NCBI RefSeq assembly: GCF_017744135.1
Contig: NZ_JAGHQU010000001.1
Location: 1 to 64,000 of the forward strand
DNA from: Endozoicomonas sp. G2_2
GTDB lineage: Bacteria > Pseudomonadota > Gammaproteobacteria > Nevskiales > Salinisphaeraceae
Length of the DNA: 64,000 nucleotides
Direction: 5' to 3'
Part shown: in pieces, positions 1 to 64,000 of the stretch
Layout: every line of letters begins with the position of its first letter
How positions within the stretch are numbered: the first letter of the stretch is position 1
The notes under the pieces: generated by a model
Told to the model about the DNA's origin: nothing
Databases searched by the model: none
Seen by the model: the letters and a program-made list of their open reading frames with translations, nothing else
Position numbers and translations under genes: made by a program

Positions 1-59
1 CCGGCCTCGGCCTCCTTCAGAAAACCGATGATCTGCTCTTCGGTGTAACGCTTCTTCAT
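1..59 (-). CDS. IS3-family transposase OrfA, N-terminal fragment
   Basis: The reverse strand starts with ATG at 57-59 and reads MKKRYTEEQIIGFLKEAEAG before leaving the window. This is the standard opening of the helix-turn-helix OrfA of IS3-family elements, which binds the IS ends and is joined to the OrfB integrase by frameshifting. A ribosome-binding GGAG lies a few bases upstream. Only 19 codons are visible, so the subgroup and the intactness of the element cannot be judged. Confidence 0.8.
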   Translation of the reverse strand, partial: MKKRYTEEQIIGFLKEAEA

Positions 60-121
60 GTCCAATCTCCAGACTTCGGGTGATTGGACTCCAGATCGGC
101 CTGCTACTCAATAGTGGGGGA
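1..121 (-). mobile_element. Left edge of an IS3-family insertion sequence
   Basis: The OrfA start is followed on its upstream side by a short leader that ends near a CCCCCACTATTGAG stretch (reverse strand, about 108-121), which could be the outer terminal repeat. The other end lies outside the window, so the inverted repeat and any target duplication cannot be confirmed. From about 122 to 289 I see no gene. This stretch is the downstream flank of the efflux gene. Confidence 0.4.
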
Positions 122-289
122 TGGTCGCCACTTCCAGGCACAGCGCTGCTGGCTCAAAAGCCCTGCAGGCGCGCTCGAGTGGGCATGAAAGTGACCCCCG
201 GCATCTCGTTAGCCCAACGCGGGCGTATTCGCTTGAAGTCCCGGGGCGCCGGGGCGATCGCGACTTCTGTCGGGTAAGCGCGAGCTGGA

Positions 290-3200
290 TTAACGGGCGG
301 CAGCCATGAGCGCGGCCGTGTTTCCGGTGGCCTCCTGGACACTCACCCAGGCGCGTACGACGTCGTAGCGGGCAATCTCTGCCTGCGCTTGTCTCTCGGC
401 AAGCGTGGCCTCGGCATCGAGCAGGTCATCGACGTTAGCTCGCCCGGCCTCGAGACGCGCAGCGCGGGTGTCACGCGTGCCAGTGGCGCTTTGCACGCCC
501 AACGTTGCAAGCTCGACGCGCTCGCGGCTGTCCTGAAGATCGGCCAGGGCGCGGGTGATTTCCAGGCGTACGCCGTTTAGAAGCTCGGTGCGCTGAGCAC
601 GCAGTGCGGCAAGCCGCGCCTGCGCTTCGCCCTTCGCTGCGCTGATGGTGCCGCCGGCGAACGGTGTCCATGTCACCTGTGCGGCGATGCGGCCTTCACG
701 TTCGGGCAGGAACGCGCTGCCCTCGTTGTAATGCAGGCTGGCGACGGCATCGAGCGTGGGTAGACGTTGCGCCGACGCAGATTTGACCTGCAGCGTTGCG
801 GCACGAACACGCGCGTCGAGCGCGGCAATGTCGCGGCGACGCGTGATGGCCTTTTCGGTAAGCGTGTCGGCGTTATCCGCAACGGCGGGTGCTTCAAAAG
901 CAAGGGGCGTTGGCGCCACGGGGTGGGTCAGGCCCAGAGCGCGGCCCAACGCGGTCCGGGCCACTGCCATGTCCTGGGCGAGACTGCGTTGTTGCTGGCG
1001 CGCTTCACGTTCTCGGTAATCGACTTCCAGCACATCGCTACGCAGCGCGCGGCCATCGTTCTGGAGTGCGGCAATTCGCCGGGCACGGGCCGCCAGGTTC
1101 GTGACCAGGGCCCGGTTGGCCTCGGCGCGTGCCGCGACACTGAGTGCGTCCAGATAAGCATTCGCGCCGTCCGCCATGCTGGTGACGCGCGATCGTGCCA
1201 GGGTGTGGGTGGCCGCGCCGGCCGTTTCGGCGGCGGCAGGCCCATCATAGAGTTGTGCCGCTGCATCGATAACGGGTTGACGCAGTTCCACCGTCGCGCC
1301 GCGCTTGTCCCGCGAGCCGACCGGGATCGAGGCCTCGGGGAAGTTCAGCGGCTGATCGAACAGGGCGGCGGCGTCGGACGTGTCGATACGGGCCACGCTG
1401 TCGCTACGCGAGACAAACGCATTGGCCGACAAGGTCGGGTAGCGTCCCGCGCGGCGCGCACGATCCGCGGCAGAGCCCGCGGCCTCTGCCTGCATGCGGT
1501 CCGCAATCACACGTGCTCGATTCGGGGCGAGCCGGATGCTGTCGGCGAAACTGACCCGTGCCACGTTATCCGCCGTCTCGCTCTGTGCCGAAGCGGGCGC
1601 AGATGTGCCGACCACGGCGAGACTTCCGATTACGAGTGCGATGGTCGCCGACGTTGTGGCCCGGGGGCGGGGCGCTGGTTTCATCGTGAGTTGGCATACC
1701 GCGGGCAGAACGATGAGCGTGAGCACCGTGGATGCGAGAAGCCCCGTGATGATGGGCCATGCCAGCGGCGGCCAGAGCGTGGTGTCCGAAAACGCGAGCG
1801 GCAGCAGGCCGGCGATCGTGGTTGCTGTGGTCAACAGAATCGGACGTGTTCGCCGGCGCACGGCTTCCGCGATGGCCGCCTCGAGGCTCGTGCCGTGGCG
1901 CCAGCGGTCATCGATCACGTCGATCAGCACGATCGCGTTGTTGACCACGATGCCGGTCAGTGCGAACAGCCCGAGCAGCGGCTGGAAACCGAACGGGATC
2001 TGCAGCAGCAGCAGCCCGGGGACCACACCGACCAGCGCGAACGGCGCGGTGAGCAGCACCAGTCCCACGCGGATGAACGAGTTGAACTGCACGAGCAGAA
2101 AGAACAGCAGCAACGCGATGCCCAGCGGCGCCGCGGTGAACAACGCGGCATTGGCCTTGCCGGACTCCTCGGCATCGCCGCCATACTCGACCTCCGTGCC
2201 GGCCGGCAGCGCCAGTTCGGCGACCCGTGCCTTCAGGGGCGTGAGCACCTGGCTGTAGACATGGCCTTCGACGAGTTCGCTGTACACATGGGCCACCCGG
2301 CGCTGATTGTGGTGACGAATGGCGCCCGGCTCGATCGCCAGGCGCGTGATCGCCACCTGCATGAGCGGCACCGCGCCGCCCTGGGCGTTGTAGACGCTGG
2401 TGGTCTGCAGCGAGGTGGGCGAGAAGTGTTCGCCCTCCGGGCTGCGCAGCTTGATCGGCACCGGGTCTTCGCCGGCGCGGTACTGGCCAACGATCAGCCC
2501 ATGACTGCGTCCACGCAACGCTTCGGCGACATCCACCGGGGTGACGCCGAAGCTGCGCGCAACCGCTGGCTCGATCGTGTAGTCGAGGCTTGGCACACCG
2601 GTGCCTAGATCGTGACGCACGTCGCGCGTACCCGCGATGCCTAGGGCCGCGTTGAAGATCGTTTCCGTGGCTTCGACCAGACGTTGCGGATCGTCGTTGA
2701 AAACGCGCAGTTCGATCGGCGCGGTGACCGGCGGGCCCTGGCTGAGCACCGAGGCGACCACGTCGGCCGCCGGCAGGTGGTCGGCGCTGTAGCGCTCGAT
2801 CGCGCCGATGATCGCGTGGTTGCGCTCCAGTCCGTCGGTCTTGACCACCAGCCTGGCGCGCTGCGGCGCCTCGGGCAGTTGCTGGAGGTTGTAGTAGAAC
2901 TTCGGCCCCCCTGTACCGATGAAGCCGTGCACGGTCTGTACGCCCGTCATCCGGTGCAGCGCCTGTTCGAGTTCGCGCGCGGTCTGCTGCGTTCGGGTCA
3001 GGTGGGTGCCTTCAGGCAGGGTGATATCCACGATCACGGTGGCGCGATCGGCTTTCGGAAAGAATTCCTGATCCACGAAACGCATGCAGCCCAGCGCGAT
3101 CGCGATCGCCGCCACGCCCAGCGCAAGCCACGCCGCAGGGTGGCGAGCGGTCACATGCGCCAGCCCGTCCGCCAGACGCTGGACGGGGTCGCGTCGGGAG

Positions 3201-4678
3201 CGCGCCTGGGCGCGCAAGAAACGCTGGCTGATCAGCGGCGTCACCGTCACCGCGTAGAGATAGCTGACGCCGAGCGCGAGCATGATCGTGATCGGCAGCG
3301 CACGGATGAAGTCCGCCGAATTGCCCTCGGCGAGCAGCATCGGCACGAATGCCGCCAGCGTGGTGCCGGTTGCCGCCAGCAGCGGGCCGGCGAGTTCACG
3401 CACCGACCGCATCGCGGCATCGTGCGGTTTGGCGCCGCCGTTGAGATGCCATTGCACGTTCTCGGTCATCACGATCGCGTTGTCGACCAGGATGCCTAGG
3501 GCGACCACCAGGCCGATGACCGCCATCTGCTGCAATACGCCGCCGCCCAATGCATAAAGAGCGATCGCGGTGAGCGTGACCAGTGGCAGCAGCACCGCGA
3601 CGATGACGCCCATGCGCCAGCCCATGAACACGAACAGAATGCCGAGAATGATCGCGATCGATGCCAGCAGATTGAACGTGAGATTGGCCAGGCGCTGTTC
3701 GGTCTGTGCCGGCTGGTAGAACATCTCCTCGATCTGCAACGGCGCAAGTTCGGGGCGCATCTCCTGTGCGGCTGCCCGTACACGACGGCCGAACGCGACC
3801 ACGTCGGTGGTTTCGCGTACCGCGACCACTTCCACGGCTACCGCACGTTCGCCCTGGAACCACACGCGCTCGCGTGGCGGTTGGGCGCTGGACTCGTAGA
3901 CATGGGCGATCGCCGACAGCGGCACGGTACCGCCGCCCGGCAGACCGATTGCCGTCGCCCGGATGTCGTCGATCGAGTCGTAATCGGTGTTCGGCTTCAG
4001 ATTGACGGACGCTCCGGCGAGCAGAATCGTGCCGCCCGCGGCCACGCTGTTGTTTGCACGGATATCGTTGGCGATCCGCTGCGGGGATAGCCGGTAGCGT
4101 GCGATCGCTGCATCGTCGATAGCGATCGTGACCTGCTTGCCGGGGTCACCGAACAGGTTCGTCGAGGACACCTCGTCGAGGCCGATCATGCGCTTGCGCA
4201 GTTTCTTCGCGGCATCCACCAGGACGAGCGGGTCGTCGCTGCCGGTCACCGCAAGCAGCACCGTCGAGGCATCGATGACGCGGTCGTTGAGCCGCGCCTG
4301 GCCGACGCCGTCCGGGTAATCCCGACGCGCGTCGTCCATCGCGACCCGCACCCGGTCCCAGGCGCTACCGGTATCGTAGACCGAGCCGGCAAGCTCCACG
4401 GTCACCAGCGCAACGCCCTGGCGCGCGGTCGACTCGATCAGATGAACCTGCTCCACCTCCGCGATCTGCTCTTCGAGTGGCTTGAGAACCAGGCGCTCGA
4501 TACGGTCGGGCGCGGCGCCGGGAAACGGCACGGTGATCAGCCCGGCGCGATACGGAAACGAGGGATCCTCCTGGCGATCCATGTACAGGAACGCCGCCAC
4601 GCCGGCGAGAACGAAGACCGTGACCAGCGTGAAGATCAGCCGGCCCTGGCCCAGCAGACGCTCGAGCGGATCAGTCAT
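290..4678 (-). CDS. RND efflux pump fused in frame to a TolC-type outer-membrane factor
   Basis: This 1462-residue polypeptide contains two proteins that are normally separate. Residues 1 to about 990 are a complete RND inner-membrane proton/drug antiporter, with TM1 near residues 13-32 and the TM4 motif LVDNAIVMTEN, which keeps the first proton-relay Asp. The TM10 motif GIVVNNAIVLIDV lacks the Lys of AcrB, as in other LVDN-type pumps. Without a stop it continues at Met999 into a signal-peptide-like stretch (basic head, hydrophobic core, APASAQS) and then about 425 residues of a TolC/OEP outer-membrane efflux channel. I chose ATG 4678 because it overlaps the adaptor gene stop (ATGACTGA). An upstream ATG at 4738 lies inside the adaptor gene. 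Either it is a true fusion, possibly processed by signal peptidase, or two genes have lost a separating stop. Pump and OMF identities are clear. The drug specificity is unknown. Confidence 0.9.
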   Translation of the reverse strand: MTDPLERLLGQGRLIFTLVTVFVLAGVAAFLYMDRQEDPSFPYRAGLITVPFPGAAPDRIERLVLKPLEEQIAEVEQVHLIESTARQGVALVTVELAGSVYDTGSAWDRVRVAMDDARRDYPDGVGQARLNDRVIDASTVLLAVTGSDDPLVLVDAAKKLRKRMIGLDEVSSTNLFGDPGKQVTIAIDDAAIARYRLSPQRIANDIRANNSVAAGGTILLAGASVNLKPNTDYDSIDDIRATAIGLPGGGTVPLSAIAHVYESSAQPPRERVWFQGERAVAVEVVAVRETTDVVAFGRRVRAAAQEMRPELAPLQIEEMFYQPAQTEQRLANLTFNLLASIAIILGILFVFMGWRMGVIVAVLLPLVTLTAIALYALGGGVLQQMAVIGLVVALGILVDNAIVMTENVQWHLNGGAKPHDAAMRSVRELAGPLLAATGTTLAAFVPMLLAEGNSADFIRALPITIMLALGVSYLYAVTVTPLISQRFLRAQARSRRDPVQRLADGLAHVTARHPAAWLALGVAAIAIALGCMRFVDQEFFPKADRATVIVDITLPEGTHLTRTQQTARELEQALHRMTGVQTVHGFIGTGGPKFYYNLQQLPEAPQRARLVVKTDGLERNHAIIGAIERYSADHLPAADVVASVLSQGPPVTAPIELRVFNDDPQRLVEATETIFNAALGIAGTRDVRHDLGTGVPSLDYTIEPAVARSFGVTPVDVAEALRGRSHGLIVGQYRAGEDPVPIKLRSPEGEHFSPTSLQTTSVYNAQGGAVPLMQVAITRLAIEPGAIRHHNQRRVAHVYSELVEGHVYSQVLTPLKARVAELALPAGTEVEYGGDAEESGKANAALFTAAPLGIALLLFFLLVQFNSFIRVGLVLLTAPFALVGVVPGLLLLQIPFGFQPLLGLFALTGIVVNNAIVLIDVIDDRWRHGTSLEAAIAEAVRRRTRPILLTTATTIAGLLPLAFSDTTLWPPLAWPIITGLLASTVLTLIVLPAVCQLTMKPAPRPRATTSATIALVIGSLAVVGTSAPASAQSETADNVARVSFADSIRLAPNRARVIADRMQAEAAGSAADRARRAGRYPTLSANAFVSRSDSVARIDTSDAAALFDQPLNFPEASIPVGSRDKRGATVELRQPVIDAAAQLYDGPAAAETAGAATHTLARSRVTSMADGANAYLDALSVAARAEANRALVTNLAARARRIAALQNDGRALRSDVLEVDYREREARQQQRSLAQDMAVARTALGRALGLTHPVAPTPLAFEAPAVADNADTLTEKAITRRRDIAALDARVRAATLQVKSASAQRLPTLDAVASLHYNEGSAFLPEREGRIAAQVTWTPFAGGTISAAKGEAQARLAALRAQRTELLNGVRLEITRALADLQDSRERVELATLGVQSATGTRDTRAARLEAGRANVDDLLDAEATLAERQAQAEIARYDVVRAWVSVQEATGNTAALMAAAR

Positions 4679-5786
4679 CGAGCACCCGAACCCGGCGACC
4701 GCTGCTGAGATTGTTGAGCCCCACCGTGACCACCGCATCGCCCACCGCGAGATCGCCGGTCACCAGCACGTTTTCGCCCACGATCTCGCCCGGTTCCACC
4801 GGCACCGCGGTGGCGATGCCGTCGCGCACGCGGTACACACGCGGCGTGTCGGTGCCGCCCGGACTCGCGACCGCGCTCGCCGGCACCATGAGGCTGTCCG
4901 ATGGCTCGGATTCGACACGCCAGTTCACGCTCAAGCCGGCCCGAAGATCGCTGCCCGCGTCGAGTGTGATCACGGCGGCGAACAGCTGACCGGCGCCCTG
5001 GGCGGCACGGGCCAGCTGGCTGACCGTGCCGCGGACTTCGCGGTCGTCGAAGAACGGCAGGGTGAGCGTCGCGCTATCGCCGACCGCCACCTCGCCCAGC
5101 AGGTTTTCCGGCACGCCGATCTCGACCTCGAGCGACTGTTCGCCGCTGAGCGCCACCACCGGTTGGCCGGCGGGCACGAATTCGCCCGGCTCGAAGAAGA
5201 CCTGCTCGACCGTGCCGGCGATCGGCGCGGTCAGGCGTTGTTCGTCCGCCGAGTTCTGTGCGCGCTCGCTCTGGGCGCGGGCGCTGGCGAGCTGTGCGGA
5301 AAGCGTGTTGCGGCGTGCGCGGGTGTTTTCCAGTTCCTGACGGGTGGCCGCGTCCTGGGCGACCAGTTTTTCCACGCGCGCGAGGTCGCGCTCGGCCTGG
5401 GCGAACTGGGTGGACAGCTGGCGCACATCGGCCTTGGCGGCAGTGGCCGCCGGGCCCAGTTCGGGTTGGCTCAGCCGGGCGATCAGATCGTTCTTTTCAA
5501 CCGCGCTGCCGATACGTACTGGGCGCTCTGCGAGCTGCCCGCTGACCTGAAAAGCCAGGCGGGCACGGCTGGCCGCCCGGGTCGTGCCGGTGAGCGAGAA
5601 CACGCGGGCGCGCTGGTTGCGTGCCACCTGCGCCACGCGCACGGGCTTGTCCGCCGCGGCCGCCTGCGGCTGTTCCTGTGAATCGGCCGGCCCCGAGCAG
5701 CCCGCCATCGCCAGCGTGAACGCAAGCAGCAGTACGCCGGCGCACCCGGCCGACAGCGCGCGGTGTTTATTGTTCTTGATAAGCAA
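4671..5786 (-). CDS. RND periplasmic adaptor lipoprotein (membrane fusion protein)
   Basis: This 371-residue protein begins with a lipoprotein signal peptide ending in the lipobox LAMAGC, so it should be anchored to the inner membrane facing the periplasm. The body shows the HlyD/AcrA order: a beta-barrel/lipoyl half (RLAFQVSGQLAERPVRIGS), a helical hairpin around residues 105-165 (RDLARVEKLVAQ, RARRNTLSAQLASARAQSE), the returning lipoyl half (APIAGTVEQVFFEPGEFV) and C-terminal barrel domains. It links the RND pump to the outer-membrane channel. Its stop overlaps the pump start, so the two are translationally coupled and form one operon divergent from the TetR gene. Substrates cannot be inferred. 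Confidence 0.93.
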   Translation of the reverse strand: MLIKNNKHRALSAGCAGVLLLAFTLAMAGCSGPADSQEQPQAAAADKPVRVAQVARNQRARVFSLTGTTRAASRARLAFQVSGQLAERPVRIGSAVEKNDLIARLSQPELGPAATAAKADVRQLSTQFAQAERDLARVEKLVAQDAATRQELENTRARRNTLSAQLASARAQSERAQNSADEQRLTAPIAGTVEQVFFEPGEFVPAGQPVVALSGEQSLEVEIGVPENLLGEVAVGDSATLTLPFFDDREVRGTVSQLARAAQGAGQLFAAVITLDAGSDLRAGLSVNWRVESEPSDSLMVPASAVASPGGTDTPRVYRVRDGIATAVPVEPGEIVGENVLVTGDLAVGDAVVTVGLNNLSSGRRVRVLDD

Positions 5787-5841
5787 TCGATTCCCCGGAT
5801 CGAGCGCGTAACTCGCGCCAGAACGCCACGCTAGATAGTCA

Positions 5842-5858
5842 TGTTGACAGTGTCAACA
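5842..5858. promoter_or_regulatory. TetR-type operator with divergent -35 boxes
   Basis: A perfect palindrome, TGTTGAC-AGT-GTCAACA, sits between the divergent adaptor gene and tetR. Each arm contains TTGACA, a consensus -35 hexamer, one on each strand. A repressor bound here would block both promoters. The -10 boxes are not clear. The position and symmetry fit an operator of the adjacent TetR protein (inference). Confidence 0.65.
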
Positions 5859-5876
5859 CGTGCTAGCCTAGCGCAA

Positions 5877-6512
5877 ATGAGCGATACAGCGCAGATTGGT
5901 AACGACCCTTATCACCACGGCGATCTGGCCAACGCCTGTGTGCGCGCTGCGCTTTCGCTGCTCAACGATCACGGGCTGTCCGGCGTCACGTTGCGCGAGG
6001 TCGCGCGCTGCATAAACGCATCGCGCAGCGCGCCGTACCGGCATTTCGCCGACAAGCGCGATCTGCTTGCGGCCTGCGCACAGAACGGTTTCGCGCGCCT
6101 GGCGCAGCTGGCCGAGCATCTTTTGGCGGATGCGACCGCGCCCGATGTCGACACGGTGCGCACCCTGCTGCATGGCTACGCCCGTTTCGGCGCAGCCAAC
6201 CCGCACCTCTACCGACTGATGTTCGCCAGCGATTTCGAAGTGGACGAGTATCCGGCCCTGACCGCTGAAGCCGAGCGCGCGTTTTACGTTCTCCAGGGCG
6301 CGATCCGCGCCGGTCAGCAGGCCGGCACGCTGGACGTGGATGACCGCGACGGGCTCGTGCTGACGCTCTGGTCGAGCGTTCACGGTCTGGTGTCGCTGCA
6401 TAACGAACTGCCGACCTGTTCGGTGCTCGATACACGGGCGCTGGAGGCGAACCTGGATCGCGTACTCGACATTCTGCTGCCCGCCTTGCAGCCGGCCCCC
6501 GTCCCGGCCTGA
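5877..6512 (+). CDS. TetR/AcrR-family transcriptional repressor
   Basis: This is a 211-residue one-domain-plus-ligand-domain repressor. The N-terminal helix-turn-helix spans about residues 10-55 (HGDLANACVRAALSLL, SGVTLREVARCINASRSAPYRHFADKRDLL). The C-terminal half is a WHG-type TetR ligand domain. I use ATG 5877 because an in-frame ATG at 5841 lies upstream of and partly under the operator palindrome. There is no Shine-Dalgarno sequence before 5877, so the message may be leaderless or nearly so. It is divergent from the RND operon and 60 bp from the aromatic-acid efflux genes, and it most likely controls the RND system. It could also affect the downstream FUSC operon. Confidence 0.88.
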   Translation: MSDTAQIGNDPYHHGDLANACVRAALSLLNDHGLSGVTLREVARCINASRSAPYRHFADKRDLLAACAQNGFARLAQLAEHLLADATAPDVDTVRTLLHGYARFGAANPHLYRLMFASDFEVDEYPALTAEAERAFYVLQGAIRAGQQAGTLDVDDRDGLVLTLWSSVHGLVSLHNELPTCSVLDTRALEANLDRVLDILLPALQPAPVPA

Positions 6513-6559
6513 GAACGGCCGTCGAGCGGCGCATGCCGTAGAGGACATCGACGACTAAT

Positions 6560-6572
6560 CTGTATAATACAG
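6560..6572 (+). promoter_or_regulatory. Palindromic -10 element immediately before the FUSC gene
   Basis: CTGTATAATACAG is a perfect 13-bp palindrome containing the consensus -10 box TATAAT (6563-6568). Transcription would start about seven bases later, at the ATG at 6576, giving a leaderless message. No Shine-Dalgarno sequence is present and no good -35 box is visible, which suggests activator-dependent or weak initiation. The dyad could also be a regulator site. Confidence 0.5.
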
Positions 6573-6575
6573 AAG

Positions 6576-8681
6576 ATGAATCGTCTGGCCTGGCTTCTCC
6601 TTCCCGGCGGCGAGAGCGTGTCTTTCGCGATCCGCTGCTGCGTTTCCGTGGCGGTCGTGCTCTATCTGGCGTTCTGGCTGCAGCTCGACAACGCCTACTG
6701 GGCCTTCATTAACGTCGCGATCCTCATTCAGCCATTGCCGGGTTTCCTCGTGGTGCGGGCATTCTCGCGCCTGCTCGGTACATTCGTGGCGGGCGTGGTC
6801 TCGATTGTGCTCGTGGCCTTGTTCGCCCAGAGCTATACCCTGTTCTGTGTCGGCCTCGTGGGCTGGGTCAGTCTCATGGTGTTCTGCGCCAGCCTGTTCC
6901 GGAACAATCTGTCCTACGGCTTCGTGCTGGCCGGTTATGTGACGATGATCGTCGGCGTGCGCGCGATGGCCGATCCCGACACGGTGTTTTCGGTCGCCGT
7001 GGCGCGAACCGCCGAGACCGGGCTGGCGGCAGTCGTGGCGGCCTTCGTGAGCGTGCTGCTCGCGCCCGGCGTGACCGCGCGCAAGTATCTCCAGGCCCGG
7101 GTGGGCGCCATGAAGGCGATGGGGCGACAGCTCGGTCGCATGCACGGCGGCGCGGCGTCGAAACCGGGCGCCGGTGGTGCCTCCGAAACGCCGCATCCGG
7201 AACTGCACGAGTTGGTGAACAAGACCCTGTCGCTGGAGCAGACCCGCCAGTACGCCCGCTACGACGAGCCAGCATTCTCCGAGTACGATCGCCTCGCACG
7301 ACGGCTCGACTACGAGCTGCTCGCGCTGGTCAGCGGCATGGCGTCGCTGCAAGTCTATCTGGGCAAGTTCGGCGCTCGGGTCGATCGCGGGCCACTGCGC
7401 CGCCTGGACGAGGCGGCGGCACTGCTGGGGAAGAATCCGAACGATACGGGCGCGATCAAGCGCGCCTTCGGTCAGGCCTACAACGCGATCCTCGCCGATG
7501 CCCGCGCCGACCGAAACAACGATGCACGCCGCTCGCTGGTCGACTGGGTGATCATCAGCCGCGCGCTGGATCTCGCCAACCGCATGCGCGCGGCGGTGAT
7601 CAAGCACGGCATGCTGCTCGCCGAGCGGGGCGCCGGGGCGAGCAGGCGTGCGCGTCGCAGCGAGTTCTCGGCGCCGGTATCGCTGCGCGAATCATGCCGG
7701 ACGACGATACGCGCGGGCACGGCGATCGCGGTCGGCGCTGCGATATGGGCAACGCACAACGATCCCGCACTCAGCGGCATGATGGTGCTGCTGGCCGTGC
7801 TGACGACACTCTTTGCGCTGGGCGATAACCCGGTCGCGGGCGCGCGCGGATTCGGCATCGGCTCGGTCTGTGCGTTCGTGGCCGCCTTTGTCGCCAACTT
7901 CGTACTGCTGCCCGCGGTCAACGGCTTTGTCATGCTCATGATCGTGATTCTGCCGTTCGTGTTCGTCGCCGGGCTGGCCATGGCGACGCCGAGCCTCGCA
8001 CTGGTCGGGCGGATTAGCCTCGTGCAGTTCGCGTTGCTGGTGAATCCCGCCAATGGCAGTCGCCAGGATTTCGTCACCTTTGCAGAAGCGTTCATGGGTA
8101 TCGGGCTTGCCGTCATCCTGGCGTTGGTCGCCTTTTCGCTGATCCTGCCCGTTTCGCCGCGCGGCCTCTTGCGCGAACGTCTTGCGGGCATGTTCGGCGA
8201 ACTCGCGAAGGGATTCACCGGATCGCGCGAGCGGTTCGAAACACGCATCTACGACCGGCTGCTTCGCCTTCCGGTCGCCGCCGACCAGGGCGAGACGCAT
8301 GTCAGTGCCCGCCAGGCCGCGTTTTCGGCGGTGAACATGGGCCTCGAGGCCCGTTCGCTGCGCGTCATGGCACGCCATGCCGCTTTTGATACGGCAACAC
8401 AGACCGCGGTACACGACCTGCTGGCCGAACTCGAAGCGCTGTTCCGGCACGGATACCCCGCCCTCGACGCCGTGTTTTCGGTGCAGGGCCGGGCCAATGC
8501 CCTGGCACAGCAGCTCATGCGCGAAGCGTTGGGGTTTTCGCCGCGCCGTCGCTTGCGTCATGGCGTGCGTGCTGCGGTAGCGGCCGAGCTTGTGGCGGCG
8601 GCTCTCGCCGATTACGGCATGGCGCGCGAGAATGCAGACGGTGATCGCATAAGGCTGGGGGACTCCGAGCGTGTGGTCTGA
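6576..8681 (+). CDS. FUSC/AaeB-like aromatic acid efflux transporter
   Basis: This 701-residue inner-membrane protein has the duplicated FUSC layout. An N-terminal six-helix block (about residues 15-160) has the family pattern DNAYWAFINVAILIQPLPG. A soluble helical region of about 200 residues follows, then a second membrane block (about 365-525, SLRESCRTTIRAGTAIAVG onwards) and a cytoplasmic tail. AaeB of E. coli exports p-hydroxybenzoate and related acids. The next two genes encode the DUF1656 and adaptor partners, so this is the pump subunit of a three-part system. Substrate specificity is inferred from the family only. Confidence 0.88.
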   Translation: MNRLAWLLLPGGESVSFAIRCCVSVAVVLYLAFWLQLDNAYWAFINVAILIQPLPGFLVVRAFSRLLGTFVAGVVSIVLVALFAQSYTLFCVGLVGWVSLMVFCASLFRNNLSYGFVLAGYVTMIVGVRAMADPDTVFSVAVARTAETGLAAVVAAFVSVLLAPGVTARKYLQARVGAMKAMGRQLGRMHGGAASKPGAGGASETPHPELHELVNKTLSLEQTRQYARYDEPAFSEYDRLARRLDYELLALVSGMASLQVYLGKFGARVDRGPLRRLDEAAALLGKNPNDTGAIKRAFGQAYNAILADARADRNNDARRSLVDWVIISRALDLANRMRAAVIKHGMLLAERGAGASRRARRSEFSAPVSLRESCRTTIRAGTAIAVGAAIWATHNDPALSGMMVLLAVLTTLFALGDNPVAGARGFGIGSVCAFVAAFVANFVLLPAVNGFVMLMIVILPFVFVAGLAMATPSLALVGRISLVQFALLVNPANGSRQDFVTFAEAFMGIGLAVILALVAFSLILPVSPRGLLRERLAGMFGELAKGFTGSRERFETRIYDRLLRLPVAADQGETHVSARQAAFSAVNMGLEARSLRVMARHAAFDTATQTAVHDLLAELEALFRHGYPALDAVFSVQGRANALAQQLMREALGFSPRRRLRHGVRAAVAAELVAAALADYGMARENADGDRIRLGDSERVV

Positions 8682-8874
8682 GCAAATCGCGTTCGGCGGT
8701 ATCTATCTGCCCGTCTTCTTGGCGTTCCTGGCGGCGGCCGGGCTGGGGTACCTGCTGCTGCGTTTCGTCCTGCTGAGGCTGCGCGCCTATCGCCTGTTCT
8801 GGCACCCGGCATTGGCCGGCGCCGCGTTTTTCATCATCGTGCTGGCAAGCCTGCTGCTCGTGTTCGGGCCATGA
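8671..8874 (+). CDS. DUF1656 (AaeX-like) small membrane protein
   Basis: This 67-residue protein has two predicted membrane helices (LPVFLAFLAAAGLGYLLLRF and LAGAAFFIIVLASLLLVF). It begins at GTG 8671, overlapping the end of the FUSC gene by 11 bases, so translation is coupled. DUF1656 proteins such as AaeX are always found with FUSC pumps and HlyD adaptors. Their precise role is not established, and they may help assembly of the efflux complex. Confidence 0.88.
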   Translation: MWSEQIAFGGIYLPVFLAFLAAAGLGYLLLRFVLLRLRAYRLFWHPALAGAAFFIIVLASLLLVFGP

Positions 8875-8921
8875 CGCCGCAGGCCGTGTCGCTGCGCGAT
8901 TCGTTCTATAGGTGGAGTTGA

Positions 8922-9869
8922 ATGGCCGGTTCAAGAGCGTCTTGGCTCATCGTTTTACGCGTGCTCGCCACGCTTACGCTCGTCGGCGTGGCCGCCGTGC
9001 TCGGGTGGTTCGCATGGCAGCACTATGTTTACGCGCCGTGGACGCGGGACGCGCGCGTACAGGCCGATGTGGTGAATATCGCCCCGGAGGTGTCGGGCAC
9101 CGTGACCGAGGTGGCCGTGCCCGACGATCATTACGTCGCGAAGGGCGATCTGCTGTTCAGGATCCAGCCGGTGCGTTTCGAGAACGCCGTGGCCGAGGCC
9201 CGCGCAGCGCTGGAACAGGCCCGGGCGCAGCAACGTTTCGCGCGACGCAACGCGCAGCGGCTCGAACGTCTGCCGCGTGGCAGCGTCTCGACCCAGGCGC
9301 GTCAACAGGCGCAGTCCGAGCTTGGCACGGCGAACGCGTCGGTCAGCCAGGCACAGGCTCGGCTGGCACAGGCGCAACAGAATCTCGAATGGGCGACCGT
9401 GCGCTCGCCGGTCAACGGCTACGTGACCCACCTGCTGCTCGATGAAGGCGATTATGCCCAGCAGGGCCAGGCATTGATGACGCTCGTGGATGCCGAGAGC
9501 TTTCGCGTCACCGCCTATTTCGAGGAAACCAAGCTGCCGCATATCGGCACCGGTGACCGGGTGCGTATCGACCTCATGGCCAGCGATCGTAGGCTTGCCG
9601 GGCACGTGGCGAGCATCGGCCGCGGCATTGCCGTGGCCAACAACGCGTCCGGCGAGCGCAACCTGCCGAACGTCGATCCGGTCTTTCAGTGGGTGCGCCT
9701 CGCCCAGCGCGTGCCCGTGACCATCGCTTTCGACGATCTACCGGACGACCTTGCGCTCACCGTTGGTCTGTCGGCCACGGTGCACGTGCAGCCGGATGCG
9801 CGGCCCGGGGCGCCGTCGGCCCCGCACGACGGCCTGGTCAAGCCGCCGCAGAATCTCGACGGTTCGTGA
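8922..9869 (+). CDS. HlyD/EmrA-type membrane fusion protein (AaeA-like)
   Basis: This 315-residue adaptor has a single N-terminal membrane anchor (about residues 9-31, LIVLRVLATLTLVGVAAVLG). A lipoyl half-motif (VNIAPEVSGTVTEVAVPDD), a helical hairpin (residues about 88-145) and the second lipoyl half (ATVRSPVNGYVTHLLLDEG) follow. The start ATG is preceded by GGTGGAG. It would connect the FUSC pump to a TolC-like channel. It is the last gene of the FUSC-DUF1656-adaptor operon and meets the MFS gene tail to tail with no gap. Confidence 0.9.
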   Translation: MAGSRASWLIVLRVLATLTLVGVAAVLGWFAWQHYVYAPWTRDARVQADVVNIAPEVSGTVTEVAVPDDHYVAKGDLLFRIQPVRFENAVAEARAALEQARAQQRFARRNAQRLERLPRGSVSTQARQQAQSELGTANASVSQAQARLAQAQQNLEWATVRSPVNGYVTHLLLDEGDYAQQGQALMTLVDAESFRVTAYFEETKLPHIGTGDRVRIDLMASDRRLAGHVASIGRGIAVANNASGERNLPNVDPVFQWVRLAQRVPVTIAFDDLPDDLALTVGLSATVHVQPDARPGAPSAPHDGLVKPPQNLDGS

Positions 9870-11141
9870 TCAGCCGGGCGGCGTGCGCGTGGTGGCGACA
9901 TCGCTGAGTCGGTCCACGCGCCGTAGCGCGGGGAATAGCGCCATCCACAGGCCCACCACGGCGAGCGTGCCGGCACCGCCGATCACGACCGCCCCTACGG
10001 TGCCGAACAATGCCGCCGTCACGCCCGATTCGAACTCGCCGAGCTCGTTCGAGGCCCCGATGAACAGCATGTTCACGGCGTTGACCCGGCCGCGCATGGC
10101 ATCGGGCGTGGCGAGCTGAATCAGCGACGAGCGTACGAACACGCTGATCATGTCGGCCGCGCCCATGATCATCAGCGCGACGAACGACAGCACGAAACTG
10201 CTGGACAGGCCGAAGACGATGGTCGCCACGCCGAAAATCGCGACTGCCGCGAACATGATCGCGCCGGCGCGGCGCTCGAGGGCGTTGCGCCCGAGATAGA
10301 TGCCCATGGCGAAGGCGCCGATCGCGACCGCGCTGCGCAGCAGGCCCAGGCCGGCCGGCCCGACATGCAGGATCTCGTGGGCGTAGACCGGCAGCAGCGC
10401 GGTTGCGCCGCCGAGCAATACGGCGAACAGGTCGAGCGAAATGGCGCCGAGGATGATCGGGCGCGTCCGTACGTAGACGATACCGGCGGTGAAGCGCGCG
10501 AAGGCGCTCTGGCGCGTGGTGTCCGCGCGTGCCGGCAGGCGCCGCCGGATCAGCGCGATGGCCGTTGCGGCGCCGGCGAAAAGCAGGGCACAGAGCAGGT
10601 AGGCAAACGCCGGGCCGAGCAGATAGACCGCGCCGCCCAGTGCCGGGCCACCGATCACCGCGACCTGAAACGCCGACGAGTTCCAGGCGATTGCTTTTGG
10701 CAGACGCGCCTCACCGACCAGCTGCGGCAACAACGACTGCATGCCCGGCCCGGCAAAGGCACGCGCCATGCCGAATAGCACCAGCACGCCGAAAAAGCCG
10801 ACCGGTGAATCGGTTCCGGACAGCGTGAGGCCCAGAAACAGCAGGCCTGCGATCGCTTGTACCAGCCAGCTCGCGGCCAGAATCAGCCGTCGCGGCAAGC
10901 GATCGGCCGCGTCGCCCGCGGGCAGCACGAGCAGCGCCATCGGCAGAAACTGCGCCAGACCCACCCAGCCGAGGGTGAGCGGATCACGGGTCATGTCGTA
11001 GAGCTGCCAGCCCACAACAACGGACTGGATCTGTGTGGCCAGCGTGGCGGTGATGCGGCCGGTCAGCAGTTGTACGAACGCGCGATCGCGCAGCACGCTG
11101 TGGGCGTCGGGGGCGAAAGATCGGCTCATGGTCGGCTGCAT
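9870..11141 (-). CDS. MFS transporter, EntS/MFS_3-like
   Basis: This 423-residue protein has 12 predicted membrane helices and the MFS loop motif between TM2 and TM3 (GDAADRLPRRLIL). The opening (RDRAFVQLLTGRITATLATQIQSVVVGWQLYDMT) is typical of the EntS-like MFS_3 group, which exports siderophores or drugs. No siderophore gene is nearby. An alternative start at 11129 would remove four residues. The substrate cannot be predicted. Confidence 0.85.
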   Translation of the reverse strand: MQPTMSRSFAPDAHSVLRDRAFVQLLTGRITATLATQIQSVVVGWQLYDMTRDPLTLGWVGLAQFLPMALLVLPAGDAADRLPRRLILAASWLVQAIAGLLFLGLTLSGTDSPVGFFGVLVLFGMARAFAGPGMQSLLPQLVGEARLPKAIAWNSSAFQVAVIGGPALGGAVYLLGPAFAYLLCALLFAGAATAIALIRRRLPARADTTRQSAFARFTAGIVYVRTRPIILGAISLDLFAVLLGGATALLPVYAHEILHVGPAGLGLLRSAVAIGAFAMGIYLGRNALERRAGAIMFAAVAIFGVATIVFGLSSSFVLSFVALMIMGAADMISVFVRSSLIQLATPDAMRGRVNAVNMLFIGASNELGEFESGVTAALFGTVGAVVIGGAGTLAVVGLWMALFPALRRVDRLSDVATTRTPPG

Positions 11142-11171
11142 GCTACACCGATCGGGCCGCTGTGTTTGTGC

Positions 11172-11657
11172 TCAGTCAGCCGGCGGCGCGTAGTGGATGG
11201 CCATGATCTCGAGTTCGCGTTCGCCCTGCGGGAGTTCTACGACGATCACGTCGCCCAGTCGCTTGCCGATCAGCGCCCGGGCCACCGGCGAATTGAGGCT
11301 GATCGCGCCGGTCGCGGCATCGGTTTCGTCGGCACCCACGATGCGGTAGCGATGGGCCGCCTCGTTTTCGTCCAGAACATCGACCCACGCGCCGAAGAAC
11401 ACCTTGTCCGGATCGTCGGGCGTGGCGTCGACGACGGTGAGCTCGTCGATGCGCTTGCCGAGATAGCGCACGCGACGATCGATCTCGCGCAATTCCTTCT
11501 TGCGATAGATGTACTCCGCATTCTCGGAGCGATCGCCCTCGGCCGCGGCCGCCGACAGCTCGCGGGTCACATGCGGACGCTTCTTGCGCCAGAGATAGTC
11601 CAGTTCGTCAGCCAGCGTCTGCCAGCCGGCTCGGGTGATGTAGTCGCGTTTGGCCAA
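11172..11657 (-). CDS. greB: Transcription elongation factor GreB
   Basis: GreB enters the RNA polymerase secondary channel and stimulates cleavage of backtracked transcripts. The 161-residue protein shows the N-terminal coiled coil with the acidic tip (AAAAEGDRSENAEYIYRKK) and the GreB-type sequence REIDRRVRYLGKRI. The C-terminal FKBP-like domain (VFFGAWV, SPVARALIGKRLGD) follows. The only usable start is TTG 11657, since an in-frame stop lies four codons upstream. A rare start would keep expression low. It stands alone on the minus strand. Confidence 0.95.
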   Translation of the reverse strand: MAKRDYITRAGWQTLADELDYLWRKKRPHVTRELSAAAAEGDRSENAEYIYRKKELREIDRRVRYLGKRIDELTVVDATPDDPDKVFFGAWVDVLDENEAAHRYRIVGADETDAATGAISLNSPVARALIGKRLGDVIVVELPQGERELEIMAIHYAPPAD

Positions 11658-11691
11658 GCGCCTGTCTCATCATCGCAAGTCAGCGCGCCAG

Positions 11692-11731
11692 CATAAAAGA
11701 AAGGCCCGCGCGCGGTTAAGCGGCGCGGGCC
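11692..11731 (-). terminator. Rho-independent terminator of the HSDL2-like gene
   Basis: A strong hairpin with arms GGCCCGCGC (11703-11711) and GCGCGGGCC (11723-11731) is followed on the minus strand by a T-rich run (TTTCTTTTAT). It lies 25 bases after the SDR stop codon and separates it from greB. Confidence 0.75.
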
Positions 11732-11756
11732 CTTCGCGCGAGCACCGGTCTACGGC

Positions 11757-12659
11757 TCAGTCGCCGCTATTGCCCATCGACCCGGGCGGCGGCGGTACAT
11801 CGTCGGGCACGAAGAAGTCGGGCCAGAGCGCCTTGCTGGGGTCGACGGCGTACTGCTCGAAGTCGTTGACGCCGTTTTCGTGCAGCAGCACGTCGTCCAT
11901 GCAGAAACGGCCGGTGAAGTCGCGGCTGTTCTTGGTGAGGATGATGTGGGCGGCGTCGGCCACGATCTCGGGGGTGCGACAGTGCGCCATCATCTCGTCG
12001 CCGCCGATGAGGTTGATCGCGGCGGTGGCTATGCCGGTACGCGGCCAGAGTGCGTTGAAGGCGATGCCGTCCTCGGCGAACTCCTCGGCCATGCCGAGCA
12101 CGCACAGGCTCATGCCGTATTTCGCGATCGAATAACCCACGTGCGGGCCGAACCACTTGGGCTTCATGTCCAGTGGCGGCGAGAGCATGAGCACATGTGG
12201 ATTGTCTGATTGTTTCAGATAGGGGATGCACTTCTGGCTGACCAGGTAACTGCCGCGGGCGTTGATCTGGTTCATGAGATCGTAGCGCTTCATCGGCGTT
12301 TCCAGCGTGCCGGTCAGCGAGATGGCGCTGGCGTTGTTCACGCAGATGTCGATGCCGCCGAAGTGGTCGGCGGTCTGCTTCACCGCGGTTTCGACCTGAT
12401 CCTCCTCGCGGATGTCGCAGACGATCGGCAGGGCCTTGCCGCCGGCCGCCTCGATCTGTTCGGCCGCGGTATGAATCGTGCCCGGCAGTTTGGGATGCGG
12501 CGTGTCGGTCTTGGCCGCGATCGCCACGTTGGCACCGTCGGCCGCTGCGCGCAGCGCAATGGCCAGGCCGATGCCGCGCGAGGCGCCGGAAATGAAGAGG
12601 GTCTTGTTCGCGAGCGATGCCACGGGTTCAACCTCGAAGATGTGTAAGGGCGCAGACAC
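11757..12659 (-). CDS. HSDL2-like short-chain dehydrogenase
   Basis: This 300-residue NAD(P)-dependent SDR carries the Rossmann motif SGASRGIG (about residues 24-31), NNAS, and the catalytic pair YSIAK (about 177-181). It also has an HSDL2-type insertion, IAAKTDTPHPKLPGTIH, near the second beta strand. Bacterial members resemble the oxidoreductase domain of human HSDL2, a peroxisomal lipid enzyme of unclear substrate. The C-terminal tail after DDVLL (about 45 residues) is longer than in classical SDRs but lacks the SCP2 domain. It is a monocistronic gene ending in its own terminator. Confidence 0.82.
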   Translation of the reverse strand: MSAPLHIFEVEPVASLANKTLFISGASRGIGLAIALRAAADGANVAIAAKTDTPHPKLPGTIHTAAEQIEAAGGKALPIVCDIREEDQVETAVKQTADHFGGIDICVNNASAISLTGTLETPMKRYDLMNQINARGSYLVSQKCIPYLKQSDNPHVLMLSPPLDMKPKWFGPHVGYSIAKYGMSLCVLGMAEEFAEDGIAFNALWPRTGIATAAINLIGGDEMMAHCRTPEIVADAAHIILTKNSRDFTGRFCMDDVLLHENGVNDFEQYAVDPSKALWPDFFVPDDVPPPPGSMGNSGD

Positions 12660-12776
12660 AGTAGCCTAGAGCGGCGGGGCTCGTCAGGCATCGGCCGCTT
12701 CGGCGCCGGGGGTTAAGCCCCTGAGTGCGACTTTGTAACCCGAAAGTCGTAGGCGGCGCATTGTCACTGACCGCCA

Positions 12777-12875
12777 AATGAATGCAGTTGGCATTTCTAT
12801 AAAACCAATTTAAATCAATATTTTATTTCATAGTGACGGCGAATAATTGCGCGCGAAATACAAATTGCATTCATT
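12777..12875. promoter_or_regulatory. AT-rich control region with inverted TGCATTCAT boxes
   Basis: The 395-bp gap before the aminotransferase gene holds an AT-rich island unlike its surroundings (about 12776-12890). It is bounded by AATGAATGCAGTT (12777-12789) and its near-exact inverse AATTGCATTCATT (12863-12875). The TGCATTCAT core recurs in the promoter of the FAD/Fe-S dehydrogenase operon (24273-24290). This suggests paired binding sites for the GntR regulator encoded at 20487-21155, possibly with looping. Exact -35/-10 boxes are uncertain. Confidence 0.55.
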
Positions 12876-13054
12876 ATTCTATTCGCCTACGCTGAACTTC
12901 CGGTCAGCGCTGTATTGAACGGCGTAGCCCGCGGTGTCGTCATCGAGGCGGCCGCCGGGGCTCGATAACGATCGGACAGAACAACGCAGGGCCGCGTCCG
13001 GCGCATGTCGGCCCGTGGTCCGGACCCGAAAACCGTAGTGTGGAGGAGCATTGC

Positions 13055-14245
13055 GTGAGCTATAAAAGCGGCCGTCATTTTCTGCAGATTCCCGGCCCGA
13101 CCAATGTGCCGGACCGCGTGCTGCACGCGATGTCTTATCCGACCATCGACCACCGTGGTCCGGATTTCCAAGCGCTCGGCGCCGACGTGCTCGAACGCAT
13201 CAAGCCGGTTTTCGGCACGACCAATCCGGTCATCATATTTCCGGCGTCGGGTACCGGCGCCTGGGAAGCGGCGCTGGTCAACACGCTGTCGCCGGGCGAC
13301 CGCGTGCTGATGTTCGAGACCGGCCATTTCGCCACGCTCTGGCGCAACATGGCGCAGAAGCTCGGTTTCGAGCCGGAGCTCATCGATAGCGACTGGCGCC
13401 GTGGCGCCGACCCGCAAGCCATCGAGAAACGACTGGCCGAGGACCGCAATCACGAGATCAAGGCCGTGGCGGTCGTGCACAACGAAACGTCCACGGGCGT
13501 GACCAGCCGCATCGCGAAGATCCGTAAGGCGATCGATAACGCGAAGCACCCGGCGCTGTTACTGGTCGACACGATCTCGTCGCTGGGTTCGATCCGCTAC
13601 GAGCACGACGCCTGGGGCGTGGACGTGACCGTATCCGGCTCGCAGAAGGGGCTGATGCTGCCGCCGGGGCTGAGCTTCAACGCCGTGTCCGACAAGGCGC
13701 TGGAGGCATCCCGGACATCCGGCCAGCCGCGCTCCTACTGGGACTGGCAGGACATGCTGGGGCCGAACGAGAACGGCTTTTTCCCATACACGCCGGCTAC
13801 CAATCTGCTCTACGGGCTGCGCGAAGCGATCGACATGCTCGAGGAGGAAGGGTTGGACAACGTCTTCGCCCGCCACGACCGCCATGCCGAGGCGACGCGT
13901 CGCGCGGTGACGGCCTGGGGCTTCGACATCGTCTGCGCCAACCCGGCGGAGTATTCCAGCGCGCTGACTGCCGTGCTCGTGCCGGACGCCGTCGACCCGG
14001 ACGCGCTGCGCCGCCTGATCCTTGATGACTTCGACATGTCGCTGGGCGCCGGGCTCTCGAAGCTCAAGGGCCGGGCGTTTCGTATCGGTCATCTCGGCGA
14101 CTTCAACGATCTCACCCTTGCCGGCACCCTCAGCGGCGTGGAGATGGGGCTCAAGCGCGCCGGTATCGAACACCAGTCGGGCGGCGTGCAGGCCGCACTC
14201 GATTACCTGGCCGAAACCGCGGGCAGCGCGGCAAAGGTGGCCTGA
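13055..14245 (+). CDS. Class V glyoxylate aminotransferase (serine/alanine/aspartate-glyoxylate type)
   Basis: This 396-residue PLP enzyme belongs to the serine-glyoxylate/alanine-glyoxylate aminotransferase family. It opens with the typical IPGPTNVPDRV, then FPASGTGAWEAAL and the Schiff-base lysine in SGSQKGLMLPPG (about residue 198). It should convert glyoxylate to glycine using an amino acid donor. The overall sequence also resembles BhcA, the aspartate-glyoxylate aminotransferase of the beta-hydroxyaspartate cycle. I chose GTG 13055 because GGAGGAG lies six bases upstream. A GTG at 13040 would overlap that site. It heads the operon with the TRAP transporter. Confidence 0.85.
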   Translation: MSYKSGRHFLQIPGPTNVPDRVLHAMSYPTIDHRGPDFQALGADVLERIKPVFGTTNPVIIFPASGTGAWEAALVNTLSPGDRVLMFETGHFATLWRNMAQKLGFEPELIDSDWRRGADPQAIEKRLAEDRNHEIKAVAVVHNETSTGVTSRIAKIRKAIDNAKHPALLLVDTISSLGSIRYEHDAWGVDVTVSGSQKGLMLPPGLSFNAVSDKALEASRTSGQPRSYWDWQDMLGPNENGFFPYTPATNLLYGLREAIDMLEEEGLDNVFARHDRHAEATRRAVTAWGFDIVCANPAEYSSALTAVLVPDAVDPDALRRLILDDFDMSLGAGLSKLKGRAFRIGHLGDFNDLTLAGTLSGVEMGLKRAGIEHQSGGVQAALDYLAETAGSAAKVA

Positions 14246-14376
14246 GCGAAAACCCATTGTCTCCGGCACGGCCTGCCGCGTCGGAAACTGAGGCATCGGG
14301 TACGTCCCGAGGGACAACACGGCCCGCAAGAGGCTGTGGCATAAGCAAAAAACGAAAGTGAAGAACGGAGGAGAGC

Positions 14377-15369
14377 ATGACTAGAAGAACATCCACCCTG
14401 CTGTGCGCGGTCGCCGCGCTCGGGGTATTCGCCGCATCGGTGGGCGTCGGCCAGGCAGCCGAAACGATCAAGTTCGGCCATGTGGGCCAGCCCGGCTCGC
14501 TGATGGACAAGACCGCGAAGGAATTCGCCAAGCGCGCCAACGAGAAACTCGGCGACAAGGCCGAAGTACGGGTCTACGGCTCCAGCCAGCTCGGCAGCGA
14601 TACGCAGATGCTGCGCAAGCTCAAGCTGGGCACCATCGACATGTCGCTGCCGTCCACGGTGATGAGCTCGGTGGCGCCGTCGTTCGCGCTGTTCGAGATG
14701 CCGTTTCTGGTCAACGACCGTGAGCACATGGCCCGTATTCGTGAAAGCGAGCTCATCAGCGGCAAGCTCGACGAGGCCGCCGAGTCCCAGAATTACAAGA
14801 TCATTGGCATCTGGGAAAACGGCTTTCGCAACATCACCAACAACGAACGCCCGATCAGCAGCCCGGATGACCTGAAGGGCATCAAGCTGCGTACGCCGAA
14901 CGGGCAGTGGCGTGTGCGCATGTTCAAGTCCTACGGCGCGAACCCGACGCCCATGCCGTACTCCGAAACGTTCGTGGCCCTGCAGACGGGCGCCGTGGAC
15001 GGTCAGGAAAATCCGCTCGCGCAGATCTATCCGGCGCGTTTCTATGAGGTGCAGAAGTACCTGTCGCTGTCGCGCCACGTCTATACCCCGGCGTATGTGC
15101 TCGCGGGCGCGAGCTGGCAGCGCATGCCCAAAGACGTGCGCAGCGTGCTCAAGGAAACCGCCGAGGAAATGCAGCCGGTGGCCCTCGAGATGGGGGCGGA
15201 GCTCGAAGAAGAACTCCTGACCAAGCTCAAGGACGAGGGCATGGAGGTCAACGACATCGACCGCCAGGCCTTCGTGGATGCCTCCGAGCCGATCTACCAG
15301 CAGTTCGAGAGCGACGTCGACGACGGCGAAGCGATGATCGAAGAGGTTCGCAGCCGCAAGGACGAATAG
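14377..15369 (+). CDS. dctP: TRAP transporter substrate-binding protein DctP
   Basis: This 330-residue periplasmic binding protein has a cleavable signal peptide (AALGVFAASVGVGQAAET). The DctP fold is shown by IKFGHVGQPGSLMDK, the lobe-crossing LKGIKLRTPNGQWRVRMFK with the conserved Arg that usually clamps a carboxylate, and ETFVALQTGAVDGQENP. It delivers an organic acid to the DctQM permease encoded just downstream. A good ribosome-binding site (GGAGGAG) precedes the ATG. The position after a glyoxylate aminotransferase suggests a small hydroxy- or amino-acid ligand, but this is inference. Confidence 0.92.
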   Translation: MTRRTSTLLCAVAALGVFAASVGVGQAAETIKFGHVGQPGSLMDKTAKEFAKRANEKLGDKAEVRVYGSSQLGSDTQMLRKLKLGTIDMSLPSTVMSSVAPSFALFEMPFLVNDREHMARIRESELISGKLDEAAESQNYKIIGIWENGFRNITNNERPISSPDDLKGIKLRTPNGQWRVRMFKSYGANPTPMPYSETFVALQTGAVDGQENPLAQIYPARFYEVQKYLSLSRHVYTPAYVLAGASWQRMPKDVRSVLKETAEEMQPVALEMGAELEEELLTKLKDEGMEVNDIDRQAFVDASEPIYQQFESDVDDGEAMIEEVRSRKDE

Positions 15370-15380
15370 TCCCGCCTACG

Positions 15381-15419
15381 GCGTACCGCGGTCACGGCAC
15401 AACGCCGGCCGCGGTACGC
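15381..15419 (+). other. Intercistronic hairpin between dctP and dctQ
   Basis: A perfect 11-bp stem, GCGTACCGCGG (15381-15391) with CCGCGGTACGC (15409-15419), encloses a second short stem (CGGC/GCCG). It has no T tract, so it is more likely a partial attenuator or a 3' stabiliser of the dctP message. This is a common way to make far more binding protein than permease. Confidence 0.6.
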
Positions 15420-15459
15420 GCCTCGCTGTAAATCGATCATCTCCTGCGGAGTATTTCTC

Positions 15460-16044
15460 GTGAAGACACTTGCGGTTATTCGGGCGAGCCTCGACCGGGT
15501 GCTGGAAGCGATTGTCGTCGTGCTCATGATCGCGCTGTCGCTCGTGGTCACGGTTGGCTTTGCGTCCCGGTTGCTGGACATGCCCCTGTCGTGGACCGGC
15601 GAAGTCGCCGCCACCGGCCTGGCGTGGCTGACCTACTACGGCGGCGCGCTCGCCGCGAGCAAGGGGGCACACATTACCTGCCCCAATATCGTGAACATGA
15701 TGCCGCCGGCCCTGCGCGTGCCGGTGATCGTGCTGGCCGAAATCTTCACCATCGCGTTCTTCGTGCTGCTGGCCTGGACCGGCTATCAGGTGATGGTGAT
15801 CCTCGAAGGCAGTTCGCTGGTCAGCCTGCCGTCGGTGTCGCAACAGTTGACCCAGTCGGTCATTCCGATCGCATCCGTGCTGTTCATCATCGCCGAACTG
15901 CTGCGTTTCCCCGAGACGCTGGCCTGTGCACGCGGCGCTGGCTTCGTGCACGAGCCCGATCTCGAAGAGGAAATGCCGCAGTCCGCCGAGACGATCGAAG
16001 ACAGCAGCGCCAGCGCGCGCCGCGACGCCACGGGGGAGCGCTGA
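15460..16044 (+). CDS. dctQ: TRAP transporter small permease DctQ
   Basis: This 194-residue membrane protein has four predicted helices and the DctQ signature pattern SWTGEVAATGLAWLTYYGGALAASKGAHI near helix 2. DctQ is the small membrane subunit that pairs with DctM. Translation begins at GTG 15460 after the intercistronic hairpin. The stop at 16042-16044 is one base from the dctM start. The C-terminal tail after about residue 160 is acidic and poorly conserved, as is usual. Confidence 0.9.
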   Translation: MKTLAVIRASLDRVLEAIVVVLMIALSLVVTVGFASRLLDMPLSWTGEVAATGLAWLTYYGGALAASKGAHITCPNIVNMMPPALRVPVIVLAEIFTIAFFVLLAWTGYQVMVILEGSSLVSLPSVSQQLTQSVIPIASVLFIIAELLRFPETLACARGAGFVHEPDLEEEMPQSAETIEDSSASARRDATGER

Positions 16045-16045
16045 C

Positions 16046-17329
16046 ATGGCGATCACCTTCATGCTGCTGGGCCTGCTGGCCCTCATTCTCATCAATGTCC
16101 CGATCGGCGTGGCGCTCGCCGTGGTGGGTGCCGCGGGCATGTACCTGAGCTACGGCGCGATGGCGCTGCCCAACGTCGCACTGACCATGTACGACGGCGC
16201 CACCTCGTTCCCGCTGCTCGCGATTCCGCTGTTCGTGTTCGCCGGCGCGATCATGAACGCGTCGAGCATCGCGCGCCGCCTGATCGATCTGGCCTCGGCC
16301 ATGGTCGGTTTTATTCGCGGCGGCTTGTCGCTGGTGACCATCGGTTCGTCGATCTTCTTTGCCGAGATCTCCGGCTCTGCCGTGGCCGGCGTCGCCGCGC
16401 TCGGCAGCGTGCTGATTCCGGCGATGCGCAAGCGTGGCTACTCGCGCGAGTTCTCGGCGGCCATCTCGTCGTCGGCTGCGAGCCTGGCGATCATCCTGCC
16501 GCCTTCGATTCCGATGATCCTGTATGCCGTGATGGCCCAGGAGTCGGTGGTGAAGATGTTCATCGCCGGCGTGTTTCCGGGGCTGCTCGGCGCGCTGGGT
16601 CTGGCCTTCATGGCGTACTTCCTGGCGCGCAAGAACAACTATCCGGTAGAGGACAAGTTCCGCCTGTCGCGTCTGGCCACGGCCTTCAAGAACGCGTTCT
16701 GGGCGCTGACGATCCCGGTGATCGTGCTCGGTGGCATCTTCGGCGGTTTCGTCACCGCCACCGAGGGCGCCGCACTCGCCGTGGTCGCGGCGCTGATCAT
16801 CAGTGGGCTGATCTATCGCGAACTGAACCTGGGCAAACTCTATCGGGCCTGTCTCGAGGGCGGCGTGCAGACGGCGGTGGTCATGCTGCTGGTCGCGGCT
16901 TCCGCGCTGGTGGGCGACTACTTCACCGAAGCGCAGCTGCCGCAGCAGCTCGCCGCCAGCATTGAAGGCATCACGACCAACACCTATGCGGTGCTGGCGC
17001 TGCTCAACGTCTTCTTCCTGATCCTGGGCATGTTCCTGCACTCGGCGGCCGCGATCATCCTGGTCGTGCCCATCGTCATGCCGCTGATCCACGCGGTGGG
17101 CATCGATCCGGTGCACTTCGGCCTGATCGTGACGCTGAACCTGGCCATCGGCCAGCAGACGCCGCCGGTGGCCAGCGTGCTGATCACGTCCTGCTCGATC
17201 GCCAAGGCGGACGTGTGGCGCACCAGCAAGGTGAACCTCTGGTTCATCGGCGTGCTGTTCGCGCTGCTGATGATCAACACCTATGTGCCGACCATCGCGC
17301 TCGCGCTGGTGAACCTGGTCTACGGCTAG
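16046..17329 (+). CDS. dctM: TRAP transporter large permease DctM
   Basis: This 427-residue inner-membrane subunit of the sodium-driven TRAP symporter has about twelve helices with the family motifs LLAIPLFVFAGAIMNASSIARRLIDLA, EISGSAVAGVAALGSVLIPAM and NLAIGQQTPPVASVL (given here in part). ATG 16046 is chosen because it follows the dctQ stop by one base, and the family begins with a short MAITFMLLG-like segment. Longer in-frame readings upstream overlap dctQ. Confidence 0.93.
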   Translation: MAITFMLLGLLALILINVPIGVALAVVGAAGMYLSYGAMALPNVALTMYDGATSFPLLAIPLFVFAGAIMNASSIARRLIDLASAMVGFIRGGLSLVTIGSSIFFAEISGSAVAGVAALGSVLIPAMRKRGYSREFSAAISSSAASLAIILPPSIPMILYAVMAQESVVKMFIAGVFPGLLGALGLAFMAYFLARKNNYPVEDKFRLSRLATAFKNAFWALTIPVIVLGGIFGGFVTATEGAALAVVAALIISGLIYRELNLGKLYRACLEGGVQTAVVMLLVAASALVGDYFTEAQLPQQLAASIEGITTNTYAVLALLNVFFLILGMFLHSAAAIILVVPIVMPLIHAVGIDPVHFGLIVTLNLAIGQQTPPVASVLITSCSIAKADVWRTSKVNLWFIGVLFALLMINTYVPTIALALVNLVYG

Positions 17330-17345
17330 AAGGCGGGAGGTCTTC

Positions 17346-18131
17346 ATGGCAACCGACGAACTGCTGTTCGAGAAATCCGGCGCGAAGGCGTCTATCGTGT
17401 TCAACCGTCCGAGCGTGCACAACGCCATGAACTGGGCGATGTACGACCGTCTCGAAGCCGTCTGCGACGAGATCGACGCCGACGACGACATTCGCGTGGT
17501 CACGCTCTCGGGTGCCGGCGGCAAGGCATTCGTCGCCGGCACCGACATCGGTCAGTTCCGGGACTTCGAATCCGGCGACGATGCCGTGGCCTACGAGCAG
17601 CGTATCGACCGCGTGGTCAGCCGGCTCGAGCACCTCAAGCGCCCGACCATCGCCATGATTCAGGGCGTATGTGTCGGCGGCGGGGCGGCGATCGCGCTGG
17701 CCTGCGATTTTCGCTATGCCGACGACAACCTGAAGCTCGGTATTCCGATCGCGAAGACGCTCGGCAACTGTCTGTCCATGGCCAACTTCGCGCGCCTTGT
17801 CGATCTGCTGGGCACGCCCAAGGCCAAGGAAATGCTCATGCTCGCGCGGCTGTTCAAGGCCGAGGAGTGCAAGGCCGCGGGCGTGGTCAACGACATCTTC
17901 GCCGCCAACACGATCGAGGCCGAGGTCGATGCGATCGCGGATCGCCTGACGCAGATGGCGCCGCTGACCGTGGCTGCTACCAAGGCCGCGATCCAGCGTA
18001 TTCACGAGGCCCGGCGCATTGCGCCGGAAGACGGCGAGGACCTGATCCGCTCCTGCTACACCAGCGACGATTTCCACGGCGCGGTCGCCGCGTTCATGGA
18101 AAAGCGTCGGTACGCCTGGCAGGGCCGCTAG
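17346..18131 (+). CDS. Crotonase-family protein lacking both catalytic glutamates
   Basis: This 261-residue protein has the crotonase fold (oxyanion-hole segments KAFVAGTDIGQF and VCVGGGAAIALACDFRYAD). In enoyl-CoA hydratases two glutamates act in GGG-x-E and in the following P-E segment. Here the positions read GGGAAIA and GIPIAKT, so both are absent. It is therefore unlikely to be a normal hydratase. A decarboxylase, thioesterase or C-C lyase role is possible for this superfamily. It follows dctM by 16 bases with its own Shine-Dalgarno sequence and precedes a type III CoA-transferase, so an acyl-CoA formed by that enzyme is the likely substrate. Confidence 0.8.
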   Translation: MATDELLFEKSGAKASIVFNRPSVHNAMNWAMYDRLEAVCDEIDADDDIRVVTLSGAGGKAFVAGTDIGQFRDFESGDDAVAYEQRIDRVVSRLEHLKRPTIAMIQGVCVGGGAAIALACDFRYADDNLKLGIPIAKTLGNCLSMANFARLVDLLGTPKAKEMLMLARLFKAEECKAAGVVNDIFAANTIEAEVDAIADRLTQMAPLTVAATKAAIQRIHEARRIAPEDGEDLIRSCYTSDDFHGAVAAFMEKRRYAWQGR

Positions 18132-18154
18132 AACACATACGGGAGAACACGAAG

Positions 18155-19345
18155 ATGAGCTTACCGCTGGACGGGCTGCGCGTGCTCGACATGTCCCAGA
18201 TCATGGCCGGGCCCTACTGCACGATGGTGCTGGCCGACATGGGCGCGGAGGTGACCAAGATCGAAAAGATCAAGGGCGGCGACGACTCGCGCCAGATGGG
18301 CCCCTATATCGAGGACGAGTCGACCTGCTTCATGCAGATCAACCGGAACAAGCGCAGCGTTGCCCTCAACCTCAAGGACCCGGACGCGCGCGCGCTGTTC
18401 TACGACATGGCCCGTGAGGCCGACGTCATCATCGAGAACTTTCGCCCCGGCGTGACCCAGTCGCTTTCGGTCGACTACGACACCCTTAAAGAGATCAATC
18501 CCGGCATCATCTATTGCTCGATCTCGGGCTACGGCCAGACCGGCCCGTACCGCAACAAGGGCGGCTTCGACCTGGTCGCCCAGGGCGCGACCGGGCTGAT
18601 GTCGATGACCGGCGAGCCCGGCCGGCGCCCGCTCAAGACAGGGGTCGCCGTCTACGACATCGGCGCCGGCATCACCGCGGTCTATACGATTCTGGCCGCC
18701 TATATCCATCGCCAGAAAACCGGCGAAGGCCAGCATCTGGACGTGGCGATCGGCGAATGCGGCATGCCGTGGTTCACCTGGGAGGCGGCCGCCTATTTCG
18801 GCGAGGGCCGCGAGCCGCAGCCCACAGGTTGGCGCCATCGCGTGTCGGCACCGTACCAGGCACTGGCCACACGTGACGGCTATCTCATGCTCGGCTGCGC
18901 CAACCAGCGCACCTGGGAACGCTTCTGCAATGACGTGGTCGCCAAGCCGGAATGGATCGACGATCCGCGTTTTCGGACCAACAGCGATCGCGGCGCGAAC
19001 GTCGAAGAACTCGAAGCGCTCATCGAAGACGTGTTCGCCAGCGAGGATACCGAGACCTGGCGGGCGCGCTGCGACGAGGCCGGTGTGCCGGCCGGGCCGA
19101 TCAACACCTTCTCGCAGGCATTGTCGGACCCCCATTACGTCGAGCGCGGCATGGTGCAGGAATTCGAGCATCCGACCGCCGGCACGGTGAAGACGCTGGG
19201 CTTCGCCAGCAAGTTCTCGTCCACGCCGCAGCAGATTCGTCGGCCCAGCCCGCTGCTCGGCGAGCACACCGAGGAAGTGCTGGCCGATATGGGCATCGAT
19301 GCCGATCGCCTGGCCGCGCTGCGAGACAAGGGCGCGATCGCCTGA
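18155..19345 (+). CDS. CaiB/BaiF type III CoA-transferase
   Basis: This 396-residue enzyme of the formyl-CoA transferase family moves CoA between carboxylic acids. Recognisable segments are the opening DGLRVLDMSQIMAGPYCTM, the central GYGQTGPYRNKGGFDLVAQG with the conserved catalytic Asp (about residue 139), and the late AGVPAGPINT. It starts at ATG 18155 after GGGAG. It closes the plus-strand operon and meets the minus-strand DSD1-like gene. It probably activates the acid imported by the TRAP system. The acid itself is unknown. Confidence 0.88.
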   Translation: MSLPLDGLRVLDMSQIMAGPYCTMVLADMGAEVTKIEKIKGGDDSRQMGPYIEDESTCFMQINRNKRSVALNLKDPDARALFYDMAREADVIIENFRPGVTQSLSVDYDTLKEINPGIIYCSISGYGQTGPYRNKGGFDLVAQGATGLMSMTGEPGRRPLKTGVAVYDIGAGITAVYTILAAYIHRQKTGEGQHLDVAIGECGMPWFTWEAAAYFGEGREPQPTGWRHRVSAPYQALATRDGYLMLGCANQRTWERFCNDVVAKPEWIDDPRFRTNSDRGANVEELEALIEDVFASEDTETWRARCDEAGVPAGPINTFSQALSDPHYVERGMVQEFEHPTAGTVKTLGFASKFSSTPQQIRRPSPLLGEHTEEVLADMGIDADRLAALRDKGAIA

Positions 19346-19361
19346 TCGCAGCCCGGCAGCG

Positions 19362-20477
19362 CTAGCGGCTCATCCCGCGGGCGGAGACCGGCCAGAGCGC
19401 GATCACGCGATCGTCGCGACAGGCCACCAGCCAGTCGTGCAGGTTCACGGTCGGGTCGCAATGGCCGGGCACGAGCCGGAGCGTACCCCCGAGCGCGAGG
19501 TGGTCGTGCGGATCGTCGAGCTGGCCGTGCTCGTCCGAGGCGCCGGTGTAGCGGATGTCGTCGTAGTCGAAAACCACCGGCAGGCCGGAATCCACGCTGT
19601 GCGACTTCAAACCCGCGTCGCAGACCGCGTGGCCGGGCCGGGTCTTGCTGATCACCCGCGTCTGTAGAAACAGGCTGTGCTCGAACGGCAGGGCGCCGCC
19701 GTCCACGCCGCGCACGCGGGCATAGTCGGCGTCCATGAAGATATAGGAGCCGCACTGCAGTTCGTTATAGAGACCGCTCACGGCCTCGATATCGAAACTG
19801 CCCGTGCCCGCGCCGGCCACGATCTCGCAGTGCAAGCCGCGGGCGGCGAGCCGCTCCACCGTGTCGCGGGTGAGCGCGATCGCGTGGTCGATGGTGGCGC
19901 GGCGCGCGGCGTGATCGCGCAAATGCTGGGCCGGGCCGTGGTAGGCCTGCAGGCCGGCGAAACGCAGATGCGAGGTGTCGGCAATCCGGCGTGCGAGGGC
20001 GCAGGCGGGTTCACCCGGCGCGATACCGCAGCGCCCCGCGCCGACATCGATCTCGACCAGCACGTCGATACGCGCATCGACCGCTGCCGCCGCCGTATCG
20101 AGCGCGGCAACGCTGGATACATCGTCCACGCAGACCAGAACACGGGCCTGTTTCGCCAATGCGGCGAGCCGCGCGATCATGCGTGGTGCCACCACCTCGT
20201 TCGACACCAGCACGTCGCGCGCGCCGCCGGCGACCATGGCCTCGGCCTCGCTGACTGTCTGGCAGCACAGGCCGACCGCGCCGCGGGCGAGCTGGCGCGC
20301 GGCGATATCCGGGCTCTTGTGGCTTTTCGCATGCGGTCGCAGACGCAAATGGTGTTCATGCGCGAACGCGGCGAGGGTGGCGATATTGCGGTCGAGTGCG
20401 TCGAGGTCGATCAGAAGACACGGCGTGTCGACCTCGGTGACCGACATGCCGACTTCGGCAGGAACGTTGGCCGTCAT
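19362..20477 (-). CDS. DSD1-family PLP aldolase/dehydratase (D-threonine aldolase or BhcC-like)
   Basis: This 371-residue fold-type III PLP enzyme has the Lys motif RPHAKSHK (about residues 47-54) and the metal-binding motif GHCDPTVNLHDW near residues 345-356. Both are typical of D-serine dehydratase, D-threonine aldolase and beta-hydroxyaspartate aldolase (BhcC). These enzymes act on beta-hydroxy amino acids, and the aldolases release glycine plus an aldehyde or glyoxylate. A glyoxylate aminotransferase in the convergent operon favours glyoxylate/glycine chemistry, but BhcB and BhcD are not in the window. It is the last gene of the minus-strand operon. An alternative start is 20447. Confidence 0.75.
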   Translation of the reverse strand: MTANVPAEVGMSVTEVDTPCLLIDLDALDRNIATLAAFAHEHHLRLRPHAKSHKSPDIAARQLARGAVGLCCQTVSEAEAMVAGGARDVLVSNEVVAPRMIARLAALAKQARVLVCVDDVSSVAALDTAAAAVDARIDVLVEIDVGAGRCGIAPGEPACALARRIADTSHLRFAGLQAYHGPAQHLRDHAARRATIDHAIALTRDTVERLAARGLHCEIVAGAGTGSFDIEAVSGLYNELQCGSYIFMDADYARVRGVDGGALPFEHSLFLQTRVISKTRPGHAVCDAGLKSHSVDSGLPVVFDYDDIRYTGASDEHGQLDDPHDHLALGGTLRLVPGHCDPTVNLHDWLVACRDDRVIALWPVSARGMSR

Positions 20478-20486
20478 GAACCGGCG

Positions 20487-21155
20487 TCAGCTGGCCAGCT
20501 CGTCGCTGTCGGTATCGTCCACGGCGACACGGTCGAGCTTGTGCTTCAGATGGCCGCGCAGGATGCGGCCGAGCTGTTCGCTGTCGCGGTTTTCGAGTGC
20601 CGCGATCATCTGCTCGTGCTCGCCGACGACCTGTTCCCACAGCGCGGGCGACATTTCCTGGGAGAAGCGGAATCGGCGCACGCGTTCGTTGAGGTTGTTG
20701 TAGGTTTCCAGCAATACCTCGTTGCGGGCCGCTGCGACCAGCGTTTCGTGGATGCGCTGATTGACCTCGAAGTACGCCGCCAGATCGCCGTTCTCGTAAT
20801 GGGTGATCATCTGCTCGTGCAGATGACGCATGGTGTCGATCTCCTCGGAGCTGACGTGCTGACAGGCCAGTTCGCCGGACAACCCCTCGAGCGCGCTCAT
20901 GACGTCGAGGGTGTCCTTGAGCATGCGCCGCGTGAGCTTGACCACGCGCGCGCCGCGATTGGGCAGCAGCTCGACGAAGCCTTCCGAGGCGAGCACCTTC
21001 AGCGCCTCGCGCAGCGGCGTGCGCGATACCCCGAACTGCTCGCAGAGCTGTTTTTCCGGCACGCGCGTGCCGGGTTTGAGACGGCCGTCCTTGATCATCG
21101 TGCGGATGCGCTGGGCGGCTTCGCCGTAGAGAGAACCCTGTCTGATCTTTTCCAT
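20487..21155 (-). CDS. GntR-family (FCD) transcriptional regulator
   Basis: This 222-residue regulator has an N-terminal winged helix (IRTMIKDGRLKPGTRVPEKQL, EQFGVSRTPLREALKVLASEG, NRGARVVKL). The C-terminal all-helical FCD ligand domain contains the metal-binding His residues (HLHEQMI, NQRIHETL, GEHEQMIAAL). Such proteins sense small carboxylates. It lies between the FAD/Fe-S dehydrogenase and the DSD1-like gene in the same operon. It probably binds the TGCATTCAT boxes before this operon (24273-24290) and before the convergent operon (12777-12875). Confidence 0.9.
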   Translation of the reverse strand: MEKIRQGSLYGEAAQRIRTMIKDGRLKPGTRVPEKQLCEQFGVSRTPLREALKVLASEGFVELLPNRGARVVKLTRRMLKDTLDVMSALEGLSGELACQHVSSEEIDTMRHLHEQMITHYENGDLAAYFEVNQRIHETLVAAARNEVLLETYNNLNERVRRFRFSQEMSPALWEQVVGEHEQMIAALENRDSEQLGRILRGHLKHKLDRVAVDDTDSDELAS

Positions 21156-21242
21156 GCCCTGGTTGCCGTTGGCGGCACCGGCATGGTCGGCCGGCGCCGG
21201 GTTTTCTTGTCGATTTTCGAATGTGACGGTAGCAGAGTCCCG

Positions 21243-24236
21243 CTATATCGCCGCACGCCGCTTGAGCTGGCGCGCCAGCAGCACCGCGACATGCTCGGCC
21301 TCGCGGGCGGCGCCGTCGCGGATCTGGTGCCGGCAGCTGGTGCCGTCCGCCACGATATGCACGTTGTCGTCGGCGTTGCGCACGGCCGGCAGCACGCCGA
21401 GCTCGCCGATCGCCATTGACGTATCGTAGTTTTCGGCCTGATAGCCGAACGCGCCGGCCATGCCGCAGCAGGTCGAGGCGATGGTCTCGACCTCGGCATC
21501 CGGAATCCGGCGCAGCAGCCGCTCGATATCGGATACGGCGTTGAAGGCCTTCTGGTGGCAGTGGCCGTGCAGCAGCACGCGTTCGCCGTTGAGGCCGTCC
21601 AGTTCCAGCTGGGCGCGTTCGGCCGCGCATTCGCGTTCCAGAAACTCTTCGAACAGCAGGGCGTTGTCGGCCAGCCGGTCGGCGTCCGGGCCGGGCAGCA
21701 GCGAACGGAACTCGTCGCGCATAGTCAGCAGGCAGGACGGTTCCAGGCCGACGACCGGCACGCCGCGGCGCACATGCGGCATGACGGCGGCCATCGTGCG
21801 CTGTGCTTCCGCGCGCGCATTGTCGGTATCGCCGGACGCCAGGTAGGTGCGGCCACAGCATAGCGGTCGCCCACCGTTTTCGGGCTGGGCCATATGCACC
21901 TGGTAGCCGGCGGCCACGAGTACGTCGACGGCCGCGCGCAGATTGTCGGCCTCCTGCCAGCGGTTGAAGGTGTCGGCGAAGAGCACGACCTCGCCGGCTT
22001 TGGCTTCGCCGATCGATGCCGTGTCACGAAAGGGCCGGGCATGCCAGACCGGCAGCGGCCGCCGGGCGGATAGGCCGATGATCTTTTCGCTGAGTTTGGC
22101 CAGCCCCGGAATCCGATCGCGCAGGTTGAGCATCCAGCCCATCCAGGCGATCTTCGGCGCATAGCGTGGCAGATGGGCAATCACCCGGTCGCGCAGGCTG
22201 CGCCCATGGCGTTCGTGGTAATGGTGGAGGAATTCCACCTTCATCTTGGCCATGTCCACGCCGGTGGGGCATTCGCGCTTGCAGCCCTTGCAGCTCACGC
22301 ATTTCGATAGCGTGTCGTACATCTCGTGCGAGGTCAGCGCATCCTCGCCGAGCTGGCCGGACAGCGCCAGGCGCAGCGAGTTGGCCCGCCCGCGGGTCAC
22401 GTCGCGCTCGTTCTTGGTCGCGCGATAGGACGGGCACATCACCGCGGCGTCGAACTTGCGACAGGCACCGTTGTTGTTGCACATCTCCACCGCCGAGGCG
22501 AAGCTGCCGTGCGCCGACCAGTCGAGCGCAGTCTTGATCGGAATCGTCTTGTATTGCGGGTTGAAGCGCATGAGCCGCGTGTCGTCCATGCGCGGCGCGT
22601 TCACGATCTTGTTCGGGTTGAACAGGCCGTTCGGGTCGAAGGTCTGCTTGATCTCTTCGAACGTGCTGACCAGGCGTCGGCCGTACATCGCCTCGTGGAA
22701 TTCGGAACGGGAGATGCCGTCGCCGTGCTCGCCCGAATGCGAGCCCTTGTATTCGCGCACCAGCGCAAAGGCTTCCTCGGCGATCGCCCGCATCTTCGGC
22801 GCGCCGGCCGGGTCTTTCAGGTTGATGATCGGGCGCACGTGTAGACAGCCCTCGGAGGCATGGGCATACCAGGTGCCTTCGGTGCCGTGCTTGTGAAAGA
22901 CCTCGGTGAGGCGCTCGGTATAGTCGGGCAGATCGGGCAGGGGCACCGCGCAGTCCTCGATGAAGGAGACCGGCTTACCGTCGCCCTTCATCGACATCAT
23001 GATATTCAGCCCGGCCTTGCGCACGCCCCAGATTTCGCTCTGTTCGGCGGGCGTGAGCGCTTCGACCACGCCGTCCGGATAGCCGAGATCGCCCATCAGT
23101 TCGACCAGCTTGGCCAGATGCGCGCGCTGTTCGTCGAAGTTCTCGCCGGCGAATTCCACCAGCAGCACGGCCTGCGGCTCGCCGCGGATATAGCGCTCCA
23201 TGACCGGGCGGAAGATATCGATCTCGCGGCTCAGGCCGATGAGTGTGGCATCGACCAGCTCCACCGCGGCCGGCTTCAGGCCCACGATCGGCTCGGCGGC
23301 CTCCATTGCCTTGCGAAAGGTCGGGAAATGGCACACGCCCAGCACCTTGTGCTTCACCATGGGCTGCAGGTCGATCTCGATCTGCTGGAAGAAGCCCAGC
23401 GTGCCTTCCGAGCCCACCAGCAGGCGGGCGAGATTGGGCGGGCGATCCGGCTTGTTCGGCGCCAGCTCGTTGAGGTTGTAGCCGCCCACGCGGCGATTCA
23501 CGTCCGGGAAGAAGCGCGCCAGCTCGTCGGCCTCGCGGGCGTAGAGCGCGCTCATCTTCTCGGCCAGCGCGCGATAGGCCGGCGTGGCTTTCGCCATGGC
23601 CTCGGAGTCGTCGATGCGGCCGAAATGATGGGCGCTGCCGTCGGCCAGCACCGCGTCCACCGCACGCGTGTTGTGGACCATGTTGCCGTAGCGCAGGCTG
23701 CGCGTGCCGCAGCTGTTGTTGCCGGCCATGCCGCCGAGCGTGGCCCGCGCGCTGGTGGACACATCCACCGGGTACATCAGCCCGTGCGGCGCGAGTTTCT
23801 TGTTCAGCGCATCCAGCGTGATGCCCGGCTCGACTACCGCGATACGGTTTTCGACATCGAGCGAGACCAGCGAATCCAGATACTTGCTGGTATCCAGCAC
23901 CAGCGCTTCGTTGACCGTCTGGCCGTTCTGCGAGGTGCCACCGCCGCGCGGCAGCACCGGCACGCCCTCGCCGCGGGCGATTTCCAGCGCGCCGACGATA
24001 TCGGCCTGGGTGCGGGGCACGACCACGCCATGGGGGCGCATCTGGTAGATCGAGGCATCGGTGCTGTAGCGCCCGCGCGAGAATTCGTCGAACAGCACCT
24101 CGGCCTGCAGTTCGTTGCGCAGGCGCCGTTCGAGCGGCGACTGGTTGTCTGAACCGGGCGGGGATCTGCGAGCCGGTTTACGGCGGGGGGCTTCGGTACT
24201 TGCGGCGTCGCGCCGCGCCAGCGTGGGGTCGGCCAT
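21243..24236 (-). CDS. YdiJ-like FAD and Fe-S D-2-hydroxyacid dehydrogenase
   Basis: This 997-residue fusion enzyme oxidises D-2-hydroxyacids and passes electrons to the respiratory chain. Residues about 65-270 form the FAD-binding PCMH domain (LPRGGGTSQNGQTV, GGMAGNNSCGTRSL). Residues about 280-560 are the FAD-oxidase C domain, with SGEHGDGISRSEF. A ferredoxin-like segment follows (CVSCKGCKRECPTG, about 660-675). The C-terminal third has two CCG-type cysteine motifs (PLCCGRTYL, CCGMAGAFGY). Characterised relatives use D-lactate, glycolate or D-2-hydroxyglutarate. The glyoxylate-linked neighbours make glycolate-type or C4 hydroxyacids plausible. It is first in its operon. Confidence 0.85.
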   Translation of the reverse strand: MADPTLARRDAASTEAPRRKPARRSPPGSDNQSPLERRLRNELQAEVLFDEFSRGRYSTDASIYQMRPHGVVVPRTQADIVGALEIARGEGVPVLPRGGGTSQNGQTVNEALVLDTSKYLDSLVSLDVENRIAVVEPGITLDALNKKLAPHGLMYPVDVSTSARATLGGMAGNNSCGTRSLRYGNMVHNTRAVDAVLADGSAHHFGRIDDSEAMAKATPAYRALAEKMSALYAREADELARFFPDVNRRVGGYNLNELAPNKPDRPPNLARLLVGSEGTLGFFQQIEIDLQPMVKHKVLGVCHFPTFRKAMEAAEPIVGLKPAAVELVDATLIGLSREIDIFRPVMERYIRGEPQAVLLVEFAGENFDEQRAHLAKLVELMGDLGYPDGVVEALTPAEQSEIWGVRKAGLNIMMSMKGDGKPVSFIEDCAVPLPDLPDYTERLTEVFHKHGTEGTWYAHASEGCLHVRPIINLKDPAGAPKMRAIAEEAFALVREYKGSHSGEHGDGISRSEFHEAMYGRRLVSTFEEIKQTFDPNGLFNPNKIVNAPRMDDTRLMRFNPQYKTIPIKTALDWSAHGSFASAVEMCNNNGACRKFDAAVMCPSYRATKNERDVTRGRANSLRLALSGQLGEDALTSHEMYDTLSKCVSCKGCKRECPTGVDMAKMKVEFLHHYHERHGRSLRDRVIAHLPRYAPKIAWMGWMLNLRDRIPGLAKLSEKIIGLSARRPLPVWHARPFRDTASIGEAKAGEVVLFADTFNRWQEADNLRAAVDVLVAAGYQVHMAQPENGGRPLCCGRTYLASGDTDNARAEAQRTMAAVMPHVRRGVPVVGLEPSCLLTMRDEFRSLLPGPDADRLADNALLFEEFLERECAAERAQLELDGLNGERVLLHGHCHQKAFNAVSDIERLLRRIPDAEVETIASTCCGMAGAFGYQAENYDTSMAIGELGVLPAVRNADDNVHIVADGTSCRHQIRDGAAREAEHVAVLLARQLKRRAAI

Positions 24237-24272
24237 TGTCTGCTCTCGTTCTTGTTGCGCTCCTCTATTTTG

Positions 24273-24290
24273 AATTATGCATTCATAATT
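24273..24290. promoter_or_regulatory. Palindromic operator upstream of the dehydrogenase-gntR operon
   Basis: AATTATG-CATT-CATAATT is a perfect dyad with 7-bp arms, 37 bp before the dehydrogenase ATG in otherwise GC-rich DNA. It contains TGCATTCAT, which also occurs twice in the promoter region at 12777-12875. FCD-type GntR proteins bind short AT-rich dyads of this size, so autoregulation by the operon's own GntR is likely. Beyond it (24301-24441) I see no gene. Confidence 0.6.
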
Positions 24291-24441
24291 ACGCCGGACT
24301 CAATGCGATCTAAGACGTAGACGCATCGTGGCCCTGGGTCGGGAATTCAGGCGCGCTTGGGCCGCCCGTCGGGCAGGCCGCGCGCTCTCATCGCCGGGCG
24401 GGCCGTAGCGCGAAGACCGCTGTGGCCGTGGCGGGCGCCGG

Positions 24442-25248
24442 CTACTCCTTGGGCAGCGCGAAGCGCATCACGCGGTCGATGATCCACGGCGGTAGCCCGC
24501 CCGGGGCGAGCCGGCTCATGCGCATGAGCATGCGATAAGAGAGGCCGGGCACCACCTGAGACTGCTTGCCCAGGCCCTTGAGGCCGGCTTTCACGACGTC
24601 CTGCGCGCTCATGATCGTGGCGCGCATGGGTGCCGGCCAGTTGCTCGGGTCGACATTGGCGTGGTCGAAGAACTCGCTCTGGGTCAGGCCCGGGCATAGC
24701 GAAACGACGTCCACGCCGTCGCGGCCCAGTTCCTCGTGCAGGCCTTCGCCGAGGTAGCGGTTCCAGGCCTTGGTGGCGCTGTAGTTGGAGAACATCGGCG
24801 TGGGCACGATCCCGGCGATCGAGGCGAGCATGATGATGCCGCCGCGCCGGTCGTCACGCATGCGCGCGCCGAAATGATGCGCCAGAATCAGCGGCGCCCG
24901 GCAGTTGAGTGCGAGCATCTGCAGCTCGCTGTCGAGATCGTGATCGAGAAATTCGCCGGTCTGGCCCGATCCGGCATTGTTGACCAGCAGCCCGATATGG
25001 CGCGTGCCGAGCGCTTCGGTGATGGTGTCGAGGAAATCGTCGGCGCAGAGGTCGGCCGCGATCGAAAGCGTTCGAATCCCGAACTGCGCTTCCAGCTCGG
25101 CGCCGAGTGCCTCCAGGCGTTCGCGCCGGCGCGCGACCAGGGCCACGTTCACGCCCCGGGCCGCGATCTGGCGGGCGAATTCCGCACCGATGCCGGCGGA
25201 GGCGCCGGTGATCAGGGCCCAGGGGCCGTACTTGTCGACGAAGGCCAT
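24442..25248 (-). CDS. DltE/YqjQ-like short-chain dehydrogenase
   Basis: This 268-residue classical SDR has the cofactor motif TGASAGIG (about residues 15-22), NNAG, catalytic Ser in MLASIAG and the YSATK pair (about 154-158). It has the C-terminal extension seen in the DltE/YqjQ group, with a moderately hydrophobic end (SYRMLMRMSRLAPGGLPPW). The substrate is unknown. A lipid or sterol-like ketone is common for the group. It stands upstream of the convergent catabolic locus and downstream of tspO on the same strand, but with a 48-bp gap. Confidence 0.83.
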   Translation of the reverse strand: MAFVDKYGPWALITGASAGIGAEFARQIAARGVNVALVARRRERLEALGAELEAQFGIRTLSIAADLCADDFLDTITEALGTRHIGLLVNNAGSGQTGEFLDHDLDSELQMLALNCRAPLILAHHFGARMRDDRRGGIIMLASIAGIVPTPMFSNYSATKAWNRYLGEGLHEELGRDGVDVVSLCPGLTQSEFFDHANVDPSNWPAPMRATIMSAQDVVKAGLKGLGKQSQVVPGLSYRMLMRMSRLAPGGLPPWIIDRVMRFALPKE

Positions 25249-25296
25249 GTCAGGCTCCTTGCGCGAAGGTCAAACGGTCGAGTGTTGAGGCGCTGG

Positions 25297-25770
25297 CTAG
25301 ACGCTGCCCCAGTTCAGAAACAGCAGCCCGGCATTGAGATACACCGCGTAACTCACCCACGCCAGATAGGGCACCAGCAACAGCCCGGCGAAGCGATCCG
25401 CGCGCCAGAAGTCGTGCAGCGTGGCCGCCAGCAGCAGCCACAGCGCGACGATCACCAGCAGCGCCCAGGCCAGCGCGTGAGCGCCGAACGCCACCGGCAT
25501 CCACAGCGCATTCAAGACGAGCTGGGCCGCGAACAGCCCCAGCGCACGGCCCACGCCCGCGGCACGCCAGACGCGCCAGGCGGCTACGGCCATGCCGATA
25601 TAGAGCAGTGTCCAGGCGATGGGGAAGGCGATATCCGGCGGGGTGCCGGCCGGCTGCGAGAGTTGTTCGTACCAGGCCCCCGGCGGGAATACGGCGCCGG
25701 TGAGCGAGACGAGCGCGACCGCGATGCCGCATACCAGCGCGGCCCGGGTGGCATGAAAGCCGTCACGCAT
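25297..25770 (-). CDS. tspO: TspO/MBR-family membrane protein
   Basis: This 157-residue protein has five predicted helices and the TspO signature residues: WYEQLSQPAGTPP near helix 1, AWTLLYIGMAVAAW, FAAQLVLNALW and the C-terminal PYLAWVSYAVYLN. TspO proteins bind tetrapyrroles and sterols and influence haem or pigment metabolism. Here the gene shares an operon with a small membrane protein (8-bp overlap) and a sirohydrochlorin-chelatase-like gene, which agrees with a tetrapyrrole connection. Confidence 0.92.
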   Translation of the reverse strand: MRDGFHATRAALVCGIAVALVSLTGAVFPPGAWYEQLSQPAGTPPDIAFPIAWTLLYIGMAVAAWRVWRAAGVGRALGLFAAQLVLNALWMPVAFGAHALAWALLVIVALWLLLAATLHDFWRADRFAGLLLVPYLAWVSYAVYLNAGLLFLNWGSV

Positions 25771-26041
25771 GGAAGACGCCCCGGCGTGCCGGCACCCACC
25801 AGGTGAAGCCGAAGATCAGCGTGGCGATGATCGTGGTGCCCCAGCCCACACGGCGCCCCTGCACGGCGATGAAGGCGAGCGGAAACTCGAGCATGTGGAT
25901 CATCACCACGATCGCCCAGAGCTTGGCCACCGGGTCGGCGAAGCCGGCGGTGACATAGAAATAAAGCCCGAAGCCGTGCAGCACGAGCAGCACGGCGTTG
26001 AGCGCAAGCCAGAAGCGGCGATTGTCGGCAAGCGAGTTCAT
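25763..26041 (-). CDS. Small membrane protein coupled to tspO
   Basis: This 92-residue protein has three hydrophobic stretches (FWLALNAVLLVLHGFGLYFY, AIVVMIHMLEFPLAFIAV, TTIIATLIFGFTWWVP). Its last codons overlap tspO, so the two are co-translated, and it is four bases downstream of the chelatase gene. I do not recognise a named family. The tight coupling suggests a role together with TspO. Confidence 0.75.
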   Translation of the reverse strand: MNSLADNRRFWLALNAVLLVLHGFGLYFYVTAGFADPVAKLWAIVVMIHMLEFPLAFIAVQGRRVGWGTTIIATLIFGFTWWVPARRGVFHA

Positions 26042-26045
26042 GGCT

Positions 26046-26432
26046 CTAGTTCGCGTCGGCCGTGGCGCTGTCGGCCAGCATGGTCAACAGCAGTTTCGGC
26101 ATGGTTTCGGAGGTGCCCAGATACGGCGCGATCTCGATATGCACGTCGGGATGCTTGTCCTGTGCGATCGCCACTTCCTCCGGGATGTCTTCGATCACGT
26201 GCCGGCCTGCAGCGAGAAAATAAGGAAGCACGGTCACGTGCGCGGCGCCGTTCGCGATCAGCCGCTCCAGCCCGTCGGGGATGGAGGGCTCGGCGAGCTC
26301 GAGAAAGGCGCACTCGATGGCGGCGAAGCGCTCGTTGGCTTCGTCGCGTACGCGTTGGGTGAGCGCGCGAACCTCGTCGTTGGAGGCCTGACGGCGACTG
26401 CCGTGGGCCACGACAAGCAAGGATTTCTTCAT
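26046..26432 (-). CDS. CbiX/SirB-like sirohydrochlorin chelatase
   Basis: This 128-residue protein has the short single-domain chelatase fold: the N-terminal LLVVAHGSRRQASNDEV with a metal-binding His, then FLELAEPSIPDGLERL and the second His region TVLPYFLAAGRHVIEDIPEEV. SirB/CbiX enzymes insert iron or cobalt into sirohydrochlorin for siroheme or cobalamin. ATG 26432 is chosen because the conserved domain begins there. A longer reading to 26507 adds unrelated residues overlapping the divergent sufT promoter. It is first in the chelatase-membrane protein-tspO operon. Confidence 0.87.
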   Translation of the reverse strand: MKKSLLVVAHGSRRQASNDEVRALTQRVRDEANERFAAIECAFLELAEPSIPDGLERLIANGAAHVTVLPYFLAAGRHVIEDIPEEVAIAQDKHPDVHIEIAPYLGTSETMPKLLLTMLADSATADAN

Positions 26433-26469
26433 AGTCTCAATCCTAACAGAGAGCCACGCGGCCGCGGCT

Positions 26470-26498
26470 CGGACAGCCCGGCGGGCGCTTGGTAGAAT
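26470..26498 (+). promoter_or_regulatory. Probable sigma-70 promoter of sufT
   Basis: CGGACA (26470-26475) and TAGAAT (26493-26498) are separated by 17 bp and match the -35/-10 consensus at four and five positions. Transcription would start near 26505. This places the upstream ATG at 26497 before the transcript and supports the start at 26530. Confidence 0.5.
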
Positions 26499-26529
26499 GG
26501 CGGTCATTCTTCAACACGGGTATCGCGCC

Positions 26530-27081
26530 ATGCAGATGCCATCCAATGAACCCGTCACCTTCCAGCGTGACTGCGAGGCAGTGCTGATTCCGGCCGGGGA
26601 TACGGTCGAGATCCCGGTCGGGACGCACGGCAACATCACTCAGGCGCTGGGCGGCTCGTTCACGGTATATATCGCCGGCAACCTCATCCGTATCGCCGGC
26701 GAGAACGCCGACGCCATCGGCCAGGAGCCGCCGGAGCCGCTGCGCTTGCCCGAAGGCGCCGGCAACGACGACGTCGAGGCCATGGTCTGGGAACAGATGC
26801 GTACCGTGTTCGACCCGGAAATCCCGATCAACCTCGTTGATCTCGGTCTGGTCTATCAGTGCGACTTCGACCACAGCGACCCGGCGGCGCGCGTGGTCGA
26901 TATCGACATGACGCTGACCGCGCCCGGCTGCGGCATGGGCGACATCCTCGTGGACGACGTGCGCAACAAGGTGAAGATGGTGCCCACCATCGACCAGGTG
27001 CGCGTCGAACTGGTCTTCGATCCGCCGTGGACCATGGAAATGATGAGCGATGCCGCCAAGCTTCAGGTCGGCATGCTCTAG
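26530..27081 (+). CDS. sufT: Fe-S assembly protein SufT (DUF59/MIP18 family)
   Basis: This 183-residue protein has an N-terminal domain of about 70 residues and a C-terminal MIP18/DUF59 domain (VWEQMRTVFDPEIPINLVDLGLVY, LTAPGCGMGDILVDDV with the conserved Cys). SufT assists maturation of Fe-S proteins under iron limitation or high Fe-S demand. Here it is a single gene without the rest of a suf operon. An ATG at 26497 is possible but lies within the probable -10 box. It is divergent from the SirB-like chelatase. Confidence 0.88.
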   Translation: MQMPSNEPVTFQRDCEAVLIPAGDTVEIPVGTHGNITQALGGSFTVYIAGNLIRIAGENADAIGQEPPEPLRLPEGAGNDDVEAMVWEQMRTVFDPEIPINLVDLGLVYQCDFDHSDPAARVVDIDMTLTAPGCGMGDILVDDVRNKVKMVPTIDQVRVELVFDPPWTMEMMSDAAKLQVGML

Positions 27082-27096
27082 CAGGCGGCCTGCGGG

Positions 27097-27243
27097 CTAG
27101 AAGTTCACCAGCCCCAGCACGCCGATGAGGATCAGATAGCCGGCCACGATGTAGTTGAGCAGGCGCGGCACCAGCAGAATGGCGACGCCGGCAGCCAGCG
27201 AGACGATGGGAACGAGGCTGGCGTCGGAAATGGTGATGGTCAT
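27097..27243 (-). CDS. DUF3096 small membrane protein
   Basis: This 48-residue protein has two hydrophobic helices split by a basic/proline turn (VSLAAGVAILLVPRLLNYIVAGYLILIGVLGL in overview). This matches the short DUF3096 family of unknown function. The ATG at 27243 has a strong AGGGGG upstream. Longer in-frame readings run through unrelated GC-rich sequence. Confidence 0.75.
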   Translation of the reverse strand: MTITISDASLVPIVSLAAGVAILLVPRLLNYIVAGYLILIGVLGLVNF

Positions 27244-27301
27244 GAAAGCCCCCTGGGTGTGAAAACGCGTCGAGAATGCGGCAACGTCGCGGCGTGCGCA
27301 A

Positions 27302-27997
27302 TCAGGGCCGAGCCCGCACCGGGCGTCCAACGAGCCGGTCGAGCAGCCGGTGCTGCGCCGCCACGGCTTCGCGGGTAGCGGCTTCCAGGTCCCGCGTTTC
27401 GCGCATCGCGGCAAAGCCGTCGGCGAGTAGTGCGTAAGTCCGGCCCATGCCGAATGCCTTGGCCGGCGAACCGGCAAGCTTGAAGGCCCAGTATGCGGCG
27501 CGATTCTCGGCGTAGCCGCCGAGCAGGTCGACCAGTTCGCCGAGCCAGGCGATCTGCTGTTCCCGGACGTCGATCCGGCCTACCGCCTGGAACGCGCGCA
27601 CATAAGCCGCGGACGTGATCGGCCCTTCGCCCGAGCGCGCGATCAGCGCATCCGCGAGATCGGCGTCGAGCTCATCGGCGGCGTGTTGCAGCCGTACCGC
27701 GATGACCAGCGGCCGGTCGTCGTTGATGATGCGCCCGATGCGCCCGGCCACCTTGTCCGGCTGCTCGGTGAGCTCCGACCAGTCGGCCTCCAGATAGAAC
27801 GTGCGGGTCAGAAACCGCAACAGCGCGTCGCCGTCGTGGCGCTGGGCGATCGGCCGATGCCAGGCGGCGATCCGCTGCGACTGCCACTGACGCAGGCTTG
27901 CCAGCCGTGCGTCGAAGGTCGGCGATTTGCGTTCCGCGAGCGCGGCGCGGGCGTCGCGCAGCGCGCACAGGGCCTGTTCCAGATCGTGCGCACTCAC
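27302..27997 (-). CDS. FFLEELY-motif hypothetical protein
   Basis: This 231-residue, mostly helical soluble protein contains RFLTRTFYLEADW (about residues 60-72). It resembles the FFLEELY motif that names a proteobacterial family of unknown function. There is no signal peptide or membrane helix. It overlaps the beta-propeller gene upstream by four bases (ATGA), so the two form an operon. Confidence 0.6.
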   Translation of the reverse strand: MSAHDLEQALCALRDARAALAERKSPTFDARLASLRQWQSQRIAAWHRPIAQRHDGDALLRFLTRTFYLEADWSELTEQPDKVAGRIGRIINDDRPLVIAVRLQHAADELDADLADALIARSGEGPITSAAYVRAFQAVGRIDVREQQIAWLGELVDLLGGYAENRAAYWAFKLAGSPAKAFGMGRTYALLADGFAAMRETRDLEAATREAVAAQHRLLDRLVGRPVRARP

Positions 27998-29175
27998 GGC
28001 TGCGGGCGGTCTCGTTGCGGCGCGGGAATCCAGGCGAAGGCATTCGCGGTCAGGCTGCCTAGATAGAGCCGCCCGCCGGACTGTTCGACGCTGGTGATCG
28101 GCGCGAACGCGCTCGGGTTCGTGTCCTGGAGGTCGGTCACCACATTGCCGTCGCTATCAAGCCCGAGCAGACGGCCGACGTGGGCCGGTGCCGGCTGCAG
28201 GGCCTCGGGCAGATGAAAGATGATGCGCCGCAGCCAGGGTTTGTCGGCGGCGAAATCCAGCATCTCGTTGCGCGGCGCGAACAGCGCGACCCAAAAGGTG
28301 TCGCTGTCGTCGCTGTAGGAAATGCCGTCGGGAAAACCCGGCAGGGCGTCGATGAACACGTCGCTCTGGCCGGCATTGTCGCCGGTCAGCCAGTAGCGCA
28401 GCACCCGATAGCTGCCGGTTTCGGTGACCAGCACATAGGCGTCGTCGCGGCTGACCGCCACGCCGTTGGCGAACTGCAGACCGCCCAGAAGCACGGTCAC
28501 GTCGCCGGTCGCCGGATCGTACTTCATCAGCCGGCCGTGGCCGCCGTGTTCGAGGATGTCGGCGCGGTAGTCGTGCTGGCCGTATTTGCTGGACGCATCC
28601 GTGAAATAGATGCTGCCGTCGCTGGCGACATCCACATCGTCCGTGAAGGCGAACGGCGTGGCGCCGGCACCGCTGGCGAGCATGGTGATATCGCCCTGGG
28701 CATTGATCGCGAGCAGGCCCTTCTGGGCATCGGCGACGATGAGCGTCTGCTCGTCCGTCGGCGCGCGCTGGCCCGGCGTGGCCGCAGCGCCATCGCCCGC
28801 GGGGCGCGCACCGTTCTGTGCCGCATTGCCCGGCGGCTCGACAGGGCCACGGGTGAACGCGAGCCCCAGCGGTCGCCCGTTGGTGGTCGCGAACACCTCG
28901 CCGTCACCGCCGTTGGCGTCGAAGCGACGTATGGTGCCGTCGTCGTAGCCGGCATAGAGCCGGCCCTGATCGTCGATGGCCACGTCTTCCGGGCCGGTCG
29001 CGATATCGGCGGCCAGCCGGCGGGCATCGTCCAGCGGTGCGCTCTTCACCGGCGCAGCGCCGGTCTGAGCCGGTGGTGGCGTCCAGGGTTGGGGCATGAA
29101 CGCGCTCGGCCAGAACAGGGCGTAGCCGACAAAGGCCACGAGCGCGACGAGCAGCAGGACTAGCAGTTTCTTCAT
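27994..29175 (-). CDS. Membrane-anchored strictosidine synthase-like beta-propeller (APMAP/SMP-30 type)
   Basis: This 393-residue protein has an N-terminal membrane anchor (LLVLLLVALVAFVGYALFW) and a six-bladed propeller in the periplasm. Repeated blade motifs are GPEDVAIDDQGRLYAGYDDG, VDVASDGSIYFTDASSKY, LQFANGVAVSRDDAYVLVTE and LPGFPDGISYSDDSDTFWVALF. The family includes lactonases and hydrolases, and the substrate cannot be told. A low-complexity insertion (about 125-150) is rich in Pro, Ala and Gly. ATG 29175 follows GAGGA. The reading could extend to 29235 but without a signal. Confidence 0.83.
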   Translation of the reverse strand: MKKLLVLLLVALVAFVGYALFWPSAFMPQPWTPPPAQTGAAPVKSAPLDDARRLAADIATGPEDVAIDDQGRLYAGYDDGTIRRFDANGGDGEVFATTNGRPLGLAFTRGPVEPPGNAAQNGARPAGDGAAATPGQRAPTDEQTLIVADAQKGLLAINAQGDITMLASGAGATPFAFTDDVDVASDGSIYFTDASSKYGQHDYRADILEHGGHGRLMKYDPATGDVTVLLGGLQFANGVAVSRDDAYVLVTETGSYRVLRYWLTGDNAGQSDVFIDALPGFPDGISYSDDSDTFWVALFAPRNEMLDFAADKPWLRRIIFHLPEALQPAPAHVGRLLGLDSDGNVVTDLQDTNPSAFAPITSVEQSGGRLYLGSLTANAFAWIPAPQRDRPQP

Positions 29176-29269
29176 TTCATTCCTCGGCCCGCGAAACGGC
29201 CCCGGGCCGTGATCATCGAAAGAATCGGCATACAATGGGCGACAAATATCGAGGCCGCATTATCCATAA

Positions 29270-29746
29270 ATGAGCGACGACGTCTCGCCCGCCCTGTTAG
29301 CCAAGCGCCGTGCCAGCCTGGCGCGGATCGACCGTATCGCGTGGTGGCTGGACGATGCCTTCCGGATCCCGGTGCTCAACAAGCGCGTGGGTATCGACGG
29401 TGTGGCGGGGCTTGTGCCTTTCGCCGGGGATCTGGTCGGTGCCGGTCTGTCGAGCATGCTGGTGATCGAGGCCTTGCGTCTGGGTGCGCCGCGCCGCGTC
29501 TGGATGCGCATGGGCGCCAACGCCGGGCTCGATTTTCTGGTCGGCCTGGTGCCGGTGGCCGGTGACCTGTTCGACATGTTCTGGAAGGCCAACCGCCGCA
29601 ACGAGCGCGTGCTGCGCAAATGGCTGGAGCAGGTCACCGCGGGCGAAACGAAACAGTCCCGCTGGGGCGGCGCGGTCGGCGTGAGCCTGGGCCTGGCGGG
29701 CGCGTTCATCGTGACCGTGGTGCTCTGGAAAGCGCTGTTCGGTTAA
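29270..29746 (+). CDS. DUF4112 membrane protein
   Basis: This 158-residue protein has the DUF4112 pattern of two similar hydrophobic segments, GIDGVAGLVPFAGDLVGAG and GLDFLVGLVPVAGDLFDMFW, followed by NRRNERVL and a C-terminal helix (VSLGLAGAFIVTVVLW). The function is unknown. A TACAAT box (about 29233) upstream may be its promoter. The Shine-Dalgarno sequence is weak. Confidence 0.85.
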   Translation: MSDDVSPALLAKRRASLARIDRIAWWLDDAFRIPVLNKRVGIDGVAGLVPFAGDLVGAGLSSMLVIEALRLGAPRRVWMRMGANAGLDFLVGLVPVAGDLFDMFWKANRRNERVLRKWLEQVTAGETKQSRWGGAVGVSLGLAGAFIVTVVLWKALFG

Positions 29747-29798
29747 TCGCGCCGCGGTTTTCAGCGCGGTTCAGTCAACAACGACAAGGAGGAATAAC

Positions 29799-30266
29799 GT
29801 GGCCCATGCCCCCGATACCGGCGATCGCGCGCCGACCTTCGTACGCGACGCCCACGACGGCCGGCGCGTCGATACCGCGGCGTCGGTTGGCCGCCGGCCG
29901 CTGGTCATCTATTTCTATCCGCGCGACGAAACGCCGGTCTGTACGCGCCAGGCCTGCAGCTTTCGCGATCATCTGGAAGCATTCAACGATCTCGACGCCG
30001 ACGTCATCGGCATCAGCGCCGACGATGACGCCAGCCATCGCGCCTTTGCCGAAAACCACGGGCTCGATTTCGCGCTTGTCTCCGACCACAACGGTGCGCT
30101 GTCGAAAGCTTTTGGCGTGGGGCGTGCGCTCGGCGTGCTGGGCAATCGCGTGACGTTTGTCATCGACCGCGAGGGCGTCGTGCGCCTGCGCTATCAAGCA
30201 CAGATGGCCGCGGCCCGCCATGTGGACAAGGCCCTGAAAACGCTCGAGGCCCTGGCCGAAGCGTGA
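29799..30266 (+). CDS. Peroxiredoxin Q / BCP-type thiol peroxidase
   Basis: This 155-residue cytoplasmic peroxiredoxin reduces H2O2 and organic peroxides. The active-site region YFYPRDETPVCTRQACSFRD has the peroxidatic Cys (in PVCT) and a resolving Cys five residues later (ACSF), as in atypical 2-Cys PrxQ/BCP. It starts at GTG 29799 after AAGGAGG. It follows the DUF4112 gene by 52 bp and ends almost against the convergent DUF423 gene. Confidence 0.93.
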   Translation: MAHAPDTGDRAPTFVRDAHDGRRVDTAASVGRRPLVIYFYPRDETPVCTRQACSFRDHLEAFNDLDADVIGISADDDASHRAFAENHGLDFALVSDHNGALSKAFGVGRALGVLGNRVTFVIDREGVVRLRYQAQMAAARHVDKALKTLEALAEA

Positions 30267-30270
30267 TGCG

Positions 30271-30642
30271 CTAGCCGCGTACCACGGCCAGCAGCAGGGC
30301 GATCCATGCGACGATCAGGAGCACGCCACCGAAAGGCGTGATCGCGCCCAGCCAGCGCACCCCCGACAGCGCGAGCACATAGAGGCTGCCGGAAAAGATC
30401 AGCGTGCCGAGGGCGAAGCAGACTGTCGCCGTGGCCAGACTCGCGCCGGCGAGGCCCTGGCGGGCGAGCAGACCGACGGCGAGCAGGGCGAATGCGTGAT
30501 AGAACTGGTATTGCACCGCGGTATGCCAGATCGCCTGCATGTCGGCGTTCAGCTTCGAAGCCAGGGCATGGGCGCCGAATGCGCCGAGCAATACGCCGAT
30601 CAGCCCGTAGAGACTGCCGGCGGCGAGTGCGAACTGCGTCAT
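30271..30642 (-). CDS. DUF423 membrane protein
   Basis: This 123-residue, four-helix membrane protein has the DUF423 motifs LGAFGAHAL (about residues 19-27), AVQYQFYHAFALL and FSGSLYVLALSG. The function is not established. Its ATG overlaps the stop of the PhzF gene (TGATG), so the two are co-translated. Confidence 0.92.
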   Translation of the reverse strand: MTQFALAAGSLYGLIGVLLGAFGAHALASKLNADMQAIWHTAVQYQFYHAFALLAVGLLARQGLAGASLATATVCFALGTLIFSGSLYVLALSGVRWLGAITPFGGVLLIVAWIALLLAVVRG

Positions 30643-31469
30643 CAGAAATCCTGTTCGAGAAAGATACGGCTCTCGGCATAGCGTACGGCCCGGCCCCCCA
30701 GGTGTACGCGTTCGCCGTCGAGCCGGCAGAGCACCGTGCCGCCGCGCTGCGAAATCTGGCGGCCCGCCAGCGCGCTCTTGCCCAAGCGCTCGCCCCAGTA
30801 CGGCGCCAGCGTGCAATGGGCCGAACCGGTGACCGGGTCTTCGTCGACGCCGTGTGCGGGCGCGAAATACCGCGACACGAAATCGTGCACGCCGTCGTCG
30901 GCGGGCGCGGTGGCGATGACGCCGCTGTTGTCCTCGCGGTTGCAGGCGGCCAGCGCACGCATGTCGGGCTCGAGCGCAGCGACGGTCGCGGCATCGTCGA
31001 ACACCGCGAGGTGATTCACACTGGTATGCCATTCGCTGCTGCGCGCGCCCAGCGCCTTTTCCACCGCGGCGGGTGCCTGGGCCAGACGCGTCGCGACGCG
31101 GGCGGGGAAATCCAGCCAGAGCATGCCGTCGATCTCGTCGACGCCGAGTTCGCCGGCATAACGGGTCGCAAAGCGCAGCGGCGCGGAAAAGCCGTCGCGG
31201 CAATGCAGCAGCACATGGGCGCTGGCCAGCGTGGCGTGGCCGCACAGGTCGACCTCACAGGCCGGCGTGAACCAGCGCAGCTCGTGGATCTCCGTGCCCG
31301 GCACGATAAAGGCGGTCTCGGCCAGATTGTGCTCGGCGGCGATCGCGGCGAGCGTGGCATCGTCCAGCCAGGCGTCGAGCATCACCACCGAGGCCGGGTT
31401 GCCGGAAAAGGCCCGGTCGGTAAAGGCATCGACCTGATAGGCATCGAGTTGCAGCGTGCGGTTCGTCAT
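30642..31469 (-). CDS. PhzF-family isomerase/epimerase-like protein
   Basis: This 275-residue protein has the two-domain PhzF/diaminopimelate-epimerase fold. It shows QVDAFTDRAFSGNPASVV with the family acid residues, the catalytic Glu in HNLAETAFI, WFTPACEVDLCGHATLASAHVL, and DEDPVTGSAHCTLAPYW. PhzF isomerises dihydro-hydroxyanthranilate in phenazine synthesis. No phenazine genes are here, so the substrate is unknown. It is first in a two-gene operon divergent from ppk. Confidence 0.88.
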   Translation of the reverse strand: MTNRTLQLDAYQVDAFTDRAFSGNPASVVMLDAWLDDATLAAIAAEHNLAETAFIVPGTEIHELRWFTPACEVDLCGHATLASAHVLLHCRDGFSAPLRFATRYAGELGVDEIDGMLWLDFPARVATRLAQAPAAVEKALGARSSEWHTSVNHLAVFDDAATVAALEPDMRALAACNREDNSGVIATAPADDGVHDFVSRYFAPAHGVDEDPVTGSAHCTLAPYWGERLGKSALAGRQISQRGGTVLCRLDGERVHLGGRAVRYAESRIFLEQDF

Positions 31470-31546
31470 GGAATTGTCATCTACTGTTGCTATCCGTAGA
31501 GCCCATTTTCCGCCGTCCGCGTGACGGGCTCCCCTGATAATCCTGC

Positions 31547-33637
31547 ATGAGTGCGATCTTGAACGACTCCGGTGAACGTCCGCTTGATGCGCCCGATCTT
31601 TTCATCAATCGGGAGCTGTCCCTGCTCGAATTCAACGATCGGGTGCTCGAACAGGCCCGCGATACCAGGGTGCCGCTGCTCGAACGGCTGAAGTTCCTGT
31701 GTATTTCGTCGACCAACCTCGATGAATTCTTCGAGGTGCGTGTGGCCGGCCTCAAGCAGAAGGCCGAACTCGTCAATGCACCCACCGAGGCCGACAACCG
31801 TACCCCGAGCGAGGTGCTGCGTGCGATCAGTTCGCGCGCCCATGCGCTGGTCGAAAAGCAGTACAGCACGCTCAACGACGAAGTGATACCGGCGCTGCAG
31901 AACGAGGGTATCCGCTTTCTTCGACGCGCCGAATGGAAGCCCGAACAGCGTGCCTGGCTGGCGCAGTACTTCGAGGAGGAACTGCTGCCGGTCATCAGCC
32001 CGCTGGGGCTGGACCCGGCGCATCCGTTCCCGCGTATTCTCAACAAGTCGCTGAATTTCATCGTCTCGCTCGACGGCACGGATGCCTTCGGCCGCAAGAT
32101 CGACTATGCCGTGGTTCAGGCGCCGCGTGCGCTGCCGCGTGTGATCCAGCTGCCCGCCGAGGAGACCGGCAGCGGCCCGCACGATTTCGTGTTCCTGTCG
32201 TCGATCATCCATCAGCATGTCGGCGATCTGTTCCCCAGCATGCGCACCCGCGGTTGCTACCAGTTCCGCGTGACGCGCAATTCGGACCTGTTCGTCGACG
32301 AGGAAGAAGTCGACGATCTGCTGCGTGCCGTCGAGGGCGAGCTGCCGTCGCGCCGCTACGGCGACTGTGTCCGGCTCGAGGTCGCGCACAATTGCCCCGA
32401 GTCGCTATGCAAGTACCTGCTCGACCGGTTCCTGCTCTCGCGCGAGGATCTGTTCCAGGTCGATGGCCCCGTGAACGTGAACCGGCTGATGTCGCTGCTG
32501 GACACGGTCGACCGCCCCGACCTCAAGTACCCAGCCTTCTCGCCGAACCTGCCCAGCGAGCTCGGCCCCAGTGGCGATCTGTTCGCCGAGATCCGGGCCT
32601 CGGACGTGCTGCTGCATCATCCGTTCGACTCGTTCCTGCCGGTGATCGACTTCGTACGCCGGGCGGCTGCCGACAACAGCGTGCTGGCGATCAAGCAGAC
32701 GCTCTATCGCACCGGGCCGAATTCGGCGGTGGTGGATGCGCTCGTCGAGGCCGCGCGTGCCGGCAAGGAAGTCACCGTGGTGGTCGAGCTGCGCGCGCGT
32801 TTCGACGAGGCCGACAACATTGAGCTGGCCAACCGCCTGCAGGCCGCCGGCGCGCACGTGGTCTACGGGGTCGTGGGCTACAAGACGCACGCCAAGATGA
32901 CGCTGATCGTGCGCCGCGAGGCCGACGGTCTGCACAACTACGTGCATCTGGGCACCGGCAACTACCACCCCAAGACCGCCCGGCTGTATACCGACTACGG
33001 GCTGTTCTCATGCGAGGAGAATCTCGGCAATGACGTGCACGAGATGTTTCTCCAGCTGACCAGCCTGGGCAAGGTATCGGGGCTGGCCCGTCTGCTGGAT
33101 GCGCCGTTCAGGCTGCATTCGGCCATTCTTGCCAAGATTGCCCGCGAAGCCGAGAACGCGCGGGCGGGCCGGCCTGCCGGGATCATCGCGAAGATGAACT
33201 CGCTGGTCGAACCGCAGGTGATCAAGGCCCTCTACGCCGCATCGCAGGACGGCGTGCCGATCGATCTGGTCGTGCGCGGTATCTGTTGTCTGCGACCGGG
33301 CGTCGAAGGGGTGTCCGACAACATCCGCGTGCGCTCGGTTGTGGGGCGTTTTCTGGAGCACACGCGCGTGTTCCATTTCGCCAACGACAACGATCCTGAG
33401 GTGTATCTTTCGAGCGCGGACTGGATGGATCGCAATTTCTTCCGGCGGGTGGAGACCTGCTTTCCCGTGACCGCGGCACCGTTATATGATCGGGTCCGGC
33501 GCGAGCTGGCGCTCTATCTGTCCGACAACAGCCAGGCCTGGCTTCTCGGCAGCGACGGGCGCTACGAGCGGGCGAATCGAGCCGACGGCGAGGAAGAGCT
33601 CGCCGCGCAGAAACGCCTGATGGAGGGGCCGGGCTGA
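31547..33637 (+). CDS. ppk1: Polyphosphate kinase 1
   Basis: This 696-residue enzyme makes polyphosphate from ATP and is membrane-associated. All four domains are present: N (LFINRELSLLEFNDRVLEQA), head (about residues 115-320), and C1/C2. C1/C2 carry the autophosphorylated His in VGYKTHAKM (about residue 447), GNYHPKTARLYTDYGLF, and the second active-site His in RFLEHTRVFHF (about 604). Length matches the family. The ATG has no clear Shine-Dalgarno sequence, and a GATAAT box ends six bases upstream, so the transcript may be leaderless. Confidence 0.96.
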   Translation: MSAILNDSGERPLDAPDLFINRELSLLEFNDRVLEQARDTRVPLLERLKFLCISSTNLDEFFEVRVAGLKQKAELVNAPTEADNRTPSEVLRAISSRAHALVEKQYSTLNDEVIPALQNEGIRFLRRAEWKPEQRAWLAQYFEEELLPVISPLGLDPAHPFPRILNKSLNFIVSLDGTDAFGRKIDYAVVQAPRALPRVIQLPAEETGSGPHDFVFLSSIIHQHVGDLFPSMRTRGCYQFRVTRNSDLFVDEEEVDDLLRAVEGELPSRRYGDCVRLEVAHNCPESLCKYLLDRFLLSREDLFQVDGPVNVNRLMSLLDTVDRPDLKYPAFSPNLPSELGPSGDLFAEIRASDVLLHHPFDSFLPVIDFVRRAAADNSVLAIKQTLYRTGPNSAVVDALVEAARAGKEVTVVVELRARFDEADNIELANRLQAAGAHVVYGVVGYKTHAKMTLIVRREADGLHNYVHLGTGNYHPKTARLYTDYGLFSCEENLGNDVHEMFLQLTSLGKVSGLARLLDAPFRLHSAILAKIAREAENARAGRPAGIIAKMNSLVEPQVIKALYAASQDGVPIDLVVRGICCLRPGVEGVSDNIRVRSVVGRFLEHTRVFHFANDNDPEVYLSSADWMDRNFFRRVETCFPVTAAPLYDRVRRELALYLSDNSQAWLLGSDGRYERANRADGEEELAAQKRLMEGPG

Positions 33638-33750
33638 CAGGCGTCGCGCAACACGTGTGAACCTGCGGTTGTCGCGGCGGTCTGATCGCGCAGTAACACC
33701 GATTCACGCCGGCACTCGTCGGCCCAAATCTCCAGGCAGGGGAATCACTG

Positions 33751-34776
33751 ATGAAACAATGGATGACGGCGCTACTTATGGCCGTGGCACTGCTGGCCAG
33801 CACCAGCGCATTCGCCGAGAACGAGCAGCAGCAGAAGCTCGATGACGCCACCACCGTGGTGCGCCAGTTCGTCGATATTCCCGAGAACGCGATCCCGCCG
33901 GCGCTGCTGGGCAAAGCCTACGGCATCGCCGTGATCCCGAGCGTGTTCAAGGCCGGCTTCGTGGTCGGCGGCCGTCATGGCAAGGGCGTGCTTTCGGTGC
34001 GGACTCGCGACGGCAGCTGGTCGAACCCGACCTTCATCTCGCTGACCGGCGGCTCCATCGGCTGGCAGATCGGCGCCTCGTCGTCGGATATCATCCTCGT
34101 GTTCAAGACCCAGCGCAGCATCGACAAGATCGCCAGCGGCCAGATCAACTTGGGCGCGGACGCCGCTGTCGCTGCCGGCCCGGTCGGCCGTAGCGCGGGT
34201 GCGTCCACCAATCTCGGTTTCGATGCCGAGGTCTATTCCTATTCCCGTGCCCGCGGCCTGTTTGCCGGCGTATCGCTGGAAGGCGGCAAGATCAGCATCG
34301 ACCGTGAAGCCAACTGGCTGTTCTACGACAAGGCCGGCATCGACGCCTATACCATCCTGCGTGATGGCGACGAATCGAAGATGCCCCAGGCCGGTCAGAA
34401 GTTCATCTATACGCTGGATCGCTACATGCCGGCCTCGAGCGACTTCGATCGCGCCGCGGCCACCGAAGGCACTCGCATGGAACAGGGCAGCAGCGGTAAT
34501 GCCGGCGGGTCGCAGAGCAACGACACCAGCCGCGGCCAGGCGGTACCGTATGAAAGCAGCGGCAGCGGTATCGAAGTGCGTCAGGGCAACTACGACGCGG
34601 CCGACAACAACGGCAACGCCGGTGGCAGCTACAATCAGGGCAGCGCCAACGACGGCAGCTACAATCAGAACTACAACCAGAACAGTGGCGGCAACGCCCA
34701 GAGCGGCGGCTACGACCAGAGCAGTCAGGGAGGCGGTAGCAGCGACTACGGTAGCGGTGCCAACGGCAACTATTGA
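33751..34776 (+). CDS. SYLF/YSC84 lipid-binding protein with prion-like tail
   Basis: This 341-residue exported protein has signal peptide LLMAVALLASTSAFAEN and then a SYLF domain (about residues 40-230). Motifs include GKAYGIAVIPSVFKAGFVVGG, TGGSIGWQIGASSSDIILVF, GPVGRSAG and LEGGKISIDREANWLFY. SYLF proteins bind phosphoinositides in eukaryotes. Bacterial ones are periplasmic or outer-membrane associated and poorly known. The last 100 residues are almost only Gly, Asn, Ser, Gln and Tyr with repeats (GSYNQGSANDGSYNQNYNQ), which is unusual for the family. It overlaps mtgA. Confidence 0.88.
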   Translation: MKQWMTALLMAVALLASTSAFAENEQQQKLDDATTVVRQFVDIPENAIPPALLGKAYGIAVIPSVFKAGFVVGGRHGKGVLSVRTRDGSWSNPTFISLTGGSIGWQIGASSSDIILVFKTQRSIDKIASGQINLGADAAVAAGPVGRSAGASTNLGFDAEVYSYSRARGLFAGVSLEGGKISIDREANWLFYDKAGIDAYTILRDGDESKMPQAGQKFIYTLDRYMPASSDFDRAAATEGTRMEQGSSGNAGGSQSNDTSRGQAVPYESSGSGIEVRQGNYDAADNNGNAGGSYNQGSANDGSYNQNYNQNSGGNAQSGGYDQSSQGGGSSDYGSGANGNY

Positions 34777-35480
34777 GATTTCTTCTTAGACGACCCTTTC
34801 GCTATGTGCTGATCGCTGCCGGCGTGATACTGCTCGCGCCGGCAGTGCTCATTCTGCTCATGCGGTGGGTCAACCCGCCAGTCTCTGCCTATATGGTCCG
34901 AACCCATTTCCAGGCCGAGCAGAGCAGCGATGGCCCGACGATCTTCTATCGCTGGGCCGATCTGGATTCGATCGCCGCGTGCATGCCGCTGGCGGCGGTC
35001 TCTGCAGAAGACCAGACCTTTCCCGAACATCACGGTTTCGTCTGGAAGGCGATCGGCGACGCGCTGGTGGACAACGCCGAAGGCGGCACCATCCGTGGTG
35101 CGAGCACGATCAGCCAGCAGACTGCGAAAAACCTGTTTCTGTGGCCGGCCAAGAGCTATGTCCGAAAAGGCATAGAAGCCTATCTGACGGTCTGGATCGA
35201 GGTGCTCTGGCCCAAGCGCCGCATCATCGAGGTGTATCTGAACATCGCCCAGTTCGACGACCGGGTGTTCGGCGTGGGCGCGGCCGCGGATCGGCTGTTC
35301 GGCGTCTCGGCCAGCCAGCTCAGCGCCGGCCAGTGTGCGCGCCTGGCGGCGGTGTTGCCCAACCCGGTGAAGTACAGCGCTGCCTCGCCGGGCCCTTATG
35401 TGCAGGGCCAGTCGGCCTGGATCCTGCGCCAGATGCGCCAACTCGGCAACGGCTATCTTGCGCCGATCATCGAGAAATGA
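34773..35480 (+). CDS. mtgA: Monofunctional peptidoglycan glycosyltransferase MtgA
   Basis: This 235-residue GT51 enzyme polymerises lipid II into glycan strands. An N-terminal membrane helix (YVLIAAGVILLAPAVLILL) is followed by the catalytic motifs AVSAEDQTFPEHHGF (Glu nucleophile), GASTISQQTAKNLFL, KRRIIEVYLNIAQF and VFGVGAAADRLFG. There is no transpeptidase domain. It begins at TTG 34773, overlapping the SYLF gene stop by four bases. The rare start and coupling suggest low, dependent expression. Confidence 0.93.
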   Translation: MRFLLRRPFRYVLIAAGVILLAPAVLILLMRWVNPPVSAYMVRTHFQAEQSSDGPTIFYRWADLDSIAACMPLAAVSAEDQTFPEHHGFVWKAIGDALVDNAEGGTIRGASTISQQTAKNLFLWPAKSYVRKGIEAYLTVWIEVLWPKRRIIEVYLNIAQFDDRVFGVGAAADRLFGVSASQLSAGQCARLAAVLPNPVKYSAASPGPYVQGQSAWILRQMRQLGNGYLAPIIEK

Positions 35481-35551
35481 CGCCGCGTGTCTGGTGTATC
35501 ATGCACACAATTGGTCATCTGTTCTGAATGGTTGCCGGCTAGACTTCCGTC

Positions 35552-36568
35552 ATGCTGACTCGTAGTGATTTCGAACCCGCGTTCTGGCTGCGAAATGCCC
35601 ATGCGCAGACCGTATTCGCTTCCAAGCTGCGGCCCTCGCCGCCGCTGGACGTCGAGCGCGAGCGCCTGGAGCTCGACGACGGCGATTTCCTGGATCTGTC
35701 CTGGCTGCCGGAGCGCGGCCTCGATGAAGAAGCGCCGGTGGTCATCGTGTTGCATGGGCTCAACGGGTCGCTCGAGTCCAAGTACGCACGCGGGCTGCTG
35801 CGCCAGGCCGACGCGCACGGCGCGCGCGGCGTGCTCATGCATTTTCGCGGCGCCGCCGAACCCAATCGCCTGCCGCGCAGCTATCACTCCGGCGAAACCG
35901 AGGATTTCGCCACCGTGGCCGCGCATGTCCGCGCGCGTTATCCGCGCGCCGCGCTCGCCGCGGTCGGTTACTCGCTGGGCGGCAACGTGCTGCTCAAGTA
36001 TCTGGGTGAGCGAGGGCGCGAGTCGCCGCTGGCCTGCGCCACGGCCGTCTCGGTGCCCTACGACCTCAAGCGCTGCGCGGAAGCCATCCAGCAGGGTTTG
36101 TCGCGTATCTATCAGGCCCATCTCATTAACGGGCTGCGCGAGGCCTACGAAAACAAGTTCAACGTTATCGACGCGCCCGAGCCGCTGCCGGACTTTCGCA
36201 AGCTGCGCGATTTTCCGTCCTTCGACAACGCGCTCACCGCGCCGCTGAACGGCTTCCGCGATGCCGAGGACTACTACGAGCGCTCGAGCAGCGGCCCGTT
36301 CATCAAGCATATCCGCACGCCCACGCTGATCATCCACGCGGAGGACGACCCCTTCATGGCGCCGGACATCATTCCCGCGGCGGACGCCTTGTCCGCCGCG
36401 GTGCGGCTCGAAGTCTCGCGTCATGGCGGCCATGTGGGTTTCGTGGGCGCAGGGCGCTATGGCGAGCCGGTCTACTGGCTGGAACGCCGCATCCCGGCGT
36501 GGCTGCGTGACCGGTTGCCGGGCTTCGAAGCCCCGGCGTCGGCGCGCGAGGCACAGGAAGCCGGCTGA
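35552..36568 (+). CDS. yheT: YheT-family alpha/beta hydrolase
   Basis: This 338-residue hydrolase has the YheT opening FWLRNAHAQTVFASKL, HGLNGSLESKYARGL, the nucleophile elbow GYSLGGN (about residues 145-151), the acid in IIHAEDDPFM and the catalytic His in SRHGGHVGFV. Family members are esterases of uncertain substrate. A TAGACT box ends six bases before the ATG and no Shine-Dalgarno sequence is seen. It leads a short operon with the glycosyltransferase and the cardiolipin synthase-like genes. Confidence 0.9.
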   Translation: MLTRSDFEPAFWLRNAHAQTVFASKLRPSPPLDVERERLELDDGDFLDLSWLPERGLDEEAPVVIVLHGLNGSLESKYARGLLRQADAHGARGVLMHFRGAAEPNRLPRSYHSGETEDFATVAAHVRARYPRAALAAVGYSLGGNVLLKYLGERGRESPLACATAVSVPYDLKRCAEAIQQGLSRIYQAHLINGLREAYENKFNVIDAPEPLPDFRKLRDFPSFDNALTAPLNGFRDAEDYYERSSSGPFIKHIRTPTLIIHAEDDPFMAPDIIPAADALSAAVRLEVSRHGGHVGFVGAGRYGEPVYWLERRIPAWLRDRLPGFEAPASAREAQEAG

Positions 36569-37620
36569 TCACGCAGCCCGTATCGATCAGCGTCGTCGTT
36601 CCGGCGATCGACGAGGCCGGTGCGCTGGCCGCGTTGCTGGCCGATCTACAGGCACAGCAGGCCGTAGCCCTGCAGGTCATCATCGCCGACGGCGGCTCGG
36701 ATGACGACACGCCCGCGGTCGCGCGTCGCCATGGCGCCGAGATCGTCCATAGCGCCGCCGGGCGGGGCGCCCAGATGAACGCCGGCGCCGCGGCCGCGCG
36801 CGGTGACTGGCTGTGTTTCCTGCACGCTGACAGCCGTCTGACCCATCCAAACCAGCTCGCCGACGCCGTCGCCCACCTGAGGGATTCCGGCACCGCACGG
36901 GTCGCGGGGCACTTCGCGCTGCGCTTCGTGCGCACGACCGCTGGGCGCCGTCGCTTCTATCGCCATCTGGAAGCCAAGAGCGCGACCGGGCGTCGCTATA
37001 CGATCAATGGCGATCAGGGGCTCGTGCTGCCGGCCGCGTTCTTCGCGGAACTCGGCGGGTTCGATACCCGGCTGCCGTTTCTGGAGGATCAGCGCATGGC
37101 CGCGGCGATCGAGCGCGCCGGCGCCTGGCGCCTTTGCCCGCACCGGCTGGCGACCTCGGCGCGCCGGTTCGAACGGGAAGGCGAGCGTGCACGCTATCTA
37201 CTCATGGCCTTGATTATGGCGATGCATATCGTCGAGCTGGACGCGTTTTTTGCCCGCGCGCCCGGCGTGTATGCTCGGCAGCGCGATACCGGGCGGCTCG
37301 CCCTCACGCCGTATTTCAGGCTGCTGCGCCAACTGTGGCGCGATTGCGGCCTGCGTGCCGGGCTGCGCGTGGCCTGGCGTATCGCCGGGGTCGCGCTGAC
37401 TCAGAGCTGGCAGCTGTTCTTCGCGGTCGACGTGCTGCTCGAGCCGGTGCTCGGCCGTGGCCGCCGCCTTGCCACGCGGTTACACGATCGCTTCCTGTGG
37501 CGGCTGATCCAGCACCCGCCCGGTCAGGCGTTGCTGATGGTTTGTCTGTTGTTTCTGGTCTTCGGGCCGCTACAGCTCTGGTGTAGGCTGCGAGAAAAAT
37601 CTTTCTCAAACCGTCCATGA
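36565..37620 (+). CDS. Family 2 glycosyltransferase with a non-canonical start
   Basis: This protein of about 351 residues has a GT-A fold: SISVVVPAIDEAGALAALLADL as the nucleotide-binding start, ADGGSDDDT, the DxD-like FLHADSRL and LEDQRMAAAI. A C-terminal membrane helix (ALLMVCLLFLVFGPLQLW) anchors it. The first ATG/GTG/TTG in frame is TTG 36634, which would delete the essential first beta strand. The frame is open only back to 36511 and has no standard start there. CTG 36565 (or ATC 36568) after CAGGAAG, overlapping the yheT stop, is the best candidate. The sugar donor and acceptor are unknown. Confidence 0.8.
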   Translation: MITQPVSISVVVPAIDEAGALAALLADLQAQQAVALQVIIADGGSDDDTPAVARRHGAEIVHSAAGRGAQMNAGAAAARGDWLCFLHADSRLTHPNQLADAVAHLRDSGTARVAGHFALRFVRTTAGRRRFYRHLEAKSATGRRYTINGDQGLVLPAAFFAELGGFDTRLPFLEDQRMAAAIERAGAWRLCPHRLATSARRFEREGERARYLLMALIMAMHIVELDAFFARAPGVYARQRDTGRLALTPYFRLLRQLWRDCGLRAGLRVAWRIAGVALTQSWQLFFAVDVLLEPVLGRGRRLATRLHDRFLWRLIQHPPGQALLMVCLLFLVFGPLQLWCRLREKSFSNRP

Positions 37621-38807
37621 CTGAACCCAATACTGCCGGCGCGCCGCCGGAGCTGAATGCGTACCGCCGTGCGATGGAGGGCACGCTCGGCATCCCGTTC
37701 ACCGCCGGCAACCGCGTCGAGCGCCTGGTCAACGGGGCGCGTATCTTCCCGGCGATGATCGACGCCATCGAGGCGGCCGAGGAGTCCATCGATTTCCTCA
37801 CCTTTATCTATTGGCAGGGCGATGTCGCCGAGCGCTTCGGCCATATTCTCGCCGAGCGGGCGAGGGCTGGTGTCCGGGTGCGGATCCTGCTCGACAGTTT
37901 CGGCGCCCACAGCATGCCGGACTCGGTACTCCGGGACATGGAAACAGCCGGTGCGGAAGTCGCCTGGTTCCGGCCGGTCAAGCGCTGGCGCTTCTGGCAG
38001 GTCGACAACCGGACCCATCGCAAGATCCTGGTCGTCGACAATCGCGTCGGCTTTACCGGCGGCGTGGGCATCGCCGCCGAATGGGACGGTGACGCCCGCA
38101 ACCCCGACGAGTGGCGCGAGACGCATTTTCGGCTTACCGGGCCGGCGATCGACGGCCTGCGCGGCGCGTTTCTGTCGAACTGGGTGGAAGCAGGGCGCCG
38201 CGGTTTCGAGGACCGCTGGACGATGGCCGAGCCGCTGCCCGACGCCGACCGCGACGGCGCGCTCATCCAGGTGCTGCGCACGTCGGCCGCGGTGAACTAC
38301 AGCGATATCGCGACCCTGTTCCGGCTCGTGATCAAGCTCGCGCAGAAGCGGCTGCGCATCACCACCGGTTACTTCGTGCCCGATACCGCCACGGTCGAGA
38401 TGCTGTGCGATGCGGCCCGACGCGGGGTGGAGATCGAAGTGCTCATGCCCGGCCCGCATACCGACTCGCGGGTGGCGCGCATCGCCGGTGAGGACGCCTA
38501 CGGGCCGTTGCTCGAGGCGGGCGTGAAGCTCTATCGCTATCAGCCCACCATGCTGCACGCCAAGATCGTGCTGGTCGACGACGCAGTGGTGGTCACCGGT
38601 TCGGCCAACTTCAATCACCGGTCGATGGGCAAGGACGACGAGATCGCGATTTCGATCATCCATGAGCCGACGATCGCCGCGCTCGGCGCCGATTTCGACA
38701 CCGATCGCGCGCGCTGCGAGCAGGTCACGCTGCAGGCCTGGCAAGAACGCGGGGCCTGGCAGCGTTTCAAGGAATATATCGGCCGCCTTCTCAGCCCCCA
38801 GGCCTGA
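37617..38807 (+). CDS. Cardiolipin synthase-like phospholipase D family protein
   Basis: This 396-residue protein has two HKD motifs, THRKILVVDN (about residues 136-145) and LHAKIVLVDD (about 312-321), plus GSANFNHRSMGKDDE. This is the pattern of ClsB-type cardiolipin synthases, which join phosphatidylglycerol or phosphatidylethanolamine to form cardiolipin. It lacks the two N-terminal membrane helices of ClsA. It overlaps the glycosyltransferase by four bases (ATGA). Other PLD-family phosphatidyltransferase activity is possible. Confidence 0.88.
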   Translation: MTEPNTAGAPPELNAYRRAMEGTLGIPFTAGNRVERLVNGARIFPAMIDAIEAAEESIDFLTFIYWQGDVAERFGHILAERARAGVRVRILLDSFGAHSMPDSVLRDMETAGAEVAWFRPVKRWRFWQVDNRTHRKILVVDNRVGFTGGVGIAAEWDGDARNPDEWRETHFRLTGPAIDGLRGAFLSNWVEAGRRGFEDRWTMAEPLPDADRDGALIQVLRTSAAVNYSDIATLFRLVIKLAQKRLRITTGYFVPDTATVEMLCDAARRGVEIEVLMPGPHTDSRVARIAGEDAYGPLLEAGVKLYRYQPTMLHAKIVLVDDAVVVTGSANFNHRSMGKDDEIAISIIHEPTIAALGADFDTDRARCEQVTLQAWQERGAWQRFKEYIGRLLSPQA

Positions 38808-38813
38808 CGCGCG

Positions 38814-39611
38814 CTAGATCGGGCGCAGTCGGTCCAGACGCAGCCGGTGGCGGTCGTCGAACAGCCGCCGCGCGCCCACAGAAACCGCCAGCAGGGTGCC
38901 GAAACCGGTCCCGGTGGCGATCAGGAACATGATCAGGATCTGATATTTGACCGCCTCCCACGGGGGGCTGCCGGCCAGCATCTGGCCGGTCATCATGCCG
39001 GGCAGGCTGATGATGCCGGCGGCCGCCATGGCGTTGAGCATGGGGATCATGCCGGCGCGCATAGCGTCGCGGCGCATTTCGGCCACGGCCTCGGTGGCCG
39101 ACGCGCCCAGCGCGAGCCGGGTTTCGATCACGGCGGCGCCGCGCCAGACTTCCTGCGTGAGCCGGTCCATCGCCAGTGCGATGCCGGTCATGGTGTTGCC
39201 GAGCAGCATGCCGAGCAGCGGGATCGCGTATTGCGGCGTGTACCACGGCTCCACGCGAATCACGATCACCAGCGTGGCCACGGCCGTCACGAACGACGAC
39301 AGAAACATCGAAGCCGTGCCGGCGGCGAAGCCGTAACCGCCGATGAAGGGGCGTTTCTGGCGTGCGGCTGCCTCGCGCCCTGCGAGCAGCAGCATGACCA
39401 GCGCCATGAGCGCGATCCAGACCAGCTGGCGCTGGGCGAACACCGCCTCGAGCACCAGGCCCACGAGCGCCAGCTGCGCGGTCGTACGCAGGGCCGCGAT
39501 CAACAGCGTGCGGGCGATGCCCAGGCGCATGGCGAACGTGGTCGCCGCCAGGGCCAGGACCGCGAGCGCGGCCAGGGCGAGATCGAAAAACGATAGTGAG
39601 ATCAGTTGCAT
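38814..39611 (-). CDS. fetB: FetB-like ABC permease (UPF0014)
   Basis: This 265-residue membrane protein of the FetB/YbbM family has about seven helices. Landmarks are RTTAQLALVGLVLEAVF, IPLLGMLLGNTMTGIALAMDRL, RLALGASATEAVAEMRRDAMRAGMIPMLNAM and SLPGMMTGQML. FetAB exports iron in E. coli and eases peroxide stress. Its start overlaps the end of fetA by ten bases. Confidence 0.9.
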   Translation of the reverse strand: MQLISLSFFDLALAALAVLALAATTFAMRLGIARTLLIAALRTTAQLALVGLVLEAVFAQRQLVWIALMALVMLLLAGREAAARQKRPFIGGYGFAAGTASMFLSSFVTAVATLVIVIRVEPWYTPQYAIPLLGMLLGNTMTGIALAMDRLTQEVWRGAAVIETRLALGASATEAVAEMRRDAMRAGMIPMLNAMAAAGIISLPGMMTGQMLAGSPPWEAVKYQILIMFLIATGTGFGTLLAVSVGARRLFDDRHRLRLDRLRPI

Positions 39612-40240
39612 GGGCGGTGTGCCAGCTGGCCCCGGGCGTCGAGCACACGATGTTCGTCGGCCACGCGTGCGAGCTGCGCGCTGTCATGACCCACCCAGAC
39701 ACAGCAGGCGCCGCGGTCCTGTCGATAGGCGCGGATCAGCCGCTCCACCCGTTCGATATTGGCGCCGTCGAGATTGGCGGTGGGTTCGTCGAGCAGCAGG
39801 ACATCAGGTGCATGGCTGAGTACACGGATCAACGCCAGCCGCTGGCGCTGCCCGGAGGACAGGCGCTCGATGGGTCGGTCCAGCACGCAGGCATCGAGGT
39901 CGAGCGCCGCCAGATAGGCGTCGAGCCCGTGTGGCTGAAGATGCGGACGCGGCGTGTCGGCCCACCAGGCGGACTCGGCGGGCAGAAGCATCACCCGGCG
40001 CCGCCACGCCGGCGCCGCGAAATCGGCGGCCGGGCGGCCATCGAGCCGGCAGACGCCCTCGTGGGCGTCCAGATCGGCCATCGCCCGGAGCAGTCGCGTC
40101 TTGCCGGCCCCGGAAGGCGCAGCAAGGCCCAGGCAGGTGCCCGCGGCGAGGGCGAAATCGACCGGGCCGATGGCGCCGATTGCCAGCGCCACGGCTTCGA
40201 AGCGCGCCGCCCGGGCTGCGGTCGCGCTCCCGGTGCCCAT
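39602..40240 (-). CDS. fetA: FetA-like ABC ATPase
   Basis: This 212-residue ATPase has Walker A APSGAGKTRLL (about residues 41-51), signature LSSGQRQRLALIRVL, Walker B VLLLDEPTANLD and H-loop WVGHD. It powers the FetB permease encoded just downstream. It lies four bases after glnK1 on the same strand, which could place it in the nitrogen-control transcript, although no functional link is known. Confidence 0.9.
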   Translation of the reverse strand: MGTGSATAARAARFEAVALAIGAIGPVDFALAAGTCLGLAAPSGAGKTRLLRAMADLDAHEGVCRLDGRPAADFAAPAWRRRVMLLPAESAWWADTPRPHLQPHGLDAYLAALDLDACVLDRPIERLSSGQRQRLALIRVLSHAPDVLLLDEPTANLDGANIERVERLIRAYRQDRGACCVWVGHDSAQLARVADEHRVLDARGQLAHRPCN

Positions 40241-40243
40241 GGG

Positions 40244-41907
<1,664 letters not shown>

Positions 41908-41910
<3 letters not shown>

Positions 41911-41958
41911 GAAAAGGCCGGTTAAAGCCAGCTAGGGCAGCATACGTATCGACAGCAT
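41908..41958 (-). other. Signal-peptide remnant of amtB1 with an in-frame amber codon
   Basis: In the amtB1 frame the minus strand reads ATG at 41958, MLSIRMLP, then TAG (41932-41934), then LALTGLFLTAAPASAAPAV. Basic residue, hydrophobic core and the ASA cleavage site make a textbook signal peptide such as E. coli AmtB has. One nonsense codon interrupts it. There is no strong Shine-Dalgarno sequence before 41958. The cause may be mutation, sequencing error or suppression. Confidence 0.6.
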
Positions 41959-42071
41959 GTCGTTTTCGGTTGGATGGGAAAACGCGCGGAGTATAGCGAA
42001 AGGGTGACGCCGGGTCGGCCTGGGAGAAGGTCGATTACTGTCGCGGCGCCGTTTTTCTAGCGGGCATGCAC

Positions 42072-42101
42072 AAAAAAAGAGGCCCCGTTGCCGGGGCCTC
42101 T
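42072..42101 (-). terminator. Rho-independent terminator of the glnK2-amtB2 operon
   Basis: Arms AGAGGCCCC (42078-42086) and GGGGCCTCT (42093-42101) form a 9-bp stem with a six-base loop, followed on the minus strand by a run of T residues (42077-42072). It lies 27 bases after the amtB2 stop and separates this operon from amtB1. Confidence 0.9.
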
Positions 42102-42127
42102 GGTAGCGGCGAATACCGTTGTCGGTA

Positions 42128-43414
42128 TCAGGCGCCGGAGCGGCGGCTGCCGCCGGAGGTGAACTCCGGATAGGCTTCCATGCCGCACTCGCCGAGGTCC
42201 ACGCCCTCGACTTCCTCTTCTTCCGATACCCGGATGCCGAACACGGCCTTGAGGATGCCCCAGACGATGAGGCTGGTCACGAACACCCAGACGAAGATCG
42301 TGAGTGCGCCGATCGCCTGGCCCGAGAAGGTGACGTCGCTGTTGGTGAGCGGCACGACCATCAGGCCGAGCAGACCACAGACACCGTGGACCGAGATGGC
42401 ACCGACCGGGTCGTCGATCTTGATCTTGTCGAAGAACACGATCGAGAACACGACCAGTACGCCACCGGCGGCACCGAACAGGGTGGCCACGAGCGGTGTC
42501 GGCGTGGACGGCTCGGCGGTGATCACCACCAGGCCGGCCAGCGCGCCGTTGAGCGCCATGGTGAGGTCACCCTTGCCGAACATCACGCGGGCCAGCAGCA
42601 GGGCCGCGACCAGGCCGCCGGCTGCGGCGGTGTTGGTGTTGAGGAACACCATGGCCACCGAGTTGGCGCTGGCGATATCGCCGAGCTTGAGCACGGAGCC
42701 GCCGTTGAAGCCGAACCAGCCCATCCAGAGGATCAGCGTACCGAGCGCGGCCAGCGGCAGGTTGGCACCCGGAATGGCGCCCACACTGCCGTCCGCGCGG
42801 AACTTGCCTTTACGCGGGCCGAGCAGAAGCACACCGGCCAGAGCAGCCGAGGCGCCGGCCATATGCACGATGCCCGAGCCGGCGAAGTCGGAGAAGCCGA
42901 GGTCGCCGAGCACGAACAGGCCGAACACGCTGTCGCCGTTCCAGGTCCAGGAGCCTTCCATCGGGTAGATGAAGCCGGTCATGACGACCGCGAACGCCAG
43001 AAACGCCCACAGCTTCATGCGTTCGGCCACGGCACCCGAGACCACCGACATGGCGGTCGCCACGAACACCACCTGGAAGAAGAAGTCCGACGCGTCGGCA
43101 TAGACCGAACCGCCGTCGAAACCGCTTTCCGCGGAGGCGGCCAGCGCGTCCTGAACCAGCGTGTCGCCACCGGCGATGCCGTTCAGGAACAGCCCGCCGT
43201 CATACATGATCATGTAGCCGCAGACCATGTACATTATGCAGGAGATCGAATAGAGCGCGATGTTCTTGGTCAGGATCTCGGTCGTGTTCTTGGCACGAAC
43301 GAGGCCGCCCTCCAGCATGGAGAAGCCGGCGGCCATCCACATGACCAGTGCCCCGCAAATCAGAAAGTAGAAGGTATCGATTGCGTACTGCAATTCGAAG
43401 ATATTGTTTTCCAT
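42128..43414 (-). CDS. amtB: Ammonium transporter AmtB (second copy)
   Basis: This 428-residue, 11-helix transporter has the opening LQYAIDTFYFLICGALVMWMAAGFSMLEGGLVRAKN, the pore histidines in GSGIVHMAGASAALAG and ISVHGVCGLLGLM, and WMGWFGFNGGSVL. It is of a different subgroup from amtB1. It lacks a cleavable signal and has a longer, acidic C-terminus (VSEEEEVEGVDLGECGMEAY), which still ends in a PII-type docking tail. It is co-transcribed with glnK2, 43 bp upstream. Confidence 0.95.
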   Translation of the reverse strand: MENNIFELQYAIDTFYFLICGALVMWMAAGFSMLEGGLVRAKNTTEILTKNIALYSISCIMYMVCGYMIMYDGGLFLNGIAGGDTLVQDALAASAESGFDGGSVYADASDFFFQVVFVATAMSVVSGAVAERMKLWAFLAFAVVMTGFIYPMEGSWTWNGDSVFGLFVLGDLGFSDFAGSGIVHMAGASAALAGVLLLGPRKGKFRADGSVGAIPGANLPLAALGTLILWMGWFGFNGGSVLKLGDIASANSVAMVFLNTNTAAAGGLVAALLLARVMFGKGDLTMALNGALAGLVVITAEPSTPTPLVATLFGAAGGVLVVFSIVFFDKIKIDDPVGAISVHGVCGLLGLMVVPLTNSDVTFSGQAIGALTIFVWVFVTSLIVWGILKAVFGIRVSEEEEVEGVDLGECGMEAYPEFTSGGSRRSGA

Positions 43415-43457
43415 GACTTAGGATTTCCCTCGAGTTAAGGCGTTGCGAAGGCGCGGC

Positions 43458-43817
<360 letters not shown>

Positions 43818-43885
43818 TTATCAGCACCCCGTTGCCTCGCATTCAAGCAGTCGGGACGTGCAAGCGAGAGATTGCGCTCGGGTCT

Positions 43886-43903
43886 AAGCATTCACCGTGC
43901 CAA
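43886..43903 (-). promoter_or_regulatory. Sigma-54 promoter of glnK2-amtB2
   Basis: On the minus strand TTGGCACGGTGAATGCTT matches the -24/-12 consensus TGGCACG-N4-TTGCW with one mismatch (ATGC for TTGC). It keeps the exact ten-base spacing between the GG and GC dinucleotides. It lies about 90 bp before the glnK2 ATG, with NtrC-like sites upstream. Confidence 0.85.
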
Positions 43904-43959
43904 TACATGAAAATCATGTAGTTACAGGAATTCGGCGGGTAATGAGGCAGGCAGCGAAA

Positions 43960-43992
43960 TGCGCGAAAATGGCGCTGCACTAAATTGGTGCG
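43960..43992 (-). promoter_or_regulatory. Tandem NtrC-like enhancer sites
   Basis: TGCACTAAATTGGTGCG (43976-43992) is nearly identical to the NtrC consensus TGCACTAAAATGGTGCA. The adjoining TGCGCGAAAATGGCGCT (43960-43976) is a weaker second copy, 16 bp centre to centre. They lie 57-90 bp beyond the sigma-54 promoter, the usual enhancer position. Nitrogen limitation should therefore activate glnK2-amtB2. Confidence 0.82.
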
Positions 43993-44064
43993 GCCGGCTT
44001 TTGCCTGATCGCCACGCAACCGTCATGCTGTGGCCCTGAGTCATCGAGGTTGACGACACCACCC

Positions 44065-44304
44065 ATGCGTTCCATAGAAGACATTGCCGCCCGACTGTCC
44101 CAGGCGTTGCCGCCGCAGGTCGGGCCGCTGCGCGACGAGTTACACGCCAATTTCCGGGCGATACTGCAAAGTCAGCTGGCAAAGCTGGATCTCGTACCGC
44201 GGGAGGAATTCGATGCGGCGCGCGAGATGCTCGCGAACACGCGCAGCAAACTCGACACGCTGGAGCGCCAGGTCGCGGCGCTCGAGGCCGAACGCAACAC
44301 CTAG
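44065..44304 (+). CDS. ubiK: UbiK (YqiC/BMFP) ubiquinone accessory factor
   Basis: This 79-residue protein has a helical N-terminus (MRSIEDIAARLSQALPP), the central LDLVPREEFDAAREMLANTRSKLD and a C-terminal coiled coil (LERQVAALEAERN). UbiK binds UbiJ and aids aerobic ubiquinone synthesis in the lipid environment. ATG 44065 is preferred. A TTG at 44050 would add five residues but sits on the GAGG that could serve as its ribosome site. It is six bases from comM. Confidence 0.9.
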   Translation: MRSIEDIAARLSQALPPQVGPLRDELHANFRAILQSQLAKLDLVPREEFDAAREMLANTRSKLDTLERQVAALEAERNT

Positions 44305-44310
44305 ACCGGC

Positions 44311-45828
44311 ATGGCCCTGGCAACGGTATTCAGCCGTGCCCAGACCGGACTGGATGCGCCGGCGGTCGCGGTCGAGGTCGACCTGGCGGGTGGCCTGCCG
44401 GCGCTGGCGATCGTCGGGCTGCCCGAAACCGAGGTCAAGGAAAGCAAGGATCGCGTTCGCGCGGCCATCGTCAACAGCGGTTACCAGTTCCCAACGCGCC
44501 GGATCACGGTCAATCTCGCGCCGGCTGATCTGCCAAAGGAGGGCGGTCGCTTCGATCTCGCGATCGCGCTCGGCATTCTGGCCGCGTCCGGTCAGATACC
44601 GGGGGAGGGGCTCGCGCAATACGAGTTTCTGGGCGAACTGTCGCTATCAGGCGCCTTGCGCCGTGTGCGGGGTGCGCTGCCGGCCGCGCTGGCCGCGACG
44701 AATGCCGGGCGTCGTCTGGTCGTGCCCGAGGCCAACGGCCCGGAGGCCGCGCTGGCGAGCGCCGACGCGGCGCATGCGGCCACCCATCTGTCCGACGTCA
44801 CCACAAGTCTGGCGGGTGACGAAACGCTGTGGAAAACGCCGGTGCCGGCGGTTGGCCCATCCAATCAGCCGCAGGCGGATCTGGCCGATGTTCGCGGCCA
44901 GCACCAGGCCAAGCGGGCGCTCGAAATTGCGGCCGCCGGAGGGCATTCGCTGTTGCTGATCGGCCCGCCGGGTGCCGGCAAGACCATGCTGGCGTCGCGG
45001 TTGCCCGGCCTGTTGCCGGAAATGACCAGCGAGCAGGCGATGCAGGTCGCCGCCGTCGCGTCTATCTCGGCGGGCGGCTTCAAGCCCGAGGACTGGGGGC
45101 GGCGCCCGTTTCGTGCCCCGCATCACACGGCGTCCGGGGTGGCGCTGGTCGGTGGCGGATCGACCCCGCGTCCCGGCGAGATCACGCTGGCCCACAACGG
45201 CGTCCTGTTTCTGGACGAGCTGCCCGAGTTCGACCGGCGCGTGCTCGAAGTGCTGCGCGAGCCGCTCGAGTCGGGTCATATCGTCATCTCCCGGGCGGCA
45301 CGGCAGGCGGAATTTCCGGCCGCCTTCCAGCTGATTGCGGCAATGAATCCCTGCCCCTGCGGCTATTTCGGCGATGCCTCCGGGCGTTGCCACTGCACGC
45401 CCGAGCGGATCGATCGCTATCGCGGCCGTATCTCGGGCCCGCTGCTGGATCGCATCGACATGCATCTCAATGTGGCAGCCGTGTCGCGCGACGTGCTCAT
45501 GGGTGGTGCAGGCGAACAGCCGGCTGAATCGAGCGCTGCCGTGCGTACCCGTGCCGTCGCGGCCCGCGCCGAGGCCATGCGTCGGGGCCACACCAGTAAT
45601 GCGGCGCTGCGCCCGGCGGAGATTGACGACCACTGTCCGCTCGAAAAAGGGGCGCGCACACTTTTGGAGCAGGCGATAGCGCGTCTCGGCCTCTCGGCAC
45701 GGGCTTATCACCGTATTTTGCGCGTGGCGCGCACCATCGCAGATCTCGCCGGGGCCGATCGTATTGCACCGGCCCACGTTGCCGAGGCAATCGGCTTTCG
45801 TCAGCTCGACCGTACCGCCTCGATTTGA
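44311..45828 (+). CDS. comM: ComM/YifB-type AAA+ Mg-chelatase-like ATPase
   Basis: This 505-residue protein has an N-terminal Lon-like domain (SRAQTGLDAPAVAVEVDLAGG, GLPETEVKESKDRVRAAI) and an AAA+ module with Walker A GPPGAGKTML (about residue 218). Walker B VLFLDELPEF and a zinc-type segment NPCPCGYFGDASGRCHC follow. The C-terminal Mg-chelatase lid domain closes it. ComM is a hexameric branch-migration helicase needed for integration of heterologous DNA in natural transformation. It forms a conserved pair with ubiK. Confidence 0.95.
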   Translation: MALATVFSRAQTGLDAPAVAVEVDLAGGLPALAIVGLPETEVKESKDRVRAAIVNSGYQFPTRRITVNLAPADLPKEGGRFDLAIALGILAASGQIPGEGLAQYEFLGELSLSGALRRVRGALPAALAATNAGRRLVVPEANGPEAALASADAAHAATHLSDVTTSLAGDETLWKTPVPAVGPSNQPQADLADVRGQHQAKRALEIAAAGGHSLLLIGPPGAGKTMLASRLPGLLPEMTSEQAMQVAAVASISAGGFKPEDWGRRPFRAPHHTASGVALVGGGSTPRPGEITLAHNGVLFLDELPEFDRRVLEVLREPLESGHIVISRAARQAEFPAAFQLIAAMNPCPCGYFGDASGRCHCTPERIDRYRGRISGPLLDRIDMHLNVAAVSRDVLMGGAGEQPAESSAAVRTRAVAARAEAMRRGHTSNAALRPAEIDDHCPLEKGARTLLEQAIARLGLSARAYHRILRVARTIADLAGADRIAPAHVAEAIGFRQLDRTASI

Positions 45829-45957
45829 GCTTTTAGAACAAAGCGGTACGTCCGTTATCGGTTGGCTGGCGCCGATCCGTTCAGCGGCGGGCAATCGCCG
45901 CGTCGACGCCGTTGGTCTGGTGTCGAATCCTCCCGTGAAACGCTGCTTCCATCAGCT

Positions 45958-45974
45958 TTGGCACGCCTGATGCA
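45958..45974 (+). promoter_or_regulatory. Sigma-54 promoter of the TorF porin gene
   Basis: TTGGCACGCCTGATGCA matches the -24/-12 consensus with the same single change (ATGC) and the same ten-base GG-GC spacing as the glnK2 promoter. It is 86 bp before the porin ATG. No convincing NtrC dyad was seen in the 130 bp upstream. The rest of the 231-bp gap shows no gene. Confidence 0.75.
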
Positions 45975-46059
45975 TTAACGCCGCTGTCCCGCTTACGGCC
46001 GTGGCCCGGGTTGGGGTTTTCTCAAGACGAGAATTTTTGCAAAGGGAGCAATACCAAAG

Positions 46060-46803
46060 ATGAAGAAGCAACTTCTAATCGCCTCGACGGCAGCTGTCAT
46101 GACCATGGCCAGCGTAGGCGCCATCGCGGCAGAAGCCAGCGCGAACATCGCGTTCACCACCGACTATCGTTTCCGCGGCATTTCGCAGACCGACCGCGAT
46201 TTCGCCCTCCAGGGCGGGTTCGACTACGCCTGGGACTCCGGCCTCTATGTCGGCACCTGGGCGTCGAATGTGGATGGTTTCAACTCGAACCCGATTGACG
46301 GCGACGGCGGTGCCCAGGCGGAACTCGATTTCTACGCCGGGTACGGGTTCGACATCACCGATACCGTGTCCTTCGACTTCAATACCCTGTACTTCTACTA
46401 TCCCGGTGCGAGTACCGCCGGCAATCAGCCCGAAATCGATTACTGGGAGTTCACGCCGGGCATCAGCTACAGCGGTGAAACGCTGTCTGCCGGTTTGAGC
46501 GTGTCCTACAGCGACGACTTCTTCGGCGAGTCCGGCGATGCCTTCTACTACAACGGCACGGTCGACGTTCCGCTGACCGACGCGCTGGCCCTCGGCATCC
46601 ATGCCGGCTACCAGACCATCGACGACAACGAAGCGTTTGGCACGCCCGATTACGCCGACTGGTCGATTTCGCTGGGCACGTCCATGTTCGGTCTCGATTG
46701 GTCCGTTGCCTACGTCGATACCGACCTGAGCTACGACGAGTGCTTCGGCGGCGACAATCTGTGTGGCGCCACTGCGGTGGGCACCGTCGCCAAGTCGTTC
46801 TAA
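46060..46803 (+). CDS. TorF-family putative outer-membrane porin
   Basis: This 247-residue protein has a signal peptide (LLIASTAAVMTMASVGAIAAEA) and then a beta-barrel of the TorF/TIGR02001 family. Landmarks are the opening SANIAFTTDYRFRGISQTDRDFALQGGFDY, many alternating aromatic strands and the final aromatic residue Phe. Two Cys close a loop (DECFGGDNLCG). Its sigma-54 promoter and neighbourhood indicate expression on nitrogen limitation, so it may admit a nitrogen source. Substrate is unknown. Confidence 0.9.
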   Translation: MKKQLLIASTAAVMTMASVGAIAAEASANIAFTTDYRFRGISQTDRDFALQGGFDYAWDSGLYVGTWASNVDGFNSNPIDGDGGAQAELDFYAGYGFDITDTVSFDFNTLYFYYPGASTAGNQPEIDYWEFTPGISYSGETLSAGLSVSYSDDFFGESGDAFYYNGTVDVPLTDALALGIHAGYQTIDDNEAFGTPDYADWSISLGTSMFGLDWSVAYVDTDLSYDECFGGDNLCGATAVGTVAKSF

Positions 46804-46828
46804 TAACCCGTTCGCGGGAGATTGCATC

Positions 46829-46853
46829 AAGCCGGCCTTCGGGCCGGCTTTTT
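46829..46853 (+). terminator. Rho-independent terminator of the TorF gene
   Basis: AAGCCGGCC (46829-46837), a TTCG tetraloop and GGCCGGCTT (46842-46850) form a strong stem followed by TTT. It lies 25 bases after the porin stop. Confidence 0.92.
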
Positions 46854-46926
46854 CGTGTCTGAAAACCGCCGATTTCGTAGCCGGACAGGCGGCAGCGAAC
46901 TGCTAGACTCTGCCGCCCATGGCGCA

Positions 46927-47211
46927 GGGGCCTTTGAGCTATCCATCCGCGGTCGCGCCGGAGTCCTATGCGCGCGACTGGCAAGGAGCGAGGAGTGAAA
47001 TGTGCTGAAGGCACATGATCGACGAGCAACGCCGCCCAGCCGCGCGCATAGGCCCGGCCTTTTGCCCGGCGGGCAAAAGGTTTGGCCCAAAAGCCACAGC
47101 TACGGCGTTGCATGGCTTGGCCCGGGAGTGGCCCGGCCGCTTCGCCATGCGCCTTGTATCTGCAGCTTTTGGACTCAAACGCGATCCGTGTATGGATAGA
47201 TCAAAGGCCCC
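46927..47211. repeat. 285-bp element with 40-bp imperfect terminal inverted repeats overlapping the rep start
   Basis: The left end (46927-46965, starting GGGGCCTTTGAGCTATCCAT) and the right end (47171-47211) are inverted copies that agree at about 33 of 41 positions. The interior holds a perfect hairpin, CCTTTTGCCC-GGC-GGGCAAAAGG (47058-47080), and a smaller one, ATGTGC-TGAAG-GCACAT (47000-47016). The rep start codon at 47192 lies within the right end. I see no convincing gene inside. This is consistent with a MITE- or BIME-like repeat, or an inverted duplication of the rep 5' end. Confidence 0.65.
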
Positions 47212-49207
47212 TAAACTCAATCCCCAGCAGGACGCTGCGGTCCGTTATCTCGACGGCCCGTTGCTGGTGCTCGCCGGCGCTGGCTCGGGCAAGACGGGTG
47301 TGATCACGCGCAAGATCGCGCATCTCATCCAGCGCGGCTATGCCGGCGACCGTATCGCTGCCGTGACCTTCACCAACAAGGCCGCGCGCGAAATGAAACA
47401 GCGCGCCTCGAAGCTGATCGACAGCGAAGCCGCACGCGGGCTGACCGTAAGCACCTTCCACAGCCTCGGCCTGCAGATGATCCGCGCCGAGCACGCCACT
47501 CTGGGCTACAAGCCGCGGTTCTCGATCTTCGATGCCGAAGACGCCGACAAGCTGCTGGCCGACCTGGTCGGCAAGGATGCCGAACAGCGCAAGATCGCGA
47601 GGTTCACTATCAGTGCCTGGAAAGCCGCCCTCGTGGATCCGGAAACCGCGGCTGCGACCGCTGCCGGTTCGGAACAGGCCATCGCCCGCGCCTATGGCGA
47701 GTACCAGCGTCGCCTCAAGGCCTACAACGCGGTCGATTTCGACGACCTGTTGAGCCTGCCCGTGCAGCTGCTGCGCGACGACGCAGCCGCACGCGAGCGC
47801 TGGCAGAACCGTTTCCGCTATCTGCTCGTCGACGAGTACCAGGACACCAACGCCGCCCAGTACGAGCTCATGCGTCTGCTTGCGGGTGTGCGCGCGGCGT
47901 TCACCGTGGTCGGCGACGACGACCAGTCCATCTATGCCTGGCGCGGCGCGCGGCCGGGCAATATCGCCGATCTGTCGCGCGACTTTCCGCATCTCAAGGT
48001 CATCAAGCTCGAACAGAACTATCGTTCGGTCGGGCATGTGTTGTCGGCAGCGAACCGGCTGATTTCGTCCAACGAACGCGTCTACGAAAAGAACCTCTGG
48101 AGCGCGATGGGCCCGGGCGATCGTATCCGCGTACTGGCCTGTGCCGACGAGGCGGGCGAGGCCGAACGGGTCACCAGCGAGATTTCGTCGCATCACCTGC
48201 GTACCGGCAACGCCTATGGCGATTACGCCGTGCTCTATCGCGGCAACTTCCAGTCGCGGGCCTTCGAAAAAGCCATGCGCGAACGCAATATTCCCTATCG
48301 CGTATCCGGCGGGCGGTCGTTTTTCGAGCGCAGCGAGATTCGTGACCTGGCGGCCTATCTCAAGTTGCTGGTCAATCCGGATGACGACGCGGCGTTTCTG
48401 CGCGTGGTCAATTTGCCGCGGCGCGAAATCGGCCCGGCGACGCTGGAAGCGCTGGGCCGCTACGCGGGCAGCCGCCATCTGAGCCTGTTCGATGCCGCCC
48501 GCGGCGTCGGGCTGTCCGGCGGCGTGGGCGACCGCGCCGGGCGGCGCCTGGCCGACTTCGTGGACTGGGCGTCCGGTCTGGCGCGCGACGGCGAATCCAT
48601 GCCGGCCAAGGCGCTGGTGGTGCAGCTGATCGAGGATATTGATTATCGCGACTGGCTACGTGACACCGCGGCCAACACCCGCGCCGCACGCAAGCGACTC
48701 GAAAACGTCGACGAGTTCCTCGGCTGGCTCGGCCATATGGAAGAAAACAGCGACGGCACGCCGCGTGGCCTGGACGAAGTGGTGCGCCGGCTCAGCCTCA
48801 TGGACTTCGCCAACCAGAGCGAAAAGGACGTGGAGAATCAGGTCCATCTGCTGACGCTCCACGCCGCCAAGGGTCTCGAGTTCGATCACGTCTTTCTCGC
48901 GGGCCTGGAAGAAGGGCTGCTCCCGCACCACGCCTGCATGGAAGACGACAAGATCGAGGAAGAGCGGCGCCTGCTCTATGTGGGTATCACCCGCGCGCGC
49001 AAGACGCTGTCGCTGAGCTATGCCCGCCAGCGCCGGCGCGGCGGAGAGAACACCGACAGTACCCCGAGCCGTTTTCTCGAAGAGCTGCCCCGGGACGAGA
49101 TCGAGTGGCCGAGCGGCGGCAAGCGCGATCCGAAGGCCGACGCCGAGCACGGCCGTAGTCAGGTCGCGGCGCTCAAGGCCATGCTCGGCGAGGCCGGCGG
49201 CGAGTAG
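47192..49207 (+). CDS. rep: ATP-dependent DNA helicase Rep
   Basis: This 671-residue superfamily 1A helicase has the same length as E. coli Rep. Motifs in order are LNPQQDAAVRYLDGPLLVLAG, Walker A GAGSGKTGV (about residues 26-34), TFTNKAAREMK, DEYQDTN, GDDDQSIYAWRGA, LEQNYRS, HAAKGLEFDHVFLAGLEEG and LLYVGITRARKTL. Rep is a 3'-5' helicase that clears proteins ahead of replication forks and restarts replication. ATG 47192 starts at the family N-terminus. The frame upstream to 47015 runs through the repeat element and is not conserved coding sequence. Confidence 0.96.
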   Translation: MDRSKAPKLNPQQDAAVRYLDGPLLVLAGAGSGKTGVITRKIAHLIQRGYAGDRIAAVTFTNKAAREMKQRASKLIDSEAARGLTVSTFHSLGLQMIRAEHATLGYKPRFSIFDAEDADKLLADLVGKDAEQRKIARFTISAWKAALVDPETAAATAAGSEQAIARAYGEYQRRLKAYNAVDFDDLLSLPVQLLRDDAAARERWQNRFRYLLVDEYQDTNAAQYELMRLLAGVRAAFTVVGDDDQSIYAWRGARPGNIADLSRDFPHLKVIKLEQNYRSVGHVLSAANRLISSNERVYEKNLWSAMGPGDRIRVLACADEAGEAERVTSEISSHHLRTGNAYGDYAVLYRGNFQSRAFEKAMRERNIPYRVSGGRSFFERSEIRDLAAYLKLLVNPDDDAAFLRVVNLPRREIGPATLEALGRYAGSRHLSLFDAARGVGLSGGVGDRAGRRLADFVDWASGLARDGESMPAKALVVQLIEDIDYRDWLRDTAANTRAARKRLENVDEFLGWLGHMEENSDGTPRGLDEVVRRLSLMDFANQSEKDVENQVHLLTLHAAKGLEFDHVFLAGLEEGLLPHHACMEDDKIEEERRLLYVGITRARKTLSLSYARQRRRGGENTDSTPSRFLEELPRDEIEWPSGGKRDPKADAEHGRSQVAALKAMLGEAGGE

Positions 49208-49240
49208 TTCGCCCCGGCGCCTGCCGGTCGGCGGCCATAA

Positions 49241-49267
49241 AAAAAGCCGCCCGGGGAGGGCGGCTTT
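49241..49267. terminator. Bidirectional terminator between rep and the cytochrome gene
   Basis: AAAGCCGCCC (49243-49252) pairs with GGGCGGCTTT (49258-49267). The A run on its left supplies a T tract for minus-strand transcripts of the cytochrome gene. It can also end rep transcription. Confidence 0.8.
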
Positions 49268-49294
49268 CGATCGGTCGAAAAGCGACGTGGCCGA

Positions 49295-49786
49295 TCAGGC
49301 CGCGCCGGACTCGCCGAGGATATGATCGACCGCCTTGTGCATTTCCTCTTCGGAAAGATCCGGGTTGCCGCCCTTGGCCGGCATGCCCTTGTAACCGTTG
49401 ATGGCGCGCTTGTAGAGCGTGTCCTTGCCCTGTTCGGACAGGCGCTTCTTCCATTCCGCGGTATCCGACGTCTTCGGCGCGCCGGCGACGCCTGAAGCGT
49501 GGCAGGCGGAACAGACGTTGTTGTATACCTCGGAGCCCGACATCGGCTCGCCACCGCTGTCGCCGCCCGCTGCCGCCAGCGATGTGGCGTTCGGATCCGT
49601 GTTGACCGCGTAAACCGGTTCGGTGCGGCTCTTCACGCGCGTGAGCTGTTCCGGACGCATGCCATCGTTCGCGTTCCAGTTGGTGATCATCCGCGCACCG
49701 AAGATCGCCACGATCGTGATCAGGAACAGCACGCCCAGCACGATCGTGAAAGCGCGAAAGAAGGTCTGGTCAGAATTGGCGGTCAT
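49295..49786 (-). CDS. Membrane-anchored cytochrome c5-like protein
   Basis: This 163-residue protein has an N-terminal membrane helix ([20 protein letters not shown]) and a Gly/Asp-rich linker. A C-terminal monohaem domain with VCSACH (about residues 91-96) and the axial Met in YKGMPAKGG follows. It should carry electrons at the outer face of the inner membrane. Relatives work with terminal oxidases. The terminator at 49241-49267 ends the gene. Confidence 0.9.
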
Positions 49787-49923
49787 AGCAAGGCTTTGAG
49801 TCTGCGTGGTCGAACGAGCGCATGAGAGCGCGCAGTATAACGGATTTTGATTTCGTCACGGATACGAGGCGGGCGCATGCATGGACGCGACGCGGCGGTG
49901 TGCGTATCCTTTGCCGCGCTAGG

Positions 49924-50000
49924 GCGCCCGTAGCTCAGCTGGATAGAGTGTCGGCCTCCGAAGCCGAAGGTCGCAGGTTCGAATCCTGCCGGGCGCACCA
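49924..50000 (+). tRNA. tRNA-Arg (anticodon CCG)
   Basis: The full cloverleaf is visible. Acceptor arms are GCGCCCG and CGGGCGC, the D arm is GCTC-AGCTGGATA-GAGT, and the anticodon stem TCGGC/GCCGA has loop CTCCGAA (anticodon CCG, reading CGG). The T arm is GCAGG-TTCGAAT-CCTGC, followed by discriminator A and an encoded CCA. The gene is followed at once by a terminator-like hairpin and tandem repeats. Confidence 0.96.
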
Positions 50001-50036
50001 TATAAAAATGCCGGCCGCAGTGCCGGTATTTTTATA
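50001..50036 (+). terminator. Terminator-like hairpin of repeat unit 1 (tRNA terminator)
   Basis: TATAAAAATGCCGGC (50001-50015) pairs with GCCGGTATTTTTATA (50022-50036), with T residues in the distal arm. It begins right after the tRNA CCA. Confidence 0.85.
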
Positions 50037-50176
50037 TGGTCCATCGATAAGTTTCGAACCTGCGACAAACAAACAAGCTGGTTCGACGGGCTCGCACAGC
50101 GAGTCCGAACCGTCGCGCAAGCGACGGGCCCGACGGGTGAGCGGCGTAGCCGCGAATAATCCTGCCGGGCGCACCA

Positions 50177-50212
50177 TATGAAAATGCCGGCCGTAGAGCC
50201 GGTATTTTTATA
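50177..50212 (+). terminator. Terminator-like hairpin of repeat unit 2
   Basis: The stem is TATGAAAATGCCGGC (50177-50191) with GCCGGTATTTTTATA (50198-50212). The loop is CGTAGA instead of CGCAGT in unit 1, and G replaces A in the left arm. It lies directly after the second copy of the tRNA 3' end. Confidence 0.85.
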
Positions 50213-50352
50213 TGGTCTGTCGATAAGTTTCGAACCTGCGACAAACAAACAAGCTGGTTCGACGGCTTCGCGAAGCGAAGCCGAACCGTCGCGTCAGCGA
50301 CGGGCCCGAAGGGCGAGGCGCGATAGCGCCGAGTAATCCTGCCGGGCGCACC

Positions 50353-50388
50353 AATAAAAAGACCCGCCGCAGAGCGGGTTTTTTTATT
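50353..50388 (+). terminator. Terminator-like hairpin of repeat unit 3
   Basis: ACCCGC (50362-50367) and GCGGGT (50374-50379) form the core stem, extended by an A-rich left arm and a run of seven T residues on the right. The core differs in sequence from units 1 and 2 but keeps the pairing and the loop pattern (CGCAGA). Confidence 0.85.
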
Positions 50389-50483
50389 GGTATATCGATA
50401 GGCCTCGAACCTGCGACAACCAACAAGCATGGTTCGACGGCGTCGCGCTAGCGTCCGGTCCGGCAAGCCGCCCGCTACGTGGG

Positions 50484-51344
50484 TCAGTCGAACGGCGGCT
50501 CGGCCTGCCAGTCGAAAAAGTCCGGCATGTCGGTCGACACCTTGTTCGGGAACTCGGCCGTGCGTTTTTCCAGGAATGACGATACGCCCTCATGCGCGTC
50601 GGCGGACTTGCCGCGCGAGATGATCGCCTGGCTGTCGATGCGATGTGCGTCCATGGGGTGTCCGGCTGCATGCATGCGCCAGAGCATCTGTCGCGTCATC
50701 GCCACGGACACCGGCGCGCTTTCGTCGGTGAGTTCGTGCGCCAGGGCAACGGCGGCGGGGTAGAGATCGTCGGGCGCGTGCAGGGAACGAACCAGGCCGC
50801 GCTCCCGTGCCTCGCTGGCCGGAAATACGCGGCCGGAATAGCACCACTCCAGCGCGGTCGACAGGCCCACGGTGCGGGTCAGAAACCAGGAGGAGGCGGC
50901 TTCCGGCGTGATGCCGCGCCGGCTGAACACGAAGCCGAACTTGGCGGTTTCGGAAGCGATCCGGATGTCCATGGGGAGCTGCATGGTCGCGCCGATGCCC
51001 ACCGCTGCGCCGTTGATGGCGCCAATCACGGGCTTGAGGCTGCGAAAGATGCGCAGCGTGGTCTGGCCGCCACCGTCGCGCCTGTGGTCCTCGCCGGCGC
51101 GCTTGTCGTAGTCGAAGGTATCGCCGCCCGACGACAGATCGGCGCCGGCACAGAAGGCACGCCCGCGCCCGGTCACGATCACCGCCCGCACGTCGTCGTT
51201 GGCGTCGGTGTGATCAAACGCCGCGATGATCTCGTCCTTCATCTGCGGCGTGAAGGCGTTCATCTTCTCGGGCCGGTCCAGCCACAGGGTGGCGATGCCG
51301 TCGTCGATGTCGAGCGAGATGGTCGAGAACTGCGGTGCGGTCAT
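50484..51344 (-). CDS. Enoyl-CoA hydratase/isomerase family protein
   Basis: This 286-residue crotonase has oxyanion-hole segments GRAFCAGADLSSGGDTFDYD and INGAAVGIGATMQLPMDIRI. A single candidate acid residue sits in GITPEAASSW. The first hydratase Glu is replaced by Thr, so an isomerase or other crotonase reaction is more likely than hydration. A charged insertion (KRAGEDHRRDGGGQ) follows the first motif. It lies 43 bp after an SDR gene on the same strand, so the two form an operon at the edge of the acyl-CoA island. Confidence 0.85.
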   Translation of the reverse strand: MTAPQFSTISLDIDDGIATLWLDRPEKMNAFTPQMKDEIIAAFDHTDANDDVRAVIVTGRGRAFCAGADLSSGGDTFDYDKRAGEDHRRDGGGQTTLRIFRSLKPVIGAINGAAVGIGATMQLPMDIRIASETAKFGFVFSRRGITPEAASSWFLTRTVGLSTALEWCYSGRVFPASEARERGLVRSLHAPDDLYPAAVALAHELTDESAPVSVAMTRQMLWRMHAAGHPMDAHRIDSQAIISRGKSADAHEGVSSFLEKRTAEFPNKVSTDMPDFFDWQAEPPFD

Positions 51345-51387
51345 GGGGTGTCCTTGCGGCTTTAATGCGTCGAGTCTAAAGAAAAAT

Positions 51388-52179
51388 TCAGCCGGCGATC
51401 ATGGCGCTGATCCCGCCGTCGACGACCAGGAACTGGCCGGTGGTGTGTTTGCTCGCGTCGGAGGCGAACAGCAGGGCCGCGCCCTTGAGGCTTTCGTCGT
51501 CGCCAAGCTGGCCCAGGGGGACTTTCGCGGACAGGCGATCGACACCGTGGGATTCGGTGAGATGACGCGACATGCGGCTGGGAAAGATGCCCGGGCCGAT
51601 CGCGTTCACCGTGATGCCGTAGATGCCCCACTCGGCGGCGAGCGCGCGGGTCATGGCCGCGACCGCACCTTTGCTCGTGTTGTAGCCGATCGCCTGCATC
51701 ATTTCGCGGTTGCCGCCGAGTGCGGCGTTCGAGGCGATATTGACGATACGCCCCGCACCGCGCGGGATCATGCTGCGCCTAGCCACCTCGCGGGTGAGAA
51801 GAAACAGATGCCGCAGGTTGATGTTCATCACCTTGTCCCAGCCTTCCAGCGGATAATCCTCGGCCGGCGCACCCCAGGTCGCGCCGGCATTGTTGACCAA
51901 GATGTCGATCTCGCCGAGCGTGGCCAGCGCCGCGTCGGCGAGCGCCAGCACATCCGCCTCGTGGGAGAGGTCGTGACAGAGCGCCGTGGCTTCGATGCCG
52001 GCGTCCGCCAGGGCCGCGACGGCGGCGTCCAGTTCGTCGGCATGACGCGACACGATCCCCAGTCGCGCCCCCGCCTCGCCGAGCGCACGGGCCATCTGCA
52101 GGCCGAGCCCGCGCGAGCCGCCGGTGACCAGTGCCGTGCGGCCAGTGAGATCGAACAACTGCTGCACCGTCCGGCTCAT
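51388..52179 (-). CDS. Short-chain dehydrogenase (FabG/gluconate 5-dehydrogenase-like)
   Basis: This 263-residue classical SDR has TGGSRGLG (about residues 17-24), NNAG, NIASNAAL and the YNTSK catalytic pair. It has the usual C-terminal GQFLVVDGGI. It probably oxidises a hydroxyacyl-CoA or similar alcohol in the island. ATG 52179 is chosen because the domain begins there. The reading to 52200 adds seven residues. It is divergent from the crotonase at 52394, with two TCGTCG-N4-CGACGA-type palindromes between. Confidence 0.86.
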   Translation of the reverse strand: MSRTVQQLFDLTGRTALVTGGSRGLGLQMARALGEAGARLGIVSRHADELDAAVAALADAGIEATALCHDLSHEADVLALADAALATLGEIDILVNNAGATWGAPAEDYPLEGWDKVMNINLRHLFLLTREVARRSMIPRGAGRIVNIASNAALGGNREMMQAIGYNTSKGAVAAMTRALAAEWGIYGITVNAIGPGIFPSRMSRHLTESHGVDRLSAKVPLGQLGDDESLKGAALLFASDASKHTTGQFLVVDGGISAMIAG

Positions 52180-52260
52180 GTATCGACTCCGTGAACGCAC
52201 GCCGCGCGGCGGCGGTGCTGATTAGGTTGCATGGTTCGTCGCGCAGGCGGCCGCGCGCAA

Positions 52261-52276
52261 TCGTCGGTTGCGACGA
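52261..52276. promoter_or_regulatory. Palindrome A, TCGTCG-N4-CGACGA
   Basis: TCGTCG-GTTG-CGACGA is a perfect dyad in the divergent promoter region between the SDR and crotonase genes. It is the first of five related copies in the acyl-CoA island and is probably an operator. Confidence 0.6.
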
Positions 52277-52301
52277 AATTGGCGGGCCCGTTCGGCGCAA
52301 T

Positions 52302-52317
52302 TCGTCGGTTCGGACGA
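52302..52317. promoter_or_regulatory. Palindrome B, TCGTCG-N4-GGACGA
   Basis: TCGTCG-GTTC-GGACGA differs from the perfect dyad at one base. It lies 41 bp (four helical turns) from copy A, so both could be occupied on the same face of the DNA. Confidence 0.55.
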
Positions 52318-52393
52318 CGCACGCCCAGGGCGGCTGCCGCGATGATCGACGCCTGATCCAAGCGGGTCATGCCCGGCCGACAAGGGGAAAACG

Positions 52394-53164
52394 ATGCAGG
52401 CACAACCGTCCGTCACCTACGAAGTCGTCGGCGCGATCGCCTGGGTGCGTCTGAATCGGCCCAAGGCGCTCAATGCCGTCAATGCCGATCTGCGTGAGGC
52501 GCTGCTCGCGGCATTGAAACAGGCCGAGCGCGATCCGGACGTGAAGATCGTGCTGCTGGGCGCGGTCGGGCGCGCTTTCTGTGCCGGCGCCGATCTCATG
52601 GAAGACAAGCCGGCCGATCACACGGTGGAAGAAGAACTGCTCGAAGGCTATCGGCCGGTACTGGAAAAGATCACCCGCATGCCGCAGCCGGTGATCGGTG
52701 TCGCACCGGGCGTGGCTGCCGGCGTGGGCGCGGCGATTCTCATGTCCTGCGATCTGGTGATGATGGCCGAGCAGGCGCGGATCTACATGGCCTTCAGCGC
52801 GATTGGCCTGGTGCCGGATGGCGGTGCGACCTGGCTGCTGTATCAGCATCTCGGTTATCAGCGCGCGTTCGAGCTGATCGTCGAAGGCGGCAGCCTCGAT
52901 GCACAGGCCTGCCTGGCTGCGGGCATTGCGAACCGCGTCGTCGCCGACGATGAACTCGAAGCCGCGGCCGAGACCTGGGCGAAGGAACTGGCCACGCGTT
53001 CGGCCCTGGCCAGCGCCGAAGCGAAGAAACTGCTGCGTGCCGCGGCGACCTCGACGCTCGCGCAGGCGATCGAAAGCGAGACGGTGGCCCAGCAGCTGTG
53101 CATGGATAGCGATGCATCCCGCGCCGCCATCGCCGAATTCAAGAATCGCAGCGCCGACAAGTGA
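52394..53164 (+). CDS. Enoyl-CoA hydratase/isomerase family protein
   Basis: This 256-residue crotonase has [49 protein letters not shown] and GLVPDGGATWLL. The first catalytic Glu is replaced by Ala and the second position carries Asp, so it resembles the isomerase-like PaaG/ECI group rather than a true hydratase. It opens the plus-strand operon and is followed by the kinase-DUF6285-dehydrogenase trio. Confidence 0.87.
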   Translation: MQAQPSVTYEVVGAIAWVRLNRPKALNAVNADLREALLAALKQAERDPDVKIVLLGAVGRAFCAGADLMEDKPADHTVEEELLEGYRPVLEKITRMPQPVIGVAPGVAAGVGAAILMSCDLVMMAEQARIYMAFSAIGLVPDGGATWLLYQHLGYQRAFELIVEGGSLDAQACLAAGIANRVVADDELEAAAETWAKELATRSALASAEAKKLLRAAATSTLAQAIESETVAQQLCMDSDASRAAIAEFKNRSADK

Positions 53165-53197
53165 GCGTGACCACGATGGCAAACTGCGGACGCCGGC

Positions 53198-54208
53198 ATG
53201 GCTGATACGCCGCTCTCGGACGCGCATGTGTACCCGGTGCTACAGGCCCTGGCCGAACAGCGTGTGCCGGGCGCGCGGGTCGAGCACCTGATCCGGCTGA
53301 CCGGCGGCGCGAGCCAGCCGATGTGGGCCTTCGAACTGGTATCGCCGGCCGGTGTCGAGGCGCTGGTGCTGCGTCTGACCGGCGCCCTGAGCGGTGCCGA
53401 CGAAGGCACGCTGGGGCTCACCGACGAAGCACGCCTGCTCGAGCTCATGGCGGCCCACGACGTGCCCGTCGCCGGCGTCTGGCAGGTGCTCGATGCGCAC
53501 GGCGAGCTGGGCGCCGGCTACATCATGCAGCGTATCGAGGGCGAAACCCTGCCGCAGCGAATATTGCGCGATGACGCCTATCGCGCGGCCCGCCAGCGGC
53601 TGGCCCGCGAATGCGGCCAGGTGCTGGCCGCGATCCACCGCGTGCCGCCGGCCGATGCACCGTATCTGCCGCGGGTTTCGGTCGCGCAGTGGCTGGATCG
53701 CCAGTATCGGGAATATCGCAGCTACCGCGAGCCGCGGCCCGTGTTCGAACTCGCCTTCCAATGGTTGCGCGACCATCTGCCTTCGGATCCCACGGAGCCG
53801 GCCATCGTCCACGGCGACTTTCGCAACGGCAATCTCATGGTCAATCGCCATGGCCTGCGCGCGGTGCTCGACTGGGAGATGGCCCATATCGGCGACCCCA
53901 TGGCCGATCTGGGCTGGCTGTGCGTGGACTCCTGGCGCTTCGGCGAGATCGACCGGCCGGTCGGCGGCTTCGGCAGTCGCGCGCAGCTGTTCGCCGGTTA
54001 CGAGGCGGCCAGCGGCGTGTCGGTCTGCGCCGAAACGGTCTGGTTCTGGGAGATACTCGGCTGTCTGAAGTGGGGCATCATCTGCCAGAAAATGGCGCGC
54101 TCGTTCAGCGACGGCACCGATCGCACGGTCGAGCGTGGCGCCATCGGCCGGCGTGCTTCGGAAACCGAGATCGATCTGCTGGCGCGCCTGGCGCCGCTGG
54201 CCTCGTAG
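53198..54208 (+). CDS. APH-like phosphotransferase (LvaA/ACAD10-kinase type)
   Basis: This 336-residue kinase has the choline/aminoglycoside kinase fold: LTGGASQPMWAFEL (nucleotide loop), ALVLRLTG with the ATP Lys replaced by Arg, the catalytic loop VHGDFRNGNLM (about residues 204-214) and the metal-binding LDWEMAHIGDP. Relatives encoded next to acyl-CoA dehydrogenases phosphorylate the 4-hydroxyl of 4-hydroxyacyl-CoA (LvaA of Pseudomonas, kinase domain of ACAD10/11). The following DUF6285 and dehydrogenase genes support that role. This is strong inference, not proof. Confidence 0.82.
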   Translation: MADTPLSDAHVYPVLQALAEQRVPGARVEHLIRLTGGASQPMWAFELVSPAGVEALVLRLTGALSGADEGTLGLTDEARLLELMAAHDVPVAGVWQVLDAHGELGAGYIMQRIEGETLPQRILRDDAYRAARQRLARECGQVLAAIHRVPPADAPYLPRVSVAQWLDRQYREYRSYREPRPVFELAFQWLRDHLPSDPTEPAIVHGDFRNGNLMVNRHGLRAVLDWEMAHIGDPMADLGWLCVDSWRFGEIDRPVGGFGSRAQLFAGYEAASGVSVCAETVWFWEILGCLKWGIICQKMARSFSDGTDRTVERGAIGRRASETEIDLLARLAPLAS

Positions 54209-54220
54209 CCGAGAACACCC

Positions 54221-54619
54221 ATGCAGGACACCCCCGCCGATACCGAACTACTCGCCGCCGTCGCCGCGTTTCTGCGCCGCGACGTGGTGCCCGCGCTCGA
54301 CGGCAGCCTGCAGTACCAGACGCGCGTTGCCGCGAACGTCATCGATCGCGTGCAGCGTGGCCTTGAGCAGCCGCCCGCCGTAATCGACGAAGAGCAGCAG
54401 CGACTGCAACGTCTGCTCGATCTGGGCGGCGACATACCCACGCTCACGCAAGTGCTCTGCGATCGCATCGCGGCCGGCGAGATCACGCGCGACACGCCGG
54501 GCCTCACCGATTTCCTGTGGTGGGTGACCTGCCACAAGCTCAGCGTCGACCAGCCGCGCTATGCCGGCTATCAACGCGCGCTCGAGCGCGGTGCGCCCGA
54601 CGCGGCCCACGATTCATAA
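54221..54619 (+). CDS. DUF6285 protein, positional LvaB equivalent
   Basis: This 132-residue helical protein (ELLAAVAAFLRRDVVPAL, FLWWVTCHKLSVDQPRY) has no catalytic motif I recognise. It sits between the kinase (12 bp) and the acyl-CoA dehydrogenase (11 bp), exactly the place of the small LvaB subunit in lvaABC, where LvaA and LvaB act together on 4-hydroxyvaleryl-CoA. An accessory role to the kinase is the best guess. Confidence 0.72.
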   Translation: MQDTPADTELLAAVAAFLRRDVVPALDGSLQYQTRVAANVIDRVQRGLEQPPAVIDEEQQRLQRLLDLGGDIPTLTQVLCDRIAAGEITRDTPGLTDFLWWVTCHKLSVDQPRYAGYQRALERGAPDAAHDS

Positions 54620-54630
54620 AAGGAAACCCC

Positions 54631-55914
54631 ATGGACTTCAATCTGCCGCCAGAGCTCACGGCCTATCTGGACGAGCTGGATCGCTTCATCGAAGACGTGA
54701 TCCAGCCGCTCGAGCAGCGCGACGACAATATCCGTTTCTTCGATCATCGCCGCGAGTGGGCGCGTACCGACTACGACAAGGGCGGTCTGCCGCGCCCGGA
54801 ATGGGAGGCGCTGCTCGGCCAGGCGAAGCGGCTCGCCGACGAGGCCGGGCATCTGCGTTTTCCGCTACCGAAGAAATACGGCGGCCAGGACGGTTCGCAC
54901 CTGGCAATGACGGTCATCCGCGAGCACCTCGCCGCACGTGGTCTTGGCCTGCATAACGACCTGCAGAACGAGCATTCGATCGTCGCGAACAATCCGTTCG
55001 TGCTCATGTTTCGCGATTTCGGCACGCCCGAGCAGGAAGAGGAATTCGTCGCCGGCATGCTCGGCGGCACTCATCATCTGGCCTTCGGCCTGACCGAACC
55101 GGATCACGGTTCCGACGCAACGCATATGGAAACCCGGGCGGTGCGCGAAACGCGCGACGGCGTGGACGGCTGGCGGCTGGACGGGCGCAAGATGTGGATC
55201 ACCGGAATGCATGTCGCGACCCATTGCCTGATGTTCGCGCGTACCTCGGGCGACAACGGCGACGCGAAAGGCATCACCGCGTTTCTCGTGCCGTGCCCCA
55301 CGCCGGGGCTGACGATCGAGGAATACCTGTGGACGTTCAATATGCCCACGGACCACGCGCGGCTGTCGCTGGACAACGTCTGGGTGCCGGACAGCGCCGT
55401 GTTCGGCCCGCCCGATAACGGGTTGTCCCTGGCGCAGCATTTCGTACACGAAAACCGGATTCGCCAGGCGGCGTCGAGCCTGGGCGCGGCGGCCTACTGT
55501 ATTCGCGAAAGCGTGGCCTATGCGCGCCAGCGCAAGCCGTTTGGCGTGGCCCTCGCGCGCAATCAGGGCATTCAGTTCCCGCTCGTCGAACTGCACAGCG
55601 AAGCCGAGATGCTGCGCCTGCTCATTCGCAAGACGGCCTGGGAGATGGATCAACTGCCCAAGCCCGAGATCGAGGCGCAGCTGTCGGACAAGGTCGCCAT
55701 GTGCAACTACCGCGCGAACCGGCTGTGCTGCGAGGCTGCGGATCGCGCCATGCAGATCCACGGCGGTATGGGCTACTCGCGGCACAAGCCCTTCGAGCAC
55801 ATCTATCGCCACCACCGGCGCTATCGCATCACCGAGGGCGCCGAGGAAATCCAGATGCGCAAGGCCGGCGGTTATCTGTTCGGTTATGTGGGGCCGAATC
55901 GCTGGCGCGATTGA
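54631..55914 (+). CDS. Acyl-CoA dehydrogenase (LvaC/ACAD11-like)
   Basis: This 427-residue flavoenzyme has the acyl-CoA dehydrogenase domains: the N-terminal helical domain, the middle beta domain with FGLTEPDHGSDATHMETRA and RKMWITGMHVATHCLMF, and the C-terminal helical domain with QRKPFGVALARNQGIQFPL and MQIHGGMGYSRHKPFEHIYRHHRRYRITEG (part). In the lvaABC system the dehydrogenase-like LvaC removes the 4-phosphate to give an enoyl-CoA. ATG 54631 follows AAAAGGAAA. The frame upstream overlaps the DUF6285 gene. Confidence 0.88.
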   Translation: MDFNLPPELTAYLDELDRFIEDVIQPLEQRDDNIRFFDHRREWARTDYDKGGLPRPEWEALLGQAKRLADEAGHLRFPLPKKYGGQDGSHLAMTVIREHLAARGLGLHNDLQNEHSIVANNPFVLMFRDFGTPEQEEEFVAGMLGGTHHLAFGLTEPDHGSDATHMETRAVRETRDGVDGWRLDGRKMWITGMHVATHCLMFARTSGDNGDAKGITAFLVPCPTPGLTIEEYLWTFNMPTDHARLSLDNVWVPDSAVFGPPDNGLSLAQHFVHENRIRQAASSLGAAAYCIRESVAYARQRKPFGVALARNQGIQFPLVELHSEAEMLRLLIRKTAWEMDQLPKPEIEAQLSDKVAMCNYRANRLCCEAADRAMQIHGGMGYSRHKPFEHIYRHHRRYRITEGAEEIQMRKAGGYLFGYVGPNRWRD

Positions 55915-56054
55915 GCGCGTGGTGCGGCAAGTGAATGGTCAGGCATGAAATTCTCGCGGCTCGCGGTCCATAATCGCGGTCGTGCCGTGCACCGGCCGCC
56001 CGTCGTTCGACGCGCGCCGGGCGGCGCCCCGATATTCGTTTCAAGGACACGCCC

Positions 56055-56978
56055 GTGAAGACGCCCGCCTGGCAGAACGACCCCGAACGCTACGATTTTC
56101 GCCATACGCTGGCGCTGCAGTACGCCCATCTGGATACCATCCGGCACGCCAACAACGTGGCGGTCCATGGGCTGCACGTCGAGGCACGGGTTCGGTATCA
56201 GCTGGCCGTGCTCGGCCCGGATCACCTGTTCTCCGATGCCGTGCTGCTGCGACCCTGCCGCACGGTCACGCATTTTCTGCGCGAGACGCATTACCCGCAC
56301 GACGTCACCTGCGCCACGCGGCTGATCGCGGTCAGCGCGCAAACCTACCGGCTGGTCACCGGTCTGTTCCAGCAGGGCGAATGCGTGGGCGTACAGGACT
56401 GCCTGATCGGCGCGTGGCACGCCGACCGCTGGGTGGCCTTGCCGGACGACGTCCGCGGCGCGCTCGAGCACAGCCGCGCGGCCGACGACGTGCTGGTCAG
56501 CGACTGGCCGCCGATGCCGCCGGAACACGTAGCCATGACCGGCTATCCGGCGGAATCCGAGATTTCCGGCCGCTATGCCGATCTGGACCCGGATGTGGTC
56601 ATCGGCGAGCTGGCCCTGTCGCGCTATATCGAGCAGTCCCGGGCGGGTTCGCTCAAGCCGATTCGCAACGATCCGGCGCTGGGCATGCTCGTGGCCAGCG
56701 TCGATCTGAGCTATCACCGCTGGCACCACGGTCGCGCGAACGTGCGGGTCGTCTGCGGTCTCGACCGGATCGGCAACAGCTCCTTCGCCCTGGCCGGCGC
56801 GGCCGCCGTCGGCGAAGAGCGGCTGGTGACCGCACGCAGCACCATGGTGCTCATCGACCGCGAGAAACGCCGCCCCACGCCGATCGACGACGACCTGCGT
56901 GCCTCGATGGCGCCGTTGTTCATCGCTGACGAATCCGCGGGCGACGAACGCACGGCCTGCGGCACGCCGGGCGGCTAG
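56055..56978 (+). CDS. Tandem hot-dog acyl-CoA thioesterase-like protein
   Basis: This 307-residue protein has two hot-dog domains, each with a degenerate 4-hydroxybenzoyl-CoA thioesterase motif: [25 protein letters not shown] (residues about 23-47) and [25 protein letters not shown] (about 176-200). It could hydrolyse dead-end acyl-CoA intermediates of the island. A CATAAT box about 85 bp upstream may be its promoter. The gap 55915-56054 shows no other gene. Confidence 0.78.
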
Positions 56979-57051
56979 GGCGGATGCCGACGTCGGGCGA
57001 CGAGCCGGCGCGGCGATCGCGAATCAGAACAGCGAAAGAGGAGAAGCCGCG

Positions 57052-58173
57052 ATGGCAGGACCGCTGCAGGGCATGAAGGTGATCGAAATGGCCGGGCTCG
57101 GCCCGGGCCCGTTCTGCGCCATGATGTTCGCCGACATGGGCGCCGAAGTCGTGCGCATCGAGCGACCCGGCGCGTTCGACCCGGCTCGGGATCGTTTCGA
57201 TGTGCTCGCCCGTGGCCGCCATCGTGTCGCGCTCGACATGAAACAGCCGGATGCCGCGGACGCCGTGCTGGCCATGATCGAACAGGCGGACGTGCTCATC
57301 GAGGGTTTTCGTCCCGGCGTCATGGAACGCATGGGGCTGGGCCCGGATGTGTGTCTAGCCCGGCGTCCGGGCCTGATCTATGGCCGCATGACCGGCTGGG
57401 GCCAGTACGGCCCGCTCGCCCACGCGGCCGGGCACGACATCAACTACATCGCCTTGAGCGGCGCCTTGCACGGCGTCGGTCGCGCCGACGGACCACCGCC
57501 GCCTCCGCTCAACTATGTCGGCGATTTCGGCGGCGGCGCGATGATGCTCGCCTTCGGCATTCTCGCCGCGGTGTTCGAGAGCCGGCGCTCGGGTGAAGGC
57601 CAGGTCGTGGATGCCGCGATGACCGACGGTGCGGCGCTGCTGTCGTCGATGATGTACGGCATGAAGGCGGCCGGGCAGTGGACCAATGCGCGCGGCGCCA
57701 ACCTGCTCGACGGCGGCGCCCATTTCTACGACAGCTATACCTGTGCCGACGGCAAGTTCCTCGCGGTCGGCGCGATCGAGCCGCAGTTCTATGCTGAACT
57801 GTTGGACCGGTGCGGCATCGACGATCCGGCCTTCGAGCGCCAGAACGATCCGGCGGCCTGGCCGGATCTCAAGCAGCGTCTGGCCGAGCTGATCAAAACC
57901 CGAACGCGCGACCAGTGGTGCGAGATTCTCGAGGGCAGCGATGCCTGTGTCGCCCCGGTGCTGGATTGGGACGAGGCGCCCGCGCATCCGCACAACCGCG
58001 AGCGCGAAGCGTTCGTTGAAGTGGACGGTGTGCTGCAGCCCGCACCGGCACCACGTTTTTCCCGCACGCCGGCCGCTACGCCCGGCGCGGCAGATAAAAC
58101 CGCGCGCGATACGCACGAATTGCTCTCCAGCTGGGGTGTGGACGTGCGGCAGCTCGACGCATTGCGCGACTAG
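57052..58173 (+). CDS. Alpha-methylacyl-CoA racemase (AMACR-like)
   Basis: This 373-residue enzyme belongs to the CaiB family. Unlike the CoA-transferase at 18155-19345 it has the racemase catalytic pair: His in [11 protein letters not shown] (about residue 127) and Asp in [11 protein letters not shown] (about 158). It should epimerise 2-methylacyl-CoAs, which is required for beta-oxidation of methyl-branched chains. ATG 57052 follows AAAGAGGAG. A longer frame upstream overlaps the thioesterase gene. Confidence 0.9.
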
Positions 58174-58191
58174 CAATCCGCAGCCCGCAAA

Positions 58192-58207
58192 TCGTCGCTA
58201 TCGACGA
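58192..58207. promoter_or_regulatory. Palindrome C, TCGTCG-N4-CGACGA
   Basis: TCGTCG-CTAT-CGACGA is a perfect dyad, 85 bp before the start of the TRAP-type binding protein gene. It is the third copy in the island. Confidence 0.6.
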
Positions 58208-58291
58208 CAACAACGTGTCGCCGCCTGCCTAGTATCGATAGGGCGCGTGGCAGGCCTGCCGCGCGCGTTCATAATCGAAAAGGGGAGCGGG

Positions 58292-59452
58292 ATGGGTAAC
58301 AGAATCGTTTCGAAAGCGGGAATGCTGGTGGCTTGTATCGGCCTGATGCTGGCCGCCACGGCCGAAGCCCGCACCCTGCGCTATGCCACGGGTTTTCCGC
58401 CCGGATCGGTCGCCGCGCAGGCCGCGATGGACTATGCCGAGGCGCTGCCGGACTATTCCGACGACACGCTGTCGATGAAGGTTTATGCGCTGTCGTTGCT
58501 GGACGCTTCCGAAACCTCCGACGGCGTGCGCGACGGCATCGCCGATGTGGGTTATCTGCTCACGGTCTATTTCCCGTCGATGTATCCGCATACCAACTTG
58601 GTCAACGAGTCGTCGATGCAGCTCACCCAGTTCGACGAGGCCCAACTTCAGGGCAAGGGCGCGCTGGCGTTCAACGCCGCGATGGCGGAATTCACCTTCT
58701 TCAACTGCCCCGAGTGCCTGGACGAATATGCGGCCCAGAACCAGGTTTATACCGGCAATGCGGCGAGCTCCGACTACGGTCTGCTCTGCAATAAACCCGT
58801 GACCAACGAGGCCCAGCTCGCCGGCAAGCGCCTGCGCGTTGCCGGCTCGCACTGGTCGCGCTGGTCGAAGCATTTCGGTGCCACGCCGGTGTCGATGACG
58901 ATCAACGACCTGCTGGAAGCACTCAGCCAGGGCGTGCTCGACTGCACCATCTCCTCGGCGCCGGAACTGGTGAACCTGCGCCTGACCGAAGCGGTGACCG
59001 ATATCACCATGGCGGTACCGGGCGGCGTCTATGCCGCGGCCAGTGCGGCGAGCGTCAACGGCGACGTGTGGCGCGAACTCACGGACGACCAGCGCCGCGC
59101 CATGCTGCGCGCCGGCGCGCGTCTGTCCGCGGCGGTGCCTTATGGCTATCTGGAAAAAGAAAAGGACGCACTCGCTGCCGCCGAGGAAGAGGGCGCGGCC
59201 CGCCACGAAGCCGCGGCCTCGCTCGAGCAGGCCAGCGCGGCCTTCGCCGAACAGGATCTGGACACGATCGTGACGTACTACCGCGAGAACCACGGCGTCG
59301 AGCGCGGCGAGGCCTTGCTCGCCACTTTCCACGACCTGCTCGAGAAATGGGTGAAGCGCGTGGGGGACGTCGACAGCCTGGACGCGCTGGAGCAGCTCTA
59401 CTGGGACGAGATCTTTTCCAAGGTCGACGTCTCCAGCTACGGGATGCAATAG
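58292..59452 (+). CDS. Orphan TRAP-type (DctP) substrate-binding protein
   Basis: This 386-residue exported protein has a signal peptide (MLVACIGLMLAATAEARTL) and the DctP fold (LRYATGFPPGSVAAQAAMDYA, LAGKRLRVAGSHWSRWSKHFG, LLEALSQGVLDCTIS). Four Cys occur (FNCPEC, LLCN, LDCT). No DctQ/DctM genes adjoin, so it must use a distant permease or act as a sensor or carrier of a lipid-derived acid. It is longer than usual, with an acidic coiled C-terminal region (about 285-330). ATG 58292 follows AGGGGAG. It ends opposite the MalT-like gene. Confidence 0.85.
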   Translation: MGNRIVSKAGMLVACIGLMLAATAEARTLRYATGFPPGSVAAQAAMDYAEALPDYSDDTLSMKVYALSLLDASETSDGVRDGIADVGYLLTVYFPSMYPHTNLVNESSMQLTQFDEAQLQGKGALAFNAAMAEFTFFNCPECLDEYAAQNQVYTGNAASSDYGLLCNKPVTNEAQLAGKRLRVAGSHWSRWSKHFGATPVSMTINDLLEALSQGVLDCTISSAPELVNLRLTEAVTDITMAVPGGVYAAASAASVNGDVWRELTDDQRRAMLRAGARLSAAVPYGYLEKEKDALAAAEEEGAARHEAAASLEQASAAFAEQDLDTIVTYYRENHGVERGEALLATFHDLLEKWVKRVGDVDSLDALEQLYWDEIFSKVDVSSYGMQ

Positions 59453-59456
59453 CGCG

Positions 59457-59490
59457 CTGACGCCGCGCCGTTGCAGCGGCGCGGCGTCAG
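59457..59490. terminator. Convergent-gene hairpin
   Basis: CTGACGCCGCGCCG (59457-59470) pairs perfectly with CGGCGCGGCGTCAG (59477-59490) around a six-base loop. It lies between the converging binding-protein and MalT-like genes and includes the latter's stop codon. It lacks a T tract, so it may limit read-through rather than be a classic terminator. Confidence 0.6.
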
Positions 59491-62216
59491 ACCACGCCCA
59501 CCTTGCGCGCAATGGCCACCGCCTCGGTGCGGTTGCTGGCGTTGAGCTTGCCGTTGATATTGCGCAGATGGGTGCGGATGGTGCTGTCGGAGACGAACAG
59601 CTTTTCGGCCATCGCACTGTTCGAATTGCCCTCGGCGAGCAGCTTGAGCACGCGAATCTCCTTGCGCGTGAGCGGCTCCAGCAGGGTGGCGTTGGGGTCG
59701 TCCTCAACCGGATATTCGTTGAACACTCGCGGCCCGAACGCCTGCAGCAGCGCCTGCAGATATTCCGCGAACAGCGGCTCGCGTCGGTCGAGCTTGCGTT
59801 CCAGCGTGTCGGATTGCAGCCGTACCACCAGCGCGCCGACCCGCGGTCCCTCGTCGAGCACCAGCCGCATATAGCCTTCACGGCAACCGTCCTTCAAGGC
59901 ATTTTCCAGCGTGCTCAGTGCCGTTGGCAGGTCGCCGTCGCGCTGTTGGGCCACCGCCTGCAGCAGCCGCAGCTTGAACAGGCGCCGATAGCGCGTCTGG
60001 GCCTGCGATTCGGTGATGAATGCCGCCAGCTCACGCAGCGCGAACGCGGCGTCGCCGACGAACGCCTCCCAGCGAAGACGGCCGATGCGGTCGTTGTCGA
60101 TATCGTTGGCGAGCAGGCGCAGATGACGCAGTCGATCCCAGGTGGCCGCGTCGCTGGCGCGATCGATCTCGGTACGCGCGGCGTATTCATCGCCCTGCAG
60201 CAGCATGAGCTGGGCGCGATGCAGGCGGCTGGTGGCGACCACACGCGGCAGCTGGCGATTGTGGCCGGTGCGTTCGAGCACTGTCAGCGTCTGCAGTGCC
60301 TTGTCGACGTCGCCCTCGATGAAGGCGATCCGCGCGAGCATCACGTCGGCCAGGATCATGTGATCGGGCAGGCCGATATGGCGCGCCAGCGGGGCATAGA
60401 CGTTGAGCAGCTGGGTGGCGGTTTCCAGATCGTTGGCCTCGTAGACGGCGAAGGCATGCAGCACGCCGGCCCAGGCGTTGCCGTTGGTGCCGATGGGCGA
60501 GAACGCCGAGCGCGGCCGGGTGATGCGCGCGGCCAGGCGAAAGCGCGCCGCGGCCTGGCGCTGTCGGCCTTCCTGCAAGTCGATGATGCCCTCGACGGAT
60601 TCCGAGAACATGGCGTTGAAGGCGCTCTCGTGCACGCCCTGCACATCGCGGGCGCCGTCCAGCAACGTCCGCGCGCGCTGGTGTTCGCCCATCACGGAAT
60701 AGGCGTTGGCGAGCGTGTTCACCAGTGTGGTTTCGGCGAAGGGTTCGCCGGCGGGCAAGGCGTCGAGGGTCTTGCTGCCGATGGCATAGACCTGCTCGAA
60801 GTCGTCCATGATCGCCAGAATCGACGGCCGCAGGGCCAGCGCGTGGGGCCTGATACGCGGGTCCGTGGACTGTTCGAGGCCGGTCTGTTCGAGTTTTTCC
60901 ATCGCCGTATGCGGGCTGCAGCTGAAGCACAGCGCCCAGACATGAATCGCCTGCAGCAGCGGCCAGGCGGCAAGGTCGGCCGGCGGAATGCTGTCGAACC
61001 AGCGCCCGAGCAGGCGCATGCGCCCCTGCGCGAGCAGAGGCTCGGCGTGTTGCGACATGAGTGTAAGCGCACGGTCGAAATCGCCACCTTCCAGCGCGTG
61101 GTCGATTGCCGGCACCGGCCGGTGCTGGGTCTCGAACCAGGCCGAGGCCGCGCGATGCAGCGGCGCGATCTCGTCCGGGCATTCCTCGGCCAAGCGATGA
61201 CGCAGAAAGTCCGAGAACAGGCTGTGGTAGCGGTAAAGGCGTTCCTCGCTCTCGATCGGCACGAGGAACACGTTGGCCTCATTGAGCAGGTCGATCAGCG
61301 ACGCGCTGTCGGCATCGGGCAGTAGCGCGTTGCACAGCGGCACGCTCAGATAACGCAGGATGCTGGTACGCAGCAGGAACTTGCGCACCCGCTGCGGCTG
61401 CTGGGCGAGAACGTCCTCGGCCAGATAGTCGGCGACCGCGCGGTGTTCGCCGGAAAAGCGGGCGATGAACTCGCCCGGCGCGGGATGTTTCTCCAGTGCC
61501 AGCGAAGCCAGCCAGAGCGCGGCCACCCAGCCTTCGGTCTTGGCATGAATCTCCGCGATCTCGTCGGCGCCCAGCGCCAACCCGCGGTGATCGTTTAAAA
61601 ATCGCTCGGTTTCGGTGCGCGAAAAACGCAGGCGCTTGCTGTCGATCTCGACGAGCTGGCCGCGGGTGCGCAGGCGCGCCAGGCGCAGGTCCGGCAGCGA
61701 GCGCGAGCCGATCACCAGCCGGCAGTTGGGCGGCAGATGGTCGATGATCTCGCGTACCAGCCCGAGCACCGTGGGCTCTTGGATACGCTCGAAATCGTCG
61801 AGGAACAGCACGAAGCGGTCATCGTGATCGGCGAGCCCGGCGATCAGGTTCAGGGCCGTATCGCCCGCCGAGCTTCGGTTGTCGCCCGGTGCCGGTTCGC
61901 AGGCCGCGACCGGCAGGAGATTGGCGATGGCCGCTTCCAGGCAGGGCAGGAAACGCTGGATATCGTTGTCGGCCTCATCGAGCGTGAGCCAGGCGGTGCG
62001 CGTGCCGTCGGCGGCCAGCTGTTCCAGGCACTGGGCCATGAGCGTGGACTTGCCGAAGCCCGCCGGACCCTGAAACAGGACCATTTTCACGGCGCTATCG
62101 GCCTGCAGGGTCGCGCTGATCTCGCCGCGCAGCAGCTGTGCCGCGTGCACGGTGGGCGGGTTGAGCTTGCTGGTCAGCGCGCCTGCCGTCGGGCGGCCAC
62201 GGTTGGACGTGATCAT
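59487..62216 (-). CDS. MalT-like LuxR-family ATP-dependent transcriptional activator
   Basis: This 909-residue STAND-type regulator has a P-loop ATPase (Walker A QGPAGFGKSTL about residues 49-59, FVLFLDDFE), a winged-helix stretch and a long helical TPR sensor region (about 330-830). A C-terminal LuxR helix-turn-helix (PLTRKEIRVLKLLAEGNSN, SDSTIRTHLRNINGKL) completes it. Such proteins bind an inducer and ATP, then activate nearby catabolic operons. It is divergent from the HSD10-like gene and is the only regulator in the island, so it is the first candidate to act at the TCGTCG palindromes. Confidence 0.9.
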   Translation of the reverse strand: MITSNRGRPTAGALTSKLNPPTVHAAQLLRGEISATLQADSAVKMVLFQGPAGFGKSTLMAQCLEQLAADGTRTAWLTLDEADNDIQRFLPCLEAAIANLLPVAACEPAPGDNRSSAGDTALNLIAGLADHDDRFVLFLDDFERIQEPTVLGLVREIIDHLPPNCRLVIGSRSLPDLRLARLRTRGQLVEIDSKRLRFSRTETERFLNDHRGLALGADEIAEIHAKTEGWVAALWLASLALEKHPAPGEFIARFSGEHRAVADYLAEDVLAQQPQRVRKFLLRTSILRYLSVPLCNALLPDADSASLIDLLNEANVFLVPIESEERLYRYHSLFSDFLRHRLAEECPDEIAPLHRAASAWFETQHRPVPAIDHALEGGDFDRALTLMSQHAEPLLAQGRMRLLGRWFDSIPPADLAAWPLLQAIHVWALCFSCSPHTAMEKLEQTGLEQSTDPRIRPHALALRPSILAIMDDFEQVYAIGSKTLDALPAGEPFAETTLVNTLANAYSVMGEHQRARTLLDGARDVQGVHESAFNAMFSESVEGIIDLQEGRQRQAAARFRLAARITRPRSAFSPIGTNGNAWAGVLHAFAVYEANDLETATQLLNVYAPLARHIGLPDHMILADVMLARIAFIEGDVDKALQTLTVLERTGHNRQLPRVVATSRLHRAQLMLLQGDEYAARTEIDRASDAATWDRLRHLRLLANDIDNDRIGRLRWEAFVGDAAFALRELAAFITESQAQTRYRRLFKLRLLQAVAQQRDGDLPTALSTLENALKDGCREGYMRLVLDEGPRVGALVVRLQSDTLERKLDRREPLFAEYLQALLQAFGPRVFNEYPVEDDPNATLLEPLTRKEIRVLKLLAEGNSNSAMAEKLFVSDSTIRTHLRNINGKLNASNRTEAVAIARKVGVV

Positions 62217-62480
62217 GTTGTCTCCTTCCGAAGGCGGATGCGGCCGCTTGTTCGTCGCCCGGTCTGCCCGCGGGTGGCTGCCGGGTGGCGGGGCCCAGAA
62301 TCGACGTCTTGCGCGTCGTGGACAGAGCCCTGAACGGTTGTTCGCCCATTGCTACCTTTACCCCGATCCGGCCCAGGGTCAACGCCTGCGCAATGCAGTG
62401 GTGTGCGCTCGCGAAGCTGGCCGCCAGGCGCTGGTGCGGATTCGTCGCGCGGCGGGCATCGACGGGGCGTGGCCGGCATT

Positions 62481-62496
62481 TCGTCGCTTTCGACGA
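62481..62496. promoter_or_regulatory. Palindrome D, TCGTCG-N4-CGACGA
   Basis: TCGTCG-CTTT-CGACGA is a perfect dyad in the 380-bp divergent region between the MalT-like gene and the HSD10-like SDR, 101 bp before the SDR start. No other gene is visible in this gap (62217-62596). Confidence 0.6.
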
Positions 62497-62596
62497 TGCG
62501 CCGCAAGCCGCGCTTTCGAAAGACTCGGGCCATACGACGCGTCGCGCCGCCTGGCGTTGTTCGCGACCGGTTAGTGTCTTCGAGCAAGGATGTGCC

Positions 62597-63379
62597 ATGA
62601 AACTCGATTCCTCCGTAAGTGCCGTGATCACCGGCGGTGCCTCCGGGCTGGGTGCCGCGGTCGCACGCCGGCTGGCCGCGCAGGGCGTGCGCGTTGCGTT
62701 GTTTGATCTCAACAAGGACGCGGGCGAGCCGCTGGCCGACGAATTGGGCGGCATCTTCTGTCAGGTCGATGTGACCTCGGAGGAATCGGTGGATGCCGGC
62801 TTCGAGAAGGCGCGCGCGGCGATTGGCCAGGAACGTCTGCTGATCAACTGCGCCGGTATCGGCAACGCCTTCAAGACCGCCAGCCGCGACAAGAAGACCG
62901 GCGAGGCCAAGCATTTTCCGGTCGCGGAGTTCGAGAAGGTGCTGCAGATCAACCTGATCGGTTCGTTCCGCTGCAACGCCAAATCGGCCCAAGGCATGCT
63001 GGCGCTCGAGCCGGGCGTGGACGGCGAACGCGGGGCCATGATCAACACCGCCTCGGTCGCGGCCCAGGACGGGCAGATGGGCCAGGCGGCCTATGCGGCG
63101 TCCAAGGCCGGCCTGGTCGGCATGACGCTGCCGATCGCGCGCGACCTGATGGGCGAGGGCATCCGCATCAACACCATCATGCCGGGCATCTTCGAAACGC
63201 CGCTGATGGCCGGCCTGCCGGATCAGGTCAAGGACGCGCTGGCCGCCTCGGTGCCGTTTCCCAAGCGCCTGGGCGCGCCGGACGAGTTCGCGGCGCTGGT
63301 CGAGGCGCTGATCGAGAACGGTTACATGAACGGCGAAAGCATCCGCCTGGACGGCGCCATCCGCATGGCCCCGCGTTAA
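62597..63379 (+). CDS. HSD10-like 3-hydroxyacyl-CoA dehydrogenase (SDR)
   Basis: This 260-residue SDR has TGGASGLGAAVARRL (about residues 12-26), NCAGIGNA, the insertion SRDKKTGEAKHFP typical of type 2 3-hydroxyacyl-CoA dehydrogenase (HSD17B10), NTASVAAQDGQMGQAAY with the YAASK catalytic pair and PFPKRLGAPDEFA. It would oxidise (methyl-branched) 3-hydroxyacyl-CoA. ATG 62597 is chosen by domain start. It precedes the thiolase by 126 bp. Confidence 0.9.
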   Translation: MKLDSSVSAVITGGASGLGAAVARRLAAQGVRVALFDLNKDAGEPLADELGGIFCQVDVTSEESVDAGFEKARAAIGQERLLINCAGIGNAFKTASRDKKTGEAKHFPVAEFEKVLQINLIGSFRCNAKSAQGMLALEPGVDGERGAMINTASVAAQDGQMGQAAYAASKAGLVGMTLPIARDLMGEGIRINTIMPGIFETPLMAGLPDQVKDALAASVPFPKRLGAPDEFAALVEALIENGYMNGESIRLDGAIRMAPR

Positions 63380-63398
63380 CACGACGCCGGAACCAAAA

Positions 63399-63414
63399 TC
63401 GTCGCTTCGGACGA
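63399..63414. promoter_or_regulatory. Palindrome E, TCGTCG-N4-GGACGA
   Basis: TCGTCG-CTTC-GGACGA lies between the HSD10-like gene and the thiolase gene, 92 bp before the thiolase start. It has the same one-base variation as copy B. Confidence 0.55.
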
Positions 63415-63505
63415 CGCAGGCCGGCTGGCCGGCGACCGACGATGAACCGGCACCGAATTCAGCAATCACGACGCGTGCCGCGGTGCGCCCCGGCGAGGAA
63501 ATCCC

Positions 63506-64000
63506 ATGAGTGAAGCCTATATCGTTGCCGCGACCCGAACCGCCGGCGGCCGCCGCGGTGGGCGCCTGTCCGGCTGGCACCCGGCCGATCTGTCCGGCCA
63601 GGTGCTGGATGCGCTGCTCGACCGCACCGATGCCGATCCGGCCCTGGTCGACGACGTGATCATGGGCTGCGTCGGCCAGGTCGGCGAGCAGGCGCTCAAT
63701 ATCGCGCGCAACGCGGTGCTGTCGTCCAGGCTGCCGGAGTCGGTGCCGGGCACGTCGGTGGATCGCCAGTGCGGTTCGTCGCAGCAGGCGATCCATTTCG
63801 CCGCACAGGCGGTGATGTCCGGCACCCAGGACATTGTCATCGCCGCCGGTGTGGAATCGATGAGCCGCGTGCCCATGGGCGCCTCGGTCGCGCTGCCGGC
63901 CAAGCAGGGCATGGGCCACTATTTCGGCCCGGCCATGCGCGAGCGCTATCCCGACGTGGATGACTTCACCCAGTTCGCGGGCGCGGAGATGATGGCGAAG
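63506..64000 (+). CDS. Acetyl-CoA acyltransferase (thiolase), 5' part
   Basis: The frame from ATG 63506 runs off the window after 165 codons. It shows a clear thiolase N-terminus: AYIVAATRTAGGRRGGRLSG, then DVIMGCVGQVGEQALNIARN, the nucleophilic Cys in VDRQCGSSQQA (about residue 89) and GVESMSRVPMG. Thiolase performs the last step of beta-oxidation, releasing acetyl- or propionyl-CoA. It follows the HSD10-like dehydrogenase, giving two consecutive beta-oxidation steps. GCGAGGAAA provides the ribosome site. Confidence 0.95.
   Translation, partial: MSEAYIVAATRTAGGRRGGRLSGWHPADLSGQVLDALLDRTDADPALVDDVIMGCVGQVGEQALNIARNAVLSSRLPESVPGTSVDRQCGSSQQAIHFAAQAVMSGTQDIVIAAGVESMSRVPMGASVALPAKQGMGHYFGPAMRERYPDVDDFTQFAGAEMMAK

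Follow-up and report, generated by a model that had tools for sequence, protein, structure and literature searches.

The window, a stretch of 64,000 nucleotides from Endozoicomonas sp. G2_2, contains a tRNA-Arg(CCG) gene on the plus strand (49924..50000; ARAGORN; RF00005, 73.4 bits) that hosts a tandem array. The array sits between this gene and a convergent enoyl-CoA hydratase/isomerase gene on the minus strand (50484..51344; PF00378), which forms a flank outside the element. Two complete units of 176 and 177 bp are followed by a third that ends after its first core hairpin, at ~50458, slightly later than the end of the interval 49924-50445 assigned in the initial annotation. TRF describes the repeat as 49982-50447, with a period of 176, 2.6 copies, 86% matches and a score of 678.

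The source of the repeated piece is the genuine 3′ end of the tRNA (nt 58-76; 49982..50000, plus strand). As had been noted at the outset, these last 19 bp recur exactly twice downstream, at spacings of 176 and 177 bp, in tail copy 1 (50158-50176, plus strand, 19/19) and tail copy 2 (50335-50353, plus strand, 19/19). Genuine end and copies alike run into a hairpin of 18-19 bp in which the ACCA end takes part. Hairpin 1 (49997..50040) has 19 bp, its ACCA end paired with TGGT, and is followed by hairpin 2 (50173..50216) and hairpin 3 (50350..50391); all three lie on the plus strand, were recovered by repeat analysis, by a terminator scan of the minus strand and by folding, and have fold z values of -7.2, -9.6 and -8.9. 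The claim that each copy carries its own terminator-like hairpin holds for the hairpins themselves, but the simple consensus scan (three terminators found vs 0.8 expected) calls them terminator-like on the minus strand only. Putative plus-strand termination at the three hairpins is read from the sequence, not from the scan. No sigma-70-like promoter was found in 49750-50550.

After every hairpin stands TTCGAACCTGCGAC, the reverse complement of tRNA-Arg(CCG) nt 46-59, on the minus strand: antisense copy 1 (50053..50066, 14/14; repeat analysis and antisense matching), copy 2 (50229..50242, 14/14; repeat analysis) and copy 3 (50405..50417, 13/14 nt, by eye and from the repeat family). The inverted T-arm part reported earlier is therefore present, but it extends into the variable loop (nt 46-48) and matches tRNA-Arg(CCG) rather than a generic T arm. 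A sense T-arm half, GGTTCGA, follows on the plus strand at 50080..50086 in unit 1, where the fold pairs it with the antisense copy, and at 50256..50262 in unit 2. Next come core 1 (50087..50158; hairpins H1, H2, H2b and H3; end GAATA) and core 2 (50263..50335; end GAGTA), both on the plus strand and both identified with the RtT CM, with model R1 and by folding. The incomplete third unit comprises GGTTCGA and the first core hairpin without a tail copy (50431..50458, end approximate, plus strand; by eye and from the repeat family).

Kinship with RtT and the plan of a unit

At the Rfam gathering threshold, the window yields the tRNA only. With an E-value threshold, the RtT (RF00391) CM matches unit 2 (50207-50353, 43.6 bits, E 4.5e-7) and unit 1 (50031-50176, 28.7 bits, E 0.0022), the alignment covering CM positions 1-130 of 130. 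Both scores lie below the curated gathering score of 45 bits, which is an operating cut-off and not a biological feature. An Rfam search with the repeat unit, as had been suggested, thus reaches RtT just under the cut-off, and the suspected likeness to E. coli rtT becomes an end-to-end alignment. The aligned letters of unit 2 take in the core, including GCCCGAAGGGCGAG and GAGUAAUCC, which argues that the window units are homologous to RtT; judged by its sequence, the array is a homologue of E. coli RtT beyond the shared geometry. The earlier alternative of a convergent or ancient origin survives in its second half, as an old, non-local phenomenon, whereas convergence is contradicted by the full alignment and the common core motifs.

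RtT of E. coli (tyrT/tyrV, RttR) likewise consists of tandem units of ~178 bp that hold the tRNA's last 19 bp, and it has the antisense arm, GGTTCGA, matching core hairpins and the GARTAATCC junction. The window array differs in its host tRNA, Arg(CCG), in the absence of P1 from the predicted fold and in the CCA-pairing hairpin of each unit. In E. coli K-12, the 3′ end of the 171-nt RttR feature coincides exactly with the CCA in one of the tail copies. The window array is a new Arg-type variant of RtT, in an unexpected wider context. Model R1, built from 59 units, gives 18 matches in this genome, with 102.4 bits for unit 1 (50033-50176) and 104.4 bits for unit 2; unit 1 itself, the sister of unit 2, was among the units used for training.

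Units behind several tRNAs share one plan: an antisense copy of the tRNA 3′ part, a linker, sense GGTTCGA, the core and sense nt 59-76. The core consists of four hairpins, starts with C and ends with GARTA, and measures 69-79 nt in this genus. It interrupts the sense tRNA 3′ part in the T-loop between A58 and A59, at GA^ATCC, with a sharp tail boundary at nt 58; the repeated 19 bp thus consist of nt 59-76 preceded by the final A of the core. The same length of 19 bp is found in E. coli and in this genome because the core occupies the same T-loop position.

The arms follow the host. Among 66 first units, preselected at <=5 tail mismatches, the highest-scoring antisense match without gaps averages 13.8 for the local tRNA, vs 9.1 for other isotypes and 7.1 for shuffles, and the local score exceeds every non-local one in 52 of the 66. 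To the left of the core, the sense half likewise tracks the local tRNA, at nt 50 (0.58 vs 0.26 for other isotypes) and at nt 51 (0.74 vs 0.33; 65 units). Arrays were found in this genome at four Arg isoacceptors (CCG, ACG, TCT and CCT), and each complements its own nt 46-59. For nt 46-51 of the antisense arm, Arg units offer no clear pairing partner of their own, yet these positions match the local tRNA.

Two other loci of this genome are of note. On contig C4 (68174-68561), a degenerate tRNA-Arg(CCT) without a T arm passes straight into an RtT-type hairpin and is followed by two RtT matches, an arrangement that resembles a recombination scar. The Tyr unit (contig C27, 156024-156157) is flanked by tRNA-Tyr and tRNA-Gly/Thr, all on the same strand, and would therefore be transcribed if these form one operon; by eye, its tail copy stops before CCA and it is without an obvious terminator-like hairpin.

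Spread behind tRNA genes

In a sample of 185 genomes of the class, 41 have RtT matches at E <=0.01, 11 above the cut-off. Within the genus, 12 of 14 genomes have matches at E <=0.1 and 8 of 14, this genome not among them, exceed 45 bits; the other two give no RtT match at E 0.1, so the element is dispensable. Sampling the phylum gives matches in 27 of 200 genomes, and all 16 of those outside the class belong to one family (f187). In this family, seven of eight resolved arrays stand behind tRNA-Ser and one behind tRNA-Gln. R1 at E <=0.001 finds units in 78 of the 185 class genomes, some of which supplied R1 units; these large genome searches use stricter filters and miss weak matches.

The fair test of tail identity is confined to the 60 loci outside R1 training, which hold 93 R1 matches. 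An upstream same-strand tRNA is present in 55 of them, and the nearest unit lies 5-71 nt behind it in 54 of the 55, the remaining one being at 385 nt. Tail identity to the local tRNA is at least 18/19 in 43 of the 55 loci and below 18/19 in 12, with a mean of 17.5 for local tRNAs vs 11.2 for other isotypes. The isotypes are Ser (20), Arg (12), Gln (11), Pro (5, counting the locus with its tRNA 385 nt off, L199, where the tail is unmatched), Glu (4) and Val, Thr and Tyr (one each). The tail of the Thr locus matches at 8/19 in register and that of another Thr case at 16/19; Lys was found at other loci, outside this set. In total the RtT core stands behind nine tRNA isotypes, mostly with local tRNA sequence.

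The remaining five of the 60 loci have no tRNA upstream, and one of these five is truncated at a contig end. Four R1 matches without an upstream tRNA in the fetched stretch (L205, L200, L193 and L228) are possibly orphaned arrays; L205 is tandem, with a 213-bp period. A core-pattern scan of named genomes returned at least 169 matches in at least 118 stretches, and the 80 titles seen from these are nearly all Gammaproteobacteria, the rest being unclassified Proteobacteria and one Hylemonella MAG (contig edge). Among the matches listed, an upstream tRNA accompanies 70 of 118 locus-strands, 67 of them within 300 nt, and the tail reaches at least 18/19 in 50 of these 67.

RNA structure and a second setting of the core

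Fold z averages -4.0 over 65 units and lies below -2 in 56 of them; the window cores reach -5.07 (unit 1) and -5.32 (unit 2). Hairpins H1, H2, H2b and H3 and the junction motifs are present in the window units by alignment and pair counts. H1, H2 and H3 form in the window folds, and the H2b strand is partly paired with the tail. Between units 1 and 2, two or more base pairs in the first core hairpin have changed on both sides and are still paired (by eye). A tandem GA motif in RtT is mentioned in passages of PMC7657543.

The comparative alignment holds 59 of 66 units, one having been dropped for N letters and six omitted by eye (five like kept congeners, one over-long). In it, 86.9% of cells are paired vs 69.6% after shuffling. 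Double-change cells number 370, vs 128.9 (sd 10.5) in shuffles, which leave sequence relatedness in, and at most 104 with partners slid, a control that preserves relatedness. Counting instead the pairs in which any double change occurs (22 vs 20.0 shuffled) shows no clear excess, as 58 of 500 shuffles reach 22. G-U cells outnumber A-C cells by 49:8 in P2, H2, H2b and H3 together, and therefore fit a plus-strand RNA. H1 has the opposite trend (G-U 8 vs A-C 17), maybe through misalignment, and P1 stands at 58:42; alignment is poorer in both H1 and P1. Compensatory changes far above both controls, together with the G-U excess, argue that the structure of the RNA is under selection in RtT-type units, as the initial annotation had surmised from the loops and hairpins of this locus.

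P1, in which the antisense arm pairs with the tail, varies with the host. Out of 10 possible pairs, the 13 Tyr and 15 Gln units keep 6-10 and the sole Lys unit keeps 9, whereas the 16 Ser units range from 5 to 10 and the 14 Arg units from 3 to 7. Window unit 1 has 7 of 10 in the alignment, but P1 is missing from the minimum-energy folds of the window units.

Away from tRNAs, CGTC-type palindromes likewise hold the RtT core, again at GA^ATCC. Among the matches listed, 54 are without an upstream tRNA in the stretch and 33 of these are also without a CCA-like tail; one (L270) looks tRNA-derived and was dropped, leaving 32. Among these listed cores, GAAC is at the right place in 29 of 32, though not required by the pattern, the left junction is GGAC in 27, a TCATNCC-like arm lies upstream in 21 and an unfilled partner arm lies within 160 nt in 6. 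H2 has at least three pairs in 28 of 29 listed non-tRNA cores vs 14% of shuffles. R1 at E <=0.001 matched 28 of 31 listed non-tRNA loci, all preselected by the core pattern. Rfam gave no RtT match at E 0.05 for the CGTC-type cores of six loci tried.

The hosts of the non-tRNA cores are CGTC-type palindromes as set out in sections of PMC3733652. Six such genomes carry 4 to 83 copies of the unfilled palindrome, counted in one form. When ATCC was removed from the pattern, 15 of 369 genomes matched and a reversed-pattern control gave zero; 23 of 30 distinct matches run on into ATCC and four are in neither home. Taken together, the pattern scans place the core mostly with the same two junctions, GA/C and GARTA/ATCC, in both homes. 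Cores outside tRNA and CGTC-type palindrome contexts are those of L387, L392, L396 and L405; by eye, two of them (L392 and L405) seem to be enclosed by inverted repeats of another kind. Inspection by eye showed no CGTC-type REP palindrome CGTCATTCC...GGAATCCA around the core of the window units, whose arms are tRNA-derived instead.

Published repeats provide partial parallels. CGTC-type REPs share with the array that some hold the same core at GA^ATCC, as the present analysis finds; they differ in that the palindromes are unrelated to tRNA, and the sections of PMC3733652 considered here make no mention of the core. A link between the core and these REPs was not found in the literature searched, which included those parts of PMC3733652. 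That rtT resembles BIME repeats of enterobacteria has already been published, in a section of PMC2965389. The BIME-type candidate attenuators treated there are repeat elements resembling the rtT transcript, but they lie upstream of protein genes in enterobacteria, and that section describes no tRNA parts. Tentatively, and with the odds somewhat against it, the RtT core may be an independent insertable module, a multi-hairpin junction of ~60-80 nt that sits at GA^ATCC inside inverted repeats, with either inverted copies of tRNA 3′ ends or CGTC-type REPs as hosts. Since tRNA-host arms stay matched to the local tRNA, each array could yield an antisense RNA against its own tRNA's T arm.

Alternative readings and proposed working

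Comparison of relatives, proposed at the outset, gave 0 to 3 units at tRNA-Arg(CCG) in congeners. By tail count, there are 3, 3, 2, 1, 1 and 1 units in six congeners whose left flank is conserved; a further locus (L022) has zero, and another (L010) is cut by a contig end. Downstream of the tRNA in L022, the right-side sequence is unlike that of the window and may be an inserted island. A VNTR at rtT, of 122 or 175 bp, is listed for Salmonella in part of PMC2658671. Core likeness across genomes is 0.80 for the same anticodon (77 pairs; 29 cores); for other amino acids it is 0.72 within a genome (20 pairs) vs 0.73 between genomes (246 pairs). The higher likeness at the same anticodon, with no difference otherwise within and between genomes, points to inheritance by locus. 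Recent hopping inside the genus, which we had considered, is not seen in these values.

These comparisons bear on the most serious competing reading, in which selfish or neutral palindromic repeats (REP/MITE-like) colonised tRNA 3′ ends and the RNA fold is a by-product of DNA element movement. The core's presence in CGTC-type palindromes off tRNAs, the variable copy number in congeners and the rtT-BIME likeness described in PMC2965389 (in the section cited above) would all fit. However, the 49:8 excess of G-U over A-C across four helices speaks for a single RNA strand, core likeness shows no recent spread in the genus, and matches to PF00589 and PF01797, the sole transposase-type families searched, and in this genome alone, are not near the window array. 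We consider this reading rather unlikely. A RAYT-type transposase nearby was also considered and rejected, one of the two Y1_Tnp matches lying ~180 kb off on the same contig and the other on another contig.

An array of three 18-19-bp hairpins between the tRNA-Arg gene and a convergent enoyl-CoA hydratase gene could instead serve mainly as stacked bidirectional terminators. This would leave the conserved core, the antisense arm and the tail copies unexplained, and Tyr units, some inside a tRNA cluster, are without such a hairpin (by eye), which makes a chiefly terminating role improbable.

Less probable still are integration scars left by an integrase-driven element in the tRNA 3′ end. The tail copies do resemble att duplications, and the break falls in the T-loop, a usual place of integrase crossover; by blastn, the left flank recurs in 10 of 29 other loci and the right flank in 0 of 29. 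An integrase or an att-flanked island, which the initial annotation held would favour such scars, did not emerge: this genome has nine integrase (PF00589) match rows, but the window's contig has none of them, and the nearest integrase on the other array contigs is >50 kb away, in a check that left the far side of one Arg(ACG) array beyond its contig end. A viral collection holds five stretches with the exact core pattern, three of them behind a tRNA, and the interior of the units is a conserved, covarying RNA. With no integrase near the array and few viral core matches, an integrase scar was rejected as the main reading. An integrase decoy was rejected by reasoning, because the units are without an uninterrupted left half of the T arm. 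Independent invention of the E. coli tyrT geometry, which the different tRNA and organism might suggest, is hardly credible beside a full-length RtT alignment with common core motifs.

We therefore favour, at a probability of about 70%, the reading of the array as tandem RtT-family structured-RNA units of an Arg-type variant that would act by read-through, processing and antisense pairing. On this model, tRNA transcripts reading past the CCA-pairing hairpin would carry one or more units, and tRNA 3′-maturation enzymes would take the tail copy for a tRNA end and free an RNA of ~130-175 nt. The freed RNA would fold into a multi-helix junction, a structure backed by covariation. At the weakest step, the antisense arm may close the RNA against the tail copy in Tyr, Gln, the sole Lys and partly Ser units, and in Arg units may be left free to pair with the tRNA T arm; such pairing could tune tRNA maturation or sense read-through. 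Because congeners carry 0 to 3 units at tRNA-Arg(CCG), copy number probably shifts by unequal recombination between units.

Expression has been reported for relatives of the element. RtT homologues Arrc20 and Arrc21 of Actinobacillus pleuropneumoniae gave Northern signals, according to the relevant portion of PMC4986893. They too lie beside tRNA genes, given there as upstream of Asn- and Lys-tRNA genes, but in a bacterium of another family. The same portion credits a stringent-response effect to Bosl and Kersten 1991. In one E. coli screen, RttR overexpression gave 97 +/- 9%, with no effect marked in the part of PMC4606813 concerned. The literature searched yielded no dedicated paper on tRNA-tail repeats, and the parts of PMC2658671 and PMC7657543 considered here name RtT in passing.

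In print, RtT is chiefly an element of tyrT and a few other tRNA loci, its small RNA having first been described in 1991. The present results extend it to an RNA element that is widespread, linked to tRNA genes and equipped with arms that track the host tRNA, and account for the 19-bp repeated piece in both E. coli and this genome. They also offer two testable ideas: that the arrays may yield RNA antisense to the tRNA T arm, and that they may share a movable core with palindromic repeats.
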